Source: Chloroflexaceae bacterium (lineage in GTDB: Bacteria > Chloroflexota > Chloroflexia > Chloroflexales > Chloroflexaceae). Taken from it: a stretch of DNA of 64,000 nucleotides. Shown piece after piece: positions 1 to 64,000 of the stretch. The position numbers and the translations under genes are program-made. Numbering within the stretch: position 1 is the stretch's first letter; every line of letters starts with the position of its first letter. The notes beneath the pieces are model-generated. The model did no database searches, had not been told where the DNA came from, and was given only the letters and a program-made list of their open reading frames with translations. Location: positions 186,001 through 250,000 of the forward strand of contig JANWYD010000008.1 of assembly GCA_025057155.1 (NCBI GenBank), written 5' to 3'.

Positions 1-1
1 G

Positions 2-1837
2 GTTGTTCAGACGGCCGAGCCGGTGCGCGAAACGGTGGTAGTGGTGGCCACCCCTGAAGCCGGCGCTGGCGCCTTCACCACGCCCCACCCGATCCTCGGC
101 GATCCGAAGGTGCGCCAGGCGATTGCCTACTGCACCAACCGCCGCGAGTTGATCCAGTCGGTCTATAACTACCTGACTCCCGAGCAGCAGGAACAACTGC
201 TCATGGACACCAACCTGCCCAGGACCCACTGGGCGGTGGCCACCGAGGCTGATGGGATTGTCACCTACCCCTTTGACCCGGAGAAGGGCAAGGCTCTGCT
301 TGAGGAAGCTGGCTGGAAACTCGAGGAGGGCCAGACGGTGCGCACCAAGGATGGTGTGCCGTTGAGCCTGGAGTTCACCACCACCAATGCCCAGTTCCGC
401 ATCACCTGGGCCACGGTGCTGGAAAAGCAACTGCTCGACAACTGCGGCATCCAGATCATCCGCAAGCATGCCCCGGGCTCCTGGTGGTTCGGCAGCGCCT
501 CGGGCCTGCGCCGGCGCGACTTTGAGCTTGGGGCCTTCGCCTGGGTGGGCGAGGCCGATCCGGGCGGGCGTTCGCTCTACGCCTGTGACCAGATCCCTCT
601 GCCCGAGAATAACTGGGAAGGCCAGAACTACATGGGCTGGTGCAACGAGGCGGCCAGCCGGGCGATCATCGCGGCCAATAACACCTTGAACCGTGAGGAG
701 CGCATCAAGAACTACAAGGCTTTCCAGGTGGAGTTCACCAAGGACATGGTCAGCCTGCCGCTGTTCCAGCGCCTGGAAGCCTACGCCTGGAACAAGGCCC
801 TCCAGAACCTGAAGCCCGACCCCACCGAGTACATCACCGCCAACGCCTACGAGTGGGCGCGCAGCGACAACGAGGATACGATTATCCTCGGCTTCACCCA
901 GGAGCCGGCCTCGATGTTCTCGCTGGTTGAGAGCGCCGCCGTACAGCGCCAGGCGGCCCAACTGGTTGGCGGCGTACTGCAAACGCAGTATAGCTATGAT
1001 TATCAACCCGTGCTGCAAGACGGCCTCTCCACGATCGAGAGCGGCAAGGCCAAGAATGAGGTGGTTGAGGTCAAGGAAGGCGATACGGTCTGGAGCGCCG
1101 ATGGCGAGGCCGTCGAACTCAAGCCGGGGGTCGAGATCGTCAACTCCGACGGCGAGACCATCACCTACCAGAGCGGCACGGTGAAGATGAACCGGCTCAC
1201 CGTGACCTACGACCTCGTCAAGGGCATTACCTGGTCCGATGGCGAGCCGCTGAAGAAGGCCGACATCGAACTGAGCGTGAAGATTAGCTGCGACCGCGAG
1301 TCGGGCGCCACTTCCTTCACCTTCTGCGACTCGCACCAGGGCGCCGAGGGGGTGAACGTGACCAGCGACACCAGCTACACGATCACCTTCCTGCCGGGCG
1401 TGCAGTGGCCGACCTACTTCCTGGCCCCCTACGGCGGCTATCCCTCCCACCAGACCATTTCGGACGGGCGCAAGCTGGCCGATGTGCCGGCCAAGGAGTG
1501 GGCGACCCTGCCGGAGGTTGCCGAGACGCCGCTGGGCTACGGCCCCTACATCCTCAAGGAGTGGAAGAAGGGCCAGAGCATGGTCTTTGAGGCCAACCCG
1601 AACTTCGTGCTCGGCGCGCCGAAGGTGAAGAATGTGATCATTCAGTTCTTCGGCGATACCAACGCTGCCGTAGCAGCGCTGTTGACCGGCGAGGTTGACA
1701 TCCTCGAGAAGGCCACCCTCGGCGCCGGCCCCGAGGTGGAGGCGGTGCTCAAGGCCGCGGCCGAGGGCAAGATCGAAGCCAAAACTGACGCCAGCCCGAC
1801 CTGGGAGCATATGGATATGAATCTGTTCGTGCGGTAA
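2..1837 (+). CDS. ABC transporter substrate-binding protein, family 5 (5' end outside window)
   Basis: Extracellular peptide/oligopeptide-binding protein (SBP_bac_5 type) that would deliver ligand to the permeases and ATPases encoded just downstream. The frame is open to the left edge, so the signal peptide and first part are missing. Residues 1 to about 285 look like a C-terminal lobe (motif KVRQAIAYCTNRRELI, then a helical region ending LPLFQRLEAYAW). From about residue 290 the sequence restarts like an N-terminal lobe (IILGFTQEPASM, WSDGEPLKKADI, GPYILKEWKKGQ, AALLTGEVDIL) and stops at EHMDMNLFVR, where a normal protein would enter its C-lobe. The visible order is therefore C-lobe then N-lobe, which implies a tandem or truncated duplicate. 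Family assignment is firm; the architecture is my reading of motif order. Confidence 0.88.
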   Translation, partial: VVQTAEPVRETVVVVATPEAGAGAFTTPHPILGDPKVRQAIAYCTNRRELIQSVYNYLTPEQQEQLLMDTNLPRTHWAVATEADGIVTYPFDPEKGKALLEEAGWKLEEGQTVRTKDGVPLSLEFTTTNAQFRITWATVLEKQLLDNCGIQIIRKHAPGSWWFGSASGLRRRDFELGAFAWVGEADPGGRSLYACDQIPLPENNWEGQNYMGWCNEAASRAIIAANNTLNREERIKNYKAFQVEFTKDMVSLPLFQRLEAYAWNKALQNLKPDPTEYITANAYEWARSDNEDTIILGFTQEPASMFSLVESAAVQRQAAQLVGGVLQTQYSYDYQPVLQDGLSTIESGKAKNEVVEVKEGDTVWSADGEAVELKPGVEIVNSDGETITYQSGTVKMNRLTVTYDLVKGITWSDGEPLKKADIELSVKISCDRESGATSFTFCDSHQGAEGVNVTSDTSYTITFLPGVQWPTYFLAPYGGYPSHQTISDGRKLADVPAKEWATLPEVAETPLGYGPYILKEWKKGQSMVFEANPNFVLGAPKVKNVIIQFFGDTNAAVAALLTGEVDILEKATLGAGPEVEAVLKAAAEGKIEAKTDASPTWEHMDMNLFVR

Positions 1838-2066
1838 GATTCAGGCGGCTGTGCCGCGTACTGGGACGAAGGGATGTTTCTGGGAGGGCGTGCCCCTCCC
1901 AGACCCTTCCTTTGGGAGAGGCATCGGGGAAACCTGGTTTCCCTGTGCCCCTCCAGGCGCCTGTCTTCACGTCAGGATGTTCCTGGAAAGGCAGAGCCCT
2001 TCCGGACCCTCCTGTGGGAGCTGTGTTCATCTCGTCATCGGGTGGCCTTACCCCCCAGAAAGAGCC
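1838..2066. repeat. Intergenic hairpin and GGGAAACC palindrome
   Basis: This gap between the binding protein and the first permease holds two palindromes. One is a 10-bp perfect stem (TCTGGGAGGG, 1879-1888, with its complement at 1894-1903). The other is GGGAAACC-T-GGTTTCCC at 1927-1943, followed by a tail (CTGTCTTCACGTCAGG, about 1961-1976) that recurs almost unchanged near 55221-55237. No T-run follows either stem, so they look more like REP-type sequences or processing sites than simple terminators. They may reduce read-through from the abundant binding protein into the permease genes. Confidence 0.7.
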
Positions 2067-3269
2067 ATGACCGCCTACCTCATCCGCCGGCTGTTCCAGA
2101 TGCTGATCGTCACCGTCCTCTCGGCGATGCTGGGCTACACTCTGTTGTACCTGGCGCCGGGGGGGCCGCTGGTGTTTTTGCAGCAGATGCAGAACACCGG
2201 TCAGAACCGCGTGAGCGAAGAAGATATTGCGCGCCTCAAGGCGCGCTACGAGCTTGATCTCTATCTGCCGGTGCGCTTCACCCGCTGGCTGATCGGCTTC
2301 CCCAGCGGGCCGGTACGCATCGGCGGGTGGTACCTGCTCCCGCCCGACATGGTGGTGGGCTGTGCCATCCCCGGGCAGGTGCGCCTGCGCTACCCCGACG
2401 GCAGGGTGGAAATTCGCGAAGAGGGCTGCGCCCGAGTGGTCACCCTGGCCGACCTGGAGAACCGCCCCGTCAGCCGCGGCATCCTCTTTGGCGATTTTGG
2501 CCTCTCCCAGCAGATCGCCCGCGACCGTCCGGTGAGCGACCTGTTGATGAGCCGCCTGCCCTACACCCTGTGGCTGATGGGCGTGTCCACCCTGCTGGCG
2601 ATCCTGATCGGCGTGCCGTTGGGGATCTATTCGGCGGTGCGGCAGTATTCGCGCTTTGACTACGCGATGACCACCATCACCTTCATCGGCTCGTCGCTGC
2701 CGACTCTGTTCATGGGGGTGATGGCCATTCTGATCTTCTCCGTGCTCGCCAAGGAGGCCGGATTACCCTACCTGCCCTCCGGCGGCGCGGAGGCGGAGCG
2801 GGGCTACACCGTTCCCTGGATCGGCAGGGTGGAGGCCCGCTCGTTGCTGGATCGCCTCCTGCGCTTCATTATGCCCGTCAGTGTGCTGACGTTCTTCAAC
2901 ATCGCCGGCTGGAGCCGCTTCGTGCGCGCCAGCATGCTCGAGGTGCTGCGGCAGGACTACGTGCGCACCGCGCGGGCCAAGGGGGTGCGCGAGCAGCTGG
3001 TGATCACCAAGCACGCCCTGCGCAACGCGCTGATCCCCTTCATCACGCTGCTGGCCGGGGTGCTGCCGACGCTGGTGGCCGGCGCGGCGATCACCGAGTC
3101 GGTCTTTAACTGGCCGGGCATGGGCCGGCTGCTGGTTGACGCCCTCGAGCGCAGCGACTACACCGTGGCTATGGCGATTCTGTTTATCAGCACCGTGCTG
3201 GTATTGATCGGCTATTTAATCTCAGATATTCTATATACAATTGTCGATCCCCGAATCCGGCTCTCGTGA
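2067..3269 (+). CDS. Peptide ABC transporter permease, DppB/OppB family
   Basis: First membrane subunit of the peptide importer, 400 aa. The ATG at 2067 is preferred over the longer upstream frame because the usual permease N-terminus (MTAYLIRRLFQMLIV, first membrane helix) starts there and the upstream part reads through intergenic palindromes. The EAA-type coupling loop is visible (ARAKGVREQLVITKHALRNA), followed by the conserved final helices and the C-terminus YTIVDPRIRLS. It is longer than a usual DppB (about 320-340 aa) because of an insertion at about residues 80-135 containing two cysteines (VVGCAIPGQ, REEGCARVV), probably extracellular. The next permease follows 13 bases downstream. 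Confidence 0.93.
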   Translation: MTAYLIRRLFQMLIVTVLSAMLGYTLLYLAPGGPLVFLQQMQNTGQNRVSEEDIARLKARYELDLYLPVRFTRWLIGFPSGPVRIGGWYLLPPDMVVGCAIPGQVRLRYPDGRVEIREEGCARVVTLADLENRPVSRGILFGDFGLSQQIARDRPVSDLLMSRLPYTLWLMGVSTLLAILIGVPLGIYSAVRQYSRFDYAMTTITFIGSSLPTLFMGVMAILIFSVLAKEAGLPYLPSGGAEAERGYTVPWIGRVEARSLLDRLLRFIMPVSVLTFFNIAGWSRFVRASMLEVLRQDYVRTARAKGVREQLVITKHALRNALIPFITLLAGVLPTLVAGAAITESVFNWPGMGRLLVDALERSDYTVAMAILFISTVLVLIGYLISDILYTIVDPRIRLS

Positions 3270-3282
3270 GGAGCAACATTCG

Positions 3283-4281
3283 ATGGCCACAACCACCTCG
3301 GCGGTTCCCGAAGCCGCCGAACGCGCGCAGCCGCGTTCCGAAGGCCAGTGGGCGGTGGTCTTCCGACGCTTTCGGCGTCACCGCCTGGCGATGATCAGCC
3401 TGGCCGTCCTGGCAGCGATCTTCGGCGCGTCGCTCCTGGCGCCCTGGATCGCCCCCTTCCCCCGCGACGACATCGGGCTGGACCGCGTGGCCCTGCCGCC
3501 GATGAGCGTTGATCCGGAGAACGGCAAGCTGCATATCCTTGGCACCGACCACCTGGGGCGCGATTTCTTCACCCGCGTGATCTACGCTGCCCGCGTCTCG
3601 CTCATGGTCGCCATTTCGGTAACCGTGCTGGTGGCAATCATCGGCACCATCCTGGGCTTGCTGGCCGGCTACTTCGGCGGCTGGACCGACAATCTGATTA
3701 GCCGGGTGACGGAGTTTGTCGCCACTATTCCCGATCTTCCAATCTTGCTGATTCTCAGCGCGATTATGGTCCAGAACGACGATCTGATCGCCCTGCCGGG
3801 ATGGATCATCGGGCCGGTGGCCTGGATCATGGCCGTGCCGCTGCGCGAGGCCACCCAGGTGACGCTGCTGATCCTGGTGCTGGCGTCGCTGGGCTGGGTC
3901 GGCATAGCGCGCCTGATGCGCGGCATGGTGCTCCAGGTGCGCGAAATGCAGTACATCGAGTCGGCGCGGGCGCTCGGTGGCGCCAATGCCTGGATCCTGG
4001 GCAAGCACGTCTTTCCCAACGCCTTCCCGCCGTTGATCGTGGCTTTCACGCTGGGTCTCAACTCCGCCCTGGTCAGCGAGGTGTCGATCAGCTTCCTTGG
4101 CTTCGGCGTGCAGGACCCAACGCCCACCTGGGGCAATATGATGGGCTTCGCCACCAGCTACATGTTCAACCATCCCTGGATGCCGCTCATCCCCGGCCTG
4201 CCGATCTTCCTCTGTTCGCTGGCCTTTAATTTTGTAGGTGATGGCTTGCGAGACGCGCTGGATCCGCGGTTGAAGATTTGA
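3283..4281 (+). CDS. Peptide ABC transporter permease, DppC/OppC family
   Basis: Second membrane subunit of the peptide importer, 332 aa, pairing with the DppB-type protein upstream. The ATG at 3283 is chosen because GTGAGGAG lies just upstream at a usual distance; a TTG at 3241 in the same frame overlaps the previous gene and has no ribosome site. The N-terminal OppC region (FRRFRRHRLAMISLAVL) is followed by the family landmark GTDHLGRDFFTRVIYAARVS, an EAA loop (ARALGGANAWILGKHVFPNA) and the C-terminal GDGLRDALDPRL. The order DppB-DppC-DppD-DppF is standard for this importer class. Confidence 0.94.
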   Translation: MATTTSAVPEAAERAQPRSEGQWAVVFRRFRRHRLAMISLAVLAAIFGASLLAPWIAPFPRDDIGLDRVALPPMSVDPENGKLHILGTDHLGRDFFTRVIYAARVSLMVAISVTVLVAIIGTILGLLAGYFGGWTDNLISRVTEFVATIPDLPILLILSAIMVQNDDLIALPGWIIGPVAWIMAVPLREATQVTLLILVLASLGWVGIARLMRGMVLQVREMQYIESARALGGANAWILGKHVFPNAFPPLIVAFTLGLNSALVSEVSISFLGFGVQDPTPTWGNMMGFATSYMFNHPWMPLIPGLPIFLCSLAFNFVGDGLRDALDPRLKI

Positions 4282-4313
4282 GGCGAGTGCAGGAGGGTTC
4301 CGGAAGGGCGCAT

Positions 4314-4541
4314 CCCTCCCGGAAAACCTCCTCTCACCCCGTCGTCGCGCGGCGAAGCCGCGCCGTACCAGAAAAGAAAAACACCGGGGCCGGAGGCCCT
4401 CGCAACCCCGACGCCCGTGTGAGGAGGGCCTGGGAGGGCGTAGCCCTCCCAGGAACACCCTGACGCCTGTGTGGGAAGGGCGCAGGAGGGCGTAGCCCTC
4501 CCGGAAAACCTCCTCTCACCCCGTCGTCGCGCGGCGAAGCC
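4314..4541. repeat. 46-bp direct repeat with GGAGGGC-GTA-GCCCTCC hairpins between dppC and dppD types
   Basis: An identical 46-base sequence occurs at 4314-4359 and 4496-4541, a spacing of 182 bases. It begins CCCTCCCGGAAAACC and ends CGCGGCGAAGCC. Between the copies are perfect stems: CCTGGGAGGGC (4429-4439) with its complement at 4443-4453, loop GTA, and GGAGGGC (4485-4491) with its complement at 4495-4501, loop GTA. The gap looks like a local duplication of a palindromic unit. Its position between permease and ATPase genes suggests an effect on relative expression, but that is inference. Confidence 0.75.
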
Positions 4542-4574
4542 CTGTGCAGTCTGATAAGGAAAGAGAAAAAACCA

Positions 4575-5602
<1,028 letters not shown>

Positions 5603-5606
<4 letters not shown>

Positions 5607-6601
5607 GCGTCTCGGCGCCTGCGGGCGATCCCGGGGTTTTGCTGGAAGTCAACAACCTGGTCAAGCATTTTCCGATCAAGGGCGGGGTATTGCGCCGCAC
5701 CGTCGGGCACGTCAAAGCGGTGGACGGGGTGAGCTTCTTTATTCGCCGCGGCGAGACCCTGGGCCTGGTCGGCGAGAGCGGCTGCGGCAAGACCACCACC
5801 GGGCGCACAGTGCTGCGTCTGGAACGGGCCACCTCCGGCGAGGTGCTCTTCGAGGGCAAAGACGTGCTCAGGGCCAACCGGAAGCAGTTGAAGGCCCTGC
5901 GCCGGGATATGCAGATCGTCTTTCAGGACCCCTACGCCTCGCTCGACCCGCGCCTGACGATCGGCGAGAGCGTGGCCGAAGGACTGGTGATCCACGGCAT
6001 CGGCACGCCCGCCGAGCGGCGCGAGCGCGTGCGCGAGGTGCTGGCCCGCGTGGGCCTGCACGCCAGCCACATGAGCCGCTTCCCGCACGAGTTCTCCGGC
6101 GGGCAGCGGCAGCGCATCGGCATCGCCCGCGCCCTGATCATGGAACCCAAGCTCATCGTCTGCGACGAGCCGGTCAGCGCCCTGGACGTCTCGATCCAGT
6201 CGCAGGTGCTCAACCTGCTCAAGAATCTGCAACGGGAGTTCGGGTTGACCTACCTGTTCATCGCCCACAATCTGGCCGTGGTGGAACACATCAGCGACCG
6301 GGTGGGGGTGATGTACCTGGGCAAGCTGGTGGAACTGGCGGGGCGCGACGATCTGTTCCGCGAACCGCTGCACCCCTACACGAAGGCGCTGATCTCGGCC
6401 ATTCCCTACCCCGATCCGACGCGCCGCCGCGAGCGGATCGTGCTCCAGGGCGACGTGCCCAGCCCGATCAACCCCCCCGCGGGCTGCCGCTTCCACCCGC
6501 GCTGCTGGATCGCCCGCGATATCTGCAAGGAGCAGGAACCGGCCTTCGAGGAAAAGAGGAAGGGCCACTGGGCGGCCTGCCATTTTGCCGGGCAGTTCTG
6601 A
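5603..6601 (+). CDS. Peptide ABC transporter ATP-binding protein, DppF/OppF family
   Basis: Second nucleotide-binding subunit of the importer, 332 aa, last gene of the five-gene set. It has Walker A GESGCGKT, signature FSGGQRQRI, Walker [13 protein letters not shown], switch histidine in [12 protein letters not shown] and the C-terminal [15 protein letters not shown] extension of oligopeptide ATPases. Its ATG overlaps the stop of the preceding ATPase gene. A perfect hairpin follows 20 bases after the stop, so this is likely the end of the operon. Confidence 0.95.
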
Positions 6602-6620
6602 TTGTGGGGCAATCCGGCTG

Positions 6621-6649
6621 TGTAGGGCAATCCTGAGGATTGCCCTACA
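6621..6649. terminator. Perfect 13-bp hairpin after the peptide importer operon
   Basis: TGTAGGGCAATCC (6621-6633), loop TGA, then the exact complement at 6637-6649. There is no clear T-run after it. It belongs to a set of perfect stems with three-base loops found at gene ends here, and its core GGCAATCC-nnn-GGATTGCC resembles those at 18681 and 23580. It may stop transcription from the importer operon or protect its 3' end. Confidence 0.65.
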
Positions 6650-6691
6650 GGACTTGTGCTTCTCCTATTTCACCTCAAGAGACTGAACACC

Positions 6692-7471
6692 ATGAGTGAA
6701 CTGGTACTCATCGAACGGAACGGCCCTCTGGCCACGGTGACTCTGAATCGCCCGGAAGTGCACAATGCCTTCAACGCACAGGTGATCGCCGAGCTGCACA
6801 CCGCCTGCACGGCGCTGCGGAGCGAGACCGGGCTGCGCGCCGTGGTGCTGCGGGGCGCCGGGCCGTCGTTCTGCGCCGGGGCCGACCTGCACTGGATGCG
6901 CGAGAGCCTGAACTACACCCACGCCGAGAACCTGGCCGACGCGGCGCGCCTTGACGCGATGTTGGAGGCCCTCAATACGCTGCCCGTGGCGGTGATCGGG
7001 CGGGTGCACGGCGCCGCCCTTGGCGGGGGCGTGGGTCTGACAGCCTGCTGCGACGTGGTGGTGGCCGCCGAGGAGGCCAGTTTTGGCTTCACCGAGGCGC
7101 GCCTGGGGCTGCTGCCGGCGGTGATCGCCCGCTATGTGACGCCGAAGATCGGCCCGGGGCACGCGCGGGCGCTTTTCGTCACCGCGCGCCGCTTCAGCGC
7201 GCAGCAGGCCGCGGCAATCGGCCTGGTCCACGAGGTGACCCCCGCCGAGGAACTGGACGCGGCGGTCGAGCGGGTGATTGAGGCCGTGCTTGCCTGCGGG
7301 CCGGGGGCCGTGGCCGCCTCCAAGGCCCTGGTAAGCGCCGTGACCACCCTGCCCCCCGCCGAGGCCCGCGAGTATGCGATCAGCGCCATCGCCGCCGCCC
7401 GCACCGGCTCTGAGGGCCAGGAGGGCCTGCGGGCGTTCCTGGAGAAGCGCCGACCGGGGTGGGCAGGGTAG
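6692..7471 (+). CDS. Enoyl-CoA hydratase/isomerase family protein (methylglutaconyl-CoA hydratase-like)
   Basis: Crotonase-fold protein of 259 aa, cytosolic, acting on CoA thioesters. Oxyanion-hole regions are visible (SFCAGADLHWM and HGAALGGGVGL). The segment GGGVGLTACCD with FGFTEARLGLLPAVIARYV resembles LiuC-type methylglutaconyl-CoA hydratases of leucine breakdown more than classical enoyl-CoA hydratases: the first catalytic glutamate position of the classical enzyme is glycine here, while the second (FTEARLG) is kept. The ATG at 6692 is preferred over an in-frame GTG at 6656 that overlaps the hairpin region. No other leucine-degradation genes are next to it, so the substrate is uncertain. 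Confidence 0.85.
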   Translation: MSELVLIERNGPLATVTLNRPEVHNAFNAQVIAELHTACTALRSETGLRAVVLRGAGPSFCAGADLHWMRESLNYTHAENLADAARLDAMLEALNTLPVAVIGRVHGAALGGGVGLTACCDVVVAAEEASFGFTEARLGLLPAVIARYVTPKIGPGHARALFVTARRFSAQQAAAIGLVHEVTPAEELDAAVERVIEAVLACGPGAVAASKALVSAVTTLPPAEAREYAISAIAAARTGSEGQEGLRAFLEKRRPGWAG

Positions 7472-7542
7472 GTGTGGAGGTGTGGAGGTGTGGAGGTGTG
7501 GAGGTGTGGAGGTGTGGAGGTGTGGAGGTGTGGAGGTGTGGA
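7471..7542 (+). repeat. Tandem repeat, nine exact copies of GGTGTGGA
   Basis: Nine uninterrupted copies of the 8-base unit GGTGTGGA begin at the last base of the crotonase stop codon and end at 7542. The reverse complement (TCCACACC) forms five copies at 8845-8884, and scattered partial copies lie at 8257-8283. The unit length is not a multiple of three and no gene covers it, so it is a simple-sequence tract that probably varies in copy number between strains. Confidence 0.95.
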
Positions 7543-7609
7543 GGCGTAATGGGATGGTTTTACAACTCTACAGCTCTACAACTCTGCGCTTTCACAGAGT
7601 AATCTAGAT

Positions 7610-8248
7610 ATGAAACATCCCAACGTCTACCTCATCGGCCTGACCGGCGGCATCGCCTGTGGCAAGAGCACCGTGCTGGCCATGCTCGCCGATCTCGGCG
7701 CGCGCACCATTGACGCCGATCGCGTGACCCACGACCTGCAGGCCCCAGGCATGCCCGTATACGAGCAGATCGTTGCGGCCTTTCCCGAAGCCGCACCGGA
7801 ACCCGGCGCCCCCCTCGACCGGCGCCGGCTGGCGGCGCTGGTCTTCAGCGATCCGCAGCGGCTGCGCCAGTTGGAGCAGATTGTGCATCCGGCGGTGCGG
7901 CTTGAGCTACGCAACTTCATCGAAGCGGTGGGCCGGGCCGCCGGACCCGCCGAGCGCCCGGTGGTGGTGATTGACGTTGTCAAACTGATTGAGTCGGGCT
8001 GGGCGCAGGTATGTGACGAGGTGTGGGTGGTGACCGCCCCAGAGGAGCAGCAGGTGAGCCGGCTCATGGCCACGCGGGGCATGAGCGAGGCCGAGGCGCG
8101 GCAACGCATCGGCGCTCAGACGTCTCAGGCGGAGCGTCTGGCCCACGCCACGGTGGTGATTGACAATGGCGACTCGCTTGCCGCCACCCGCGCGCAGGTT
8201 GAGGCGGCCTGGCAGGCGATGCTGCGGCGGAAGGAGGCGCGGAGGTGA
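7610..8248 (+). CDS. coaE: Dephospho-CoA kinase
   Basis: Catalyses the last step of coenzyme A synthesis, ATP-dependent phosphorylation of the 3'-hydroxyl of dephospho-CoA, in the cytosol. The protein is 212 aa, a normal length. The P-loop is GLTGGIACGKST (residues 10-21), followed by the CoaE landmarks IDADRVTHDL, the region LEQIVHPAVR and the lid-like segment SRLMATRGMSEAEARQRI. Start ATG at 7610. It stands alone between two clusters of the GGTGTGGA-type tandem repeat, with no neighbour from the CoA pathway. Assignment is secure. Confidence 0.96.
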   Translation: MKHPNVYLIGLTGGIACGKSTVLAMLADLGARTIDADRVTHDLQAPGMPVYEQIVAAFPEAAPEPGAPLDRRRLAALVFSDPQRLRQLEQIVHPAVRLELRNFIEAVGRAAGPAERPVVVIDVVKLIESGWAQVCDEVWVVTAPEEQQVSRLMATRGMSEAEARQRIGAQTSQAERLAHATVVIDNGDSLAATRAQVEAAWQAMLRRKEARR

Positions 8249-8344
8249 GCGCCTTGTGGAGATGTAGAGCTGTGGAGGTGTGTTTTTAAATATAAACTTT
8301 TAATGGGGATTTAAATAGTCTGTGCACTACGTTTCCCGGTGTTT

Positions 8345-8462
8345 GTCACCCGAGCCCTTCGACTGCGCTCAGGGTAAACTCCGCGAGGGGTCTACCGCAC
8401 CAGGAGGCGGAAGATGCTTCCCCTTCGCTTCGCTCAGGGCTTCGGCTTCTTCGCTCAGCATG
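8345..8462. repeat. Dispersed imperfect inverted repeat, copy of the element at 20950
   Basis: A block beginning GTCACC and ending GCTCAGCATGAC, with an internal GATGCTTCCCCTTCG segment, is shared with 20950-21032. The ends are imperfect inverted repeats. It lies in the long non-coding stretch after coaE. No open frame in it looks coding. Which strand is functional, if any, is unknown. Confidence 0.6.
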
Positions 8463-8540
8463 ACCGGGCGAGCGAAATACCGGAAAACTACATTCACAGA
8501 CTACTAGGTTTTTCGGTAACCCCGCCCCCTCCCCAACCCC

Positions 8541-8713
8541 TCTCAGGTGTAGGGTTTTTCGAGCGAGAAGGGGTTTTCGGCATTCCAATGCGCTTCCGAT
8601 CCTCACCCCCCTGCCCCCCTCTCCACCTATGGTGGAGAGGGGGAGTTGGGCGTCCCAATGCCCCAGATCGCGAATGTGACGCGAGGATGTGCCGGAAAAC
8701 CCTACACCTGAGA
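8541..8713. mobile_element. MITE-like element, copy A (173 bp)
   Basis: The ends are perfect 18-base inverted repeats (TCTCAGGTGTAGGGTTTT at 8541-8558, complement at 8696-8713). The centre is a perfect 13-bp stem, CCCCCTCTCCACC (8615-8627) with its complement at 8631-8643, loop TAT. An 11-base direct repeat CTCCCCAACCC flanks it (8529-8539 and 8715-8725) and could be a target-site duplication. A second copy lies at 11811-11985. No transposase is encoded, so it would depend on an enzyme elsewhere. Confidence 0.7.
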
Positions 8714-8820
8714 ACTCCCCAACCCTCCCCCGCTGCGGGAGGAAGCCCGGCGCCTTCCCCCAACGGGGGGAGGTTGGGAGGGGGGCGGAAGTGCAAGGAA
8801 ACGTCATCCACAGCCTGTTA
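8714..8820. repeat. C/G-rich palindromic repeat next to MITE copy A
   Basis: A C-rich then G-rich palindromic block (AACCCTCCCCCGCTG to GGTTGGGAGGGGGGCGGAA) with tail GCAAGGAAACGTC. Related blocks occur uninterrupted at 10976-11098 and, in diverged form, at 11986-12075. Comparison with the uninterrupted copy suggests that the MITE-like element inserted into this repeat. Confidence 0.6.
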
Positions 8821-8844
8821 AGGGATCTGAAAACGCCTCACACC

Positions 8845-8884
8845 TCCACACCTCCACACCTCCACACCTCCACACCTCCACACC
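8845..8884 (-). repeat. Tandem repeat, five exact copies of TCCACACC
   Basis: Five exact copies of TCCACACC, the reverse complement of the nine-copy tract at 7471-7542. It lies just beyond the 3' end of the minus-strand amidohydrolase gene (stop at 8888). The two tracts bracket coaE in inverted orientation. Confidence 0.95.
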
Positions 8885-8887
8885 CCC

Positions 8888-10858
8888 TCACACCATCTCC
8901 ACGTATTCTTGCTTCACCAGATCGCGCTCATGCACGCCGGCGATGGCGAGGAGTTCGCCAATTAGCGCGGCGCGCTCGGCGGCGTCGCGGCTGCTCCAGG
9001 TGCGGCTCTTGATCTCCAGGTAGGGGCCCGAGTCGCTGCCGCCAAGGAGGGTATCGAGATTGATGGCGAAATCATGCTCCCGGTACATGATCCGCCAGCG
9101 CCGCCGGCGTTTCTCCAGCTCGACCACCCTGTCGGGCTGAAAATACTCGCGGTAGAAGCGCACGGTACGGTCGGCGCGGGCGGTGTAGCGAGCGCGCGAG
9201 AGCACGATGGCATGAGGGTACTCCCCGCGGATGGCCTCGGCCATCAGGGTGAGGGTGTACTTCGGTTCGAGGCGCGCGCCGGGATCGGTGCGATGATCCT
9301 CGCGGATGCGAATACGCTCGCGATTTTTGAACAGAAAGTACGTATCATATTGCGTGCGAATGCTGCTCTTGGTGATCGTAACCCGCGGATCTTCGAGGAG
9401 GCGGCGCACCTTGCCCTCGCCATCGGGGCCGAGACGCGCCTTGACCTGGATCTCGAAGATCTCGGCCTGCTGCACCCCGCCGAGAGCCAGGATCTTCGCC
9501 ATCAGGTTGCGCTCGCGGGAGGCCAGGAACTCATCAATGCGCGCCGAGATAGCCTGGGCGCGAGCCAGAATGGCCTCCTCGTCGAGGGTCAGCAGGGCGC
9601 GGTCGCGCACCAGCATCCGCCCATCAACGAGCACGTGACGCACATCGGCGGCGCGGGCGCCGTAGACCAGGTGCGAGTAGATCGCTTCGGGGCTGTAGAA
9701 GTAGCGCGGCGCGCTGTGGAGCTTGCCCAGCTCCACCACAGTGATGTCGGCTCGCTTGTGCGGCTCCAGGGACCCGACGAGGTGCTCCAGATGCACAGCG
9801 CGCGCGCCCCAGCACGTCGCCAGCGCCAGAGCCTCGCGGGCGGTCACCGCGGTCGGGTCGCCGCTGACGCCTTTAGGCAACAGGGCCGCGAGCTGGATCT
9901 CGGTGAACATATCCTGATCGTCGTTGGAGGCCGGCCCATCGGTGCCCAGACCAGTGCGCACGCCAGCGTCAATCAGCCGCTTGTAGGGGGCAATGCCGCT
10001 GGCCAGTTTGAGGTTGCTGGTGGGGCAGGGCACGGCCCCGACGCGGGCCTCGCGCAGCAGGCGGATGTCATCGTCGGTGGCGTGGGTGCAATGGGCGGCG
10101 ATACAGGGCACATCGAAGGCCCCAACGCGCCGGGCGTAGCGGATGGGCGTCACCTCGCGCTCGCGAATGCTCTCCTCAACCTCGCGGGCGGTCTCCGAGA
10201 GATGGGTGATCAACGGCACGCCATACTTGCGGCACAGCGCCGCCGCCTCCTGGTAGATCCGGTCGGTGCAGGTGTAGGGCGCGTGGGGCGCGACCGTGGG
10301 CACGATCCGCTCATGGCCGCACCACTCCTCGATGAAGCGCCGCGCGCGCTCGAGGCCCTCGTCGAACGAGGCGGCGTCGGGGGTGGGCAGGCGCATCACC
10401 GTCTGGCCGCAGATGGCGCGCATGCCGGCCTCGTCGGCGGCTCGCGCCACCTGGTCCTCGAAGTAGTACATATCCACGAAGGTCGTCGTGCCGCCGCGCA
10501 GCATCTCGGCGCAAGAGAGCAGCGTGCCGACGTAGGAGAACTCCTCGTCCACGAACTTGCTCTCCACCGGGAACATATAACCGAAGAGCCAGACATCGAG
10601 TTGCTGGTCGGCGGTCATACCGCGCAGCAGGCTCATGGGCACGTGGGCGTGGCCGTTAATCAGGCCGGGGATGACGGCGCAGCCAGTGCAATCTATCGTT
10701 TCACGGGCAGCGTAGCGCCGCGCCAGTTCGTTTGCCGGCCCCACGGCGACGATCTCGCGCCCGCGCACCGCCACGGCCCCTTCGGGGATGATCGTCCAGG
10801 CCGCGTCCATCGTCACCACGGTTCCGCCGGCAAGTAGGAGGTCTATTGGTTCGGACAT
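8888..10858 (-). CDS. Amidohydrolase (SAH/methylthioadenosine deaminase-like) fused to a CYTH-like domain
   Basis: A 656-aa protein with two parts. Residues 1 to about 450 form an amidohydrolase-superfamily deaminase of the MtaD/TrzA type: metal ligands H70 and H72 in NGHAH, then THLSE, AAHCTH and GTDGPASNDD. This family deaminates S-adenosylhomocysteine, methylthioadenosine or related purines. Residues 466-656 resemble a CYTH (adenylate cyclase IV/thiamine triphosphatase) domain: EIQVKAR at the start, charged strands (RIRIRED, RRRWRIMYREHDFAINLD), and PYLEIKSRTW near the end. The usual ExExK motif reads ExQxK. No stop or frameshift lies between the parts. AAGAAGGAG precedes the ATG. The deaminase assignment is strong, the CYTH assignment tentative. 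Confidence 0.85.
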   Translation of the reverse strand: MSEPIDLLLAGGTVVTMDAAWTIIPEGAVAVRGREIVAVGPANELARRYAARETIDCTGCAVIPGLINGHAHVPMSLLRGMTADQQLDVWLFGYMFPVESKFVDEEFSYVGTLLSCAEMLRGGTTTFVDMYYFEDQVARAADEAGMRAICGQTVMRLPTPDAASFDEGLERARRFIEEWCGHERIVPTVAPHAPYTCTDRIYQEAAALCRKYGVPLITHLSETAREVEESIREREVTPIRYARRVGAFDVPCIAAHCTHATDDDIRLLREARVGAVPCPTSNLKLASGIAPYKRLIDAGVRTGLGTDGPASNDDQDMFTEIQLAALLPKGVSGDPTAVTAREALALATCWGARAVHLEHLVGSLEPHKRADITVVELGKLHSAPRYFYSPEAIYSHLVYGARAADVRHVLVDGRMLVRDRALLTLDEEAILARAQAISARIDEFLASRERNLMAKILALGGVQQAEIFEIQVKARLGPDGEGKVRRLLEDPRVTITKSSIRTQYDTYFLFKNRERIRIREDHRTDPGARLEPKYTLTLMAEAIRGEYPHAIVLSRARYTARADRTVRFYREYFQPDRVVELEKRRRRWRIMYREHDFAINLDTLLGGSDSGPYLEIKSRTWSSRDAAERAALIGELLAIAGVHERDLVKQEYVEMV

Positions 10859-10909
10859 GTCCGTACTCCTTCTTCCTCCCCCGGTACGATATCGGGGACG
10901 TTTCCCGAC

Positions 10910-10918
10910 ATTGTACCA
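10910..10918 (-). promoter_or_regulatory. Extended -10 promoter of the amidohydrolase gene
   Basis: On the minus strand the sequence reads TGGTACAAT, an extended -10 element (TG-n-TACAAT), about 52 bases before the ATG at 10858. No good -35 is visible. A strong ribosome site (AAGAAGGAG) follows in the leader. Confidence 0.55.
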
Positions 10919-10975
10919 GAGGCCCCGCTGGACAGGGGTTTCCCCACCCTTTTAGTCTGTAAACAGAATCTGTCG

Positions 10976-11098
10976 CTAAACCCCCACCCCCTCCCCAACC
11001 CTCCCCCGCTGGGGGAGGGCGCCCGCCTCCTCCCCCCAACGGGGGAGGCCGGGAGGGGGGCGGAAAGGCAAGGAAACTTCGTTCACGGACTAATCAGG
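10976..11098. repeat. C/G-rich palindromic repeat, uninterrupted copy
   Basis: Runs from AAACCCCCACCCCCTCC through a palindromic CCCCCGCTGGGGG core to GGGAGGGGGGCGGAAAGGC and the tail AAGGAAACTTCGTTCACGG. It shares both its C-rich left part and its tail with the sequence around MITE copy A (8521-8540 and 8714-8820). It probably represents the empty form of that site's host repeat. Confidence 0.6.
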
Positions 11099-11198
11099 AT
11101 GAACGGAAGAAGTTCTCAGGAGGGCGTCGCCCTCCCGGCTCCTCCCTGGCAGGACGGGTCGGCGGGGGAGACCGATCGCCCCGTCGGGGCGGAGGCGC

Positions 11199-11217
11199 GG
11201 GGAAACCCGGTTTCCCC
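11199..11217. repeat. GGGGAAACC-C-GGTTTCCCC palindrome
   Basis: Perfect 9-bp arms around a single central base. It is one of at least seven intergenic members of the GGGAAACC palindrome family in this window. It lies about 50 bases upstream of the start of the small membrane protein gene. Confidence 0.8.
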
Positions 11218-11243
11218 ACGCCCACACATTTCACCTGCCCTGT

Positions 11244-11251
11244 GCTATACT
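11244..11251 (+). promoter_or_regulatory. Extended -10 element before the small membrane protein gene
   Basis: The sequence TG-C-TATACT is a good extended -10. It would place the transcript start close to 11258, just ahead of the ribosome site GAGGAGG and the ATG at 11270. No clear -35 is present. Confidence 0.45.
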
Positions 11252-11269
11252 CCGCAGAGGAGGAGTTCG

Positions 11270-11701
11270 ATGCGCGTCCCGCAGGTTACACACGGTTCGA
11301 CGCTCCCCTGGCTTGTCGCGGGCGGGACGGGGCTGGTCGGGGCCGTGGCGATCATTGTCTGGCTGGAGCGAGCCCTGGCGCCGGGCGCGGGCTGGGTCTG
11401 GCTGGCGCTGACCGCGGCTCTCGGAGGCGCTGCGGTGGCGCTGCTGCGCCGCATTCGCGGCCAGGGGCTGTCATGCGCCCTCGGCCCGCGGCTGCGCCCG
11501 TTGCAGGTGAGCGGCCTGGCCCTTCAGGCTCTGGGCGCGTTGCTCTTTCACTACGGGCAGGACCCGGCCTTCCAGGCCGCACTGCCGCCGCTGGCTGCTC
11601 CCTGGCTGTCCCTGGCCTGCGTCCTGGGCGGCCTGCTGGTGCTGGGCCTGGTCAGCATCACCAGCGACTGTCGGGACGCCGAGTTGCACGGGCGGGTGTA
11701 G
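11270..11701 (+). CDS. Small hypothetical membrane protein
   Basis: A 143-aa protein that I do not recognise. It has about four hydrophobic segments (around residues 14-31, 40-58, 78-92 and 108-130) separated by short basic loops (LLRRIRGQ, GPRLRPLQ), so it is probably a small inner-membrane protein. The ATG at 11270 is chosen because GAGGAGG lies immediately upstream; the same frame extends further left but through a repeat. The stop codon TAG overlaps the first base of a 100-bp dispersed repeat, so that element may have set the C-terminus. No neighbour suggests a function. Confidence 0.6.
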   Translation: MRVPQVTHGSTLPWLVAGGTGLVGAVAIIVWLERALAPGAGWVWLALTAALGGAAVALLRRIRGQGLSCALGPRLRPLQVSGLALQALGALLFHYGQDPAFQAALPPLAAPWLSLACVLGGLLVLGLVSITSDCRDAELHGRV

Positions 11702-11800
11702 AGCACTGACCGGAATGCTTGATCCACTGAGAACACTGAGCCGTGTGGCTCGCGGCGCTCGTGTCACCATTGTTACGGATCAACCTTTTCGAGAAACGCT
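11701..11800. repeat. 100-bp dispersed element, copy 1
   Basis: This aligns without any gap to 20651-20750, with 16 differences in 100 bases. The ends are imperfect inverted repeats: about 16 of 24 positions match, with CTTGATCC inside the left end and GGATCAAC inside the right. Flanking TAGAGC and GCTAT hint at insertion at a TA site. There is no coding capacity. Non-autonomous transposon remnant or mobile repeat. Confidence 0.75.
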
Positions 11801-11810
11801 ATGGACACCC

Positions 11811-11985
11811 TCTCAGGGGTGGAATTTTGTTGGGCGAGCAGGGGTTTTCGGTATTCCAATGCGCTTGTGATCCTCACCCCCCGCCCCCCTCTCCACCGTA
11901 GGTGGAGAGGGGGACGTTGGGCGCCCCAATGCCCCGGATGGCGAACGCGACGCGAGGATGCGCCCGAAAAACCCTACACCTGAGA
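11811..11985. mobile_element. MITE-like element, copy B (175 bp)
   Basis: Second copy of the element at 8541-8713. The right end is intact (AAAAACCCTACACCTGAGA) and the left end has decayed after TCTCAGG. The central stem CCCCCTCTCCACC (11885-11897) and its complement (11901-11913) are perfectly kept, with loop GTA instead of TAT. The internal TTCGGTATTCCAATGCGCTT is also shared. A diverged C/G palindrome block follows at 11986-12075. Confidence 0.7.
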
Positions 11986-12105
11986 GCCCTGACCCTCCCA
12001 CGCCGTGAGAGAAAACCGGGCCCCTCCCCCCGGCGGGGGGAGGCGGGGAGGAGGGCAGAATGCGGCGTCACTATAAACCTGCGAAACCAGAGCTAACCTG
12101 AACCC

Positions 12106-13200
12106 ATGTTCTTTCCCGCCAATCTGATCCGCGCCGAGATCGCCGATCTGGAGCCGTACACCCCCATCCTGCCGCTGGAGGTGCTGGCGGCGCGGCTGAA
12201 CCTGCCCGTCGAGCGTCTGGTGAAGCTCGATGCCAACGAGAACCCCTACGGCCCCTCGCCACGGGCGCTGGAAGCCCTGGCGCGCGAGCCCTTCCTGCAC
12301 ATCTACCCCGATCCCGGCCACACCCGGCTGCGCGCGGCCCTCAGCGCGTATGCCGGCCAGCCGGTCGAGCGCATCCTCTGCGGGGCGGGCGCCGACGAGT
12401 TGATTGACCTCATCCTGCGCCTCTGCCTGACCCCCGGCGCCGCCGTGATTGACTGCCAGCCGACCTTTGGCATGTACAGCTTCGACACGGGGGTCTGCGG
12501 CGGGCGCGTGGTGGACGTGCCCCGTCGCGCCGATTTCAGCCTCGACCTGGAGGGCATCGAGCAAGCGGCCCGCGCCAGCGAGGCCCGCGTCCTGTTCCTG
12601 ACCTCGCCCAATAACCCTACCGGCAACCTGCTGCCGCCCGAGCACCTGGAGCGCCTGCTGCGCCTGCCGCTGCTGGTAGTGGTGGACGAAGCCTACGTCG
12701 AGTTCGCCGGAGTCGGGCAGGGCTTTGGCGCCTGGGTGGGGCGCTACGAAAACCTGGCAGTGCTGCGCACCTTTAGCAAGTGGGCGGGGCTGGCGGGCCT
12801 GCGCGTGGGGTACGGGCTGCTGCCCGAGTGGCTTGCCGAGCAACTCTGGAAGATCAAGCAGCCCTACAATGTGAGCGTGGCGGCCCAGGTCGCTGCAATC
12901 GCCTCGCTGGAGGATCGCGCCTACCTGATGGGAAACGTGGCTCGCATCGTAGCCGAGCGCGAGCGGCTGCAGCCGCTGCTGGCCGACCTTCCCTACCTGC
13001 GGCCCCTGTCCAGCGCGGCGAATTTCATCCTCTGCCGGGTGGAGGGCCGCTCGGCCCGCGAGGTGAAACTGGCCCTGGAACAGCAAGGCATCCTGGTGCG
13101 CTACTACCACACATCCCTGTTGCGCGACTACATCCGTATCAGCATCGGCACGCCGGAGCAGAGCGCCGTCCTCCTGGAGGCCCTGCGCGCCCTGGCGTAG
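12106..13200 (+). CDS. hisC: Histidinol-phosphate aminotransferase
   Basis: PLP-dependent class I/II aminotransferase of 364 aa that converts imidazole-acetol phosphate and glutamate to histidinol phosphate. HisC landmarks are [13 protein letters not shown] near the N-terminus, [33 protein letters not shown] and the lysine that binds PLP in [16 protein letters not shown]. The C-terminus [16 protein letters not shown] is also typical. ATG at 12106 sits after the repeat block. No other his genes are adjacent, so it is a lone hisC. A role in aromatic amino acid transamination cannot be excluded. Confidence 0.93.
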
Positions 13201-13258
13201 TGGTTTGCATCAGCCCTGTTTTCACACCAGTGGCGCGCGACATAGCCGCCGGGCCGTC

Positions 13259-13267
13259 TGGTATGAT
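13259..13267 (+). promoter_or_regulatory. Extended -10 promoter of the acyl-CoA ligase gene
   Basis: TG-G-TATGAT, an extended -10 without an obvious -35. The transcript would start near 13274 and carry the perfect hairpin at 13287-13315 in its 5' leader, about 60 bases before the start codon. Confidence 0.55.
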
Positions 13268-13286
13268 AGTATGTATGCGCGGCAAG

Positions 13287-13315
13287 GTTCGGAGGGGCCG
13301 CAGGCCCCTCCGAAC
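13287..13315. promoter_or_regulatory. Perfect 13-bp hairpin in the acyl-CoA ligase leader
   Basis: GTTCGGAGGGGCC (13287-13299), loop GCA, exact complement at 13303-13315. It lies between the predicted promoter and the ribosome site AAAGGAG (13363-13369). It could be an attenuator or a REP-like sequence; no T-run follows. Confidence 0.6.
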
Positions 13316-13375
13316 ACTATCTTCGCGTGCCGTATCTCCGTAATCCGAGACCACTGCGTAAGAAAGGAGCGTTCG

Positions 13376-14899
13376 ATGCTGAACCTCGCTCTGCTGCTGG
13401 AGCAAAGCGCACGCCAGGACCCCGGCAAGCTCGCGGTGATCCTGGACGATTACAAGCTGCGCTACGCGGAGGTGAACGGGGCCGCCAACAAGGTGGCCAA
13501 TGCCCTGGTGAAGCTGGGCGTTCAACCGGGCGACAAGGTCGCCCTGATGATGCCGAACACGCCCCATTTCCCCATCTGTTACTACGGCATCCTCAAGGCC
13601 GGCGCCACGGTAGTGCCGCTGAATGTGCTCTTCAAACAGAATGAAGTGCAGTACCACCTTGAGGACAGCGACTCGGTGGCGCTGATCACCTGGGAGGGCT
13701 TTCTGCCCGAGGCCGGCCCGGGCTTCCGCAAAACCGAGACCTGCCACCATCTGATCGTGGTGCAGGCCCCTGGCAGCAGCGAGGCCCTGCCCGAAGGGGC
13801 GATCAGCTTCAACCAGATCATGGCCGAGCACGCGCCGGTCTTCGACACGGTGCAAACCCGCTCCGACGACACTGCGGTGATCCTCTACACCTCGGGCACC
13901 ACCGGCCGGCCCAAGGGCGCCGAACTGTCGCACTTCAACATGTTTTTCAACGCCATGATCTGCGCCGAGAAGCTGCTCGGCGTGGTCAAAGAAGACGTGT
14001 TTCTCGCGACGCTGCCGCTCTTCCACTCCTTCGGCCAGACCTGTGTGATGAACGTGAGCCTGTTCCTCGGAGCGACGATGACCATGCTGCCGCGCTTCGA
14101 GCCGGTCAAGGCCGCCGAGATCATCCAGCGCGACCGGGTGACGGTGTTCGCTGGTGTGCCCACGATGTACTTCTACCTGCTGCACCACCCGGAGGCGGCG
14201 CAGTTCGATATGTCCTCGCTGCGGCGCTGCGTGTCGGGTGGTTCGGCGATGCCCGTGGAGGTGCTGCACGCCTTCAATCAGAAGTACAACGTGACCATCC
14301 TGGAGGGCTACGGCCTCTCCGAAACCTCGCCCGTGGCCTCGTTCAACCACCTCGACCGGCCCACCAAACCCGGCAGCATCGGCACGCCCATCTGGGGCGT
14401 GCAGATGGCGGTGGTCAACCCGGAGGGCCAGCCCGTGCCCACTGGTGAGCTGGGCGAGATCGTCATCCGCGGCCATAACGTGATGAAGGGCTACTACAAG
14501 CGCCCCGAGGCCACTGCCGAGGCTATCCGCAACGGCTGGTTCCACACCGGCGACCTGGCGCGCCAGGATGAGGACGGCTACTTCTACATCGTTGACCGGG
14601 TGAAGGATATGATCATCCGCGGCGGCTTCAACGTCTACCCGCGCGAGATCGAAGAGGTGCTCTACGCCCACCCGGCGGTGGCCGAGGCGGCGGTGATCGG
14701 CGTGCCCGACCCGGCCCTGGGCGAGGAGGTCAAGGCGGTGGTGGCCTTCAAACCCGGCCACAGCGCCACCGAGCAGGAGTTGATTGACTACTGCAAGGAG
14801 CGCCTGGCCGCCTACAAGTACCCGCGCAGCGTCGAGATCCGCGAGAGCCTGCCCAAGACCGCCACCGGCAAGATCCTCAAGCGCGAGTTGAAGGCGTGA
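13376..14899 (+). CDS. Long-chain fatty-acid-CoA ligase (AMP-binding)
   Basis: ATP-dependent acyl-CoA synthetase of 507 aa that activates a carboxylic acid, probably a medium or long chain fatty acid, via an acyl-adenylate. Motifs in order: ILYTSGTTGRPKGAELSH (phosphate loop), GYGLSETSPV, FHTGDLARQDEDGYFYIVDRVKD, GFNVYPREIEEVL (hinge and linker) and the catalytic lysine in KTATGKILKREL. The ATG at 13376 follows AAAGGAG at ideal spacing. Exact substrate cannot be read from the sequence. A strong terminator follows the stop. Confidence 0.93.
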   Translation: MLNLALLLEQSARQDPGKLAVILDDYKLRYAEVNGAANKVANALVKLGVQPGDKVALMMPNTPHFPICYYGILKAGATVVPLNVLFKQNEVQYHLEDSDSVALITWEGFLPEAGPGFRKTETCHHLIVVQAPGSSEALPEGAISFNQIMAEHAPVFDTVQTRSDDTAVILYTSGTTGRPKGAELSHFNMFFNAMICAEKLLGVVKEDVFLATLPLFHSFGQTCVMNVSLFLGATMTMLPRFEPVKAAEIIQRDRVTVFAGVPTMYFYLLHHPEAAQFDMSSLRRCVSGGSAMPVEVLHAFNQKYNVTILEGYGLSETSPVASFNHLDRPTKPGSIGTPIWGVQMAVVNPEGQPVPTGELGEIVIRGHNVMKGYYKRPEATAEAIRNGWFHTGDLARQDEDGYFYIVDRVKDMIIRGGFNVYPREIEEVLYAHPAVAEAAVIGVPDPALGEEVKAVVAFKPGHSATEQELIDYCKERLAAYKYPRSVEIRESLPKTATGKILKRELKA

Positions 14900-14905
14900 G
14901 GTTCT

Positions 14906-14952
14906 TCCTTGCCGTCTGGAGGGCGCCGCCCTCCAGACGGCAAGGAGTTTTT
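14906..14952 (+). terminator. Rho-independent terminator after the acyl-CoA ligase
   Basis: Perfect 19-bp stem (TCCTTGCCGTCTGGAGGGC at 14906-14924, complement at 14928-14946) with a 3-base loop, followed by GTTTTT ending at 14952. This is the clearest intrinsic terminator of the window. It separates convergent genes and ends 16 bases before the stop codon of the minus-strand glycosyltransferase. Confidence 0.88.
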
Positions 14953-14967
14953 GCAGCGGCGGAGCTC

Positions 14968-17073
14968 CTACGAACCAACCATGAGCGTGGTCAATTCGAC
15001 AGGCGCGCCGGTTTCCGTGGGGAGCGGCGCGCCCGTTGCGGCGTCGTAGAGGCCCACGAGCAGCCGGTAGGGGCCGGGGGGCAGGGCCGGCAGGGGCATG
15101 TCGGCCCGGTCAATCACCAGTTCGCCGGGTTGCCAGCGGCTGGTCGGGTAATCCTCGTAGCGCAGGGGCAGGTCGCGCTGAGCCACCCGCCGCCCGCCCG
15201 CGTCGTAGACGTGCACGAAGAGGGTGTAATCGCGGTCGAGCGAGGCCAGGGCGCGCCAGTAGAGGTTGATCTGCACGGGGGCGCCCGCGGGCACGGCGCG
15301 CGCGTCGGCCCCTTCTAGCGGCGTGATGCGACTGCGCGGTTCGCCGGGGGCGAGTTCGTAGCCCAGCAGGTCAATCAGGCCGCCAAAGCGGGCGGGTCGC
15401 CGCACGAAGGGGATCATCTCGGCATGCTCCCCCAGATCGAGCAGCGCGCCGCCCGGTCCCGGTTGCAGGCCCAGCGAGCGATCAGGCATCTCCAGGATGG
15501 CCGGGGCGCCCCGCACCAGGCGCTCGTAGGCCGGGCGATCAGCGAGGTCGTAGCGTTCGCTGTTCACCAGCAGGTAGCGGTAGCCGCGGGCGCGGTACCA
15601 GTCAGGCGCATACGTTCCCAGCCAGCGCACCGGCGTCACCGCCGGATCGCCCGCCCACTGCACGGGGTTGGCCTCGACAGCGGCGAGCATGCCGCGGGGT
15701 TGGGCGCGCAGGGTCTCGGCGGCGGCCACCAGGGTGTGGGGTTTGCTCCAGTAGTTCAGCAGCCAGCGCGTTTCAAGCGCATGCGGGCTGAGGAGCAGCG
15801 CTCCCAGCGCGACGGCGATGACCGTGCCTGCCCGCCAGCCCACCCGCTCCCGGTGCACCTCGGCGGTTGAAGGCGCCCCATCGGGGCGGATGTCAATCAC
15901 CTGCGGCCCGCTGACGCCCGCGCCGCGCGCCAGCAGCCGGCCCAGCGCCTCGGCCAGGGCGACGGTCGCCGCCGCCGCCAGCAGGAACAGCGGCGGAAAC
16001 AGCGGCAGGGTGTTGCGGTTGAAGTTGACCGCCTGGGTCAGCAGCAAGCCGCCCCCGGCCAGCACGGCCACACCCAGAATGGCCAGTTGCCGCGGCGCGC
16101 GACGGGCCAGCAGCGGCAGGCCGGCGAGCAGCAGCACGGCCGCGGGCCAGGTTAGCCCGTCGCGCCAGAAGAAGGCCAGGTAGCCATCGAGGCGCCAGCG
16201 CCCGATGAAATCGCCGTGGCTGCCGCTGGCGTAGTGCTGCGCGTTGATCAGCATGTCGCGCCGGAAGGCGGCGAAGTCGAGGATGGCGAAGGGCGTGGTC
16301 AGCAGAAAGACCAGGATGGCCAGCGCCCCTGCGGCCAGCAGGCGCGCGCCGTGGAGGGCGGCCAGACGCCAGACAGCGCCCTGTTTCCCCTCGCGCCAGG
16401 CGGCAACCACGTAGATCGCCGCTGCCGCCCCCAGCGCCAGACCGATCACCCCGGCGTTGTACTTCGTGCCTGCGGCAAGGCCCGTGGCCGCCCCCGCCAG
16501 CAGGTAGGCGCGCCAGCGGCCGCCTGTCGCCACGCCCCATGCCCCGAGCAACGCCAGCGTCACCCAGACGCCCGTGGGCACATCAGTGGTAATGAAGTGA
16601 CTATGCTCCACATGGTAGGCGCTCAGCGCCAGGGCCAGCGCTGCGAGCAACCCCGCGCGCCAGTTGAACATGCGCCGGCCAAGCAGGTAGAGCAGCGGAA
16701 CGGTGAGCGCGCCAAGCGCGGCCGTCAATGCCCGCCCCCAGACGTACAGCTCCGGCGCAGTGGTGTACAGGTAGGTCCTGGCCGGCAGGTCAGCAAGCGA
16801 AGAGTACAGGCCCCGGGCGACGCCCCAGGCGGCGTGGGCGCGCACTACCGCTGCGAGCATGTAATAGTGCAGGGAAGGGTAGAGGAACTTGCCCGGATTG
16901 GCGCTGCCCTCCTGGACCATGCGCACCGCCGGTTCGAGTACGGCGGGTTCGTCGGGGTGCTCGACATACGGCAGGCCCCACCCCGATGCCCAGCAGCGCA
17001 ACGCCAGCGCCAGGGCGAACAGCGCGGCCATGATCAGCGCCGTGGCGCGCCGCTGGAGGATGCGAGCGCTCAT
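14968..17073 (-). CDS. Polytopic membrane glycosyltransferase (GT39/ArnT-like)
   Basis: A 701-aa integral membrane protein resembling dolichyl-phosphate-mannose-type glycosyltransferases (PMT_2/RgtA/ArnT fold). After the first helix the acidic motif YVEHPDEPAVLEPA is the likely catalytic acid region in the first extracytoplasmic loop, and HYYMLAAVVR follows. About ten hydrophobic helices cover residues 10-440. The C-terminal 150 residues are soluble and beta-rich (INLYWRALASLDRDYTLFVHVYD, PPGPYRLLVGLYD), like an Ig-type domain, outside the membrane. The donor and acceptor are unknown. The start codon overlaps the stop of the DinB-like gene (ATGA), so both are in one transcript. Confidence 0.82.
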   Translation of the reverse strand: MSARILQRRATALIMAALFALALALRCWASGWGLPYVEHPDEPAVLEPAVRMVQEGSANPGKFLYPSLHYYMLAAVVRAHAAWGVARGLYSSLADLPARTYLYTTAPELYVWGRALTAALGALTVPLLYLLGRRMFNWRAGLLAALALALSAYHVEHSHFITTDVPTGVWVTLALLGAWGVATGGRWRAYLLAGAATGLAAGTKYNAGVIGLALGAAAAIYVVAAWREGKQGAVWRLAALHGARLLAAGALAILVFLLTTPFAILDFAAFRRDMLINAQHYASGSHGDFIGRWRLDGYLAFFWRDGLTWPAAVLLLAGLPLLARRAPRQLAILGVAVLAGGGLLLTQAVNFNRNTLPLFPPLFLLAAAATVALAEALGRLLARGAGVSGPQVIDIRPDGAPSTAEVHRERVGWRAGTVIAVALGALLLSPHALETRWLLNYWSKPHTLVAAAETLRAQPRGMLAAVEANPVQWAGDPAVTPVRWLGTYAPDWYRARGYRYLLVNSERYDLADRPAYERLVRGAPAILEMPDRSLGLQPGPGGALLDLGEHAEMIPFVRRPARFGGLIDLLGYELAPGEPRSRITPLEGADARAVPAGAPVQINLYWRALASLDRDYTLFVHVYDAGGRRVAQRDLPLRYEDYPTSRWQPGELVIDRADMPLPALPPGPYRLLVGLYDAATGAPLPTETGAPVELTTLMVGS

Positions 17074-17543
17074 CGGCGTGCGGGCTTGATCCGCTTGCCC
17101 TCAAGACGAGCGTGCAGATCGAGGTAGTGCAGCCAGGCTCGCAGGGTCAGCGGGCCGTACTCGTTGTGGGGGATGACCCAGTCGGGGGGCACGCCACGGG
17201 TCTCAAGCTGCCGTATCAGCACCACCGTCTCGCGGCGAGTGGCGGCGAAGGCCGCTCGCAAGTCAAGGAGGCTCTGGCCGCCAGGCGGCGCGTACCGGTC
17301 CATCTCATCCTGCACCGGCGGTTCGCCGAGGGCCGTGCGCAGGCGACGCTGGCCCCAGCGTTCCAGACCGACGATATGGCGCAACTGGCGGCGGTTTTCG
17401 GGGCTGTCGGCGGCGGCGGCAAAACGCGCCTCAAGCTCCTTGCCGCTGGCTTCGAGCCTGCCGGCGAAGTAAGCGTAGTCCCGCTTGCGGGCTGGACGTT
17501 CCAGGAACAGGTTGCGAATGGCGGGGACCAGAGGATTAGCCAT
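17070..17543 (-). CDS. DinB-like four-helix protein
   Basis: About 157 aa from the ATG at 17543. Histidines in RQLRHIVGLERWGQRRL and LRAWLHYLDLHARLEG fit the metal-site positions of the DinB/YfiT superfamily, and the helical character matches. These proteins are often metal- or thiol-dependent transferases of unknown substrate. A longer form from ATG 17576 or TTG 17612 is possible; the TTG would overlap the upstream stop (TTGA), which suggests coupling, but no ribosome site distinguishes the starts. The gene overlaps the glycosyltransferase downstream by four bases. Confidence 0.6.
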   Translation of the reverse strand: MANPLVPAIRNLFLERPARKRDYAYFAGRLEASGKELEARFAAAADSPENRRQLRHIVGLERWGQRRLRTALGEPPVQDEMDRYAPPGGQSLLDLRAAFAATRRETVVLIRQLETRGVPPDWVIPHNEYGPLTLRAWLHYLDLHARLEGKRIKPARR

Positions 17544-17608
17544 AGTAGCGTCAGAAAGGTTTTCAACAGCGACCATTCCGGGTCGCCGGGCGGGCGCTGT
17601 ATCCCACC

Positions 17609-17956
17609 TCAATCTGCACTGTCACTATCGTCCTCGTCGCTGCCGGGGAGGCGGGGCAGGCGGGCCAGGGCCGCCCGGTAGCGCTCGGCGTCGTAGGCTT
17701 CGCCCCGCGCCATGACCTCGAAGATCTCGCTCGTCACTGCCGTGGCAATCAGATTGATCGCCCCTTCGGGACTGTATCCCATCGAGACCAGACGCTCCAG
17801 GGTTCGCCGGGTCTCGGGCGGGTTGCCGGTGGTAAGTTGCTTCTCCACGAGCTGAAGCACGGCGGCCCGCAGGGCAGGATTGGTTGACTGCGGCTCGCCA
17901 TACCCCTGCGGTGGAATAACTGGTCGTCGCCGAGGACGCTGGCGTTTCAGGGCCAT
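17609..17956 (-). CDS. Small conserved protein, DUF1841-like
   Basis: A 115-aa soluble protein with a basic N-terminus (MALKRQRPRRRP) and an acidic C-terminus (DEDDSDSAD). The middle (VEKQLTTGNPPETRRTLERL, MGYSPEGAINLIATAV, SEIFEVMARGEAYDAERY) resembles the DUF1841 family, whose role is unknown. The ATG at 17956 is preceded by AGGAGA and is preferred to the much longer open frame. It is first in a three-gene minus-strand set with the DinB-like protein and the glycosyltransferase. The family match is from memory and should be treated as tentative. Confidence 0.6.
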   Translation of the reverse strand: MALKRQRPRRRPVIPPQGYGEPQSTNPALRAAVLQLVEKQLTTGNPPETRRTLERLVSMGYSPEGAINLIATAVTSEIFEVMARGEAYDAERYRAALARLPRLPGSDEDDSDSAD

Positions 17957-18281
17957 TAGCGGTTCTCCTGGTTCAAGTATTCTATTTATATTGTACCGCA
18001 AGCCCGATGCGGCAATATCAGGCTCTTTGACGCAAGGCTGATCCAGAGTCGCCGGGGCCGGCTCCACCCTCCGGGGTTTGTTGGTTCTGGCGTCGTAGCC
18101 GCCAGAACCAGCAAAAAATACCTTTTCGGGCGGCATAGCCGCTCCAACCTTCGCTTTCGGAGGCGGACCTTGCATCAGCCTCGGCCATTGACGGCAGGAA
18201 CGTGTAACCGTATGATGCAGCCCGATCTGGAGCATACCACGTGATCACCGGCCCGCCAGTTGAGATGAGAGGGGAAACCCC
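17957..18281. other. Intergenic region with one hairpin
   Basis: 325 bases between divergent genes. It holds a 10-bp hairpin (GGTTCTGGCG at 18083-18092, complement at 18100-18109, loop TCGTAGC). A possible -10 (TACAAT, minus strand, 17990-17995) lies upstream of the DUF1841-like gene. I see no gene here. Confidence 0.5.
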
Positions 18282-18650
18282 ATGGAGCACCGCGTAGGCT
18301 ACAAGGTCTACTACGAAGACACGGACAGCCTCGGGGTCGTCTATTACGCCAACTACCTGAAGTATCTGGAGCGGGGAAGAACGGAGTATGTCGGCTCGCG
18401 CGGGCGGCCGATCCAGGATTGGAACCGGGACGGATACTACTTCGTGGTCTACGAGGTACAGATGCGCTTCCGGCGCTCGGCCTCCCTGGGCGACATTGTG
18501 GAGGTGGTCTCCACCTTTCAGCGCACCTCCGCCTATCGCGGGCGCTTCTCGCAGCGCATCGAGTGCCGGGGCGAAGTGCTGGTCGAAGCCGAGGTGGATG
18601 TGGTCTGTGTGGACCCGCAACAGCAACTGCGGGAGTTCCCGCCGCTTTGA
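18282..18650 (+). CDS. Acyl-CoA thioesterase, YbgC/4-hydroxybenzoyl-CoA thioesterase family
   Basis: Hot-dog-fold thioesterase of 122 aa. The family signature spans residues 10-30: YYEDTDSLGVVYYANYLKY, with the catalytic aspartate region D13-T-D15, followed by LERGRTEY. It hydrolyses short acyl-CoA or acyl-carrier-protein thioesters; the substrate is not determined by sequence. ATG at 18282 sits after AGAGGGGAAA. The gene is followed by a perfect hairpin and then an SDR gene on the same strand. Confidence 0.9.
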   Translation: MEHRVGYKVYYEDTDSLGVVYYANYLKYLERGRTEYVGSRGRPIQDWNRDGYYFVVYEVQMRFRRSASLGDIVEVVSTFQRTSAYRGRFSQRIECRGEVLVEAEVDVVCVDPQQQLREFPPL

Positions 18651-18680
18651 GTCATCAGGAAGCCAGCTTCGGCTTTTCTC

Positions 18681-18707
18681 GGGGCGCAACCCGGAGGGTT
18701 GCGCCCC
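18681..18707. terminator. Perfect 12-bp hairpin after the thioesterase gene
   Basis: GGGGCGCAACCC (18681-18692), loop GGA, exact complement at 18696-18707. No T-run follows. It is the same type of perfect stem with a three-base loop as at 6621 and 23580. Confidence 0.6.
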
Positions 18708-18751
18708 GTGGTGATATCCAGTTCCCCTCATTATTGCTACAAGGACAACTG

Positions 18752-19510
18752 ATGGAAGAACTACGCGACAAAGCTGTCCTGATCACCGGCGGCGGCGGCG
18801 GCATCGGGCGCGCGACGGCCCTGGCCTTCGCCCGGTCCGGCGCCCGCCTGATGCTCGGCGATCTCGATCTTGACGCGGCAGAGGAGTCGGCCCGGCAGGT
18901 CGCCGCCATCGGAGGCGAGGCCTATGCCATGCGCTGCGACGTCTCGCGCTCCGAGGAGGCCGAGGCGCTGGTGCGCGAGGCGGTAGCGCGCCTGGGGCGT
19001 CTCGACTGCGCGGTCAACAATGCCGGCATCGAAGCTTCCCAGGAGAGCGCCGCGCGCCTGCCGGTCGAGACCTGGGAGCGCACCATCGCCATTAACCTGA
19101 GCGGCGTTTTCTACTGCATGCGCGCCGAGCTGGCGGCCATGCGCGCCAGCGGCGGCGTCATCGTCAACATCGCCTCGGTGCTGGGGCTGGTCGGTTTTGC
19201 CGGCGCCGCGGCCTATGTGGCCGCCAAGCACGGCGTGATCGGATTGACGAAGGTCGCCGCGATCGAGTTTGCCGCCCGTGGCATTCGGGTCAATGCCGTC
19301 TGCCCGGGTTTTGTCGAGACGCCCATGCTCGACCGCGTGGGCATAACCGGCGACCCCGACCGGCGCGCACTGATTGAGGGCCTGCACCCGATCAATCGCC
19401 TGGGCCGCCCCGAGGAGATCGCCGGAGCGGTGCTCTATCTGTGCTCCGATGCCGCCTCGTTTGTCACCGGCCATGCCCTGGTGGTGGATGGAGGCTACAC
19501 GGCGCGGTAA
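18752..19510 (+). CDS. Short-chain dehydrogenase/reductase
   Basis: Classical SDR of 252 aa. The nucleotide-binding motif is TGGGGGIG (residues 12-19), D36 after the second strand suggests NAD preference, NNAG is at 89-92, and the catalytic set is S142, Y155 and K159 (YVAAK). The C-terminus AASFVTGHALVVDGGYTAR is typical of FabG-like and hydroxysteroid-type members. The substrate cannot be told. The ATG at 18752 has AAGGA upstream. Its 3' end overlaps the convergent MetF-like gene by 16 bases. Confidence 0.92.
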   Translation: MEELRDKAVLITGGGGGIGRATALAFARSGARLMLGDLDLDAAEESARQVAAIGGEAYAMRCDVSRSEEAEALVREAVARLGRLDCAVNNAGIEASQESAARLPVETWERTIAINLSGVFYCMRAELAAMRASGGVIVNIASVLGLVGFAGAAAYVAAKHGVIGLTKVAAIEFAARGIRVNAVCPGFVETPMLDRVGITGDPDRRALIEGLHPINRLGRPEEIAGAVLYLCSDAASFVTGHALVVDGGYTAR

Positions 19511-20448
19511 CGCGTCGCCACCTCGCGCAGCGCGGCGAGCAACTCCAGCGCCGCTGCCATCTCATCGGGGTGGTTCGAGACGCTTTCGACGTTGATCCCC
19601 AGGGGCAGGCATTGGGTGACGTCCTGCTCCAGAATGGCCCGCAGGTGGTCGCAGCAGATCTGGATGGAACGCCGGAAGGGGGCCGGGTCGGCAAGAATGG
19701 TGCGTTCCGTTTCGGGGGCCATCGCCACCCCCAGCCAGCGGAGGAACTCCGCCGTTTTTGGGCGGCCACAGGGTGCGAAGGTCAGTACAATGCGCTTTGG
19801 CGCCACTCCCTCGCGGGCGCAGGCGGCGAGGTAATCGCGCAACAGCCGGATCGTCGGCTCGCTCTGGTAGACGATCTGGGAGATGAAGTAGTCGCACCCG
19901 GCGGCGGCTTTGTGCAACAGCCGCTGACTCTCATCGTAGGCCGGCGAGTGGCGCTCGGCAATCACCACGCCGCCCAGTGGCGGCGCGCCGGGCAAGCGCT
20001 TCGCCAGGCGCAGCGCCCGGTCAACCGCCAGAGCGCCGGGCGGGGGCGTGGGAGTCGCCGCGCCGACCAGGGAGAGGGCGGCGACCTGGTAATGTTGTAC
20101 TGTTTCATCGAGCCAGGCCAGCCAGCCGCCCTCATCGAACGCCGTCACACACTTGTAACTGATGGCGGGCAGACCGGTCAGCGCCTGAAGCCGGCAGGCA
20201 TGCGCCCGCGGGTCGCTGGCAGGGAAAAAAGGGAACGGTCGCGGCTCGCTGGTGCGGCCGCTTTCATCCTGCACATCATACACAACCACCCCGTCGAGCG
20301 GCAGATGCCCCAGGCGCGCCGCCAGCCGCTCGGCCAGTTCGGCGCTCCGCTCGGGTGAAGCGTCGGCGCGGGGCGGTGTGGCCCCGTAGAGAAGCAGAAA
20401 GCGCCGCGGATCACCCAGTCGGTCGCGGAAGGAAGCGATGGTATCCAT
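19495..20448 (-). CDS. Methylenetetrahydrofolate reductase-like protein
   Basis: A 317-aa protein with a TIM-barrel pattern like MetF. Visible landmarks: VVVYDVQDESG after the first strand, AISYKCVT, LSLVGAA, GGVVIAERHSP, the segment GCDYFISQIVYQSE (close to the MetF region that contacts flavin and folate), LTFAPCGRP and the C-terminal GINVESVSNH. MetF reduces 5,10-methylene-THF to 5-methyl-THF. Similarity to MetF is overall rather than motif-perfect, so substrate is open. The start at 20448 is chosen because upstream residues read through repeats. It overlaps the SDR gene tail to tail. Confidence 0.7.
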   Translation of the reverse strand: MDTIASFRDRLGDPRRFLLLYGATPPRADASPERSAELAERLAARLGHLPLDGVVVYDVQDESGRTSEPRPFPFFPASDPRAHACRLQALTGLPAISYKCVTAFDEGGWLAWLDETVQHYQVAALSLVGAATPTPPPGALAVDRALRLAKRLPGAPPLGGVVIAERHSPAYDESQRLLHKAAAGCDYFISQIVYQSEPTIRLLRDYLAACAREGVAPKRIVLTFAPCGRPKTAEFLRWLGVAMAPETERTILADPAPFRRSIQICCDHLRAILEQDVTQCLPLGINVESVSNHPDEMAAALELLAALREVATRYRAV

Positions 20449-20650
20449 AGATGCGCCCCTGGATGATTCGACATGTTCCGGCGCCGCCGCGCGGCGCCGC
20501 GCCGGAAGGGAGATCGTGCGGGGCCGCAGGCCCCGTCCTCCCAGGCGAGACGAAGTCTCGTCTTGAGGCGAAATCCTCCCAAGTATATCCGTTTTTGTCG
20601 AGGTGTTGTGCGGCGCGGCCTCCCCGGGGCGAAGCCCTGGTGATGAACTA
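20449..20650. other. Palindrome-rich leader region
   Basis: Contains several short stems: GGCGCCGCCGCGCGGCGCC near 20483, GCGGGGCC-GCA-GGCCCCG near 20519, and CGAGAC-GAA-GTCTCG near 20546. No gene is supported. It lies upstream of the minus-strand MetF-like gene and could form a structured leader. Confidence 0.45.
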
Positions 20651-20750
20651 GAGCACTGACCGGAATGCTTGATCCGCTGAGGACATTGAGCGGTGTAGGT
20701 TGCTGCGCCTGCGCCGCCATCGTTACGGGTCAACCTTTTCGTGAAACGCT
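20651..20750. repeat. 100-bp dispersed element, copy 2
   Basis: Gap-free match to 11701-11800 (84 of 100 positions). Here the ends are flanked by CTAGAGC at the left and GCTCTAG at the right, a perfect 7-base inverted extension that gives TA at both borders. This pattern is like insertion of an IS630/Tc1-type non-autonomous element, though no transposase is present. Confidence 0.75.
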
Positions 20751-20926
20751 CTAGAGCTGCTGCGCCCGTCGGGCGCAGCGTTCCGGGGCATCCGCCGTTG
20801 CCTGAGACAGGCCCCGGACAACTACAGCTATGCTCAAGCCTCGGCGGGCGCTGGCCGGGCCTGGCGCTTCACCTGAAGCTGCCTGTCAACTCCATAAGCG
20901 TTGATCATGCACCTCCTGGCGCCTTT

Positions 20927-21055
20927 GTGACGCATCCGGCACGTTCCGTGTCACCCTGAGCGCAGCGAAGGGTCCCGGTCGAGATGCTTCCCCTTCGGCT
21001 ATGCTCAGGGCAGGTGCTGCGCTCAGCATGACAAATGACTTGCCGGATGCGTCAC
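20927..21055. repeat. Nested inverted repeats
   Basis: Outer arms GTGACGCATCCGGCA (20927-20941) and its exact complement (21041-21055) enclose an inner repeat whose ends are GTCACCCTGAGCGCAGC (20950-20966) and a 15/17 complement (21016-21032). The inner part is shared with 8345-8462. It lies just beyond the 3' end of the minus-strand membrane protein gene and could fold into a long double stem. No gene is visible in the remainder of this gap. Confidence 0.75.
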
Positions 21056-21061
21056 TTTGCG

Positions 21062-22012
21062 TCAACGAGCTATGCTCTGACGGCGATCACTGATCTGCCG
21101 GAAGACGGCGACGGTCACGCCAGCGGCGAGCAGGCTCATCGCCACGAAGCCGCCAATGATGAGCACCACGAATTGCATCATGATGAACTCGACGCCCAAC
21201 CGTAGTTGCATTACCGTTTGCAGGATGACCATCGGGCCGATCAGGGCGCAGAGCACGAGGATGGGGACCCCGAGCACGTAGCCGAGCGGGTCGCGGCGCA
21301 ACAGCAGGATGCCCGCCAGCGTCGCCGCCGGGGCAATCAGCCCAATGTCGAGGCCGTAGGTGAAGAGGGTAGTGTAGCTCCCCAGGCCGACCGGCGCCCT
21401 GCCCTCCAGCAGCGGGCCGACTATGTCGCTCAGCCAGAGCAGCGCCGTGCCTGGCCCCGCCAGGAAGAGGATAGCGGCAGCGGCGCGGTGCGGCAGGCCT
21501 GGCCCGATGTGGGCCGGGAGCTCCGCGCGGTCGATGACGGTCAGCGCGAGGACGAAGGCAAAGATGCTGCTTGAGAAGAGCGCGACATAAACCAGAAACA
21601 GGGGGTTCAGCGCCGCGCTGAAGGCCATCGAGGCGCCGTTGTAGAGGAGGTAGCTGAGGGCGCCGGCGAGCAGGAAGGTTGCGCGCAACGAGCCGCGGCG
21701 GTAGCCAACCAGGCCCACGATCAGCAGCGGCAGCACGCCGAACAGCACCAGGAGATCGCTCCCCTTAAAGGCCCCGGCGCTGAAGAGCGTATCGTAGCGG
21801 TAGAGCCCCTGCCCGTAGAGCAGCACGGTCTCGCCGCGCACGGTTTTGAAGGGAATGGGTTCACCGGCGCCCGGCCAGAGCAGACCGGCGAGGGAAGTCG
21901 TCAGGGCCAGCACGCCGCTGAGCGCCGCCAGCCAGACCAGGGCCGCCGAGGCGCGGGTCGCACTGCGGATGGTCGGGTTAGTGATGGACGGGCGGGAGAA
22001 TACGGCAGCCAT
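21062..22012 (-). CDS. Hypothetical polytopic membrane protein
   Basis: A 316-aa protein with about eight hydrophobic segments and no soluble domain. The first helix follows TRASAALVWLAALSG. A soluble loop (GEPIPFKTVRGETVLLYGQGLYRYDTL) lies between the first two helices, and the C-terminus is basic (RQISDRRQSIAR). I do not recognise the family. The ATG at 22012 has a good ribosome site (AAAGGAA). It is transcribed away from the AI-2E-type transporter gene, with a large palindrome between them. Confidence 0.72.
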   Translation of the reverse strand: MAAVFSRPSITNPTIRSATRASAALVWLAALSGVLALTTSLAGLLWPGAGEPIPFKTVRGETVLLYGQGLYRYDTLFSAGAFKGSDLLVLFGVLPLLIVGLVGYRRGSLRATFLLAGALSYLLYNGASMAFSAALNPLFLVYVALFSSSIFAFVLALTVIDRAELPAHIGPGLPHRAAAAILFLAGPGTALLWLSDIVGPLLEGRAPVGLGSYTTLFTYGLDIGLIAPAATLAGILLLRRDPLGYVLGVPILVLCALIGPMVILQTVMQLRLGVEFIMMQFVVLIIGGFVAMSLLAAGVTVAVFRQISDRRQSIAR

Positions 22013-22218
22013 CGCTCACGTTCCTTTCGCAGACATTGTTGACGCCATCACAAATAATAGCTGCGCGATTGATGTTGAAATACTTCTCTGCGTAGATCGC
22101 CGCGTCAACTTGCGATTATGTGTCCATTGTAGTTCATCCGCGTGATCCAACCCTCCGTCTTTTGGTTGAAAGCGCGCATACCTTCTGACCGATACCTGCC
22201 GAAGCAGTTTTCTTACTT

Positions 22219-22267
22219 CATGTTTCGTTAGTTTTGGCGGCGTCGCCGCCAAAACTAACGAAACATG
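22219..22267. repeat. 49-bp perfect palindrome
   Basis: Two perfect 24-base arms, 22219-22242 and 22244-22267, around a single T. The left arm starts CATGTTTCGTTAG and ends TTTTGGCGGCG. It sits between two divergent membrane protein genes. No T-run follows on either strand. It is the longest perfect palindrome in the window and could extrude as a cruciform or act as a dyad operator. Confidence 0.95.
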
Positions 22268-22352
22268 ATCGTACCAGGCGGCGTAGCCGCCCCCCGCCGG
22301 AGGCGAAAGTTGCAACCGCCCTGTAGCGTGGCCCGCCCCGGCAGGGGCGCCG

Positions 22353-22361
22353 TGCTATACT
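22353..22361 (+). promoter_or_regulatory. Extended -10 promoter of the AI-2E-type transporter gene
   Basis: TG-C-TATACT about 95 bases before the ATG at 22455. No clear -35. Same promoter type as several others here. Confidence 0.45.
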
Positions 22362-22454
22362 ATGCATGCGCGCCTCCCGGCGGGCGACGCGCTGGCGCCG
22401 CGCGGCCATTGCCGCACGGCAACCGCCTGATGGCCCTGCGATGAAGAGACAGCG

Positions 22455-23561
22455 ATGGGCGATTCTTCCCGCGAATCAACCACGATCCTCAAACCGTTGC
22501 TGATCATAGCGGCGGTGGTGGTGCTGCTTGGCGCGATGCGTCTGGCGGCGCCGATCCTCAATCCGGTGCTGCTGGCCCTGGTGATCACCCTCCTGTGCAA
22601 CCCGATCTACCTCTGGCTGCAACGGCGCGGCCTGCCAGCCTGGGTCGCCCTGCTGATCATGATCGGCGGCTTTCTGACTACCGCGGGTTTCCTCGGATCG
22701 CTGATTGGCATCTCTGTCAGCCGGGCCACTGCCCGGCTGTCGGTCTACCAGTCGTTGCTGGCCGAGCAGGAACGCGCCCTGCGGGCCTGGCTCGCCGGTC
22801 ACGGTTTGATCGAAGGCGACCTTCAACTCTTCGGCTTGCTCAATAGCGCCAACCTGACAAGTGTGTTGGGCTTCATTCTTACCGGCATAGGAAACGTGCT
22901 CGGCAACGCCCTGCTGGTCGTCGTGCTGGTGATCTTCTTCCTGGTGGAACTGCCCCTCTTCAGGCGCCGATTTCAACACGCCCTGGGTGAGAATAGTCAA
23001 CTGCTGCATAGCCTGACGTCTTTTGGCGGGAGCGTGGTGCGCTACTTTGTCATTCGCACCTACATTAATCTTGCGGTTGGAATCGGATCGACCATAGGGT
23101 TGATATTCCTGGAAGTGCCGTTCGCCATCCTCTGGGGCATCCTGATCTTTGTGTTTGGCTTCATTCCCTACATCGGCATCCCCATTGCTATGGTGCCCGC
23201 AGTGCTGCTCGCCCTTGCCGAGCATGGCTTCCTGCGCGCTGGTCTGGTGATCCTGGCGGTTACCCTGGTCAACACCGCCTTCGAGAACCTGGTGGCCCCG
23301 GCGCTCATTGGCCACCAGTTGCGCCTCTCGCCAGCGGTGGTATTCCTTTCGTTCTTCTTCTGGACCTGGCTCCTCGGGCCGCCGGGCACCTTCCTCTCCA
23401 TGCCCATCACGGTGTTGGTCACGGTGATCCTCGACAGCTACGAGGAGACACGCTGGCTGGCGCGTCTGATGGGCGCCGCGTCGATCGAGGCCCTGAGCGA
23501 GGCGGCGCCCAGATCGACAGTGGCCGATTCATCCTCCTCGCAGGGTGTTCCGGAAACATGA
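22455..23561 (+). CDS. AI-2E family transporter (PerM/YdiK-like)
   Basis: Polytopic membrane protein of 368 aa of the AI-2 exporter/UPF0118 superfamily. Two N-terminal helices flank NPIYLWLQRRG, a soluble region follows (residues 95-140), and the conserved second half holds ALLVVVLVIFFLVELP, the region IPYIGIPIAMVPAVLLAL and the late motif LVAPALIGHQLRLSPAVVFLS. Members export autoinducer-2 or act as ion or solute exporters; which applies is unknown. ATG at 22455 after AAGAGACAGCG. A perfect hairpin follows the stop. Confidence 0.9.
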   Translation: MGDSSRESTTILKPLLIIAAVVVLLGAMRLAAPILNPVLLALVITLLCNPIYLWLQRRGLPAWVALLIMIGGFLTTAGFLGSLIGISVSRATARLSVYQSLLAEQERALRAWLAGHGLIEGDLQLFGLLNSANLTSVLGFILTGIGNVLGNALLVVVLVIFFLVELPLFRRRFQHALGENSQLLHSLTSFGGSVVRYFVIRTYINLAVGIGSTIGLIFLEVPFAILWGILIFVFGFIPYIGIPIAMVPAVLLALAEHGFLRAGLVILAVTLVNTAFENLVAPALIGHQLRLSPAVVFLSFFFWTWLLGPPGTFLSMPITVLVTVILDSYEETRWLARLMGAASIEALSEAAPRSTVADSSSSQGVPET

Positions 23562-23579
23562 TCTCCGGGCAACAAAACA

Positions 23580-23608
23580 GTGCAGGCAACCCTCAGGGTT
23601 GCCTGCAC
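23580..23608. terminator. Perfect 13-bp hairpin between convergent genes
   Basis: GTGCAGGCAACCC (23580-23592), loop TCA, exact complement at 23596-23608. It lies between the AI-2E-type gene and pth, which converge, so it could serve both. No T-run is present. Confidence 0.65.
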
Positions 23609-23643
23609 CACCTTCATCATGTTGCACGTTAGAGCGCCGCGCG

Positions 23644-24210
23644 CTACCCCGGATTGTAGCGGTTCATCGCCGCGACCAGCCCCTCGCGCAGCACCACTTC
23701 CACTGCATCAGCGACGGTGTCGAGCAGCGCCGGCAGGGCCTCCTCCTCTTCCCGCGAGAAGCGTGACAGCACGTAGGCCGCCGGGTCCATCTTTCCCGGG
23801 GGCTGGCCAATGCCCACGCGCAGGCGAGGGAACTCGCCGTTCCCCAGTTGCTGCACGATTGAGCGCATGCCGTTGTGGGTGCCCGCGCTTCCGCGCTCGC
23901 GCAGACGCAGCTTCGCAAAAGGCAGATCCAGATCGTCGTAGATCACCAGCAGTTCGCGCGCCGGGTCAATTTTGTACCAGTTGCGCAGCGCCGACACCGC
24001 CTGGCCGCTCAGGTTCATGAAGGTCTGTGGCTTGGCCAGGGCCACCCGTTGCCCGGCGATGGTCCCCTCGGCGACCAGGCTTCTGGCCTGTTTTCCCCGA
24101 AACTCCAGACCGTGCCGCCGGGCGAGGACGTCGAGGGCCTCGAAGCCGATGTTGTGGCGCGTTCGCGCATAGCGTTCGCCCGGGTTGCCCAGGCCGACGA
24201 TGAGCCACAT
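23644..24210 (-). CDS. pth: Peptidyl-tRNA hydrolase
   Basis: Releases tRNA from prematurely dropped peptidyl-tRNA; essential in most bacteria. The 188-aa protein starts MWLIVGLGNPGERY, with the catalytic histidine H19 in TRHNIGF, and continues with KPQTFMNLSG, YDDLDLPFAKLRLRERGSAGTHNGMRS and GIGQPPGKMDPAAYVL, all diagnostic. The ATG at 24210 is chosen over an in-frame start at 24252 because the family begins exactly there. A stand-alone gene in this window. Confidence 0.97.
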   Translation of the reverse strand: MWLIVGLGNPGERYARTRHNIGFEALDVLARRHGLEFRGKQARSLVAEGTIAGQRVALAKPQTFMNLSGQAVSALRNWYKIDPARELLVIYDDLDLPFAKLRLRERGSAGTHNGMRSIVQQLGNGEFPRLRVGIGQPPGKMDPAAYVLSRFSREEEEALPALLDTVADAVEVVLREGLVAAMNRYNPG

Positions 24211-24302
24211 AGGGTGTTGATCCGATAACCGGGTTGTCGATCTGGCAGGCAAGCAGGAAAACCAGGGTTCCCCGTCCCTCTCTCATAAGCGCGGGGCGCT
24301 GT

Positions 24303-24390
24303 TCCTCACCCTCCCCCCGGCCCCCTCCCTCTCCACTACCGGTGGAGAGAGAAGGGGCGCCGAGCGCAGCGAGGCGGGGTAGGGTGAGGA
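24303..24390. repeat. Palindromic repeat with 10-base inverted ends
   Basis: TCCTCACCCT (24303-24312) and its exact complement (24381-24390) enclose a central stem CTCTCCAC (24329-24336) with complement at 24342-24349. The central stem and C-rich flanks resemble the middle of the MITE-like elements at 8541 and 11811. It lies in the 211-base gap between pth and the C45-type gene; nothing else is seen there. Confidence 0.6.
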
Positions 24391-24421
24391 CCCAGACAAT
24401 GCACATTCACCTGCAACCCTA

Positions 24422-25516
24422 TCATACCTCATCCGAGCCAACCGCCAGCGCATAGCGCGTATACGTTCCCTGGCACGGCGGGCCATCGGTCATGAAGAGC
24501 GCGCAAGCGTGCAGATCCATAATTACCGAAACCACGCTCTCATAATGTTCTTCGGGAGGTTCGTTCGGGTCAATATGAAAACAGATCGAGTAAGGGTAAC
24601 CCTCGTGGTCGCGCAACGCCGCCTGCACATCACCCAGGGCCAGGGGCCGCGCGGCGAGCAGGCGCTCCAGACGCGCCTGGCGCCGCCACGAGTGGGGATT
24701 CTTTTCCACATTGCGCTCGGTAACGCCAACGGCCTCGGCGTGCAGGAAGTGGTTGGCGTGCACCAGGCAGCCATGCGTACAACCGCTCACGTGAACGCCT
24801 CGCGGCCCCAGTTCCAGGTTCATCACCCGGTCGGGGACCTGGGCCAGTAGAACGTTCGCGGAGCAGGAGCGCTCCTCGCTGGCGACGGCTCGCGCGGCGG
24901 CATCCAGGTCCCGCGCGCGCAGCGCCTCGTACCAGCGCACGTGAAAAGGCCGGCGCAGGCGCCTCCAGTCGTCGTCGTGGCTGGTCAGGCCGTTAATCGC
25001 CAGCCCCAGCCCTGCCGCGTTCAGACCGATCTTACCGCCAAAGATGCCCGCCTCGGTGAAAGCCAGGCTCTGCGGACGGTCTGGCTCGACCGTGTGGATC
25101 AGGGCGCCCTGCACGCCGGCGATCCAGTCCCAGTTCTCACCCAGCAGCAGATGCCCTTCTACGGTGGCCTCGGGCGCCAGGGCGAAGGTCGTACACCCCT
25201 CTGGCAGAGGCCGTTCGACGAATGCGTCGTAGAACAGTTCGTAGCGCGCGTTCAGCGCCGCGATAGCTGCGAGATCAACCCTGGCGCCATCGGCGATGCC
25301 CCGCATCCCGGCGTGGTAGTCCGGACTCTGGTCGGCGATGGCCGCGGCGTAGCGCGCAGCACGGCGCAACGCCTCGGCGCGGGTCAACTTCAACTCGCGC
25401 TCGAAGCGCGCGAAGTAGAGGCGCAGATTGTGCTCGATCCGCCTGCGCAGGGCCTTCCCGTGGGTCAGGCCCTGGTGGTAGGGAGAGCCTTCCAGGCGCA
25501 GCAGGGGCAATGCCAT
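24422..25516 (-). CDS. Peptidase C45/acyl-CoA:6-APA acyltransferase-like protein
   Basis: Ntn-hydrolase-fold protein of 364 aa. The family landmarks are the N-terminal SPYHQGLTHGKALRRRI, the nucleophile cysteine C108 in EGCTTFAL, LLGENWDW and GGKIGLNAAGLGLAINGL. In this superfamily the precursor is cleaved before the cysteine, which then becomes the N-terminal catalytic residue that cleaves or transfers an amide-linked acyl group. The chain would therefore split after G107. No penicillin pathway is suggested by the neighbours; the natural substrate is unknown. A C-terminal DPNEPPEEHYESVVSVIMDL segment is also typical. Confidence 0.85.
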   Translation of the reverse strand: MALPLLRLEGSPYHQGLTHGKALRRRIEHNLRLYFARFERELKLTRAEALRRAARYAAAIADQSPDYHAGMRGIADGARVDLAAIAALNARYELFYDAFVERPLPEGCTTFALAPEATVEGHLLLGENWDWIAGVQGALIHTVEPDRPQSLAFTEAGIFGGKIGLNAAGLGLAINGLTSHDDDWRRLRRPFHVRWYEALRARDLDAAARAVASEERSCSANVLLAQVPDRVMNLELGPRGVHVSGCTHGCLVHANHFLHAEAVGVTERNVEKNPHSWRRQARLERLLAARPLALGDVQAALRDHEGYPYSICFHIDPNEPPEEHYESVVSVIMDLHACALFMTDGPPCQGTYTRYALAVGSDEV

Positions 25517-25584
25517 TGCGCCACCTTTCCCCTTCTAGAGAGTCTGGGTCGGCGAAACCCTCCCGGTTCTCCCAGGAGGGCTTT

Positions 25585-26604
25585 CTATGCCTCGGATTGC
25601 AGGCGTTTCACAAAACTCACCCAGGCCGGCTGCTTCACGAAGCCAAGAGCCTCGTTGATGCTGAGCATTCCCTGGTTACTCGATTCGTTCCAGGTCTTGA
25701 GCGTCTGGATTCCGTGACGGCGGGCGTACTCGATGGCGCACAGTTTCAGCGCCAGAGCGATGCCGCGCCGCCGGTACTCGCGGCGCACCCCGGTGAGGCC
25801 GGTGTAGAGCGTATCAGGTTCCTTTTCACTCTTCCACAGCGCACTCAACCCGACGTAGCGCTGCCCGTCTATGGCCACGAAAAAGCCCTCAGGCAGGAGA
25901 TCGCGATTCTCGAAGACATAGCGCTCAAAACTCTCTGGAGAAGGCGCGGTGAACGGTTCTGGCGAAGGAACGTCCCGGGCCAGGGTCACGTCCAGGTCGT
26001 AGAGCTTGCGACGATGCTCCGGATCGCCTTCGATTAACTCGCGCAGGGTGACGATACGGATCCCGCTGGCGAGCACTCGCTCAACGTGACCGGCGAAGGG
26101 GGCTGGATCAAATCCCGCCACCGCGAGGCGTGATTCCCACTCGCGCCGATCTTCGACGAACCCCCGCTCGGTCAGGAAGCGCATGGAGCGGGCATAGTCG
26201 CTACGGCAGTGGGCGCGAATGCGTAGCGGGTCGAGGGGCGCCAGGGCCGCCGTGACCGTCGCGTACAGCGCCCGGCCAACGCCCTGGCCCTGCCGCTCCG
26301 GGCGCACCGCCGCGAAGAAGGTGAACAGCCGTGGGTGGTACATCGTCTCTGGCTGATCGTAACTGGCAAAGCCCACCGCCTCACCCTCAGTTTCAGCGAG
26401 CCAGCGGCGGCACTTGAGATGCGGCGGTTGCCTCTGGTCATGCTCCTTCCACTCCTCGACCGATTCGGGATATTCGGGAAAGGCCGCGTTACACACGGCC
26501 ACGGCGGCGGCGTAGTCTGCCTCGCTGCCGCTAAACTCGCGGATGATCAACCCTGGCGGCGCGGCAGGAGTCTGCGCCGCGCTTTCTGTAGAAGCCTGTG
26601 ACAT
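25585..26604 (-). CDS. Tandem GNAT N-acetyltransferase
   Basis: About 339 aa with two GNAT modules. The first has the acetyl-CoA-binding motif VRPERQGQGVGRALY and the following helix; the second has GVRREYRRRGIALALKL and ends NEALGFVKQPAWVSF. Tandem GNATs often modify small amines or antibiotics, but the acceptor is not predictable. The start is uncertain: ATG 26604 (MSQASTES) or ATG 26646 (MKRPVNS); neither has a good ribosome site. A TACAAT sequence on the minus strand (26653-26658) could be a -10, which favours the shorter form. Confidence 0.85.
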   Translation of the reverse strand: MSQASTESAAQTPAAPPGLIIREFSGSEADYAAAVAVCNAAFPEYPESVEEWKEHDQRQPPHLKCRRWLAETEGEAVGFASYDQPETMYHPRLFTFFAAVRPERQGQGVGRALYATVTAALAPLDPLRIRAHCRSDYARSMRFLTERGFVEDRREWESRLAVAGFDPAPFAGHVERVLASGIRIVTLRELIEGDPEHRRKLYDLDVTLARDVPSPEPFTAPSPESFERYVFENRDLLPEGFFVAIDGQRYVGLSALWKSEKEPDTLYTGLTGVRREYRRRGIALALKLCAIEYARRHGIQTLKTWNESSNQGMLSINEALGFVKQPAWVSFVKRLQSEA

Positions 26605-26908
26605 AAGTATGGCCTGTTCAGTCCGGGAGTTAACCGGTCGCTTCATCGCCGTATTGTAGAGGCTTTCGCCCCTGGTCGCCATCGGTCACGGGTCCTGGTC
26701 TGGTTGATATAGGGAAACCGAGTTGCCCCACACCGTCCGCCTCCGGCGGGGGGGTGAGGCAAGCCTCGGAGACTTTGCGACATCCCGCTCAACCCAATGA
26801 CTGGATCTCGTCGCCCGAAACGTGGTACAGTAAACTGTGTGATGATAAAGATGCCAGGCTTTCTTGTTTGCCAACTCTACACGCATAACCTGGAACGGCA
26901 GGAACACG
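26605..26908. promoter_or_regulatory. Divergent promoter region with extended -10 at 26823-26831
   Basis: About 300 bases between the GNAT gene and the lipoprotein gene. TG-G-TACAGT at 26823-26831 is a likely extended -10 for the rightward lipoprotein gene, about 80 bases before its ATG. A TACAAT on the other strand at 26653-26658 may serve the GNAT gene. No gene is seen in between. Confidence 0.45.
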
Positions 26909-28033
26909 ATGCGACGTTCACTACTGCTGCTGATCGGGCTCCTCAGCGCGCTGCTGCTCGCCGCCTGCGGGCAACGTTTGCCCACAGCGGAGGAGATTGT
27001 TGAGCGCATGGAGGCGGCCCGCGCCGCTACCGACGATGCCCGCGCCACGGTGGTCTTCGATCTCACCACCCCCGACCGCTCCGGCCGGATGGTGGTGGAT
27101 AGCTGGATGCAGAAGACCGGTGCGAACGATGCTGCCGGTAAGCCTGTCTATCGCGCGCGGACGGAGGTGCGCGAGGCCAGTGAGGCCGGACTGGTCGGTT
27201 CGCTTATGGTCAGTGACGGCGAGACCTTCTGGCTCTACAACCCCGCCGAGAACACCGTGATCACCGGCGCTGCCAGCCAGATGCGCGAGGCCGCTGCCGC
27301 GCCCGCCGGTCCTGCGACGATGCTCCAGGACCTGATCGCCCAGGGGCTTGACGCGGTGCAACTTGAGGTGCTCGGCGCCGAAGTGGTGGCCGGCAAGAAC
27401 ACCTGGAAGGTCAAGGTCACTCCCCGGCCGGCCACGCGCGAGCAGCTTGGTCTCGATGGCCTGGTTGAAGGCTTTATGTGGGTGGATGCGGAACTGGCGC
27501 TGCCACTCAAGGCCACTTTCGACGCCAGCGACTTCGGGCGCGGCAGCATCGAGGCCCTGCGCCTCGAAACCAACACCGGCCTGAGCGCCGACCTGTTCCG
27601 CTTCACCCCGCCCCCCGGCGCTACTGTGGTGCGCGCCGAGGATCTGGCCGCGCGGGCGAAGTCCAGCGTCGCTTCGCTCGACGAGGCCCGCGCCGCGGTC
27701 AGCTTCCCCCTGCGCGAGCCGGGCTACCTGCCCGCCGGGATGGCGCTGGTCGAGGTGCGTCTCGTCGGCCCCGATGCCGTGATCCTCAACTACGCCGGCG
27801 CTGGCGGCAGTGTGAGCGTGGTGCAGAGCAGCGAGGAGATCGGCCGCGACCAGGCGCCGCCCGCCGGTAGCCAGATGCGCGCCGTGACGGTGCGTGGCGT
27901 GTCCGGCGCCCTGATCGTCGGCGCCGACGGCCGGGGCAGCCTGCTGCGCTGGGAAGAAGGTGGTCTGCGCTACGTCGTCGCCGGGGCCGTCGGCCCCGAT
28001 GAGGCGCTGAAGATTGCCGAGAGCCTGCGCTAG
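26909..28033 (+). CDS. LolA-like lipoprotein
   Basis: A secreted lipoprotein of 374 aa. The signal peptide MRRSLLLLIGLLSALLLAAC ends in a lipobox (LLAAC, Cys20). Residues 25-230 resemble the LolA/LppX fold (EIVERMEAARAATDDARATVVFDLT, LMVSDGETFWLYNPAENTV, WKVKVTPRP, FMWVDAELALPLKATF). The C-terminal 120 residues (AVSFPLREPGYLPAGMAL, AVTVRGVSGALIV) look like a DUF4367-type domain often attached to such proteins. It is probably involved in lipid or envelope handling outside the membrane. The ATG at 26909 follows AGGAA. The ABC ATPase gene starts 22 bases after its stop. Confidence 0.85.
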   Translation: MRRSLLLLIGLLSALLLAACGQRLPTAEEIVERMEAARAATDDARATVVFDLTTPDRSGRMVVDSWMQKTGANDAAGKPVYRARTEVREASEAGLVGSLMVSDGETFWLYNPAENTVITGAASQMREAAAAPAGPATMLQDLIAQGLDAVQLEVLGAEVVAGKNTWKVKVTPRPATREQLGLDGLVEGFMWVDAELALPLKATFDASDFGRGSIEALRLETNTGLSADLFRFTPPPGATVVRAEDLAARAKSSVASLDEARAAVSFPLREPGYLPAGMALVEVRLVGPDAVILNYAGAGGSVSVVQSSEEIGRDQAPPAGSQMRAVTVRGVSGALIVGADGRGSLLRWEEGGLRYVVAGAVGPDEALKIAESLR

Positions 28034-28055
28034 GGCAATCCAGCATCGCCGACCT

Positions 28056-28760
28056 ATGACCGCGACCCTCATCCGCGCCATTGCTCTTGCCCGCCGCTAC
28101 CAGATGGGCAAAACCTACGTTGACGCGCTGCGGGGCGTGGATCTCCAGGTGGCCCCCGGCGAGTTCGTGGCCCTGGTTGGCCCCAGCGGCAGCGGCAAGA
28201 GCACCCTGCTGCACCTGATCGGCGGTCTGGTACGCCCCACTGGCGGCGAGATCTGGGTCAACGGGATCGAGCTGGGCCGCAGCAGCGATCAGGAACTGGT
28301 ACGCTACCGTCGCGATACGCTCGGCTTCGTGTTCCAGAGTTTCAACCTGCTGCCCGTCAAGACCGCCTGGGAGAACGTTGCCGTCCCGCTGATGCTTGCC
28401 GGTGTGTCGCCCGAACGCCGGCGGGCGCGGGCGATGGCCCTGCTGGAGCAACTCGGCCTCGGCCACCGCGCCAACCACCGGCCCGCCGAGTTAAGCGGCG
28501 GTGAGCAACAACGGGTCGCCATCGCCCGCGCTCTGGCCAACCACCCGCGGCTGATCCTGGCCGATGAACCCACCGGCAACCTCGACAGCCGCACCGGCGG
28601 CGAGATTATGGCCCTCCTACGGAGCCTGGTACGCGACGAGGGCCTGACCCTGCTTCTCGTCACCCACGATATGAGCGTGGCTCGCTATGCCGACCGCATC
28701 GTCCATCTGCGTGACGGGGCGGTGCAGTTCGTGGAGGCAGTAGAAGCAACATCATGGTAG
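28056..28760 (+). CDS. ABC transporter ATP-binding protein (LolD/MacB type)
   Basis: A 234-aa ATPase of the lipoprotein-release/MacB class. Walker A is GPSGSGKST, the LolD-type segment FVFQSFNLLPVKTAWENV follows, the signature is LSGGEQQRVAIARAL, Walker B is LILADEPTGNLD and the switch histidine is in VTHDMSVARYADR. It is cotranscribed with the LolA-like lipoprotein gene. No FtsX/MacB-type permease is encoded next to it, so its membrane partner must be elsewhere. ATG 28056 chosen; an upstream in-frame start at 28014 would overlap the lipoprotein gene. Confidence 0.93.
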   Translation: MTATLIRAIALARRYQMGKTYVDALRGVDLQVAPGEFVALVGPSGSGKSTLLHLIGGLVRPTGGEIWVNGIELGRSSDQELVRYRRDTLGFVFQSFNLLPVKTAWENVAVPLMLAGVSPERRRARAMALLEQLGLGHRANHRPAELSGGEQQRVAIARALANHPRLILADEPTGNLDSRTGGEIMALLRSLVRDEGLTLLLVTHDMSVARYADRIVHLRDGAVQFVEAVEATSW

Positions 28761-28905
28761 ATTGCGGGTCGGGGAGGGGCGCGGGGAGGCCGGGTTACGC
28801 TCGTTGGGCCGAAGTATTGGCGCAGCCGGTGCTTCGGCCTTACTGACCTGGACGACTGTGGGAAGGATCGCCTCCCCCTGGCCAACGTGAACTGGCAGCA
28901 CTGGT

Positions 28906-29586
28906 ATGATACGCGCCCTGATCTTCGATTTTGATGGACTGATCGTTGACACCGAAACTCCGGCGCTGGAGAGCTGGCGGCGCATATATGCCGAATACGG
29001 GTTCGATCTGGGATTGCAGGAGTGGTCGGCGACGCTGGGCACGCGCCACGGTTTCGACGCCCTCGAGCACCTGATTGGTCTGGTCGGGGCCGCCGACCCT
29101 GCCCGCGCCGCCGCGCTGCGCGCCGAGAGCGCCGCCATCCGCGCGCGCCGGCGGGCTCTCAAGGACGCCATGGGGGCTGCTCAGGGCCTGTTGCCCGGCG
29201 TCATCGAGGTGCTCGACGAGGCCGAGGCGCTGGGATTGCCGTGTGCGGTGGCTTCCAGCAGCGACTATCGCTGGGTCGGGGGCTGGCTGGAGCGGCTGGG
29301 GATCGCCCGGCGCTTCGCCTGCATCCGCACCGCCGACGACGTGACGCGCACCAAGCCCGACCCGGAGCTGTTTCTCTCCGCCGCCGCGGGGCTGAAGTTG
29401 CCGCCGGAAGCCTGTCTGGTGCTCGAAGACTCGGCCAACGGCATTCTAGCCGCTCGCGCTGCGGGTTGCCCGGTGGTGGCCGTACCGGGCGCGGTAACGC
29501 GCCAGTTGCCCCTGCCGCCCGCCGATCTGACCCTGCCCTCCCTCGCCGCCATGCGCCTGGCGGACATCCTGGCAGTGTTTCAGTAG
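28906..29586 (+). CDS. HAD-superfamily phosphatase/phosphoglucomutase-like protein
   Basis: A 226-aa HAD hydrolase, subfamily IA. Motif I is DFDGLIVD (D8, D10), motif II is in VASSSDYRWV, motif III includes TKPDPELF, and motif IV is LEDSANGILAARAAG. Sequence style (GLIVDTETPALESW, KPDPELFLSAA) fits beta-phosphoglucomutase-like or sugar-phosphate phosphatases. The start ATG at 28906 leaves motif I at the normal distance. There is no ribosome site, and the ATG sits inside TGGTATGAT, which looks like an extended -10; see rejected list. Confidence 0.9.
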   Translation: MIRALIFDFDGLIVDTETPALESWRRIYAEYGFDLGLQEWSATLGTRHGFDALEHLIGLVGAADPARAAALRAESAAIRARRRALKDAMGAAQGLLPGVIEVLDEAEALGLPCAVASSSDYRWVGGWLERLGIARRFACIRTADDVTRTKPDPELFLSAAAGLKLPPEACLVLEDSANGILAARAAGCPVVAVPGAVTRQLPLPPADLTLPSLAAMRLADILAVFQ

Positions 29587-29641
29587 AACGGCTCCTCCTG
29601 GTGCAGGGCGATGCGGCGCAATTCTTCCTTTGCCGCCCATC

Positions 29642-30025
29642 TCACGGCAGCGGTCCGGGGGGCGGGGGCCAACCCCGCGCAAAATAATCCACCATGGTAA
29701 TAATCACCATAATCGCGAAGCCTATAAACGCCGCCGCGGCATAGGCCTGCGTGGCCCGCTCGCTGACCTTTACGTGCATAAAGTAGAGGACAATCAGCGT
29801 TGTCTTGGCGATGGCGATGGCCATAGCGATCGCCACGCCAAGCAGGCGCGGCAGGGCGATGAACCCCTCGATCCACCAGGCCCCTACCGTGAGCGCCATC
29901 AACGCCATCAGCGCGCCGAACACCTTGTAGTACGTCCCGCGGCTGATGTGGGTATGCCGGACATGCTCCGGGTGGACGCCGTCGCCCTGGGGGCCGTGGC
30001 TGGCAGTTGTGCTTGTCTTTGCCAT
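29642..30025 (-). CDS. Cytochrome c oxidase subunit IV
   Basis: A 127-aa protein with three hydrophobic helices (FGALMALMALTVGAWW, LLGVAIAMAIAIAKTTLIVLYF, AAAFIGFAIMVIITMVDYF) and the family motif AKTTLIVLYFMHVK. It is the last gene of the ACIII-oxidase operon and its start overlaps the stop of subunit III by one base (TGATG). It stabilises the oxidase and carries no cofactor. N-terminal histidine-rich tail of about 30 residues. Confidence 0.9.
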   Translation of the reverse strand: MAKTSTTASHGPQGDGVHPEHVRHTHISRGTYYKVFGALMALMALTVGAWWIEGFIALPRLLGVAIAMAIAIAKTTLIVLYFMHVKVSERATQAYAAAAFIGFAIMVIITMVDYFARGWPPPPGPLP

Positions 30026-30849
30026 CAGTGCACCAGATAAAACAATGGGAAGAGAAACACCCAGATAATGTCAATCAGGTGCCAGTAGAGGCCCCCGACC
30101 TCAATGGGAGTAAAATAGGTTGGCGTAATCACCCCGCGCCAGGAGATAAAAGTCAGCACCGAGACAATCGTCAGCCCGATGACCATGTGTACGGCGTGCA
30201 GACCGGTGGCGACGAAGTAGAGGAAGTAGAACAACTGATAGGGCGAGCCAGGGCCAGCCTGGGGCTGCCCGTGGCCCGCCTCGGCCCCGTGGGTGGCTGC
30301 AGCGCCCTTGCCGCCCTCGGCGCCGTGGGCCTCGGGGAAGATGAAGCTGCGTCCGGGCACCAGACATTCCTTTTCTTCGAGCCGCGCGCCGCCGGTCACC
30401 CAGGCGACCGGATTGGCCGCCCCGGCGCAGTGGGCGAACTTCTCGCCGTACTCGTAGCCCTTGATCACCAGGAAGGTCGCTCCCAGCAGGAGGGTGATCC
30501 CCAGCATCGTCAGCAGGCGCCGCCGGTCGCCCTCCTCGGCCGCGTTTACCGCCAGGGCCACCGTCAGCGAACTGACCAGCAGCACCACCGTGTTCACCGC
30601 GCCGAGAGGGGTGTTGAGATGGTGCGCCGCCTCGGCCCACACATCGGGAAAGGCCCAGCGGTAGACGATATACGCCATAAAGATCCCGCCGAACAGCATG
30701 ATTTCGGTCACCAGGAAGACCCACATCCCCAGGGTGGCCGTCTCCTTCTGCTGTTGTGCGCTCTCGAAGTGGTGCAGAAGTTCGCGCCCATGAGCCTCGT
30801 GGCCATGCTCATGGACCGGCGCCGGTTTCGCGGTTGGTGTCGTCGCCAA
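30025..30849 (-). CDS. Cytochrome c oxidase subunit III
   Basis: Seven-helix non-redox subunit of the aa3-type oxidase, about 274 aa. The start is read as TTG at 30849, because GAGGAG lies six bases upstream on the minus strand; the longer frame (GTG at 30909) would overlap the end of subunit I by 25 bases and has no ribosome site. Landmarks: LGMWVFLVTEIMLFGGIF and FYFVATGLHAVHMVIGL, ending YWHLIDIIWVFLFPLFYL. An insertion of about 70 residues rich in Gly/Ala/His (around residues 120-185) lies in a loop. It overlaps subunit IV. Confidence 0.92.
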   Translation of the reverse strand: MATTPTAKPAPVHEHGHEAHGRELLHHFESAQQQKETATLGMWVFLVTEIMLFGGIFMAYIVYRWAFPDVWAEAAHHLNTPLGAVNTVVLLVSSLTVALAVNAAEEGDRRRLLTMLGITLLLGATFLVIKGYEYGEKFAHCAGAANPVAWVTGGARLEEKECLVPGRSFIFPEAHGAEGGKGAAATHGAEAGHGQPQAGPGSPYQLFYFLYFVATGLHAVHMVIGLTIVSVLTFISWRGVITPTYFTPIEVGGLYWHLIDIIWVFLFPLFYLVH

Positions 30850-30884
30850 GGTGCGCTCCTCTACTCGTGGCTGTGCACCGCTGT

Positions 30885-32543
30885 TTACAACGGGCTTCCC
30901 GGCCGCCACTCAGCCGCGTCGCGGGCGGCGGCCTCGGGCGGATAGGCGTAGGCTTCGGTCGTTACGATAGGAATGGCCTCGAAGTTGTGGGTCGGCGGCG
31001 GCGAGGTGGTCTTCCACTCCAGGCCCGTCGCGTCCCAGGGATTGTTGCCGGCGATCCGCCCGGTCTTCAATGAGAGCAGCAGATAGATGATCGGAATCAC
31101 GAACCCTACTGCCAGCACCGTGGCCCCGGCGGACGAGAGCACATGCAGGATCTGGAACTCCTCAGGGTACACATGGTACCGGCGCGGCATGCCCAGGTAG
31201 CCCAGCACGAACTGGGGGAAGAAGGTCATGTTGAAGCCAACGAAGATGATCAGCGCCGAGATGCCGCCCCAGATTTCATTGTACATCCTGCCGGTCATCT
31301 TCGGCCACCAGTAATGGATGCCGCCCAGGTAGGCCATGATCGTGCCGCCGACCATCACGTAATGGAAGTGAGCCACCACGAAGTAGGTGTCGGTCACGTG
31401 AATGTCAATCGCCACCACGCCGAGGAAGATCCCTGTCAGCCCGCCGAGCACGAACAGGCCGATGAAGCCCAGAGCGTAGAGCATCGGCGTGCGGTAGCTG
31501 ATCGAGCCTTTGTAGAGCGTCGCCGTCCAGTTGAATACCTTGATCGCCGACGGAATGGCGATCAGCATGGTAATGAAGGAGAAGACCAGGCTGGAGTACA
31601 CCGACTGGCTGCTCACGAACATGTGGTGCCCCCAGACCAGGAAGCCCAGGATGGCGATGGCCATGCTAGAGAAGGCGATAAACTCGTAGCCGAAGATGCG
31701 CTTGCGCGAGAAGGTCGAGATCAGTTCGGAGATCACCCCGAAGGCCGGCAGGATCATGATGTACACCGCCGGGTGGGAGTAGAACCAGAAGAGATGCTGG
31801 AAGAGCAGCGGATCTCCGCCCAGGGCCGGGTCGAAGATCCCTACTCCCCACAGGCGCTCGATGGCCACCAGCAGCAGGGCAATGCCCACTACCGGCGTGG
31901 CCAGCACGATCACCAGACTGGTGGCGTACATCGCCCAGACGAACAACGGCAGCCGGAACCAGGTCAACCCCGGCGCGCGCATCTTGTGGGTGGTAGCGAT
32001 GAAGTTCACCGCTGTGGCGATGGATGAAAAACCCATAATGAAGGCGCCGGTGATCGTCAGGATGACGTTCGAGTTCGAGTAGGTGGAACTGAAGGGGGTG
32101 TAGAACGTCCAGCCGGTATCCACGCCGCCTAGCACCGCCGCGCTGAGGGCGAAGATGCCGCCGAACATGTACAGGTACCAGCTCAGCAGGTTCAGCCGGG
32201 GAAAGGCCAGGTCGCGCGCGCCGAGCATCAGCGGCAGGAGGAAGTTCCCCAGCACTGCCGGGATGGCCGGGATGAGAAAGAAGAAGATCATGATCACGCC
32301 GTGGAGCGTGAACATGCGGTTGTACACGTCCGACGACATCAGGTCGCCCTGGGGGGTGATCAGCTCGAGGCGCACAAAGGTGGCCGCCAACCCGCCCAGC
32401 AGAAAGAAGAAGTTGATAGCGAGCAGGTACAGAATAGCAATGCGTTTATGATCAACCGTAAACAGCCACGACCTGATCCACGCCCCCAGGTCCGGGGTGT
32501 CGTCGTGCAGGTAGCCGCGCTGCGGAAAGGCCGTCGTCGCCAT
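30885..32543 (-). CDS. ctaD: Cytochrome c oxidase subunit I, A2 type
   Basis: Catalytic subunit of a haem-copper oxygen reductase, 552 aa, with twelve or more helices. It binds low-spin haem and the haem-CuB centre where O2 is reduced while protons are pumped. Ligand regions: [12 protein letters not shown], the CuB motif [22 protein letters not shown] and [11 protein letters not shown]. The YSHP sequence replaces the glutamate of A1 oxidases (HPEVY) and marks an A2-type oxidase, as in Rhodothermus caa3. The subunit II gene lies just upstream with four bases between. Confidence 0.96.
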
Positions 32544-32547
32544 GGCT

Positions 32548-33909
32548 TCAGTCCCCTAGTGATTTGATGTATTCGACCAGTTGCCGCACCTGGTCGTCGC
32601 TGAGCTGGTTGCCGTAGACCGGCATCACCGGCTGGTAGCCTTCGACCACTTTCGCTGGCGCGTTGCGGATCGACTCGATCAGGTACGCCTCGTCGGCGGT
32701 GACGACGCTGCCGTCGGCCATGCGCTGCTGGGTATTGTACAACCCTTCCAGCGCCGGGCCGATCCCCGCGCCGTCGCTGCGATGGCAGCCGGCGCAGCCC
32801 AGGTTGGTAAACAGCTGCTTTCCCTGCGCCGCCAGGGCCGCGTCGAAGGGTGGAGACGCCGCGCCGCTCGTGCCGGAAGTTGTATCGCCGGCGCCGCGGC
32901 TCATCGCGCCCGTCCCGCCGTTCGACAACGACTTGATGTAGGCGATCAACTGGTTGATCTGATCTTCGCTCAGTTGGCCGGCATACGAAGGCATCACATT
33001 CTGGTAGCTGGCAACGATCTGCGCGCCGGGGTTGAGGATCGCCGTCCGCAGGTAGTTCTCGTCGGCAGTGACCACTGTGCCATCGCTCATGCGCTGCTGG
33101 GAACCGTACAATCCCTGGAGGCCGGGGCCAATCCCCGCCCCGTCCATACGGTGGCACCCGGCGCAGCCGAGGTTGGTGAAGAGTTGCTCGCCGACCAGCG
33201 CCATCGGGTCACCCTGGGCGGGAACCAGCACCGGCGGCGCGGTCGCCGCGCCGCTGCTGCCGTCGGGCAGGATGACCTCGCCCGGCGTCACCAGCCAGCG
33301 CTCGTAGTCGGCAAGGGTGAGGGCCACTACCCGGCCCACCATTAGCGAATGCTCGGTGCCGCAGTACTCGGCGCAAAAGAGGTGATACTCGCCCGGCTGG
33401 GTGGCCTCGAACCACATCGAGGTGTAGCGCCCCGGCAGCACGTCCTGCTTCACCCGAAAGGCGGGAATGTAGAAGCTGTGGATTACGTCCTGCGAAGTCA
33501 TGATCAGCCGCACCGGACGGTTGATCGGCACGTGCAACTCGTTGTTCTCTCGCTTGCCGTTGGGATGCTGTACGTGCCACATCCACTGCTTGCCGATCAC
33601 ATACACCTCAAGCGTCTGTTTCGGCGGGGTGCGCATGTGCACGTACAGGAAGGCGCCCCAGAAGAACACGCCCATCACCAGCAGCAGCGGTATGCCCGAC
33701 CAGGTCAGTTCGAGGATCAGGTTGGAATGGACCTGGTTGAGGCGGTCCACTGCCTTATTGCTGCGATGGTAGCGCACCATGAGAAAAAGAATAACGAAGG
33801 GCAGGACGCCGCCGAAGATCAGGCTCAGGCCGATCAGCACCACGTAGAGGGTGTCAAGCTGGCCGGCAAAGGTTGATGCCTGATCGGGGAACAGAGGAAA
33901 GTTGCGCAT
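32548..33909 (-). CDS. ctaC: Cytochrome c oxidase subunit II with two C-terminal haem c domains
   Basis: A 453-aa subunit that receives electrons. Two N-terminal helices (residues 20-46 and 70-90) are followed by the CuA cupredoxin domain with H144, C179, E181, C183, H187 and M190 ([12 protein letters not shown]). It then carries two cytochrome c domains: CAGCH at 249-253 with probable axial M306, and CAGCH at 372-376 with probable M429. The two domains are close copies about 123 residues apart, joined by a Gly/Ser/Thr-rich linker. Usual caa3 oxidases have one such domain. Start ATG at 33909. Confidence 0.95.
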
Positions 33910-33958
33910 ACAGCATCCTATCCGGGGCTCAAGGCGCCCGCCATCCCGTCAATGGGTC

Positions 33959-34798
33959 TTACCCCGAAGCAGCCACGGGCCCAGGGGGCGCTCCTGGCGC
34001 GCCAGGACGGCCCGAACCGCGACTCAGCAGGTACAATGACGCCAGCAGAATAATGACCGTAAGGACGCCTCCCACCCGCACCAGGGTCAGCACCAGGCCG
34101 GTATACGTGCCGGTGGCCGGGTCGAACTGGTAGCACAGCAGGAGCAACTGGTCAACCGGCGTGCCGATCTTATTGCCCGAAGCCTCGACGATCCCCAGGC
34201 GCACATCGCTGGGATTGAACTCGATACCGTAGAAGTAGCGCGCCAGGCGCCCCTCGGGCGTGAGCACCAGGATGCCCGCAGCGTGGGCATACTGGTCAAT
34301 CCGTTCGTCGTAGAAGTACGTGAAGCCCACCGCCTCGGCCAGGCCGGTGATGCTGTCCTGCGGGCCGGTGAGGAAGTGCCAGCCGGCCTTGCCTTCGGGC
34401 CGGTTGTAGCGCGAGACCACCGCCGCGCGAGTGTTGGCCGCGTTCATCGGCGTCTCGCGGGGGTCAATGCTCACGTTAACCACCTGGAAGTCGCTTCCCA
34501 CCGTGAGCGGCACCTTGTTCAGGGCTTCGACCAGACCGTTGCGCACCAGCGAGCAGAGCATCGGGCATTCGTAGTAGCCCAGGGTAAGCACCACCGGTTG
34601 CGCGCCGAAGTAGTCGCCCAGGCGCACTGCGCGGCCCTCTTCGTCTACGAAGGGCAGATCCAGCGGGATCTGCGCGCCGAGCCGTTGCTCGAAGGAGACG
34701 TTCGCCAGTGGATCCGGTCCGCTCTGCGCGCCCGCCGTTCCCGGCGCCGTCATAAGGACTATGAACAGAATGCCGGCCAGCCAGCGTGCGAATGACAT
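33959..34798 (-). CDS. SCO1/SenC-family copper chaperone
   Basis: A 279-aa thioredoxin-fold protein that delivers copper to the CuA site of oxidase subunit II. A signal peptide (MSFARWLAGILFIVLM to AGAQ) precedes the mature domain. The CxxxC motif is ECPMLC and the copper histidine is in DQYAHAAGIL. A C-terminal helix (GGVLTVIILLASLYLL) probably anchors it in the membrane. ATG 34798 is used; an in-frame start four codons earlier is possible. The location directly before subunit II fits the role. Confidence 0.93.
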   Translation of the reverse strand: MSFARWLAGILFIVLMTAPGTAGAQSGPDPLANVSFEQRLGAQIPLDLPFVDEEGRAVRLGDYFGAQPVVLTLGYYECPMLCSLVRNGLVEALNKVPLTVGSDFQVVNVSIDPRETPMNAANTRAAVVSRYNRPEGKAGWHFLTGPQDSITGLAEAVGFTYFYDERIDQYAHAAGILVLTPEGRLARYFYGIEFNPSDVRLGIVEASGNKIGTPVDQLLLLCYQFDPATGTYTGLVLTLVRVGGVLTVIILLASLYLLSRGSGRPGAPGAPPGPVAASG

Positions 34799-34812
34799 GG
34801 CGTATACCATTT

Positions 34813-34835
34813 CGGATTTTGGATTTTGAATTGCG
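34813..34835. repeat. AT-rich short tandem repeat (ATTTTGG type), site 1
   Basis: CGGATTTTGGATTTTGAA and following bases, between the sco and small-anchor genes. It is one of seven sites in this window built from the unit GGATTTT(G). It lies in non-coding DNA inside the oxidase operon. Confidence 0.7.
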
Positions 34836-34899
34836 ATACAGTTCGTCCCAATGAGACCTGATGATGATCCGTATGTGGTCGATCCAACAGGGATTGGTA

Positions 34900-35304
34900 T
34901 TATTCCTCAAAGGGACGCACGCCCTTTTCCAGCAACAGTTCCATGGCCCGCTCGATCGGCACGTGGGCGATGCCCTGGCGCTGGTTAACCCAGCCGTAGG
35001 ACTCCAGGCGCTCGGTCGCCTCGCGCACGATCCGCTCGCCGTCCACGGTGGGATCGGCCTCGATCCGCGGTCCCGGCGGAACCTGCGGCGAATTTACGTC
35101 CACTGCCTGGCTGGTGTCGCGCACCTGCGCGCCCGGAATGGTGACCAGGACCACGCCCACCAGGTACGCGAAGATAAGCAACCCGAAGACGCCAATGACA
35201 AAGATCCAGATCGGGCGCAAGGAGCGAATGTCCGCCAGTTCATAGCCTGCCGCCACGCTCTCGGCGGCGGCGCCCGGCGTTGCTTCGTGACCGTGATGAG
35301 CCAT
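34900..35304 (-). CDS. Small membrane subunit of alternative complex III (ActG-like)
   Basis: A 134-aa protein with one transmembrane helix (IWIFVIGVFGLLIFAYLVGVVLV, about residues 32-54) and a soluble C-terminal half ending in a helix pair (GERIVREATERLESYGW, PIERAMELLLEKG). It lies between actA and sco. From memory the respiratory ACIII cluster of Chloroflexus has a small gene called actG at this place; I assign it by position and topology, not by motif. No cofactor-binding motif is present. Confidence 0.62.
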   Translation of the reverse strand: MAHHGHEATPGAAAESVAAGYELADIRSLRPIWIFVIGVFGLLIFAYLVGVVLVTIPGAQVRDTSQAVDVNSPQVPPGPRIEADPTVDGERIVREATERLESYGWVNQRQGIAHVPIERAMELLLEKGVRPFEE

Positions 35305-35321
35305 CGGTGTGTCCCTCTAAT

Positions 35322-35357
35322 GCGATTTTGGATTGCGGATTTTCGATCTTGGGATTT
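35322..35357. repeat. AT-rich short tandem repeat, site 2
   Basis: GCGATTTTGGATTGCGGATT and following bases, in the gap between actA and the small-anchor gene. Its reverse complement matches the sites at 36870 and 45611 closely. Confidence 0.7.
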
Positions 35358-35437
35358 AGTCTACGACATTTTGGACAAAGTCTTTCGCAGAGGTCGGGCC
35401 TTTCCGAGCTTTCCCTACGAAGTTGCCCGGGTCTGCA

Positions 35438-36100
35438 TTAGCGATGACAGACATAACAGTTCGTCAGGCGTCCGTCGGTCGGTATCTGGTACGCTTCCAC
35501 GAGTTGCAACCGCTCCGCCAGGGGCAGCGAGAGCGGATCGAAGGCCATGTTGAAAACCTCATCGCGCGGGCGCACGTTATCCTCGGGGTTGCGGTGGCAG
35601 CCCAGGCACCAGCCCATGTACAGCGGCTGGGCCTTGGCGGCCAGGTGCTGCTGATCAATACGCCCGTGACAGGAGGCGCAGCCAATGCCCTTGGCGACGT
35701 GGACGCTGTGGTTGAAGTAGACAAAATCGGGCAGGTCGTAGATCCGCCGCCAGAGAATAGGGTCACCCGTGCGGTAGCTGTCGCGTACCGGCTGGAGCAG
35801 AGGGCTGTTCGTCCACACCTGCGAGTGGCAGGACATACAGGTGTCCGTCGAGGGGAATCCGGCGTGAGCGGCGCGCTCGACCGTCGCGTGGCAGTAGCGA
35901 CAATCAATCTTCAACTGGTCCACGTGGTGCTTGTGGCTGAACGGCACCGGCTGAGCCTTGGGCACGCCCACGTCCGTGTACCAGGGTGAGAGGTACAGCC
36001 CGACCATAGCGGCCACGGTGGCGCCAATCAGCGCCACCAGGCCGATGATGCTCACCCAGACGACCGCGTTGGCGTTGCGCGGGAAGATCTGTGCAGACAT
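35438..36100 (-). CDS. actA: Alternative complex III pentahaem cytochrome c subunit ActA
   Basis: A 220-aa membrane-anchored multihaem cytochrome. One N-terminal helix (about residues 13-36) precedes five CxxCH motifs at residues 67-71, 88-92, 141-145, 165-169 and 215-219; the last lies one residue before the C-terminus. Five haems are characteristic of ActA. Extra histidines (FSHKHHVDQ, FNHSVHVAKG) are candidates for distal ligands. It passes electrons from quinol oxidation towards cytochrome c acceptors or the oxidase. Confidence 0.93.
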   Translation of the reverse strand: MSAQIFPRNANAVVWVSIIGLVALIGATVAAMVGLYLSPWYTDVGVPKAQPVPFSHKHHVDQLKIDCRYCHATVERAAHAGFPSTDTCMSCHSQVWTNSPLLQPVRDSYRTGDPILWRRIYDLPDFVYFNHSVHVAKGIGCASCHGRIDQQHLAAKAQPLYMGWCLGCHRNPEDNVRPRDEVFNMAFDPLSLPLAERLQLVEAYQIPTDGRLTNCYVCHR

Positions 36101-36114
36101 GGGCTAACTCTCTA

Positions 36115-36155
36115 GATTGCGGATGTTGGATTTGCGATTCTGGATTGCCGATTGG
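36115..36155. repeat. AT-rich short tandem repeat, site 3
   Basis: GATTGCGGATGTTGGATTTG and following bases, between actE and actA. Same unit type as the other six sites, slightly diverged. Confidence 0.6.
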
Positions 36156-36197
36156 CGGCGACGTACCTGGATGCGAGCGACTCTGAAGGCCCTTGCT

Positions 36198-36794
36198 CTA
36201 CCGCACCCCCAACTGTTGCCGTTCTTCGGTGGTCAGGTCGTTGACATCGGCGTACTGGCTCAACTGCAGCGCCCGCACATAGGCCGCCACTGCCCAGCGA
36301 TCCTCGGGCGGGATACGGGCGGCGTAGCTGTACATCCGGTTGATGCCGTTGGTGATCACGTCGAAAAAGTAGCCGATTGCCACTGTGCGCAGCCGCTCCT
36401 GGTGCAGACTGGGCACCTGCATCTCGCCGCGGTAGGCGATGACGCCATTGCCGTCGCCAGTCAGCCCATGGCAAGGCGCGCAGAAGGCGTTGTAGCGCGT
36501 GCGCCCGTGCTCGAGCAGTTCGGCGGTCAGTTCCATCGGCAGTTCGGTGGCCAGTTCGCCATTAACCTTGCCGGTCAGCAGCGGCGAGTCAGGATCGAAG
36601 CTGCCCATCGGCACCGTGTTCTCGACCGGGGGGCGCATGGCTCGCTGATCCCTGAAGAACGTGCTGGTCTGGTTTGGCTGATAGCGAGGCTGGTCGTACA
36701 TGTCAACGTGGCAGGCGACCAGCAGCAGGCACAGCGGCAACCAGGCCATCCGCGCCACACGCGAGCCGATCCGTATGCGAGAAGGTTGTGCCAT
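36198..36794 (-). CDS. actE: Alternative complex III monohaem cytochrome c subunit ActE
   Basis: A 198-aa lipoprotein cytochrome. The signal peptide ends in a lipobox (LLLVAC, Cys28), so it is probably lipid-anchored outside the membrane. A single haem motif CAPCH lies at residues 105-109, in NAFCAPCHGLTGDG, with a probable methionine ligand further on (RGEMQVPSL or YSYAARIPPEDRWAV region). It is encoded between actB and actA, the usual place for ActE. Confidence 0.9.
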   Translation of the reverse strand: MAQPSRIRIGSRVARMAWLPLCLLLVACHVDMYDQPRYQPNQTSTFFRDQRAMRPPVENTVPMGSFDPDSPLLTGKVNGELATELPMELTAELLEHGRTRYNAFCAPCHGLTGDGNGVIAYRGEMQVPSLHQERLRTVAIGYFFDVITNGINRMYSYAARIPPEDRWAVAAYVRALQLSQYADVNDLTTEERQQLGVR

Positions 36795-36808
36795 GACTGC
36801 GCTTTCCA

Positions 36809-36896
36809 GTTATACCAGTTCCTGTTGCATACCGTGCACGCGCATCATCGCCCGGTGTTATGTTGTACGGCAATCCAAAATCCGCGATCCGAAATG
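36809..36896. repeat. Dispersed ~90-bp element ending in an AT-rich short repeat, copy 1 (site 4)
   Basis: Begins AGTTATACCAGTTCC, contains GCGCATCATCG and ends GGCAATCCAAAATCCGCG. About three quarters of its positions match 41989-42086. It fills almost the whole gap between actB and actE. Confidence 0.7.
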
Positions 36897-36899
36897 GCA

Positions 36900-39800
36900 T
36901 TACTCTTCGCCATGCTCGGGCGCCAGGGCCGGATTGGGGTTCCATATCCGCGCCAGGTAACTCGTGCGCGGCAGGGTGTTAAGCAGGCCGAGCACCGTGT
37001 AGTTGTGCGGCTGCGCTTTGAGCTTCGTCACCTTGCTCTCCGGGTTGTTGATGTCGCCGAAGATGATCGCCTGGGTCGGGCAGACCTGCTGGCAGGCGGT
37101 GACCACCTCGCCATCCTCGATCAGGCGGTTCCCCTGCACCTTGGCCTTCGTCCGCACTTCGACGATGCGCTGGATGCAGTAGCTGCACTTCTCCATCACG
37201 CCCCGGTTGCGCACCGTCACCTCAGGGTTGCGCATCAGCTTCAGGCTCGGCGTCTCCAGATCCTGGTACTGGAAGAAGTTGAAGCGGCGCACCTTGTAGG
37301 GGCAGTTGTTGGAGCAGTACTTGGTGCCCACGCAGCGGTTGTAGACCATGTTGTTGAGGCCCTCGGCATCGTGGACAGTGGCGGCCACCGGGCAGACCAG
37401 TTCGCACGGGGCCTGCTCGCAGTGCTGACAGGTCATGGGCATCATGTAGGTCTCAGGATTGTCGAAGTTGGCCCCGGCGAAGTAGCGGTCAATGCGGATC
37501 CAGTGCATCTCGCGGCCACGGGCGACTTCGCTCTTGCCCACGATGGGAATGTTGTTTTCGGCCTGACAGGCGACCACGCAGGCATTGCAGCCGATGCAGG
37601 CGGTCAGGTCAATGGTCATGCCCCACTGGTTGCCTACCGAGTAATCAAAACCGGGCAGGTTGCCGGGCAGCAGGCTGATGTAACCCTCGGTGCCCGGGCC
37701 GGGGGTCTCCTTGCCGTACTCCTCCAGGTAGACCTCGCGGGAGATGTGTTTGGGATCGGCCTTGAAACGTTCAAACTCCCCGGCGCGCACGATGTCGCGC
37801 CCCTGGAGCGTCCAGTGGTCCTGCGTGCTGACCAGGGGGTAGGTCCCGCCGGGCACGCTCACCTCCACCTGGCCACTGAACCAGGGCGCCTCGCTGGTGC
37901 GCAGGGCGTAGGTGTTGAAGCCCGTGTTGGCCGCCACGCGACCGGCCTCTTCGCCGCGGCCGTAGCCCAGGGTGACGGTGATGGTGTTCTCGGCGTGCCC
38001 CGGCACGATCCAGATCGGCATGGTGAGGGCGCGGCCCTGGTGGCGCAGTTCGATCAACGTGCCGTTGGCGCGGCTCAACCGCTCCAGGGCCCACTGGCTG
38101 GATTCATTGTCGGGCGAGGCCAGGTCCTCGAGGGTGAAGGGCAGGTTCAGCAGCCGGATGGCCGTGCCGGGGCTGACCAGGGCCGCGTTATCCCAGGTGA
38201 GCTTGGTCATGGGGCGCGGCAGTTCCTGGAGCCAGCCGTTGTTGGCGTAGCGGCCATCCCAGATCGCCGGGTCGGGGCGGAAGATCAGTTCCAGGCCCTC
38301 GCTGGCGGGCGGCAGGCTGTAGGTGACATCGGCGCGCGGGGTGACGGTCCGGGCGGGCAGGGCGGTGCCGGGTACCACGCCGTTGTTCAGGCTGCCCCGG
38401 AAGAAGTTGTCGAACTCCGTCCCCTCCAGGCCGCTCTGCTGCTGCCAGTAGGCGCGCACCAGGTCATAGGGCGTCTGGCCGCTCTGGCCAAGCATCACCG
38501 CCAGCAGTTCGTGGGCGGTGCGCGCGCCGTAGAGGGGCAGGATCAGCGGCTGAATAATCGTCGCCGTGCCGTCATAGGCGCGAATGTCGCTCCAGTTCTC
38601 CAGTGTGTGACACAGGGGAATGAACCAGTCGGCCAGGACGGCGGTTTCGTCGTTGTAGTAGTTGAGCGCGGCCTTGAATTTCGCCTTGCTCATCGCGTCG
38701 GCGAAGTTCAGGTCTGCCGGGGCGGTAAAGACGGGGTTAGAGTCGATGATTACCAGCACCTCGACCGCGCCGGCATTCAGGTCGTTCACCAGGTCGCGCA
38801 GGGCGGCGATCTGGTCGCCGGGGCGGGCCGCCACTGCGTCGGTGTACTCCACGGTAACGCCCACCGCGTCGAGGGCCGCGTTGATGGCGTGGGCCAGGGC
38901 ATGCACTACCGGCGGCTGCCACTCGCCGACCACCACCACCCCTGCGGAGCCGGCCGCCCGCAGGTCGGCGATCAGCGCGTCGAGGAACGGGCGCACCTCC
39001 TCAGGCAGCGTGACGCGGGGGGCGTTGGGCACGCCGAGGGACGCGGCGATGTAGGCCGCCGCCGCGCCGACCGCGCCGGCCTTGAGCCGCAGGCGATGAT
39101 CAGCGACCACGCCTGTGTTCGAGAATACCGGCTCGATGGCGTAGAGCCGGCTGATCTCGGTAGTATCCTTGAGCACGCGCCGGCGGCTGATCCAGTCGCG
39201 GGCGTACCGCGCCCGCGCCGCCGGGTCCTGCAACACGTCGCTGTCGAGGGAGACAATCACCCGCGCCCGGTCGAGGCGGTAGCGCGTCTCTACCACCTCG
39301 CCAAAGGCCAGCCGCGCGCCCTCGTAGGTGTTCGAGCGCCCCACGGGGTCGTACTGCACCCACTTCGCGCCGGGGAAAGTGGCAAGCAATTCCTCGAGCT
39401 GGGCCGCCAGGGTCGGAGAGGTGACCGTCGAGGTCAACACGCGCAGGCCCTGACCCTGCAAGCCCCGCTGCAACTGCATCACCTGGCCGAAGGCGAGGAG
39501 AAACTGTTCCCAGGTGCTGATTCGCCCACTGTTGAGGACCGTCTCGGGCCGGTCGGGGTCGTAGAGCTGGAGGATCTCGGCCTGGGCGAACAGGTCGGTG
39601 GCGCCCAGACTGGCGGGATGGTTGGGATTGCCCTCGATCTTGATCGGGCGCCCGTCGTAATTCTTGACCGCCACGCCAAGGCCAAAGCCCTCGAAGCTGG
39701 TGGCCGTCGCATAGTAGAGGGGAATGCCTGGTTCCTGATTGTGCGGCGCGCGGGCGAAGGGGGCCACCAGTTCCTGAGGCTGTTTGATGGCGAAAGTGCA

Positions 39801-40043
39801 CCCGGAGAGGCCCGCCAGCGCCAGCGACGCGCCCATCAGCTTGAGGAAAGTGCGCCGAGTGACGGGATCGGCTGACAGTTCGGCGGCCCCGGCGGGAAAC
39901 TCGCGGCGCAGCAACTCCTGAAATGCGGGCGTATCGGCCAGTTCGTCAAGCGAACGCCAGAACTGCTTGCCACGGACGGCTTGCAAACGAGCACGGACGG
40001 CGCGGATCTCTTGCTCGGTCGCGTGAAGGGTGTTGTCACTCAT
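36900..40043 (-). CDS. actB: Alternative complex III molybdopterin-like/iron-sulfur subunit ActB
   Basis: A 1047-aa extracytoplasmic subunit that joins a molybdopterin-oxidoreductase-like domain (about residues 1-750, without visible cofactor ligands) to a ferredoxin-type domain (about 770-1000). The twin-arginine signal is RRTFLKLMG. Cysteine clusters for 4Fe-4S or 3Fe-4S centres are CIGCNACVVACQAEN, CQHCEQAPCELVC, CVGTKYCSNNCPYK and the pair in CSYCIQRI and CQQVCPTQ. ActB takes electrons from quinol oxidation. It is the first gene of the operon. ATG 40043 is chosen because MSDNTLHATEQEI starts a conserved region; the longer frame reads through promoter DNA. Confidence 0.95.
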   Translation of the reverse strand: MSDNTLHATEQEIRAVRARLQAVRGKQFWRSLDELADTPAFQELLRREFPAGAAELSADPVTRRTFLKLMGASLALAGLSGCTFAIKQPQELVAPFARAPHNQEPGIPLYYATATSFEGFGLGVAVKNYDGRPIKIEGNPNHPASLGATDLFAQAEILQLYDPDRPETVLNSGRISTWEQFLLAFGQVMQLQRGLQGQGLRVLTSTVTSPTLAAQLEELLATFPGAKWVQYDPVGRSNTYEGARLAFGEVVETRYRLDRARVIVSLDSDVLQDPAARARYARDWISRRRVLKDTTEISRLYAIEPVFSNTGVVADHRLRLKAGAVGAAAAYIAASLGVPNAPRVTLPEEVRPFLDALIADLRAAGSAGVVVVGEWQPPVVHALAHAINAALDAVGVTVEYTDAVAARPGDQIAALRDLVNDLNAGAVEVLVIIDSNPVFTAPADLNFADAMSKAKFKAALNYYNDETAVLADWFIPLCHTLENWSDIRAYDGTATIIQPLILPLYGARTAHELLAVMLGQSGQTPYDLVRAYWQQQSGLEGTEFDNFFRGSLNNGVVPGTALPARTVTPRADVTYSLPPASEGLELIFRPDPAIWDGRYANNGWLQELPRPMTKLTWDNAALVSPGTAIRLLNLPFTLEDLASPDNESSQWALERLSRANGTLIELRHQGRALTMPIWIVPGHAENTITVTLGYGRGEEAGRVAANTGFNTYALRTSEAPWFSGQVEVSVPGGTYPLVSTQDHWTLQGRDIVRAGEFERFKADPKHISREVYLEEYGKETPGPGTEGYISLLPGNLPGFDYSVGNQWGMTIDLTACIGCNACVVACQAENNIPIVGKSEVARGREMHWIRIDRYFAGANFDNPETYMMPMTCQHCEQAPCELVCPVAATVHDAEGLNNMVYNRCVGTKYCSNNCPYKVRRFNFFQYQDLETPSLKLMRNPEVTVRNRGVMEKCSYCIQRIVEVRTKAKVQGNRLIEDGEVVTACQQVCPTQAIIFGDINNPESKVTKLKAQPHNYTVLGLLNTLPRTSYLARIWNPNPALAPEHGEE

Positions 40044-40124
40044 CGACGGCAGCCAGACTAGACAGGGCAACAGCGGGCATCGGCGCGGTAGTTTGTGATT
40101 TCTGGAACGAGCTTGCTCTCCCGG

Positions 40125-40133
40125 ATTATACCA
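40125..40133 (-). promoter_or_regulatory. Extended -10 promoter of the ACIII-oxidase operon
   Basis: On the minus strand TG-G-TATAAT, a consensus extended -10. It would start the transcript near 40118, about 75 bases before the actB ATG. No clear -35. The rest of 40134-40459 shows no gene. Confidence 0.6.
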
Positions 40134-40459
40134 GCCCTGTGACCTCTGGTGACAGCGGAAAAGATACCCGTTAAGCCTGATTGATCTACCTGTGAGGAAT
40201 AGAAGTGCAACAGCAGCGTGGTCGGGCGGACGCGGAGCGAGGGGAGCGCGCGGTTGCGTCAGGATGCTTTCTTTTGCAAGGCGATTGTAGCACACCGGCG
40301 CGGGAGGCTGCAAGTCGGGATGGCCGGATAGGGTTCACAGCTACCCAGACCCGTACTCGCCACAGAGAGCGCGGAGGGTTGGAATAAGCCCGGCCCCCAC
40401 GCTCCGCTGCGTGCGCCGGGGTAAGCCTGAACAACTGCTTCGGGCGAAAGTCTGAGCGG

Positions 40460-40647
40460 GGGTGTGACGAAAAGTTCTGCACGTTCCCCTTCGCCCGGCG
40501 GCTGAAGCCGCGGGCGAACGTCCTGCGAAGCCGGCCTGCGCCGGCTTCAGCAGGCTACGGAGGCAGCCTTCGCAAGGCTAGCCGGAGCCTTCCAGGCTCC
40601 CGGCGGGCCGGTGGGCTGCGGCAAGTGCAGAGCTTTTCGTTACACCC
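40460..40647. mobile_element. 188-bp element with 23-base terminal inverted repeats
   Basis: The left end (40460-40482, GGGTGTGACGAAAAGTTCTG then CAC) and the right end (40625-40647) are inverted repeats matching at 21 of 23 positions. Inside are further palindromes: TTCGCCCG with CGGGCGAA around a CGGCTGAAGCCG core, and GAAGCCGG with CCGGCTTC. There is no open frame of note. It resembles a MITE or a highly structured RNA and ends 16 bases before the -35 of the rsgA promoter. Confidence 0.7.
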
Positions 40648-40663
40648 TCCAAGCGGCCTGCGG

Positions 40664-40692
40664 TTGACAATGCCCTGGCAGCGTGCTATCCT
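40664..40692 (+). promoter_or_regulatory. Sigma-70-type promoter upstream of rsgA
   Basis: TTGACA (40664-40669), a 17-base spacer, TATCCT (40687-40692) with TGC before it. This is one of the two best full promoters in the window. The predicted start near 40699 gives a leader of about 325 bases before the rsgA start chosen here. Confidence 0.75.
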
Positions 40693-40842
40693 TTGCCGTT
40701 ATGAACAGTACCGGCGTCGGTCTTGCCGGCGGGCGCTTTGCAGCCCGATCCGGCAGCGTCGCCCACGCTCTCACCCGAGGAGTCGGCTTGCCCACATGGT
40801 GCATGTTCAGGAGCCAATCAGCGCTCCAGATGCGCGAGCATA

Positions 40843-40875
40843 CGGCTGTGGGCAGCTAACCAGCGCCCACAGCCG
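40843..40875 (+). promoter_or_regulatory. Hairpin in the long rsgA leader
   Basis: CGGCTGTGGGC (40843-40853), loop of 11 bases, exact complement at 40865-40875. It lies in the leader between the promoter and the start codon, before a directly repeated GCCACGCCTCCACA (40927-40940 and 40943-40956). No T-run follows, so an attenuator is possible but unproven. Confidence 0.5.
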
Positions 40876-41023
40876 CTTCAGTTTCTCAGCCATGTTTCCG
40901 ATCAGCTCGACTGTCGGCTCTACGTTGCCACGCCTCCACATCGCCACGCCTCCACAGGCCGCTCAGGCGAAGCGGCGGAGCGACGGTCCGATAATTTCCG
41001 GCATAGCCGCGGGCGAGGCGAAT

Positions 41024-41977
41024 GTGGTAACGCAGGATGTTAGCGCTCCGCCCGTGCCCGACCGCCCCGGACGCCTGGTCGGCATCGTGCTCCGCGCCCA
41101 GAGCGGCTTCTTCCGCGTGCAGACCGAGACGGGCCTGGTGGAGTGCACCCTGCGGGGCCGCTTGAAGAAGGAGCGCCAGCAGACCGATATCGTGGTCATC
41201 GGCGATCAGGTGGAGATCAGCCTGGTTGCTCCGGGGCGGGGGGCCATCGAGGCGGTCCTGCCGCGGCGCACTCGCCTGGCCCGGCGTGCTGCAGGCCCCC
41301 GTGGCGCTTACAAGGAAGATGTGCTGGTCGCCAATGTGGACCAGGTGCTGCTCGTCTTTGCCTGCGATGCGCCGCCTTTCACCCCGCGCATGCTCGACCG
41401 CTATCTGGTGATCTGCGAGCACAGCGGGTTGGAGGCGGTGATCGTCGCCACCAAAGTCGATCTGGTGGGCCTGGAGCGGGCGCGCGCGCTGTTTGCCCCC
41501 TATGCCCGTATTGGCTATCCGGTGATCTACGCCTCGATTGTGAGCGGCGTGGGCATTGACGAAGTGCGCGCGCTCCTCGACGGAAAGATCAGCGTCGTCA
41601 CCGGCAAGTCGGGAGTGGGCAAATCGAGCCTGTTGAATGCCGTACAGCCAGGCCTGAACCTGGCGACCGGGGCGGTAAGCGCCCAGTTGAACAAGGGGCG
41701 CCACACCACTACCGTCGCCGAACTGATCCCCCTCGCCTCTCCCGGCGGCGGCTACGTCGCCGACACGCCCGGCATCCGCGAGATCGGTCTGTGGCAGTTG
41801 TCCCCGGAGGATCTGGACTGGTGCTTCCGCGAGATGCGGCCCTTCCTGGGGAACTGTTTCTTCGCCGGGTGCACCCACGTGCACGAGCCTGACTGCGCGG
41901 TGCGCGCCGCCGTTGCAGCAGGCGCCATCAGCCCGGAACGCTACGAGAGCTATGTGCGCCTGCGCGAGGAAGCGTAG
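41024..41977 (+). CDS. rsgA: Ribosome small-subunit-dependent GTPase A
   Basis: Circularly permuted GTPase that assists late 30S maturation, about 317 aa. The order is an N-terminal OB fold (GIVLRAQSGFFRVQTETG), then G4 (ATKVDLV), G1 (TGKSGVGKSSLLNAV), G2/G3 region (KGRHTTTVAEL, ADTPGIREIGLW) and a C-terminal zinc knuckle (NCFFAGCTHVHEPDC). The start is uncertain: the frame is open far to the left, but similarity of the usual kind begins around residue VPDRPGRLVG, so GTG at 41024 is chosen. Upstream residues look like translated leader sequence. Confidence 0.9.
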   Translation: MVTQDVSAPPVPDRPGRLVGIVLRAQSGFFRVQTETGLVECTLRGRLKKERQQTDIVVIGDQVEISLVAPGRGAIEAVLPRRTRLARRAAGPRGAYKEDVLVANVDQVLLVFACDAPPFTPRMLDRYLVICEHSGLEAVIVATKVDLVGLERARALFAPYARIGYPVIYASIVSGVGIDEVRALLDGKISVVTGKSGVGKSSLLNAVQPGLNLATGAVSAQLNKGRHTTTVAELIPLASPGGGYVADTPGIREIGLWQLSPEDLDWCFREMRPFLGNCFFAGCTHVHEPDCAVRAAVAAGAISPERYESYVRLREEA

Positions 41978-41988
41978 CGCCGTTCCTT

Positions 41989-42086
41989 AGTTATACCGGT
42001 TCCGGTTGAATGGAGTGCATGCGCATCATCACCAGGTCGCATTGAGAGCACGGCAATCCCAAATCCCAAATCCCAGATCCGAAATA
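41989..42086. repeat. Dispersed ~90-bp element ending in an AT-rich short repeat, copy 2 (site 5)
   Basis: Begins AGTTATACCGGTTCC, contains GCGCATCATCA and ends GGCAATCCC followed by three AAATCCC-type units. It matches 36809-36896. It fills the gap between the convergent ends of rsgA and the following minus-strand gene. Confidence 0.7.
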
Positions 42087-42089
42087 ACC

Positions 42090-42932
42090 TTACACCTCCA
42101 CCACTACTCCCTCACGGGCGGCTTCGAGTTCGAGTCGTCGCCCCCCTACGGCCAGTTCGCCACGGCAGCGCGTCACCAGCGCGTCCAGTTCATCGTCGGT
42201 GCGGGTCGGCGCATGGTGGTAGAGATATAGCCGCCGGACCCCCGCTTCCAGCGCCAGTTCGATGGCGTCTTCCACCCGGCTGTGACCGGGATCGCACGCG
42301 ATCTCGCCGCGCAGGTAGGGCGCGCTGTGGATGAGCACCTCGGCGTCGCGCGCGAAGTGCGCCGCCTCGCGCCAGATGGCATCGTCGGCGTAACGGGCGT
42401 CGGTGATGTAGACCAGCGCCCGCCCGCTCTCCTCCACCCGGTAGGCCCAGATTGGCGAGCAGGCGCGTTGCGACAGCGGCATCGCCCGCACCGTCAACTC
42501 GCCGACCTGAAACGGCTCGGCTGAGACGGGATGGAAGGTATGAGTGGCGGCGATATGCGCCAGGCCGAAGACCGGGGAGTAGACCGGGGCAAGCATGTTG
42601 TCATAGATCATTTCCAGCGATCCACGGGCGCTGTCGGGGCCGTAGATCCGCAGGCGGTTGCCAGGAATGTGCACGATCCCCGGAAAAGGCAGTCCAAGGA
42701 AATGATCCCAGTAGGTGTGGGTGATGAGTACGGTCAACTCGCCGCGCCCGTAGCGGAAGCCGGCGTCCAGCAGCGCGGCGCCCAGCTGGCAAAACCCGGT
42801 GCCGCTGTCGAGGGCCAGCAACTCGCCGCCGGCGCCGCGCACCGACACACAGCAGGTATTGCCGCCGTAGCGCAGGAAGGCCGCGCCGGGCGTGGGCACA
42901 TAGCCGCGCACGCCCCAGAATTGCGCCTTCAC
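42090..42932 (-). CDS. Metallo-beta-lactamase-fold protein with altered metal motif
   Basis: A 280-aa paralogue of the gene upstream. The family N-terminus (FWGVRGYVPTPG, LRYGGNTCCV, LDSGTG) is kept, but the metal motif HxHxDH reads H72-T-Y74-W-D76-H77, so the second histidine is tyrosine. The later bridging aspartate region LLYDAQF of the paralogue is LIHSAPY here, while TDAR and PGHS keep D and H. One or both metal sites may be lost or changed. The GTG start at 42932 overlaps the stop of the upstream paralogue (GTGA), so they are coupled. Confidence 0.85.
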   Translation of the reverse strand: MKAQFWGVRGYVPTPGAAFLRYGGNTCCVSVRGAGGELLALDSGTGFCQLGAALLDAGFRYGRGELTVLITHTYWDHFLGLPFPGIVHIPGNRLRIYGPDSARGSLEMIYDNMLAPVYSPVFGLAHIAATHTFHPVSAEPFQVGELTVRAMPLSQRACSPIWAYRVEESGRALVYITDARYADDAIWREAAHFARDAEVLIHSAPYLRGEIACDPGHSRVEDAIELALEAGVRRLYLYHHAPTRTDDELDALVTRCRGELAVGGRRLELEAAREGVVVEV

Positions 42933-43843
42933 CGGTCTCCCCCTTTCGACAACCGGCGCCCTTCCGCCGCCGCGCTTATGGCCAGGCCGGGCCGGGCCGC
43001 CGCCTGCTGCGCGGCGACAATCGCGTCAAGTTCCGCGTCGCTCCGAGACGGGTCGTGGTGGAAAAGCAGCAACTCCCGCACCCCCGCCGCCTCGGCGATC
43101 TCGCGAGCCTGGCCGGCGGTGCCGTGCCCCCAGTGGGGAAAACGGGCATACTCCTGGTCAGTAAACTGCGCGTCGTAGAGCAGCCAGTCAGCCCCCTGCG
43201 CCAGTTCGATCACGCGCGCGCGCATCTCGGCCAGGACGCGCGCCTCGGCCCTGCTGGTCGCGCCGGGCGCGCCGGTCCACTCAATGCGTTCGTCGCCGAA
43301 CAGCACGGTGTGGAAGGGGCCGGTGTCGGGAACGAACACCAGCGCCTCCCCATCGCTCTCAAGACGGTAGGCCAGGGCGCGATAAGGGTGATTGGCCTGG
43401 GCGGTGCGCACCTGCACGGGGCCAAGCTCGAACGCGCCGCCCACGTGGATCTCGTGGAAGCGCAACTCGGCGCGCAGATCCTCCAGACCGACCGGAAAGA
43501 GCGGATCGCCAAGGGCATTGGCGATGGTGGTCCGCAGTGTGACCTGGGTGCGGTTCAGCCCGTAGATGTTCAACTGCCAGCCCGCGGCGTAGATGGGGGC
43601 GAAGAACGGAAAGCCAATGATGTGATCCCAGTGGGTGTGGGTAATCAACAGGTCCAGTTGGTGTGGCGCGTCTGGTTCCCGCATTAGCGCCTCGCCCAGC
43701 AGGCGCATCCCCGTGCCAGCGTCGAGAATAATGCAGCGGTTTTCGGCGCGCACCTCCACGCAGGTGGTGTTGCCCCCGTAGCGCAACACATCGGCCCGGG
43801 CCACGGGATACGAGCCGCGGGTGCCCCAGATTCGCGCGAACAT
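42929..43843 (-). CDS. Metallo-beta-lactamase-fold hydrolase
   Basis: A 304-aa MBL-fold protein of the type that includes cyclic-nucleotide phosphodiesterase-like and PqqB/AtsA-like members. It has IWGTRGSYPV, LRYGGNTTCVEV, LDAGTGMRLLG, the intact metal motif H69-T-H71-W-D73-H74, VPDTGPF, LLYDAQFTDQEY and HWGHGTAGQA. The substrate is unknown. The ATG at 43843 is chosen because this N-terminus matches the family start. It is first of a two-gene unit with its altered paralogue. Confidence 0.9.
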   Translation of the reverse strand: MFARIWGTRGSYPVARADVLRYGGNTTCVEVRAENRCIILDAGTGMRLLGEALMREPDAPHQLDLLITHTHWDHIIGFPFFAPIYAAGWQLNIYGLNRTQVTLRTTIANALGDPLFPVGLEDLRAELRFHEIHVGGAFELGPVQVRTAQANHPYRALAYRLESDGEALVFVPDTGPFHTVLFGDERIEWTGAPGATSRAEARVLAEMRARVIELAQGADWLLYDAQFTDQEYARFPHWGHGTAGQAREIAEAAGVRELLLFHHDPSRSDAELDAIVAAQQAAARPGLAISAAAEGRRLSKGGDR

Positions 43844-43923
43844 GGTTGGACTGCTCCGGTGAACGCGATACAACCCTCGTTAAGCGCACGGCGCACAACC
43901 TCACTGCTGCTCATACGCCTATC

Positions 43924-43932
43924 TGGTATGAT
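43924..43932 (+). promoter_or_regulatory. Extended -10 promoter of the LLM-type oxidoreductase gene
   Basis: TG-G-TATGAT, about 36 bases before the ATG at 43968. No clear -35. It lies in the divergent gap shared with the MBL-fold genes. Confidence 0.55.
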
Positions 43933-43967
43933 ACCATCGCAAGATGACAGTCTGGAAAGGAACCGGC

Positions 43968-44735
43968 ATGCCGCGCATTCGCATCGGGGTGCAATTCCAC
44001 CCGCAGCATACTACGTGGGAGTCGTTTGCCGCCGCCGTGCGCCACGCCGAGGCGCTGGGGGTTGACACCGTCTGGAACTGGGATCACTTCTTTCCGCTCT
44101 ACGGTAATCCCCAGGGCAACCACTTCGAGGCCTGGACCTTGCTGACGGCCATGGCGATGATCACCTCGCGCGTCGAGGTCGGCTGCCTGGTGACCTGCAA
44201 CAGTTACCGCAATCCGGCCCTGCTCTCGAATATGGCCAAGACAGTGGATCACATCTCCGGCGGGCGGCTCATCCTGGGGATGGGCGCGGGGTGGTTCGAA
44301 CGGGATTACCGCGAGTACGGCTACCCGTTCGGCGCCGCCGCCGAGCGCCTGCGGGCGCTGCAGGAGGCCCTCCCGATCATTAAGCGGCGCTGGGAGATTG
44401 ACGCGCCTCCGCCCACCCGTCCGATCCCCATCCTTATCGGCGGCGGAGGCGAGAAGATCACCCTGCGACTGGTCGCCCGCTATGCGCAGATGTGGCACAG
44501 TTTCAGCACCCTGGCCACCATCGGGCACAAGAGCGCTGTGCTCGAGCGCTGGTGCGCCGAGATCGGGCGCGATCCACGGGAGATCGAGCGCAGCGTCACC
44601 CCGCGGCCCGGTGAGAGCCTGGAGGCCTATGTGGCGGCCGGGGTGACGCACTTTATCTTCGGGATGGGCGAACCCTGGGATTTCGCGCCGGTTGAAGCGG
44701 CCCTGCGCTGGCGCGAGGCGCGGGGCGCTGGTTAA
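43968..44735 (+). CDS. LLM-class flavin/F420-dependent oxidoreductase
   Basis: Bacterial luciferase-like TIM-barrel protein of 255 aa. Landmarks: IRIGVQFHPQHTTWESF at the N-terminus, VDTVWNWDHFFPLYG, VEVGCLVTCNSYRNPALLSNMAKTVDHISGGRLILGMGAGW (all typical), and RPIPILIGGGGEKITLRL. Some members use coenzyme F420 instead of FMN; the sequence alone does not settle this. The ATG at 43968 is chosen since AAAGGAA precedes it at good distance; another ATG lies 24 bases upstream. Confidence 0.9.
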   Translation: MPRIRIGVQFHPQHTTWESFAAAVRHAEALGVDTVWNWDHFFPLYGNPQGNHFEAWTLLTAMAMITSRVEVGCLVTCNSYRNPALLSNMAKTVDHISGGRLILGMGAGWFERDYREYGYPFGAAAERLRALQEALPIIKRRWEIDAPPPTRPIPILIGGGGEKITLRLVARYAQMWHSFSTLATIGHKSAVLERWCAEIGRDPREIERSVTPRPGESLEAYVAAGVTHFIFGMGEPWDFAPVEAALRWREARGAG

Positions 44736-44762
44736 CGATTTTGGATTTTGGATTTCGGACTT
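44736..44762. repeat. AT-rich short tandem repeat, site 6
   Basis: CGATTTTGGATTTTGGATTT and a few more bases, directly after the stop of the LLM-type gene. Same unit as the other sites. Confidence 0.7.
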
Positions 44763-44809
44763 CCAGGCGGCCTGGCCGCCCAGACTCACCTTCCAGGGCC
44801 GGCGTTATC

Positions 44810-45589
44810 ATGGTCTCCAGCGCAGGTTCTCCAATCACCGCATACATTGGCATTGATCTGGCCTGGTCGGAGCGCAACCAGAGCGGCGCGGCATGTCTGA
44901 CGGGCGACCCGGCAGGCGCGGCGCTGGTGGCGCCCCCGGAACTGCTGGACGACCTCGAGGCGATCGTGGCCTACGTGGAGCGGCATGCGGAGGCCGGCCC
45001 GGCGATTGTCGCCGTGGACGCCCCGCTGCTCGTGCCCAACTACAGCGGGCGCCGTCCGGCCGATGCCGCCCTCAGCGCGGCCTTCCGGCGCTACGAGGCC
45101 GGAGCGCACCCCGCCAATCGGCGCCTGCTCGCCCGCAACGGCGTGGTGCGCGGCGAACGACTGGTCGCGATGCTGGAGGGCAGAGGCTTCCGCCATGTTG
45201 AGCGTATTGACGCCGGGGTAAACGGCCGGCTGATTACCGAGGTCTTTCCCCATCCGGCGATGATCGCCATCTTTGGCCTGGAGCGGAGCCTCAAGTACAA
45301 GGCCCGTCCGGGCCGCTCGACGACGCTGCGCCTGGCCGAATGGCGGCGCTACCAGACGCACCTTGCCGCCCTGAGGGACGCCGACCCGCCCCTGCGCGGC
45401 CACGAGGCGTTTGCGCAAACCGATGTAGCCTCATTCAACGGGTGCGCGCTCAAGGCTTACGAAGACCGCATGGACGCGCTCATGTGCGCCTACATCGCCC
45501 TCTATGCCCACCGCTGGGGCGCAGCCCGCTGCCGCACCTTCGGTGATCTGCGCGAGGGCTACATTTTTACCCCCGTGCCGGAGTGGTAG
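44810..45589 (+). CDS. DUF429 family protein (RNase H-like fold)
   Basis: A 259-aa cytosolic protein. The N-terminal YIGIDLAWSERNQSG and later VAVDAPLLVPN, RLVAMLEGRGF, VFPHPAMIAIFG and the late YEDRMDALMCAYIAL are the acidic landmarks of the DUF429 predicted nuclease family (RNase H-like). The biological role of the family is not established. ATG 44810 is preferred, since the upstream part of the frame reads through the AT-rich repeat. Confidence 0.82.
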   Translation: MVSSAGSPITAYIGIDLAWSERNQSGAACLTGDPAGAALVAPPELLDDLEAIVAYVERHAEAGPAIVAVDAPLLVPNYSGRRPADAALSAAFRRYEAGAHPANRRLLARNGVVRGERLVAMLEGRGFRHVERIDAGVNGRLITEVFPHPAMIAIFGLERSLKYKARPGRSTTLRLAEWRRYQTHLAALRDADPPLRGHEAFAQTDVASFNGCALKAYEDRMDALMCAYIALYAHRWGAARCRTFGDLREGYIFTPVPEW

Positions 45590-45610
45590 CGTCGTGCCAT
45601 CCGCCCCGCC

Positions 45611-45641
45611 CAATCCAAAATCCGCAATCCGAAATCCAAAA
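45611..45641. repeat. AT-rich short tandem repeat, site 7
   Basis: CAATCCAAAATCCGCAATCC then GAAATCCAAAA, between the DUF429 gene and the stop of the E2 gene. It is almost identical to the repeat end at 36871-36896. Confidence 0.75.
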
Positions 45642-46973
45642 TCACATGCCTTCCAGCGCCGCCTTGACCGCTGCCAGAAAGGCGTCGGCAGTCGCTCCAT
45701 CGGCGACGCGGTGGTCAAAAGTGAGGGAGAGGTAGCACATCGGCTTGATCGCGATCGCGTCCACCCCGTGCTGCGTCACCACCACCGGGCGCTTGACAAT
45801 CGCCCCCACGCCGAGGATGGCCGCCTGAGGCTGATTGATGATCGGTGTGGCGAAGAGGCTGCCGCTGACGCCATGGTTGGTAATGGTGAAGGTGCCGCCC
45901 TGGGTCTCGTCGGGTGTCAGGCGCCGGGTGCGCGCCCGCTCGGCCAGGTCGTTGATGATGCGCGCCAGGCCCAGCAGGTTCTTTTCGTCGGCGTCGCGTA
46001 TGACCGGTACAAGCAGGCCCTCGTCGAGGGCCACGGCCACCCCGATGTGGATGCGCCGGTTGAGCATGATGCCTGCCTCGGTAAACCGGCCGTTCATCAC
46101 CGGCGTCTGCCGCAACCCGGCAACGGCGGCCTGCACAAAGTAGGGCGTAAAGGTCAGCCGCACGCCCTGGCGCTCGAAGGCCGCCTTGTTGGCTTCCCGG
46201 TGGGCCGCCACCCGGCTCAGGTCGGCCTCCATCACCGTGGTCACGTGCGGCGCCGTCCGCACCGAGCGCTCCATGTGCTCGGCGATCGAGCGACGCATAG
46301 GCGTCAGCGGAACCAGTTCGACGTCTTCGGGCAGCGGTGTCGCGGCTACGGGCGGCGGGGCGGGCGGCGGCGCGACCACCTGGGGGACCACAGGCGAGGG
46401 GGCGGGCGGCGGCGCGACCACCTGGGGGGCGGGAGCTGCGGGGGCTACGGGCGCCGGTGGTGCGGCGACCGGCGCCTCGGCCTGACGCGCCTCAAGGTAG
46501 CGCAGCACGTCCTGCTTGGTGACGCGCCCTCCCTGGCCCGTCCCGGGAATGCGCGCCAGATCGAGGCCATGTTCGGCCACCAGACGCGCCACTACCGGTG
46601 AGATAAACCCGCTTCGGGCCGTACCATCCGCCGTAGACGGGGCGACCGTGGGCCGAGGCGCTGCGGCTGGCGCGGGCGCGGTCACCGGCGCCGGTTGCTC
46701 CGCCGGGACCGCCGGCTGAACCAGACCGGCGGCTTCCTCAGGCGTGCCGATGCGGGCAATCACTGTGCCCACGCGCACCGTCTCGCCCTCGCCCACCAGG
46801 ATCTCCAGCAGCGTCCCCGTCTCCGGCGCGGGCACCTCGGTGTCAACTTTATCGGTAATGACCTCCAGCAACGGCTCATACTTCGCCACCGTCTCGCCAG
46901 GTCGCTTCAACCAGCGGCCAATGGTTCCCTCAGTGACGCTTTCGCCCAGTTGGGGCATCTTGATCTCGATCAC
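45642..46973 (-). CDS. 2-oxoacid dehydrogenase complex E2 (dihydrolipoyl acyltransferase)
   Basis: A 443-aa E2 core protein. The lipoyl domain covers residues 1-76 with lipoyl lysine K42 in EVITDKVDTEVPAP. A Pro/Ala-rich linker follows, then the E1/E3-binding domain (ISPVVARLVAEHG to VTKQDVLRYLEA), a second Pro/Ala linker with an internal near-repeat (VVAPPPAP), and the catalytic domain ending with the active-site motif FDHRVADGA. The substrate class (pyruvate, 2-oxoglutarate or branched-chain) is not clear; one lipoyl domain and this linker style are common in branched-chain-type E2. No E1 or E3 gene is adjacent. Confidence 0.93.
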   Translation of the reverse strand: MIEIKMPQLGESVTEGTIGRWLKRPGETVAKYEPLLEVITDKVDTEVPAPETGTLLEILVGEGETVRVGTVIARIGTPEEAAGLVQPAVPAEQPAPVTAPAPAAAPRPTVAPSTADGTARSGFISPVVARLVAEHGLDLARIPGTGQGGRVTKQDVLRYLEARQAEAPVAAPPAPVAPAAPAPQVVAPPPAPSPVVPQVVAPPPAPPPVAATPLPEDVELVPLTPMRRSIAEHMERSVRTAPHVTTVMEADLSRVAAHREANKAAFERQGVRLTFTPYFVQAAVAGLRQTPVMNGRFTEAGIMLNRRIHIGVAVALDEGLLVPVIRDADEKNLLGLARIINDLAERARTRRLTPDETQGGTFTITNHGVSGSLFATPIINQPQAAILGVGAIVKRPVVVTQHGVDAIAIKPMCYLSLTFDHRVADGATADAFLAAVKAALEGM

Positions 46974-47032
46974 GTGAACACCCCGTATGTTCGCAAGTTG
47001 CAGGCCCGGTCAACCTGCCAGGCTGTCAGTTG

Positions 47033-48085
47033 CTACGCTTCCCCTGGTCCATAGAGCAACAACCGTGCGTAGCGTTCCATTACCCCGGGAAGCGGCGACA
47101 GGGCCACGCGGTCGTTATCCACGCCGAAGCGCACATCGGCCTCGGTGAAGGCGTAGCGCTCCACAGCGGCCGGATCGAGATCGCGCAGCGTCCAGACCAG
47201 TTCAAGCATGCGCTCGACCGGCATATCGGTTTGCACGTAGCCCACCAGGGCCGCGCTGACCCGCCGGGCCGCGAACCAGGTGGCCAGGTCGCCCCGCTCA
47301 CGCAGGCGCTCGGCGATAGCGACCAGTACGGCCTGCTGACGCAGCCCGCGCTCGAAGTCGCTATCAGGGTGACGGATGCGGGCGTAGGCCAGCGCCGTCG
47401 CTCCGTCCATACGTTGCCGGCCCGCGGCGAAACGGACGGTCGTTACGCGATAGTCGGCGGTCGGAAACTGATGATCGACCAGCGGGCGCGGCACGTCCAC
47501 AGTTACGCCGCCAAGGGCGTCAATAATTCCAGCGAAACCACGAAAGTCGGCCACCACCACATAATCAATCGGCGCCCCCAGCGCCTGGCTGACCGTGGCT
47601 CGCGCCAGGGCCAGGCCATTGCCGGGAGGCCCGTCGCGTTCGCCCCAGAGGTAGGCCGCATTGAGCCGGTTGTTGCCGTGGCCGGGGATAGCCACCCAGA
47701 GATCGCGGGGGAGCGACAGCAGCGCCACGCGCCTGCGGGCCGGGTCAATCCGCGCCACCAGCACCGCATCGCTGCGCGGGGTGACCTCCTGGCCGGGACG
47801 CCGGTCGGTGCCGAGGAGCAGCACAGTGACGGGCGCTGGAGCGCCGGGACGCGTCGGCGCCAGGGTGGGGAGCTGGAGCAGGCGAGCGCCTCCGACGCGG
47901 GATTCTTGCGGCGCCGGGGCCGGCGTGATGTGCAGCGCCGCCAGGTTGCGGCGCACCGCGAGCGCCTGCGCCGCTGCTCCCATTACGACGAGCGCCAAAA
48001 CAAGAACGGCCCCCAGCCCGACCAGCGGCCAGAAGAAAGAGCGGACAGGGCGATCAGGGCGTGCCAACGCAGCTTCTCCATCCAT
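47033..48085 (-). CDS. LytR-CpsA-Psr (LCP) family protein
   Basis: A 350-aa membrane-anchored protein: a cytoplasmic basic N-terminus, one helix (FFWPLVGLGAVLVLALVVMGAAA), a Pro-rich stretch and the LCP domain. Domain landmarks are VTVLLLGTDRRPG, RSDAVLVARIDP, LLSLPRDLWVAIPG, RLNAAYLWGE and LAYARIRHPDSDFERGLRQQ, including arginines and aspartates used for pyrophosphate-lipid binding. LCP enzymes transfer glycopolymers from lipid carriers to the cell wall or other acceptors. In this lineage the acceptor is unknown. Confidence 0.92.
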   Translation of the reverse strand: MDGEAALARPDRPVRSFFWPLVGLGAVLVLALVVMGAAAQALAVRRNLAALHITPAPAPQESRVGGARLLQLPTLAPTRPGAPAPVTVLLLGTDRRPGQEVTPRSDAVLVARIDPARRRVALLSLPRDLWVAIPGHGNNRLNAAYLWGERDGPPGNGLALARATVSQALGAPIDYVVVADFRGFAGIIDALGGVTVDVPRPLVDHQFPTADYRVTTVRFAAGRQRMDGATALAYARIRHPDSDFERGLRQQAVLVAIAERLRERGDLATWFAARRVSAALVGYVQTDMPVERMLELVWTLRDLDPAAVERYAFTEADVRFGVDNDRVALSPLPGVMERYARLLLYGPGEA

Positions 48086-48121
48086 TGGCCCGGCATCAAC
48101 CGGATGCGGTGCGGCCTTCTG

Positions 48122-48250
48122 ATTATACCGTCAGAATCGCTGCGACGCGTTGCGCCAATCGTGAGCCTCGCCTATACTGCGCGGTGACGTGCGGGACAGT
48201 TAAACAGTCAACGATAGTGGCGGAAGGGGTTTGAAGAAACCAGGTTTTCC
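48122..48250. promoter_or_regulatory. Divergent promoter region and GAAACC palindrome
   Basis: The minus strand has TATAAT at 48122-48127 upstream of the LCP gene. The plus strand has TTGCGC (48150-48155), a 17-base spacer and TATACT (48173-48178) upstream of the glucosidase gene. A member of the GAAACC-A-GGTTTTC palindrome family lies at 48236-48250 in the glucosidase leader. Confidence 0.5.
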
Positions 48251-48352
48251 CTCAGCCCCTTGCCTGCCAGGAGACAACGGGAAGGACGGCGCCCTCGTTG
48301 CAACATCGCTATGCGACGCGGCACGGGCGCCTGAGGTTAAGGAAAGACCATC

Positions 48353-51100
<2,748 letters not shown>

Positions 51101-51152
51101 TTCAAGCCAGTTGCTAACAGACCCGCAGATAAACCGTTTATTCCTCTGAGCG

Positions 51153-51186
51153 AAGCGGCAGGAAACCTCCGGGTTCCCTGCCGCTT
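51153..51186. terminator. Hairpin between convergent glucosidase and esterase genes
   Basis: AAGCGGCAGG (51153-51162) and its complement (51177-51186) form the base of a stem that continues with AAACC/GGGTT across one mismatch. It could terminate both convergent genes. No T-run is present. Confidence 0.5.
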
Positions 51187-51191
51187 GCCTG

Positions 51192-51920
51192 CTACAAGTA
51201 CCACGGCACCATCTGGCGCCAGACCGCGGCGCAGTGGGCCTCGCCAGGCCAGATGTGCAGGGCATGCCAGATGCCTTTTTGCCACAGAATAGCGCTGAGC
51301 GACTGATTGTTGGCCAGGAAGACGTCTTCCTCGCCCACAGCCAGAATGATCTCCAGCCGGCGTAGCGCCTCAAGCAACACCGGGTCGTTCAGTTGCGGCA
51401 GGAAATGGCAGGGGTTGTAAAAGTAGACCGTCTCATCGTAGTGACCATCGAACAGATCACGAAACGATCCCATTGGCATGGTCAGATCGTAGCGTCCACT
51501 CAGGCCAACCACCTTGCGGAAGCGCTGAGGATGGCGAAACGCCAGGGCCACCGCGTGATACGCGCCCAGGCTGCACCCATGGGCGATCAGATGCGGATTG
51601 GGATTGAGTTGCTGCGAAAATGGCACGACCTCTTCCAGAATATACGCCTCGTATTGCTGATGGCGCGCGATCCGCTCCCGGGGAGGGCGATGGCGCGCGT
51701 AGAGGCTCTCATAGTCCACACTATCGACACAGAAGAGTTGAATGTTGCCTGCCTCAACGGTGTGACGCAATGCGTCAACCAGGCCCCAGTTTTCGTAGTC
51801 GTAGAATCGTCCGCCACGGGTAGGAAAGACCAGCACCCGCGCTCCGGCGTGCCCGAACACCAGCAGTTCCATGGTTCGCTGCAAGCGTGGACTGCGCCAC
51901 GCGTGATACTCCCGGCGCAT
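51192..51920 (-). CDS. Alpha/beta-hydrolase esterase (Fes/esterase D-like)
   Basis: About 242 aa from the ATG at 51920, where the family N-terminus begins (MRREYHAWRSPRLQRTMELLVFGHAGARVLVFP). The nucleophile elbow is HGCSLGAYHA (serine), and the late EAHCAAVW supplies the probable histidine. AAGGA precedes this start. A longer form from ATG 52028 (278 aa) is open; it has no ribosome site, but a TATAAA sequence just upstream could give a leaderless mRNA for it. Esterases of this kind act on acyl esters or siderophores; the substrate is unknown. Confidence 0.8.
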   Translation of the reverse strand: MRREYHAWRSPRLQRTMELLVFGHAGARVLVFPTRGGRFYDYENWGLVDALRHTVEAGNIQLFCVDSVDYESLYARHRPPRERIARHQQYEAYILEEVVPFSQQLNPNPHLIAHGCSLGAYHAVALAFRHPQRFRKVVGLSGRYDLTMPMGSFRDLFDGHYDETVYFYNPCHFLPQLNDPVLLEALRRLEIILAVGEEDVFLANNQSLSAILWQKGIWHALHIWPGEAHCAAVWRQMVPWYL

Positions 51921-52028
51921 CGGCGGTCCTTGACGCTGGTAGAAGGCCGCAAGGCTCCAGTTGGCCCGATCCAACAATCCCGCATAGTCTGTAAGCCGGG
52001 TGGTGCTGCCATCTGAACGATATGGCAT

Positions 52029-52311
52029 ACGCCCGGTTTATAAACACGGTAGAGCGGAAGTGTTATCTCAGTATTAATTCCTGGCATGTTTTCTGAGATA
52101 AACAGGTTAACCCTTTGTTGCGCCGCCCTGAGGGTAAGGCAACCGGGCGGCGCCGGCGCCGGGGTTGCCGCAGGTCGCTCCCAGGCAGGAGCAGGGAGGC
52201 TGCCTTTTCCTCTCTTCTCCTGAGCGACGGTGAAGTCGTTCCGGGCTGCTCATCGGCAAAGACATCGGGAAACATCGTTGCTTCGTATCCCTCCAACTGC
52301 CTGTGTTCGCT
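52029..52311. other. Intergenic region, nothing recognised
   Basis: About 283 bases between the esterase and SGNH hydrolase genes. It contains TTTATAAA (52037-52044), a possible -10 for the esterase gene on the minus strand, and a GC-rich stretch (GGGCGGCGCCGGCGCCGGG near 52145). No coding frame is convincing. Confidence 0.5.
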
Positions 52312-52914
52312 TCAGGGATCGAAAAGCGGAAATCGAAAGGTGCGCAGGATCGCGGCCCAGAGGCGATAGCCTTCGTCGCTCAGATGCAGACCATCGTCGG
52401 CGAAGAGCGCCGAAACAGGCTCGCCATTGCGCTGGAGCATGGGCTGATACACGTCAATAAAGTATCCCTTGGGGCGGGCAATGAGCGCCTGGCGCGCGGC
52501 CTCGTTGACCTGGCGAATGGCATGGCGCAGGCGCCAGCGGGCCGGGCTGGGCTTGATGGCCATAAATGCCACCGGGATCTTGCCGCAAAGTGTATCTACT
52601 TTATCCAGCAGCCGGTGCAACGAGCCGATGACCGAACTGACGGGCTGGCCATCACCGAGGTCATTGTCGCCAGCATAGATCACCAGACTGCCTGGCGCGC
52701 ACGGCGGCACCAGGCGCTCGAAAAAATAGACGCAGGCGGACAGCGTTGAGCCGCCGAAGGCCCGGTTCACCACTGGCCAGGGCGCCAGGTCCTCTTCCAG
52801 GGTTGACCAGAGACGGAGCGATGAACTGCCATAAAATACCGTCGCTCCAGGAGGGGGCGGATTCAGGGCGTGCGCCTGTTCGATGGCCCGCACCTCTTCC
52901 TCGTACCATTCCAT
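52312..52914 (-). CDS. SGNH/GDSL-family hydrolase
   Basis: A 200-aa esterase or lipase of the SGNH superfamily. The four blocks are visible: catalytic serine in FYGSSSLRLW, glycine in NRAFGGSTL, asparagine in YAGDNDLG, and the Asp/His dyad in DDGLHLSDEGY. There is no signal peptide, so it acts in the cytosol or on an intracellular ester. A GTG or ATG further left would not add conserved sequence; ATG 52914 is used. The substrate is unknown. Confidence 0.9.
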   Translation of the reverse strand: MEWYEEEVRAIEQAHALNPPPPGATVFYGSSSLRLWSTLEEDLAPWPVVNRAFGGSTLSACVYFFERLVPPCAPGSLVIYAGDNDLGDGQPVSSVIGSLHRLLDKVDTLCGKIPVAFMAIKPSPARWRLRHAIRQVNEAARQALIARPKGYFIDVYQPMLQRNGEPVSALFADDGLHLSDEGYRLWAAILRTFRFPLFDP

Positions 52915-53222
52915 CGCGATCCTCTCTCCTCTCCGCGCGGGCCTGGCCGCGCCAGCTCTAAACGAAAAGCGAGAGGGTCTGGGAGGGCAAGGCCCTCCTA
53001 AACCCTCCCTGTGAGGGGAGCATCACCCAGAACCGGTTTTCCTGCAACTGTCCCGCTGCTTCTGGGGCGCCGGGCGCCCCGTGAGCAGAGGTAGGGGGGA
53101 AACCTGGTTCCCCCTACCCCTCCAACCGCCCGTGCGCGCTTCTTTCCCTATCCGGCTTCATGCTGGCATGCAGAAGGATTTTCCCAGGAGCGCGGCCCTC
53201 CCAGGAGAGGCCCGTTTTTTCC
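52915..53222. repeat. Intergenic palindromes, including GGAAACC-T-GGTTCC at 53091-53116
   Basis: Contains several stems: TCTGGGAGGGCAAGGCCCTCC near 52977, GGGGCGCCGGGCGCCCC near 53063, and GTAGGGGGGAAACC with GGTTCCCCCTAC around a single T at 53091-53116, a member of the GGGAAACC family with long outer arms. A GGCC-stem followed by TTTTTT (53214-53219) reads like a plus-strand terminator, although no plus-strand gene ends here. No gene is supported. Confidence 0.6.
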
Positions 53223-54842
53223 TCAGAACCCGCGCTCAACCACGAAGGTGTCCAGAATGCGATCCAGGGCTTCGAGGTCAGCCTCGGAGACGACCTGGAC
53301 CTGCACCATGCCCAGGAACGACTTGTCCTCCGGAGTAAAGGCGACTACCACCAGCGCGGTGTCGCGACCGCCGCAGTTCGTCCACACGTCGTACCTGCCG
53401 GTGTACAGGGCGTCACTGTAGTCGCTCCGGCCGTCGAAGGTGCATTCGTTGGTGAACGCCATCTCATCGAGCAACTGGTCGGGCGTCAACTCGCGCGCCA
53501 GTTGGCGCGAGGCGCCCAGGAACATGCCCGGCGTAGTCCAGGTATTCAGGAAATCGTTGATATTCGGTGCGGCCACCAGGGCGATGCTCTGGGGAACCTC
53601 GGTATCGCCCCGGCGCCAGGAACCGGTTGAGGTGTCGCTCCAGGCCCGGGGGATGTCAACTCGTAACGTCCGCGACTCGTTTTCGAACGTATAATACTCA
53701 TCGTAGGATGCGCCAGTATCAGCGACGTCAGGCACATCGTTCCCCCGCGCAAAGGAGATCGTCTCCTGTAATTCGCGACCGTTAATCTGCCCCTCCAGCA
53801 CTTGCTCGGTCTCGCTGCGCAGCACGGCGATCTGCAGTGTGTCGCTCGACGTGCGGCTGCGCAGAATGTCGCAGTAGCTGGTCATCTTGCCGTCGGTGGC
53901 CAGCACCAGCCGCTCGAGCTGGGTCACGATGTCGCCCGGGCGCACGCCGGCCTTGTCTGCGGGCGAACCGGACTTGACCGACCAGACCCAGATGCCCGAA
54001 AGCGAGCCGTCGGGGGAGGCAAAGGCTTCACCGTTGATGCCCAGCGAGGTGACGTCCTTGCCGTCGCGCAGTTGCTTGATCAGCGGCAGGGCCTCGTCGC
54101 GGGCGATGGCGTAGTACTGGTCGGTATCCGAACGACCGGCGTAGTTCACGCCTACGACCCGCCCATCGCTTGTCAGCAGAGGGCCGCCTGAACTGCCGGG
54201 ATTGATCGTCGCATCGTGTTCAACTACGTTGTCCACCGAGGCCCAGCTCGACTCGCCGTCGGCGCGGGCCTTAGAAATGATCCCGCGGGTGAGGGTGAAT
54301 TCTGGATCGCCCAGGGGGTACCCGGCGGCAAACACGTCCAGGCCGACTTTGATGTCGCCATCGTACCATTCGAGGTAGGAATAGCCATCGCCGTCAATGT
54401 CAATCACCGCCAGGTCGGAGCACTCGGAGACTCCCAGGATGCGAGCATTGCGGGGGCGGCTCTCGCCGTTCACGAAGACCTTGAGCAGGGCCGAGCCGGT
54501 GACTACGTGGTTGTTGGTGACGGCAATGCCGCTCTCGTCAATGATAAAGCCGGAACCACGCCCCGCGACGTTGAACACTGTGCCCTCACTGGGCGAGACG
54601 AACGTGCCCTGTGCCTCGATCTGCACCACTGCCTTCCGCACGTCGTCGAGCGAACGGATCGCCAGCGTGGTAGGTGTCGGGGCAATCGTCGGCGCCACGG
54701 TCGGCTCCGGGGGCGTCGTGGGCGGAACGGTGGGTTGTTGCGTCCCGGAGGAGGGCTGGTTGCAGGCGCTCAACAGGGTGAGAGTGATGACCAGCAAACA
54801 GACCAAAGCCAATCGTCCGGTAGGTAGCCGCTGCGGACGCAT
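53223..54842 (-). CDS. Trypsin-like serine protease lipoprotein with PDZ-like domain
   Basis: A 539-aa HtrA/DegP-type protein exported as a lipoprotein (lipobox LLSAC, Cys27), followed by a Pro/Thr-rich tether (residues 35-60). The catalytic triad is H112 (TNNHVVTG), D143 (CSDLAVID) and S218 (NPGSSGGPL). A PDZ-like domain follows at about 270-360 (KSGSPADKAGVRPGDIVTQLERL). The last 150 residues (YDEYYTFENESRTLRVDIPRAW and so on) form a further domain that I do not recognise. It probably works in envelope protein quality control. Confidence 0.9.
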   Translation of the reverse strand: MRPQRLPTGRLALVCLLVITLTLLSACNQPSSGTQQPTVPPTTPPEPTVAPTIAPTPTTLAIRSLDDVRKAVVQIEAQGTFVSPSEGTVFNVAGRGSGFIIDESGIAVTNNHVVTGSALLKVFVNGESRPRNARILGVSECSDLAVIDIDGDGYSYLEWYDGDIKVGLDVFAAGYPLGDPEFTLTRGIISKARADGESSWASVDNVVEHDATINPGSSGGPLLTSDGRVVGVNYAGRSDTDQYYAIARDEALPLIKQLRDGKDVTSLGINGEAFASPDGSLSGIWVWSVKSGSPADKAGVRPGDIVTQLERLVLATDGKMTSYCDILRSRTSSDTLQIAVLRSETEQVLEGQINGRELQETISFARGNDVPDVADTGASYDEYYTFENESRTLRVDIPRAWSDTSTGSWRRGDTEVPQSIALVAAPNINDFLNTWTTPGMFLGASRQLARELTPDQLLDEMAFTNECTFDGRSDYSDALYTGRYDVWTNCGGRDTALVVVAFTPEDKSFLGMVQVQVVSEADLEALDRILDTFVVERGF

Positions 54843-55246
54843 ACGCTCCCTTTCTGCTTACGCTTCCAATACACGCCTGATTCCTATGAATGATCCGGAC
54901 CTTCTGCGAAGCTCCCCGGCACGGCCTTGCATCAGGTGGATGACGACCGGCGCTCCTGAGAAACACTATCGCACATGAAGATGAACGTTTGATGGCTGGC
55001 GAAATAGTTTGCAATGAACGGTTACCTTTGCCTGCCGTCTGGAGTATACCATTTAAGGTGTACCATAGCGGACGAGAAAACGGCCGATTCCGGGTCCGCT
55101 GTCACTCCCGATTCTCCCGCCGGCGCCGGTAGCGAGGGAGGGCGAGAACCGGCGGCCTTGACGCCGCCTGGAGGGCCGCGGGGAAACCCGGTTTCCCCGC
55201 GGCTCGTGCCTGGCAACCGCTTGTCTTCACGCTCAGGAGCCACACC
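54843..55246. promoter_or_regulatory. Divergent promoter region with extended -10 and GGGGAAACC palindrome
   Basis: About 400 bases without a gene. On the minus strand TG-G-TATACT (55043-55051) is a likely extended -10 for the protease gene, about 190 bases upstream of its ATG. On the plus side a 12-bp palindrome CGCGGGGAAACC (55177-55188), centre C, complement 55190-55201, lies in the uronate isomerase leader, followed by TTGTCTTCACGCTCAGGAG, which includes the ribosome site. The palindrome and tail resemble 1927-1976. Confidence 0.55.
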
Positions 55247-56680
55247 ATGCCCGGCATACCCTGGACGCTCGCGCCGGATCGCTGTTTTGACCCCGAGCCG
55301 TCGCGACGGGCGCTGGCGCGCGACCTCTACGCGATGGTGCGGGACCTGCCGCTGCTCTGCCCCCATGGTCACGTGCCGCCGGCGCTCCTCGCCGATCCCG
55401 ACGCTCATCTGGGCAATCCTGCCACGCTCTTTGTTATTCCCGACCACTACGTGACGCGCATGCTCTACAGCCAGGGCGTGCCGCTCGAGTCGCTCGGCAT
55501 TCCCACCCGCGACGGCGCGCCGGTTGAGACCGATCCCCGGCGCATCTGGCAACGCTTCGCCGAACACTTCCATCTCTTTCGGGGCACACCCACCGGTCTG
55601 TGGCTGGCCGACGAACTGGTGAACCTGTTCGGCGTCAGTGAACGGCTCGATGGCGCAAGCGCGCAGCGCATCTACGACCATCTGGAGGCGCAGCTTGCGC
55701 GACCCGAGTTTCGCCCGCGGACGTTGCTGGCGCGTTTCAACATCGCCTTGCTGTGCACCACCGATGCCGCCACCGACCCGCTCGACCAACATCGGCAGAT
55801 CCATGCCTCGGGACTGACCTACGTTCGCCCGACCTTCCGCCCCGACGCGCTGCTGGCCATCGATGCTCCCGACTGGCCCGCCCAGATCGCCCGCCTCAGC
55901 GAACGTTCGGGTATAGATGTAGTAGACTATAGCGGTTTCATTCGAGCCCTGGAAGCCCGACGGGCAGCCTTTAAGGCCCTTGGCGCCCTGGCGACCGACC
56001 ATGGCGTGCTGACCCCGGCCACCGAGCGCCTGAGCGACGGAGAAGCCGGGCGCATCTTCGCCCGCGCGCTGCGGCGCGCCGCCGACGCGCGGGACGCGGC
56101 GCGCTTCACCGCCCACATGTTGATGGAGTTCGCGCGGATGAGTTGCGAAGACGGTCTGGTTATGCAACTCCATGCCGGGAGCCTGCGCAACCACCACGAA
56201 CGCCTGTACGCGCGCTTTGGCCCCGACATGGGCGCCGATATTCCCGTCGCCACCGAGTGGACGCGCAACCTGCGCCCGCTGTTGAACGCCTACGGCGCCG
56301 ATCCGCGCTTCCGTCTCATCCTCTTCACCCTCGACGAGAGCGCCTACGGGCGCGAACTGGCCCCTCTGGCCGGACACTACCCGGCGGTGTTGATCGGGCC
56401 GCCCTGGTGGTTCTTCGACAGCGTGAACGGCATGCGGCGCTACTTCGCCGAAGTGGTTGAGATTGCCGGCATCTACAACACGGCGGGCTTCAATGACGAC
56501 ACCCGCGCCTTTGCCTCGATCCCCGCCCGGCACGATCTCTGGCGCCGGGTGAGTTGCGACTGGCTCGCCGGTCTGGTGGTTCAGGGCTTGCTCGCCGAGG
56601 ATGAGGCCGTGGATATGGCCTGCGAACTGGCCTACGGTCTGGCCAGGCGCGCTTACTTCCGAGGAAGCCCCGCAATATGA
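55247..56680 (+). CDS. uxaC: Uronate isomerase (glucuronate isomerase)
   Basis: Catalyses D-glucuronate to D-fructuronate and D-galacturonate to D-tagaturonate. The 477-aa amidohydrolase-fold protein has the UxaC landmarks CPHGHVPPALLAD (metal histidines near the N-terminus), YVTRMLYSQG, WQRFAEHFHLFRGTPTGLW, LCTTDAATDPLDQH, YVRPTFRPDALL, QLHAGSLRNHHERL, PPWWFFDSVNGM and GIYNTAGFNDDTRAF. The ATG at 55247 follows CAGGAG, which lies at the end of a dispersed repeat. No other uronate pathway gene is adjacent. It overlaps the next gene by four bases. Confidence 0.95.
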   Translation: MPGIPWTLAPDRCFDPEPSRRALARDLYAMVRDLPLLCPHGHVPPALLADPDAHLGNPATLFVIPDHYVTRMLYSQGVPLESLGIPTRDGAPVETDPRRIWQRFAEHFHLFRGTPTGLWLADELVNLFGVSERLDGASAQRIYDHLEAQLARPEFRPRTLLARFNIALLCTTDAATDPLDQHRQIHASGLTYVRPTFRPDALLAIDAPDWPAQIARLSERSGIDVVDYSGFIRALEARRAAFKALGALATDHGVLTPATERLSDGEAGRIFARALRRAADARDAARFTAHMLMEFARMSCEDGLVMQLHAGSLRNHHERLYARFGPDMGADIPVATEWTRNLRPLLNAYGADPRFRLILFTLDESAYGRELAPLAGHYPAVLIGPPWWFFDSVNGMRRYFAEVVEIAGIYNTAGFNDDTRAFASIPARHDLWRRVSCDWLAGLVVQGLLAEDEAVDMACELAYGLARRAYFRGSPAI

Positions 56681-58758
56681 AGCTGTGGATCCAGCGCAGC
56701 TCCTGGTCGAAGGGACGGATCGCCGCCCTGGTCGATCTGCTCTGGTGCGGCGGCCTGGCCCCCGCTCTGGCCCTGCTGGCGCTGGCGACTGTGGCGCTGG
56801 CCTACCAGGTGCCGGTGGCCGGACGCGAACCCTTCGCGGCCAACCCCTCGCCGCTGCGCCTGAGCGGCGTGCACCGGCCCGAGCCGGCGGCCCATGGCGC
56901 TTTCCAGCGTTGGACGACCGGGCGAGCGCGGGTGCGCCTGCCGGGCGTCGGCGCAGGCGCGCTGATTGTGCGCAAGCGCTTCTTCGGCGGGCCCGAAGCG
57001 AGCGCGGGGCGAACGCTGCGGGTCGGCGCCCCTGAGCGTGTCCTGTTTGAAGCGCCACTGCGCCCGCACTGGCAGAAAGTGCACCTTGTCCTTCCTCCTC
57101 AGGCCGTCGCCTCCTTCAGCGGCGATCTGATCCTGACCCTCGAAACCGAGCCATTTGTCGCGCCGCCCGATACACGCGCACTGGGCATCTCCCTCGACTG
57201 GATCGAGGTGCGCCCGGGCGCAGGCGGCTGGCGCGCGCCGCCGCTGGCGCTGGCCGCGAACCTGGCTCTGACGCTGCTCCTTGGCCTGTGGGTTCTGCGC
57301 CTGAGCGGCCTCCCAACGCGCCTGGCCGTGTTGCCCGCCCTGGCCCTGCTGGTCTACATTGGCCTGATGCTGGCCGGGTGGCCCGGCGGCAGCCTGGAGG
57401 CGCGTATGCAGGTGGCCCTGGGCCTGCCGGTGCTGCTCAAGGTGTTGCCGCTGACCTTGCTGCTGGCGCTGGCGCTGCGCCTTTTGCCCTTGCGCCCCCT
57501 TCAAAGCGCAGGACTCCCGGCCCCGACGATGATCCGCCTGGCCGTGCTGCTGATCTTTACCCTGCGCCTGGCGGGAACGCTGCATCCGCTATTTATGCCG
57601 ATCGATCATGGCCTGCGCGCCAACCAGTTGCTGCTGATAGCAGCGGGTGAAGAGTCGCGGGTGCGCGAACGGCTAGAACAGCAGTACGAGTGGGGCACGC
57701 GCGAGCCGGTGCCCTACAGCCTGCTTACCTACTACATGCTCCTGCCGCTGACCGCCATCTGGAACTCTCGACCGGCGCTGATCGAGGCGGTCAAGGTGGT
57801 CACAGCCCTGTTCGAGGCGACCCTGCCCCTGTTGCTGCTGGCGCTCCTGCAGGGCGGCCCCCAGCGCCACCTGGGAGCGGCCTGGGGCGGCCTGGTCTAC
57901 GCGGCCCTGCCGGTGGGCTACCTGTTCTTCCACGATGGCAGCTTTCCAACTACGATTGGCGTCTGGTTAACGCTGATAGCGCTTGTCGCGGCACACTGGC
58001 TGCTGGCCCTCTGGCTGCAGCCTGCTCCGGTGAATGATCGGCTGTCCGCAGGGCCGGGGCCCGGTTTCCGGGGAGGGCTGCTGTTGCGCGGCGTCGTGGC
58101 GGCCCTGGCCCTCACCGTGGCTATCGGGGCATATGTGACCCACGTGGCTTTTGTGCCTTTCCTGGCAGGGGCGATGGGGGTCAGCCTGGCCCTGCTCGAC
58201 GGAGCGGCGGGACGGCGCGCCAGCCGGTCGCTGCTGCTGAGCCTCGTGCTGGGCGCGACCCTCGCCTGGGCGCTGGTCTATGGCAGTTACACCGTCACGC
58301 TGGTGCAGCGCACCATTCCGAGCTATCTGGGCCTGATCGCCAGCGAAGGCAGCGTCGGGCGCGACAGCGCGTTGTTCTTCGGCACGCCGATCAACAGCTT
58401 CGGCCAGCACCTGGCGGCCCACTTCCGCGTCTGGCCGGTGCTGCTGGCCGGAGCCGTCCTGACAGGCCTGGCGTTGAACTGGCGCGGGCGGTTCGTCACC
58501 TACCTGGGGCTGGCCTATGCCGCGCTCTTTGCAGCCACCTCCCTGGTCGAGCGCTGGTTCGGGCTGTGGAACAAGCACATGGTCTTCGTCGCTCCGGCAG
58601 TGGCGTTGCTGGCGGGCGTCGGCCTGGCCTGGCTCTGGCGGCGCGGGCGCGCCGGGCGTGTGGTATGCCTGGGGTTGCTGGCCTACCTCTTCTGGGAAAG
58701 CGTAAGCGCCTGGGGTAATCGCGTGCTGTGGTACCACATACCGCCGGGAGCGCTGTAG
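56677..58758 (+). CDS. Hypothetical polytopic membrane protein (glycosyltransferase-like topology)
   Basis: A 693-aa protein. After the first helix a beta-rich extracytoplasmic segment (about residues 50-180; ALIVRKRFFGGPEA, VLFEAPLRPHWQKVHLVLP, LILTLETEPF, SLDWIEVRPG) precedes about twelve helices. A loop acidic motif PIDHGLRANQLLLIAAG and FFHDGSFPTTIG resembles lipid-linked-sugar glycosyltransferases, but I cannot assign a family firmly. The ATG overlaps the uxaC stop, so they are cotranscribed, perhaps linking uronate metabolism and glycan synthesis. That link is inference. Confidence 0.68.
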   Translation: MKLWIQRSSWSKGRIAALVDLLWCGGLAPALALLALATVALAYQVPVAGREPFAANPSPLRLSGVHRPEPAAHGAFQRWTTGRARVRLPGVGAGALIVRKRFFGGPEASAGRTLRVGAPERVLFEAPLRPHWQKVHLVLPPQAVASFSGDLILTLETEPFVAPPDTRALGISLDWIEVRPGAGGWRAPPLALAANLALTLLLGLWVLRLSGLPTRLAVLPALALLVYIGLMLAGWPGGSLEARMQVALGLPVLLKVLPLTLLLALALRLLPLRPLQSAGLPAPTMIRLAVLLIFTLRLAGTLHPLFMPIDHGLRANQLLLIAAGEESRVRERLEQQYEWGTREPVPYSLLTYYMLLPLTAIWNSRPALIEAVKVVTALFEATLPLLLLALLQGGPQRHLGAAWGGLVYAALPVGYLFFHDGSFPTTIGVWLTLIALVAAHWLLALWLQPAPVNDRLSAGPGPGFRGGLLLRGVVAALALTVAIGAYVTHVAFVPFLAGAMGVSLALLDGAAGRRASRSLLLSLVLGATLAWALVYGSYTVTLVQRTIPSYLGLIASEGSVGRDSALFFGTPINSFGQHLAAHFRVWPVLLAGAVLTGLALNWRGRFVTYLGLAYAALFAATSLVERWFGLWNKHMVFVAPAVALLAGVGLAWLWRRGRAGRVVCLGLLAYLFWESVSAWGNRVLWYHIPPGAL

Positions 58759-59593
58759 GGGTATGGAGAAAGCCTGTTTCCCCACACCCCTTCGTGCCGG
58801 GATGAGTCTCGGGAAACCCGCTTTCCCCGCCCCTCTCCGCAGGGTCGCGCCTATCCTTGTAGAACCGAGCTTGCCGGAGAACCATTAACTTTTTTATTAC
58901 ATAGGTTTGCACAAATTAACCAAAACTCTCAGGAATCTGCTTATAATGGTTGCACACATCGCAACCTGAAACAGCATCGTGCAACCTGCCTCGACAGCGG
59001 TCACCCTTGGAGAGGGGGGTAGATTGGGGATGGCGCCGCGCGAACCGATGCCTCCGGGCGGCGTTTACCAGTCTGCTGCAAGCTCCCGGTGAAGAAGCGA
59101 GGTGCGGGGCCGCGCAAACCGGCGGTCCGGGAAGCGCGCAGGCGCCGCCATCCCATATCTCGGTGGAGCGGCGATACAAACGGCGCTGAACGGCGTTTTC
59201 CACTGTCCAGGGGGCCTGGAAAGGTGTCTGTTTTGCCGTTCGCCGGTGGCGTGCCGTTCGCCGATGCCCAACCATCGCCGGAAGCCGCCAGGGGGGCCGA
59301 AACTCGCCCGCTGCGCCGCGCTGTGGGTGCTAATTGCGCGGCAAGCTGCGGCCGCGTCGGCCCTGGACCGGGCATTAAACGGATCTGTCTGGACCGGTGA
59401 GCGACGCGACGAGGCCAGATTACCCGGCAAGGCGGAGGGCTGCGGTTGTGAACTGTGGCGCAGGCGCCTGCGCTATGGAGCAGCTCATCAGTCACGGCAG
59501 CATCCTGTCCCGAAGAGCCTCTATGGCGCAGGGCGCTGGTGCGGTTCCTCTGCAACGGGCGCCGCGACGGTTGTCCACGTCAGGAGGTCTGGG
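58759..59593. promoter_or_regulatory. Long leader region of the hydrogenase operon
   Basis: About 835 bases with no convincing gene. It starts with two members of the GGGAAACC family (58765-58785 and 58811-58827). TATAAT at 58942-58947 is a good -10, although its -35 is poor. Just after it, GGTTGC (58948-58953) and GCAACC (58961-58966) form a hairpin, and a third TGCAACC follows at about 58982. The repeated GGTTGC/GCAACC dyads next to the start site could be operator sites. The frame of the small subunit stays open through 59102-59593 but without protein-like features. Confidence 0.45.
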
Positions 59594-60739
59594 ATGGCTG
59601 ATGCAATCAATCTCGAAGAGGCTCTCTACCATCGGGGGGTTACGCGACGCCAGTTCCTCAAGTTTTGCGGGCTGATGGCCTCCGTGCTGGCCCTGCCCCC
59701 GCGTTATGCCGGCACGATCGCCTCGTCGCTCCAGGCTGCGCCGCGCCTGCCCCTGGTGTGGCTGGAGTTCCAGGACTGCGCTGGCAACACCGAATCCTTC
59801 CTGCGCGCCTCGAATCCCACCGTGTCGCAAATCGTGCTCGACCTGCTCTCGGTGAACTACCACGAGACAATTATGGCCCCCGCGGGCAAGCAGGCCGAGC
59901 AGTCGCTCGAAGAGACCGTCAAGAACCATCCCAAAGGGTACCTGGCCGTGGTCGAGGGGGCCATCCCCATGGGCGAGGATGGGGTGTACTGCACCATTGC
60001 CGGGCGCGCGGCGAAGGACATCGTGCGCGAAGTTTGCGGGAACGCTCTGGCGACCATCGCCGTCGGCGCCTGCGCCTGGGACGGCGGCCTGCCCGCCGCC
60101 GCGCCCAATCCCACCTCGGCGGTGGGCGTCAAGGATGCGGTGCCTGGCATCACGCTGATCAACATGCCTGGCTGCCCGATGAACATCGTCAACCTGACCG
60201 GCGTGATTGTGCACTACCTGACCTTCAAGGATCTCCCCGCTACCGACCAGATGGGGCGCCCATTGTTCGCGTATGGGCAACTCATCCACAACTACTGCCC
60301 GCGCCGCGGCCACTTCGATGCCGGGCGCTTCGTCGAGGAGTGGGGCGACACGGGCCACCGTCTGGGCTGGTGCCTCTACAAAATGGGCTGCAAAGGGCCG
60401 CAGGCCCTGTCAAACTGCCCGAGCGTAGGCTGGAATGACGCCACGAGCTGGCCCATCGGGTCCAGCCACGGCTGCGTGGGCTGCATGTCGCCGCACTTCT
60501 GGGACACCCGCACGCCGTTCTACGAACGGCTGCCGAATGTCGAGGGCTTCGGCATCGAGGCTACCGCCGATCAAGTCGGTCTGGGCGTGGTTGCCGGCGT
60601 GACTGCAGCCTTCGCGGCTCACGGCATCATCAGCGCCGTGCGCGGCGCCGCCAGGCCGATTGCCAAACACGAAAGCCCCTCCGACCAGCAGAGCGGTGAG
60701 CGCAGAGACTCGCCTTCCAGAGGCTCCAATGGCCCATAA
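59594..60739 (+). CDS. hyaA: Uptake [NiFe]-hydrogenase small subunit
   Basis: A 381-aa iron-sulfur subunit that conducts electrons from the NiFe site to the membrane. The twin-arginine signal is TRRQFLKFCG. Cluster ligands: proximal C62, C160 and C194, but the fourth place is N65 (DCAGNTES where CTGCTES is usual); distal H232, C235, C260, C266; medial C275, C294, C297. A C-terminal helix (about 325-345) anchors it next to the cytochrome b. The ATG at 59594 has CAGGAGG at ideal distance. The large subunit gene follows 120 bases later. Confidence 0.94.
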   Translation: MADAINLEEALYHRGVTRRQFLKFCGLMASVLALPPRYAGTIASSLQAAPRLPLVWLEFQDCAGNTESFLRASNPTVSQIVLDLLSVNYHETIMAPAGKQAEQSLEETVKNHPKGYLAVVEGAIPMGEDGVYCTIAGRAAKDIVREVCGNALATIAVGACAWDGGLPAAAPNPTSAVGVKDAVPGITLINMPGCPMNIVNLTGVIVHYLTFKDLPATDQMGRPLFAYGQLIHNYCPRRGHFDAGRFVEEWGDTGHRLGWCLYKMGCKGPQALSNCPSVGWNDATSWPIGSSHGCVGCMSPHFWDTRTPFYERLPNVEGFGIEATADQVGLGVVAGVTAAFAAHGIISAVRGAARPIAKHESPSDQQSGERRDSPSRGSNGP

Positions 60740-60859
60740 GTATGGTTTCCGGGAAGGGCAAAGCCCTCCCAAACCCTGCACGCAACCCACCGGGTTGAGC
60801 TGCTGGCTGTTCACAGATGGGCGGAGAGACGCGGGTCCCGCATTAAGAGGGAGGGAAGC

Positions 60860-62572
60860 ATGGCAAAACTGGTCATCGATCCTATCACGCGCATCGAAGG
60901 GCACCTGCGGATCGAAGCGGTGGTGGAACGCGGGCGCGTGAAAGAAGCCTGGAGCAGCGGCACCATGTTTCGGGGAGTGGAGATCATTCTTAAGGGCCGG
61001 GATCCCCGCGACGCCTGGGTCTTTACCCAGCGTTTCTGCGGCGTTTGCACTACCGTGCACGCCCTCACCTCGGTGCGCGCGGTGGAAAACGCGCTCAACA
61101 TCACTATCCCCGACAACGCCCGCATCATCCGCAACATCATTGATGGCGCCCAGCACATCCAGGATCACGTCATCCATTTCTATCACCTCCACGCACTGGA
61201 TTGGGTGGACGTAGTAAGCGCCCTGAAGGCTGATCCGGGAGAAACCGCGGCCCTGGCGCAGTCCATCTCCTCCTGGCCCAAATCGAGCGCCAATTACTTC
61301 AAGACCGTCCAGAACCGGGTGAAAACCTTCGTTGAGTCGGGGCAACTGGGGCTGTTCGCCAATGGCTACTGGGGGCACCCGGCCTACAAGCTCCCCCCCG
61401 AGGCCAACCTCCTGGGCGTCGCCCACTATCTGGAGGCGCTGGACTGGCAGCGCGAGTTTATCAAGATCCACGCCTTGCTGGGCGGTAAGAATCCCCATCT
61501 CCAGACCTACCTTGTCGGCGGCATGGCCATCCCGGTGGACCCAAACAGCCAGATCGCCATCAACGCTCAGCGCATCGCCCAGATGAAGCAGTGGGCGGCG
61601 ATGGCGCGCGACTTCGTCGAGCAGGTGTACATCCCCGACCTGCTGGCGATCGCCTCCTTCTATAAAGACTGGGCCAGCATCGGCGGCGGGTTGGGCAACT
61701 ACCTGACCTACGGCGATTTCCCCCGGAAAACCATAGACCGGCCCGAAGAGTTCTGGATCCCCCGCGGCGTGGTGCTGAACAAGAACCTTGGCGCGCCGCC
61801 GTCGGTTATGGAGCAGGAACGAGTCACCGAGTACGTCGCGCACTCGTGGTACACCTACGCCGACGGAGACGACAAGGGCAAGCATCCCTGGCAGGGCGAA
61901 ACCAGCCCGCGTTACACCGGCCCGAAGCCGCCCTACGAGTTCCTCGATACCAATGGGAAGTACTCCTGGCTCAAGGCGCCGCGCTACAACGACACGCCGA
62001 TGGAGGTCGGCCCCCTGGCGCGCATGATCGTTTCCTACGCCGCCGGTCATCCCGACGTGCGGGCGACGGTAAACGGGGTGCTCCAGAAGCTCGGCGTCGG
62101 GCCCGAGGCGCTCTTCTCGACCCTGGGGCGCGTGGCGGCCCGCGGTATCGAAACCCTGCTGATGACCCGCGAGCTGGACCGGTGGATTGACGAACTGGCG
62201 GCCAATATGGCCCGCGGGGATCTGTCCATCCACAACGGCGAGCGCTGGCGCCCGGAGACCTGGCCCAGGGAAGCGGAAGGTTGGGGCTTCATGGAGGCCC
62301 CGCGAGGCGCCCTCGGCCACTGGGTGCGGATCAAGAACGGCAAGATCGAGAACTACCAGGCGGTGGTGCCGAGCACCTGGAACGGCTCGCCGCGGGATGC
62401 GCGGGGGCAGCCCGGCGCCTATGAAGCCTCGCTCGTGGATACGCCTGTGGCCGACCCCGAGCAGCCCCTGGAGATCCTGCGCACCATCCACTCCTTCGAC
62501 CCGTGTATCGCCTGCGCCGTCCATGTGTTCAACGGCAACGGGCGTGAATTGACGCGCATCCAGGTGGTGTGA
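60860..62572 (+). CDS. hyaB: Uptake [NiFe]-hydrogenase large subunit
   Basis: The 570-aa catalytic subunit that oxidises H2 at the NiFe(CN)2CO centre. The L1 motif RFCGVCTTVH holds C60 and C63, and the L2 motif DPCIACAVH holds C549, C552 and H555. The 15 residues after H555 (VFNGNGRELTRIQVV) are the peptide that a HyaD/HupD-type endopeptidase removes during maturation. The N-terminus LVIDPITRIEGHLRIE is also typical. GAGGGAGG precedes the ATG. No maturation genes are inside the window; they may lie to the right or elsewhere. Confidence 0.97.
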   Translation: MAKLVIDPITRIEGHLRIEAVVERGRVKEAWSSGTMFRGVEIILKGRDPRDAWVFTQRFCGVCTTVHALTSVRAVENALNITIPDNARIIRNIIDGAQHIQDHVIHFYHLHALDWVDVVSALKADPGETAALAQSISSWPKSSANYFKTVQNRVKTFVESGQLGLFANGYWGHPAYKLPPEANLLGVAHYLEALDWQREFIKIHALLGGKNPHLQTYLVGGMAIPVDPNSQIAINAQRIAQMKQWAAMARDFVEQVYIPDLLAIASFYKDWASIGGGLGNYLTYGDFPRKTIDRPEEFWIPRGVVLNKNLGAPPSVMEQERVTEYVAHSWYTYADGDDKGKHPWQGETSPRYTGPKPPYEFLDTNGKYSWLKAPRYNDTPMEVGPLARMIVSYAAGHPDVRATVNGVLQKLGVGPEALFSTLGRVAARGIETLLMTRELDRWIDELAANMARGDLSIHNGERWRPETWPREAEGWGFMEAPRGALGHWVRIKNGKIENYQAVVPSTWNGSPRDARGQPGAYEASLVDTPVADPEQPLEILRTIHSFDPCIACAVHVFNGNGRELTRIQVV

Positions 62573-62639
62573 ACAAGTTGCATCCAGCAGGCGGGGGCGT
62601 GGGGAAACCAGGTTTCCTTACGCCCCTCCAGGAGGGCAT
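62573..62639. repeat. GGAAACC-A-GGTTTCC palindrome between hydrogenase genes
   Basis: GGAAACC (62603-62609), A, GGTTTCC (62611-62617), enclosed by GGGGCGT and ACGCCCC as an outer stem, followed by the ribosome site AGGAGGGCAT of the cytochrome b gene. It is a member of the dispersed GGGAAACC family inside an operon. Confidence 0.8.
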
Positions 62640-63386
62640 ATGCGTAGACGCGTGTACGTGTGGGAAGTGCCGGTGCGGCTCACCCACTGGGTCAATGTGG
62701 TCTGCATTGTGGTGCTGTCGTTCACCGGCTACTACATCGGCAATCCGTACATTACCGTCAGCGGGCGCGAACCCTACGCTCCCAACTTCATGGGCCTGAT
62801 GCGCAGCATCCATTTCATTACTGCGTACATCTTCATCGCCAGCATTCTCCTGCGCACGTACTGGGCCTTCCGCGGCAATGCCTGGGCCAGCTGGCGCGGG
62901 TTGTTCCCTTTCCTGACCCGTGAAGGGCGCAAAAACATGGGGCACGCCTTGCAGTACTACCTCTTCATCCGCCGTAATCCGCCCGAGGTGGCCGGGCACA
63001 ATGCCCTTGCAGGCACGACCTATATGATCATCGTGTTCCTGTACCTTCTGATCACTTTCACCGGTCTGGCCCTGTATGGCCTGATGCATCCGGCCAGCAT
63101 CTGGCGGCCGCTGACGGCGTGGGTCTTCACCATTGTTGACGCCCAGATCCTGCGCCTGACCCACCACCTGATCATGTACCTGCTGATCGCCTTTGCCATT
63201 CACCACATCTACAGCGCCTGGCTGGTGGATATGGAAGAAGGCAATGGCCTGATGAGCAGCATTTTCAGCGGCTTCAAGTTCCTGCGCATGGACCAGCAGC
63301 CCGACTGGATCGAAAACCGCATGGCGGCGCCTCAGGTCGAACCGCAGACCCGGGCCGCGCCTTCCGAGCGCACAACCGCAGATTAA
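62640..63386 (+). CDS. hyaC: Ni/Fe-hydrogenase b-type cytochrome subunit
   Basis: A 248-aa diheme cytochrome b that accepts electrons from the small subunit and reduces quinone. It has four helices with likely haem histidines in VRLTHWVNV, RSIHFITAY, RLTHHLIMYL and AIHHIYSAW. The family loop GREPYAPNFMG is also present. The C-terminal tail (about 35 residues, PQVEPQTRAAPSERTTAD) is soluble. ATG at 62640 with AGGAGGG upstream. Together with the small and large subunits it forms a complete membrane-bound group 1-type complex. Confidence 0.94.
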   Translation: MRRRVYVWEVPVRLTHWVNVVCIVVLSFTGYYIGNPYITVSGREPYAPNFMGLMRSIHFITAYIFIASILLRTYWAFRGNAWASWRGLFPFLTREGRKNMGHALQYYLFIRRNPPEVAGHNALAGTTYMIIVFLYLLITFTGLALYGLMHPASIWRPLTAWVFTIVDAQILRLTHHLIMYLLIAFAIHHIYSAWLVDMEEGNGLMSSIFSGFKFLRMDQQPDWIENRMAAPQVEPQTRAAPSERTTAD

Positions 63387-63731
63387 GAGCCTGTCTGAAC
63401 AGCCGGGGCGTTCCAGTGAGGATGAGATCCCCGATGTGCAACCCGGAAGGTTGCGCTGTTGCCCGTTCCCGGCGGGGAGGGTCAGGGACGACCAGGGTGC
63501 TCCTCCTTCAAAGGTGCGAAGCGGCGCTCGCGCCGCCTTCGCGCCTTTGTGTTGGCGTGCGCTGCGCGGCTTCCGGCGTCTTCCCGGTCGCTGGACTTTA
63601 ACGTTTTTATCTTTTGTAACTATCTAGACATATAAGCAAGGTTGGCATATAATCGTTACCGTGACCTCGGCCAGCGCCGACGTCCGGGGTATGGCGCCTG
63701 GGCTGGCGTTGTTCGATATGAGGAGAGCGTG
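63387..63731. promoter_or_regulatory. Intergenic region with terminator-like hairpin and strong promoter
   Basis: Two hairpins follow the hydrogenase operon: GCAACC (63438-63443) with GGTTGC (63449-63454), and a long stem CAAAGGTGCGAAGCGGCG (63509-63526) with its near-complement at 63531-63549. Further on, TAGACA (63625-63630), a 17-base spacer and TATAAT (63648-63653) make the best full promoter of the window. It would give a leader of about 70 bases for the gene starting at 63732, whose ribosome site is AGGAGAG. Confidence 0.7.
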
Positions 63732-64000
63732 ATGAGTATCAGCACGAGCATGCGAACGAACGATGTGCCCATCATCCAGGTCTATAATGATGGCAGCGGC
63801 GCTGCACCGCAGACTCGACACTCACCCCTCCGCGATCCCGCCTCGGTGCGTCCTCTCCGCATTCTCCTGATAACGCCGAAGGGCAAAAAAGAGGAGGACT
63901 CCAGCCAGAAGGCGCTCTTCTCAATGGCCATTGGCGTGCTGGTCAGTATAACTCCTCCGCAGCACCACATTGAGCTGGTTGACGAACTCTTCGGCGATCC
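63732..64000 (+). CDS. Cobalamin-binding radical-SAM-type protein, N-terminal fragment
   Basis: The first 89 codons are visible and the frame runs off the right edge. After about 40 variable residues the sequence [20 protein letters not shown] followed by [15 protein letters not shown] and [12 protein letters not shown] matches the start of the B12-binding domain found in radical-SAM enzymes such as BchE/HpnP-like and related methylases or cyclases. The radical-SAM CxxxCxxC would lie outside the window. The ATG at 63732 has AGGAGAG upstream and a strong promoter at 63625-63653. The product, for example hopanoid or bacteriochlorophyll modification, cannot be decided. Confidence 0.75.

Follow-up and report, generated by a model that had tools for sequence, protein, structure and literature searches.

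Asparagine at the second proximal cysteine position of a group 1f [NiFe]-hydrogenase small subunit from a Chloroflexaceae bacterium

The window (the whole stretch of 64,000 nucleotides of Chloroflexaceae DNA that was analysed) encodes a [NiFe]-hydrogenase small subunit with an asparagine, N65, in place of the second cysteine of the proximal iron-sulfur cluster. The enzyme is very probably an ordinary membrane-bound group 1f uptake hydrogenase, in which N65 is an inherited and selected state and the proximal cluster is either a [3Fe-4S] cluster or an asparagine-ligated [4Fe-4S] cluster. The substitution is a known and widespread feature of the subgroup, in print since 2016. Since it is subgroup-wide and already reported, asparagine by itself indicates neither a new kind of enzyme nor resistance to oxygen.

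Small subunit and operon

The features of the small subunit gene and its neighbours are listed in Table 1. The product matched TIGR00391 at 409 bits (cut-off 179.5) as well as both PF14720 and PF01058, and phmmer returned PDB matches down to E 3.7e-92. In these PDB alignments C62 and N65 lay opposite the C17xxC20 pair of D. vulgaris, Ralstonia MBH and E. coli Hyd-1. The preliminary description had read asparagine at the place of the second proximal cysteine and had found all other ligands present. Both readings hold: the asparagine is real according to the ORF translation, the PDB alignment and the codon (AAC, 59786-59788), and C160, C194 and all distal and medial ligands are intact in translation and alignment.

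Table 1. Positions of the hydrogenase genes and of the sites discussed in the text (window positions unless a locus or contig is named)
Feature	Position	Strand	Evidence or remark
[NiFe]-hydrogenase small subunit, group 1f lineage, 381 aa	59594..60739	+	TIGR00391, PF14720, PF01058, PDB matches
Tat signal RRQFLKF, residues 18-24	59645..59665	+	translation, alignment
Proximal cluster motif C62-A-G-N65	59777..59788	+	translation; aligned with C17xxC20 of solved structures
E121 in VEG motif	59954..59956	+	opposite VEG of E. coli Hyd-1
C160, proximal cluster ligand	60071..60073	+	present in 177/177 rows
D163, Asp where an aromatic residue is usual, 3 residues past C160	60080..60082	+	alignment
C194, proximal cluster ligand	60173..60175	+	present in 177/177 rows
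Distal H232, C235, C260, C266 and medial C275, C294, C297, complete set	60287..60484	+	translation, alignment
C-terminal hydrophobic helix, residues 325-353, likely membrane anchor	60566..60652	+	AF2 secondary structure, Hyd-1/MBH alignment
[NiFe]-hydrogenase large subunit	60860..62572	+	PF00374, 794.8 bits; nickel motifs RFCGVC, FDPCIACAVH
Hydrogenase b-type cytochrome subunit, membrane electron acceptor	62640..63386	+	TIGR02125, 150.8 bits (cut-off 121.5)
Two adjoining B12-binding radical SAM genes	L176:5643-8775 = contig C8 249642-252774, from window 63642		between cytochrome b and HupD
HupD protease	L176:9109-9618		beyond the radical SAM pair

Both arginines of the Tat signal, R18 and R19, were invariant among relatives in the alignment. 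The helix at residues 325-353 was predicted with low local confidence in the AF2 model and matched the anchor region of Hyd-1 and MBH in the alignment; it is likely a membrane anchor. The model as a whole had a mean pLDDT of 63.8, with values below 50 across most of residues 228-331. Its confident part is limited to the greater part of the N-terminal domain, and it is unreliable in the medial and distal region. A Foldseek search with this model re-identified hydrogenase small subunits only.

The order small subunit, large subunit, cytochrome b, HupD protease recurred across phyla, in the majority of those loci whose length would reveal it. The pair of radical SAM genes that lies between cytochrome b and HupD here was also found in three close relatives (L003-L005) and was missing from the equally close L006 and from all other loci. 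A role for these genes as a component of the system was ruled out, given their presence in only three other loci, all close relatives. Elsewhere in the window, a heme-copper oxidase subunit I is encoded on the minus strand (31116-32444), and a second copy lies on contig C11; the aerobic oxidase attributed to the organism at the outset is borne out.

Distribution of asparagine at position 65

Scanning bacterial and archaeal genomes yielded 80 loci with small subunits 58-96% identical to that of the window, from Chloroflexota including Roseiflexus, Nitrospirota, Acidobacteriota and Geobacteraceae. Position 65 was Asn almost throughout these loci, Asp in some and Cys in few. The scanned loci, the small subunits from a phylum-wide search and six references from the PDB alignments were combined into an alignment of 177 rows, in which column 65 held Asn (106 rows), Cys (37), Asp (34) and no other residue. 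On the midpoint-rooted maximum-likelihood tree, the window enzyme fell in a well-supported, starred clade (97) of 123 rows, with 99 N, 16 D and 8 C; sampling was by similarity to the window enzyme, so that these residue counts, like those of the full alignment, are not census values. Members of the clade came from Chloroflexota (including Roseiflexus), Nitrospirota, Acidobacteriota and Geobacteraceae.

Switching among Cys, Asn and Asp at position 65 amounted to about 16 state changes on the tree, and Asn occurred in both the 1f and the 2a lineages. Cys rows branch near the base of the 123-row clade. This pattern suggests that cysteine was lost once, early on, that Asn and Asp replaced each other afterwards, and that Cys was regained twice inside the clade. 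In one distant Chloroflexota small subunit (L152), Asp stands at the place of the first proximal cysteine (TDNGC) and the second cysteine is kept.

Asparagine or aspartate at this place has been reported for group 1f enzymes of Roseiflexus, Geobacter and Frankia, and asparagine for group 2a (PMC5364354, 2016). Earlier, a Cys-to-Asn change at proximal position 2 was described for HupS of Nostoc punctiforme (PMC4070099, 2014) and a Cys-to-Asp change at the same position for a Geobacter, and an Alteromonas enzyme with the engineered substitution C81N retained measurable H2 evolution activity (PMC4070099). The preliminary description had considered asparagine an unusual ligand, a claim to be withdrawn if alignment showed Asn to be standard and already described for the subgroup. 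That is what was found: Asn is the majority state (99 of the 123 clade rows), is present in group 2a too, and had been described before.

Assignment to group 1f and comparison with known enzymes

From its sequence, the window enzyme belongs to the group 1f lineage, a label based on the organisms named in its clade and on statements in the literature. It grouped on the tree with enzymes of Roseiflexus, Geobacteraceae, Acidobacteriota and Nitrospirota, and the features of a membrane-bound respiratory-type enzyme are present (the Tat signal RRQFLKF, the helix at residues 325-353 and the TIGR02125 neighbour). Groups 1h, 2a and 1d do not fit. Group 1h enzymes have Asp at position 65, and their representative HofK is far away on the tree. 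HucS of group 2a clusters apart from the window enzyme, together with the other hydrogenase of the genome. At positions 19 and 120, where group 1d enzymes carry two additional cysteines for the [4Fe-3S] cluster, the window enzyme has G64 and G165.

The enzyme resembles group 1f hydrogenases of Roseiflexus, Geobacter and Acidobacteriota in the Asn or Asp at the second proximal cysteine position (PMC5364354), in the Tat signal, the C-terminal anchor and the gene order, and in having close sequence relatives in Roseiflexus and Geobacteraceae. It differs in the two B12-binding radical SAM genes found in its genus, and in having D163 instead of an aromatic residue, though D163 is common to many relatives. 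With Huc of Mycobacterium smegmatis (group 2a; 7uur/7utd) it shares Asn at the same place (CSGN in Huc) and three proximal cysteines. However, Huc is distant on the tree, has Gln and Leu at the H232 and C260 columns and contains three [3Fe-4S] clusters, whereas the window enzyme has the usual ligands in its distal and medial sets, along with a partner gene for cytochrome b. HupS of Nostoc punctiforme, also group 2a, shows the same Cys-to-Asn change (PMC4070099) but has Gln in the distal set and Lys in the medial set, and a [4Fe-4S] with an Asn ligand has been reported as its proximal cluster (PMC6616624). HofK of Ralstonia (group 1h actinobacterial-type, 5aa5) has a non-Cys residue in the same alignment column, but it is Asp rather than Asn, and Val occupies the medial Cys275 column. 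The parallel first drawn with the Ralstonia 3Cys1Asp enzyme is one of position only: HofK shares the column but is distant on the tree.

Chloroflexales strains are known to encode group 1f and/or group 2a hydrogenases (PMC6776052), and the content of this genome fits that report exactly: besides the window enzyme, contig 5 encodes a second hydrogenase. The latter (L002; contig C5 near 121864-122685) is a group 2a enzyme close to M. smegmatis Huc; its small subunit matched M. smegmatis HucS over the full length (E 1.5e-185), with CSGN in both. A HypD gene lies close to it (C5:113961). In HydDB the role of group 1f, entered as 'oxygen-protecting', is listed as unresolved (PMC5037454).

Oxygen tolerance

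The preliminary description had linked asparagine to oxygen tolerance. In its strongest form this would make N65 the mark of an oxygen-tolerant enzyme like the Ralstonia 3Cys1Asp hydrogenase of group 1h, with an altered proximal cluster that keeps turnover going in air. Position 65 is indeed Asp in HofK and in a 17-row group 1h clade of the alignment and tree, the Asn-bearing Huc is O2-insensitive (PMC10017518), atmospheric H2 oxidation has been reported for strains with group 1f enzymes (PMC6776052, PMC7174314), and the genome encodes heme-copper oxidases, one of them within the window. However, the Asn-bearing hydrogenase of Methylacidimicrobium tartarophylax is reported to be inactivated by oxygen (PMC5364354), and that organism respires H2 only below 40 uM O2, to which expression may contribute according to its authors (PMC6813726). 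The authors of the Huc study explained its O2 insensitivity by narrow gas channels and gave the clusters the part of tuning potential (PMC10017518), and Cys, Asp and Asn interchange inside one clade of our tree. We consider this explanation unlikely. Because one Asn-bearing enzyme is O2-sensitive (Methylacidimicrobium) and another O2-insensitive (Huc), asparagine is not sufficient for tolerance, and the link is unsupported as a rule; Asn alone does not predict O2 tolerance and instead suggests an altered proximal cluster. Given the heme-copper oxidases of the organism, O2 tolerance is possible on other grounds.

Alternative ligands and maintenance of N65

Another residue, D163 or E121, could have become the fourth ligand in place of the lost cysteine, with asparagine a spectator. 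Position 163, within CAWDGG, is usually Phe, Tyr or Trp. D163 was frequent together with Asn65 (53 of 82 distinct 1f-like rows) and missing from the 23 other rows with Cys65; yet Phe or Tyr occupied this position in many Asn65 and Asp65 rows, and D163 occurred in one Cys65 row. With about four changes on the tree, too few to call D163 and Asn65 linked, no support came from independent pairs, and D163 as a compensating ligand was rejected as an association in counts without phylogenetic independence. E121 is nearly invariant (Glu in 176 of 177 rows, Asp in one), but rows with Cys as the ligand have it just as regularly. A substitute ligand of either kind is improbable.

Asparagine was also found in independent same-genus records and genomes with 91-96% identical small subunits, one of which uses AAT, a synonymous codon. 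At the 77 loci scored, codon 65 was AAC in 51, AAT in 13, an Asp codon in nine and a Cys codon in four. Same-genus small subunits diverge mainly at synonymous codons; between the window gene and L003, 104 codons differed synonymously and 19 nonsynonymously. N65 is thus, as judged by these comparisons of sequence, a maintained and selected state and neither error nor decay, because Asn is conserved with AAC/AAT variation, divergence is mostly synonymous and the gene order recurs. Gene decay, or a mistake in sequencing or assembly, has next to no chance of being the explanation. Independent records and genomes share the Asn while varying in its synonymous codon, which rules this explanation out, and the intact operon and the predominantly synonymous divergence contradict decay; no points in favour of either were found.

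Cluster type and proposed function

As an ordinary group 1f uptake hydrogenase, the enzyme would work as follows, by homology and gene order: the small subunit would be exported through the Tat system together with the large subunit and anchored by its C-terminal helix, and electrons from H2 would pass through three iron-sulfur clusters to the b-type cytochrome and on to the quinone pool. The proximal cluster would be held by three cysteines (C62, C160, C194) and a non-thiolate fourth site, which implies either a [3Fe-4S] cluster, by analogy with Huc, or an Asn-ligated [4Fe-4S] cluster, by analogy with Nostoc HupS. Either type would shift the potential of the cluster adjoining the active site.

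The two precedents, both from group 2a, disagree on cluster type. Huc contains three [3Fe-4S] clusters, the proximal one included, as determined by cryo-EM and EPR (PMC10017518). Nostoc HupS is reported to contain two [4Fe-4S] clusters and one [3Fe-4S] cluster, the proximal one being a [4Fe-4S] whose ligands are three Cys and one Asn (PMC4463661, PMC6616624). No measured proximal cluster of a group 1f enzyme was found in the literature searched. An altered proximal cluster, as first proposed, is likely, given the [3Fe-4S] proximal cluster of the Asn-bearing HucS. More tentatively, group 1f may have reached a [3Fe-4S] proximal cluster independently of Huc by way of the Cys-to-Asn change, with the raised potential underlying the atmospheric H2 oxidation of 1f strains, a possibility that we would put somewhat short of even.

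The residue is not special to the window enzyme, yet the survey sharpens the question of which type of cluster an asparagine site holds. Beside Huc and Nostoc HupS, for which differing clusters have been reported, a group 1f enzyme would be a useful third case.
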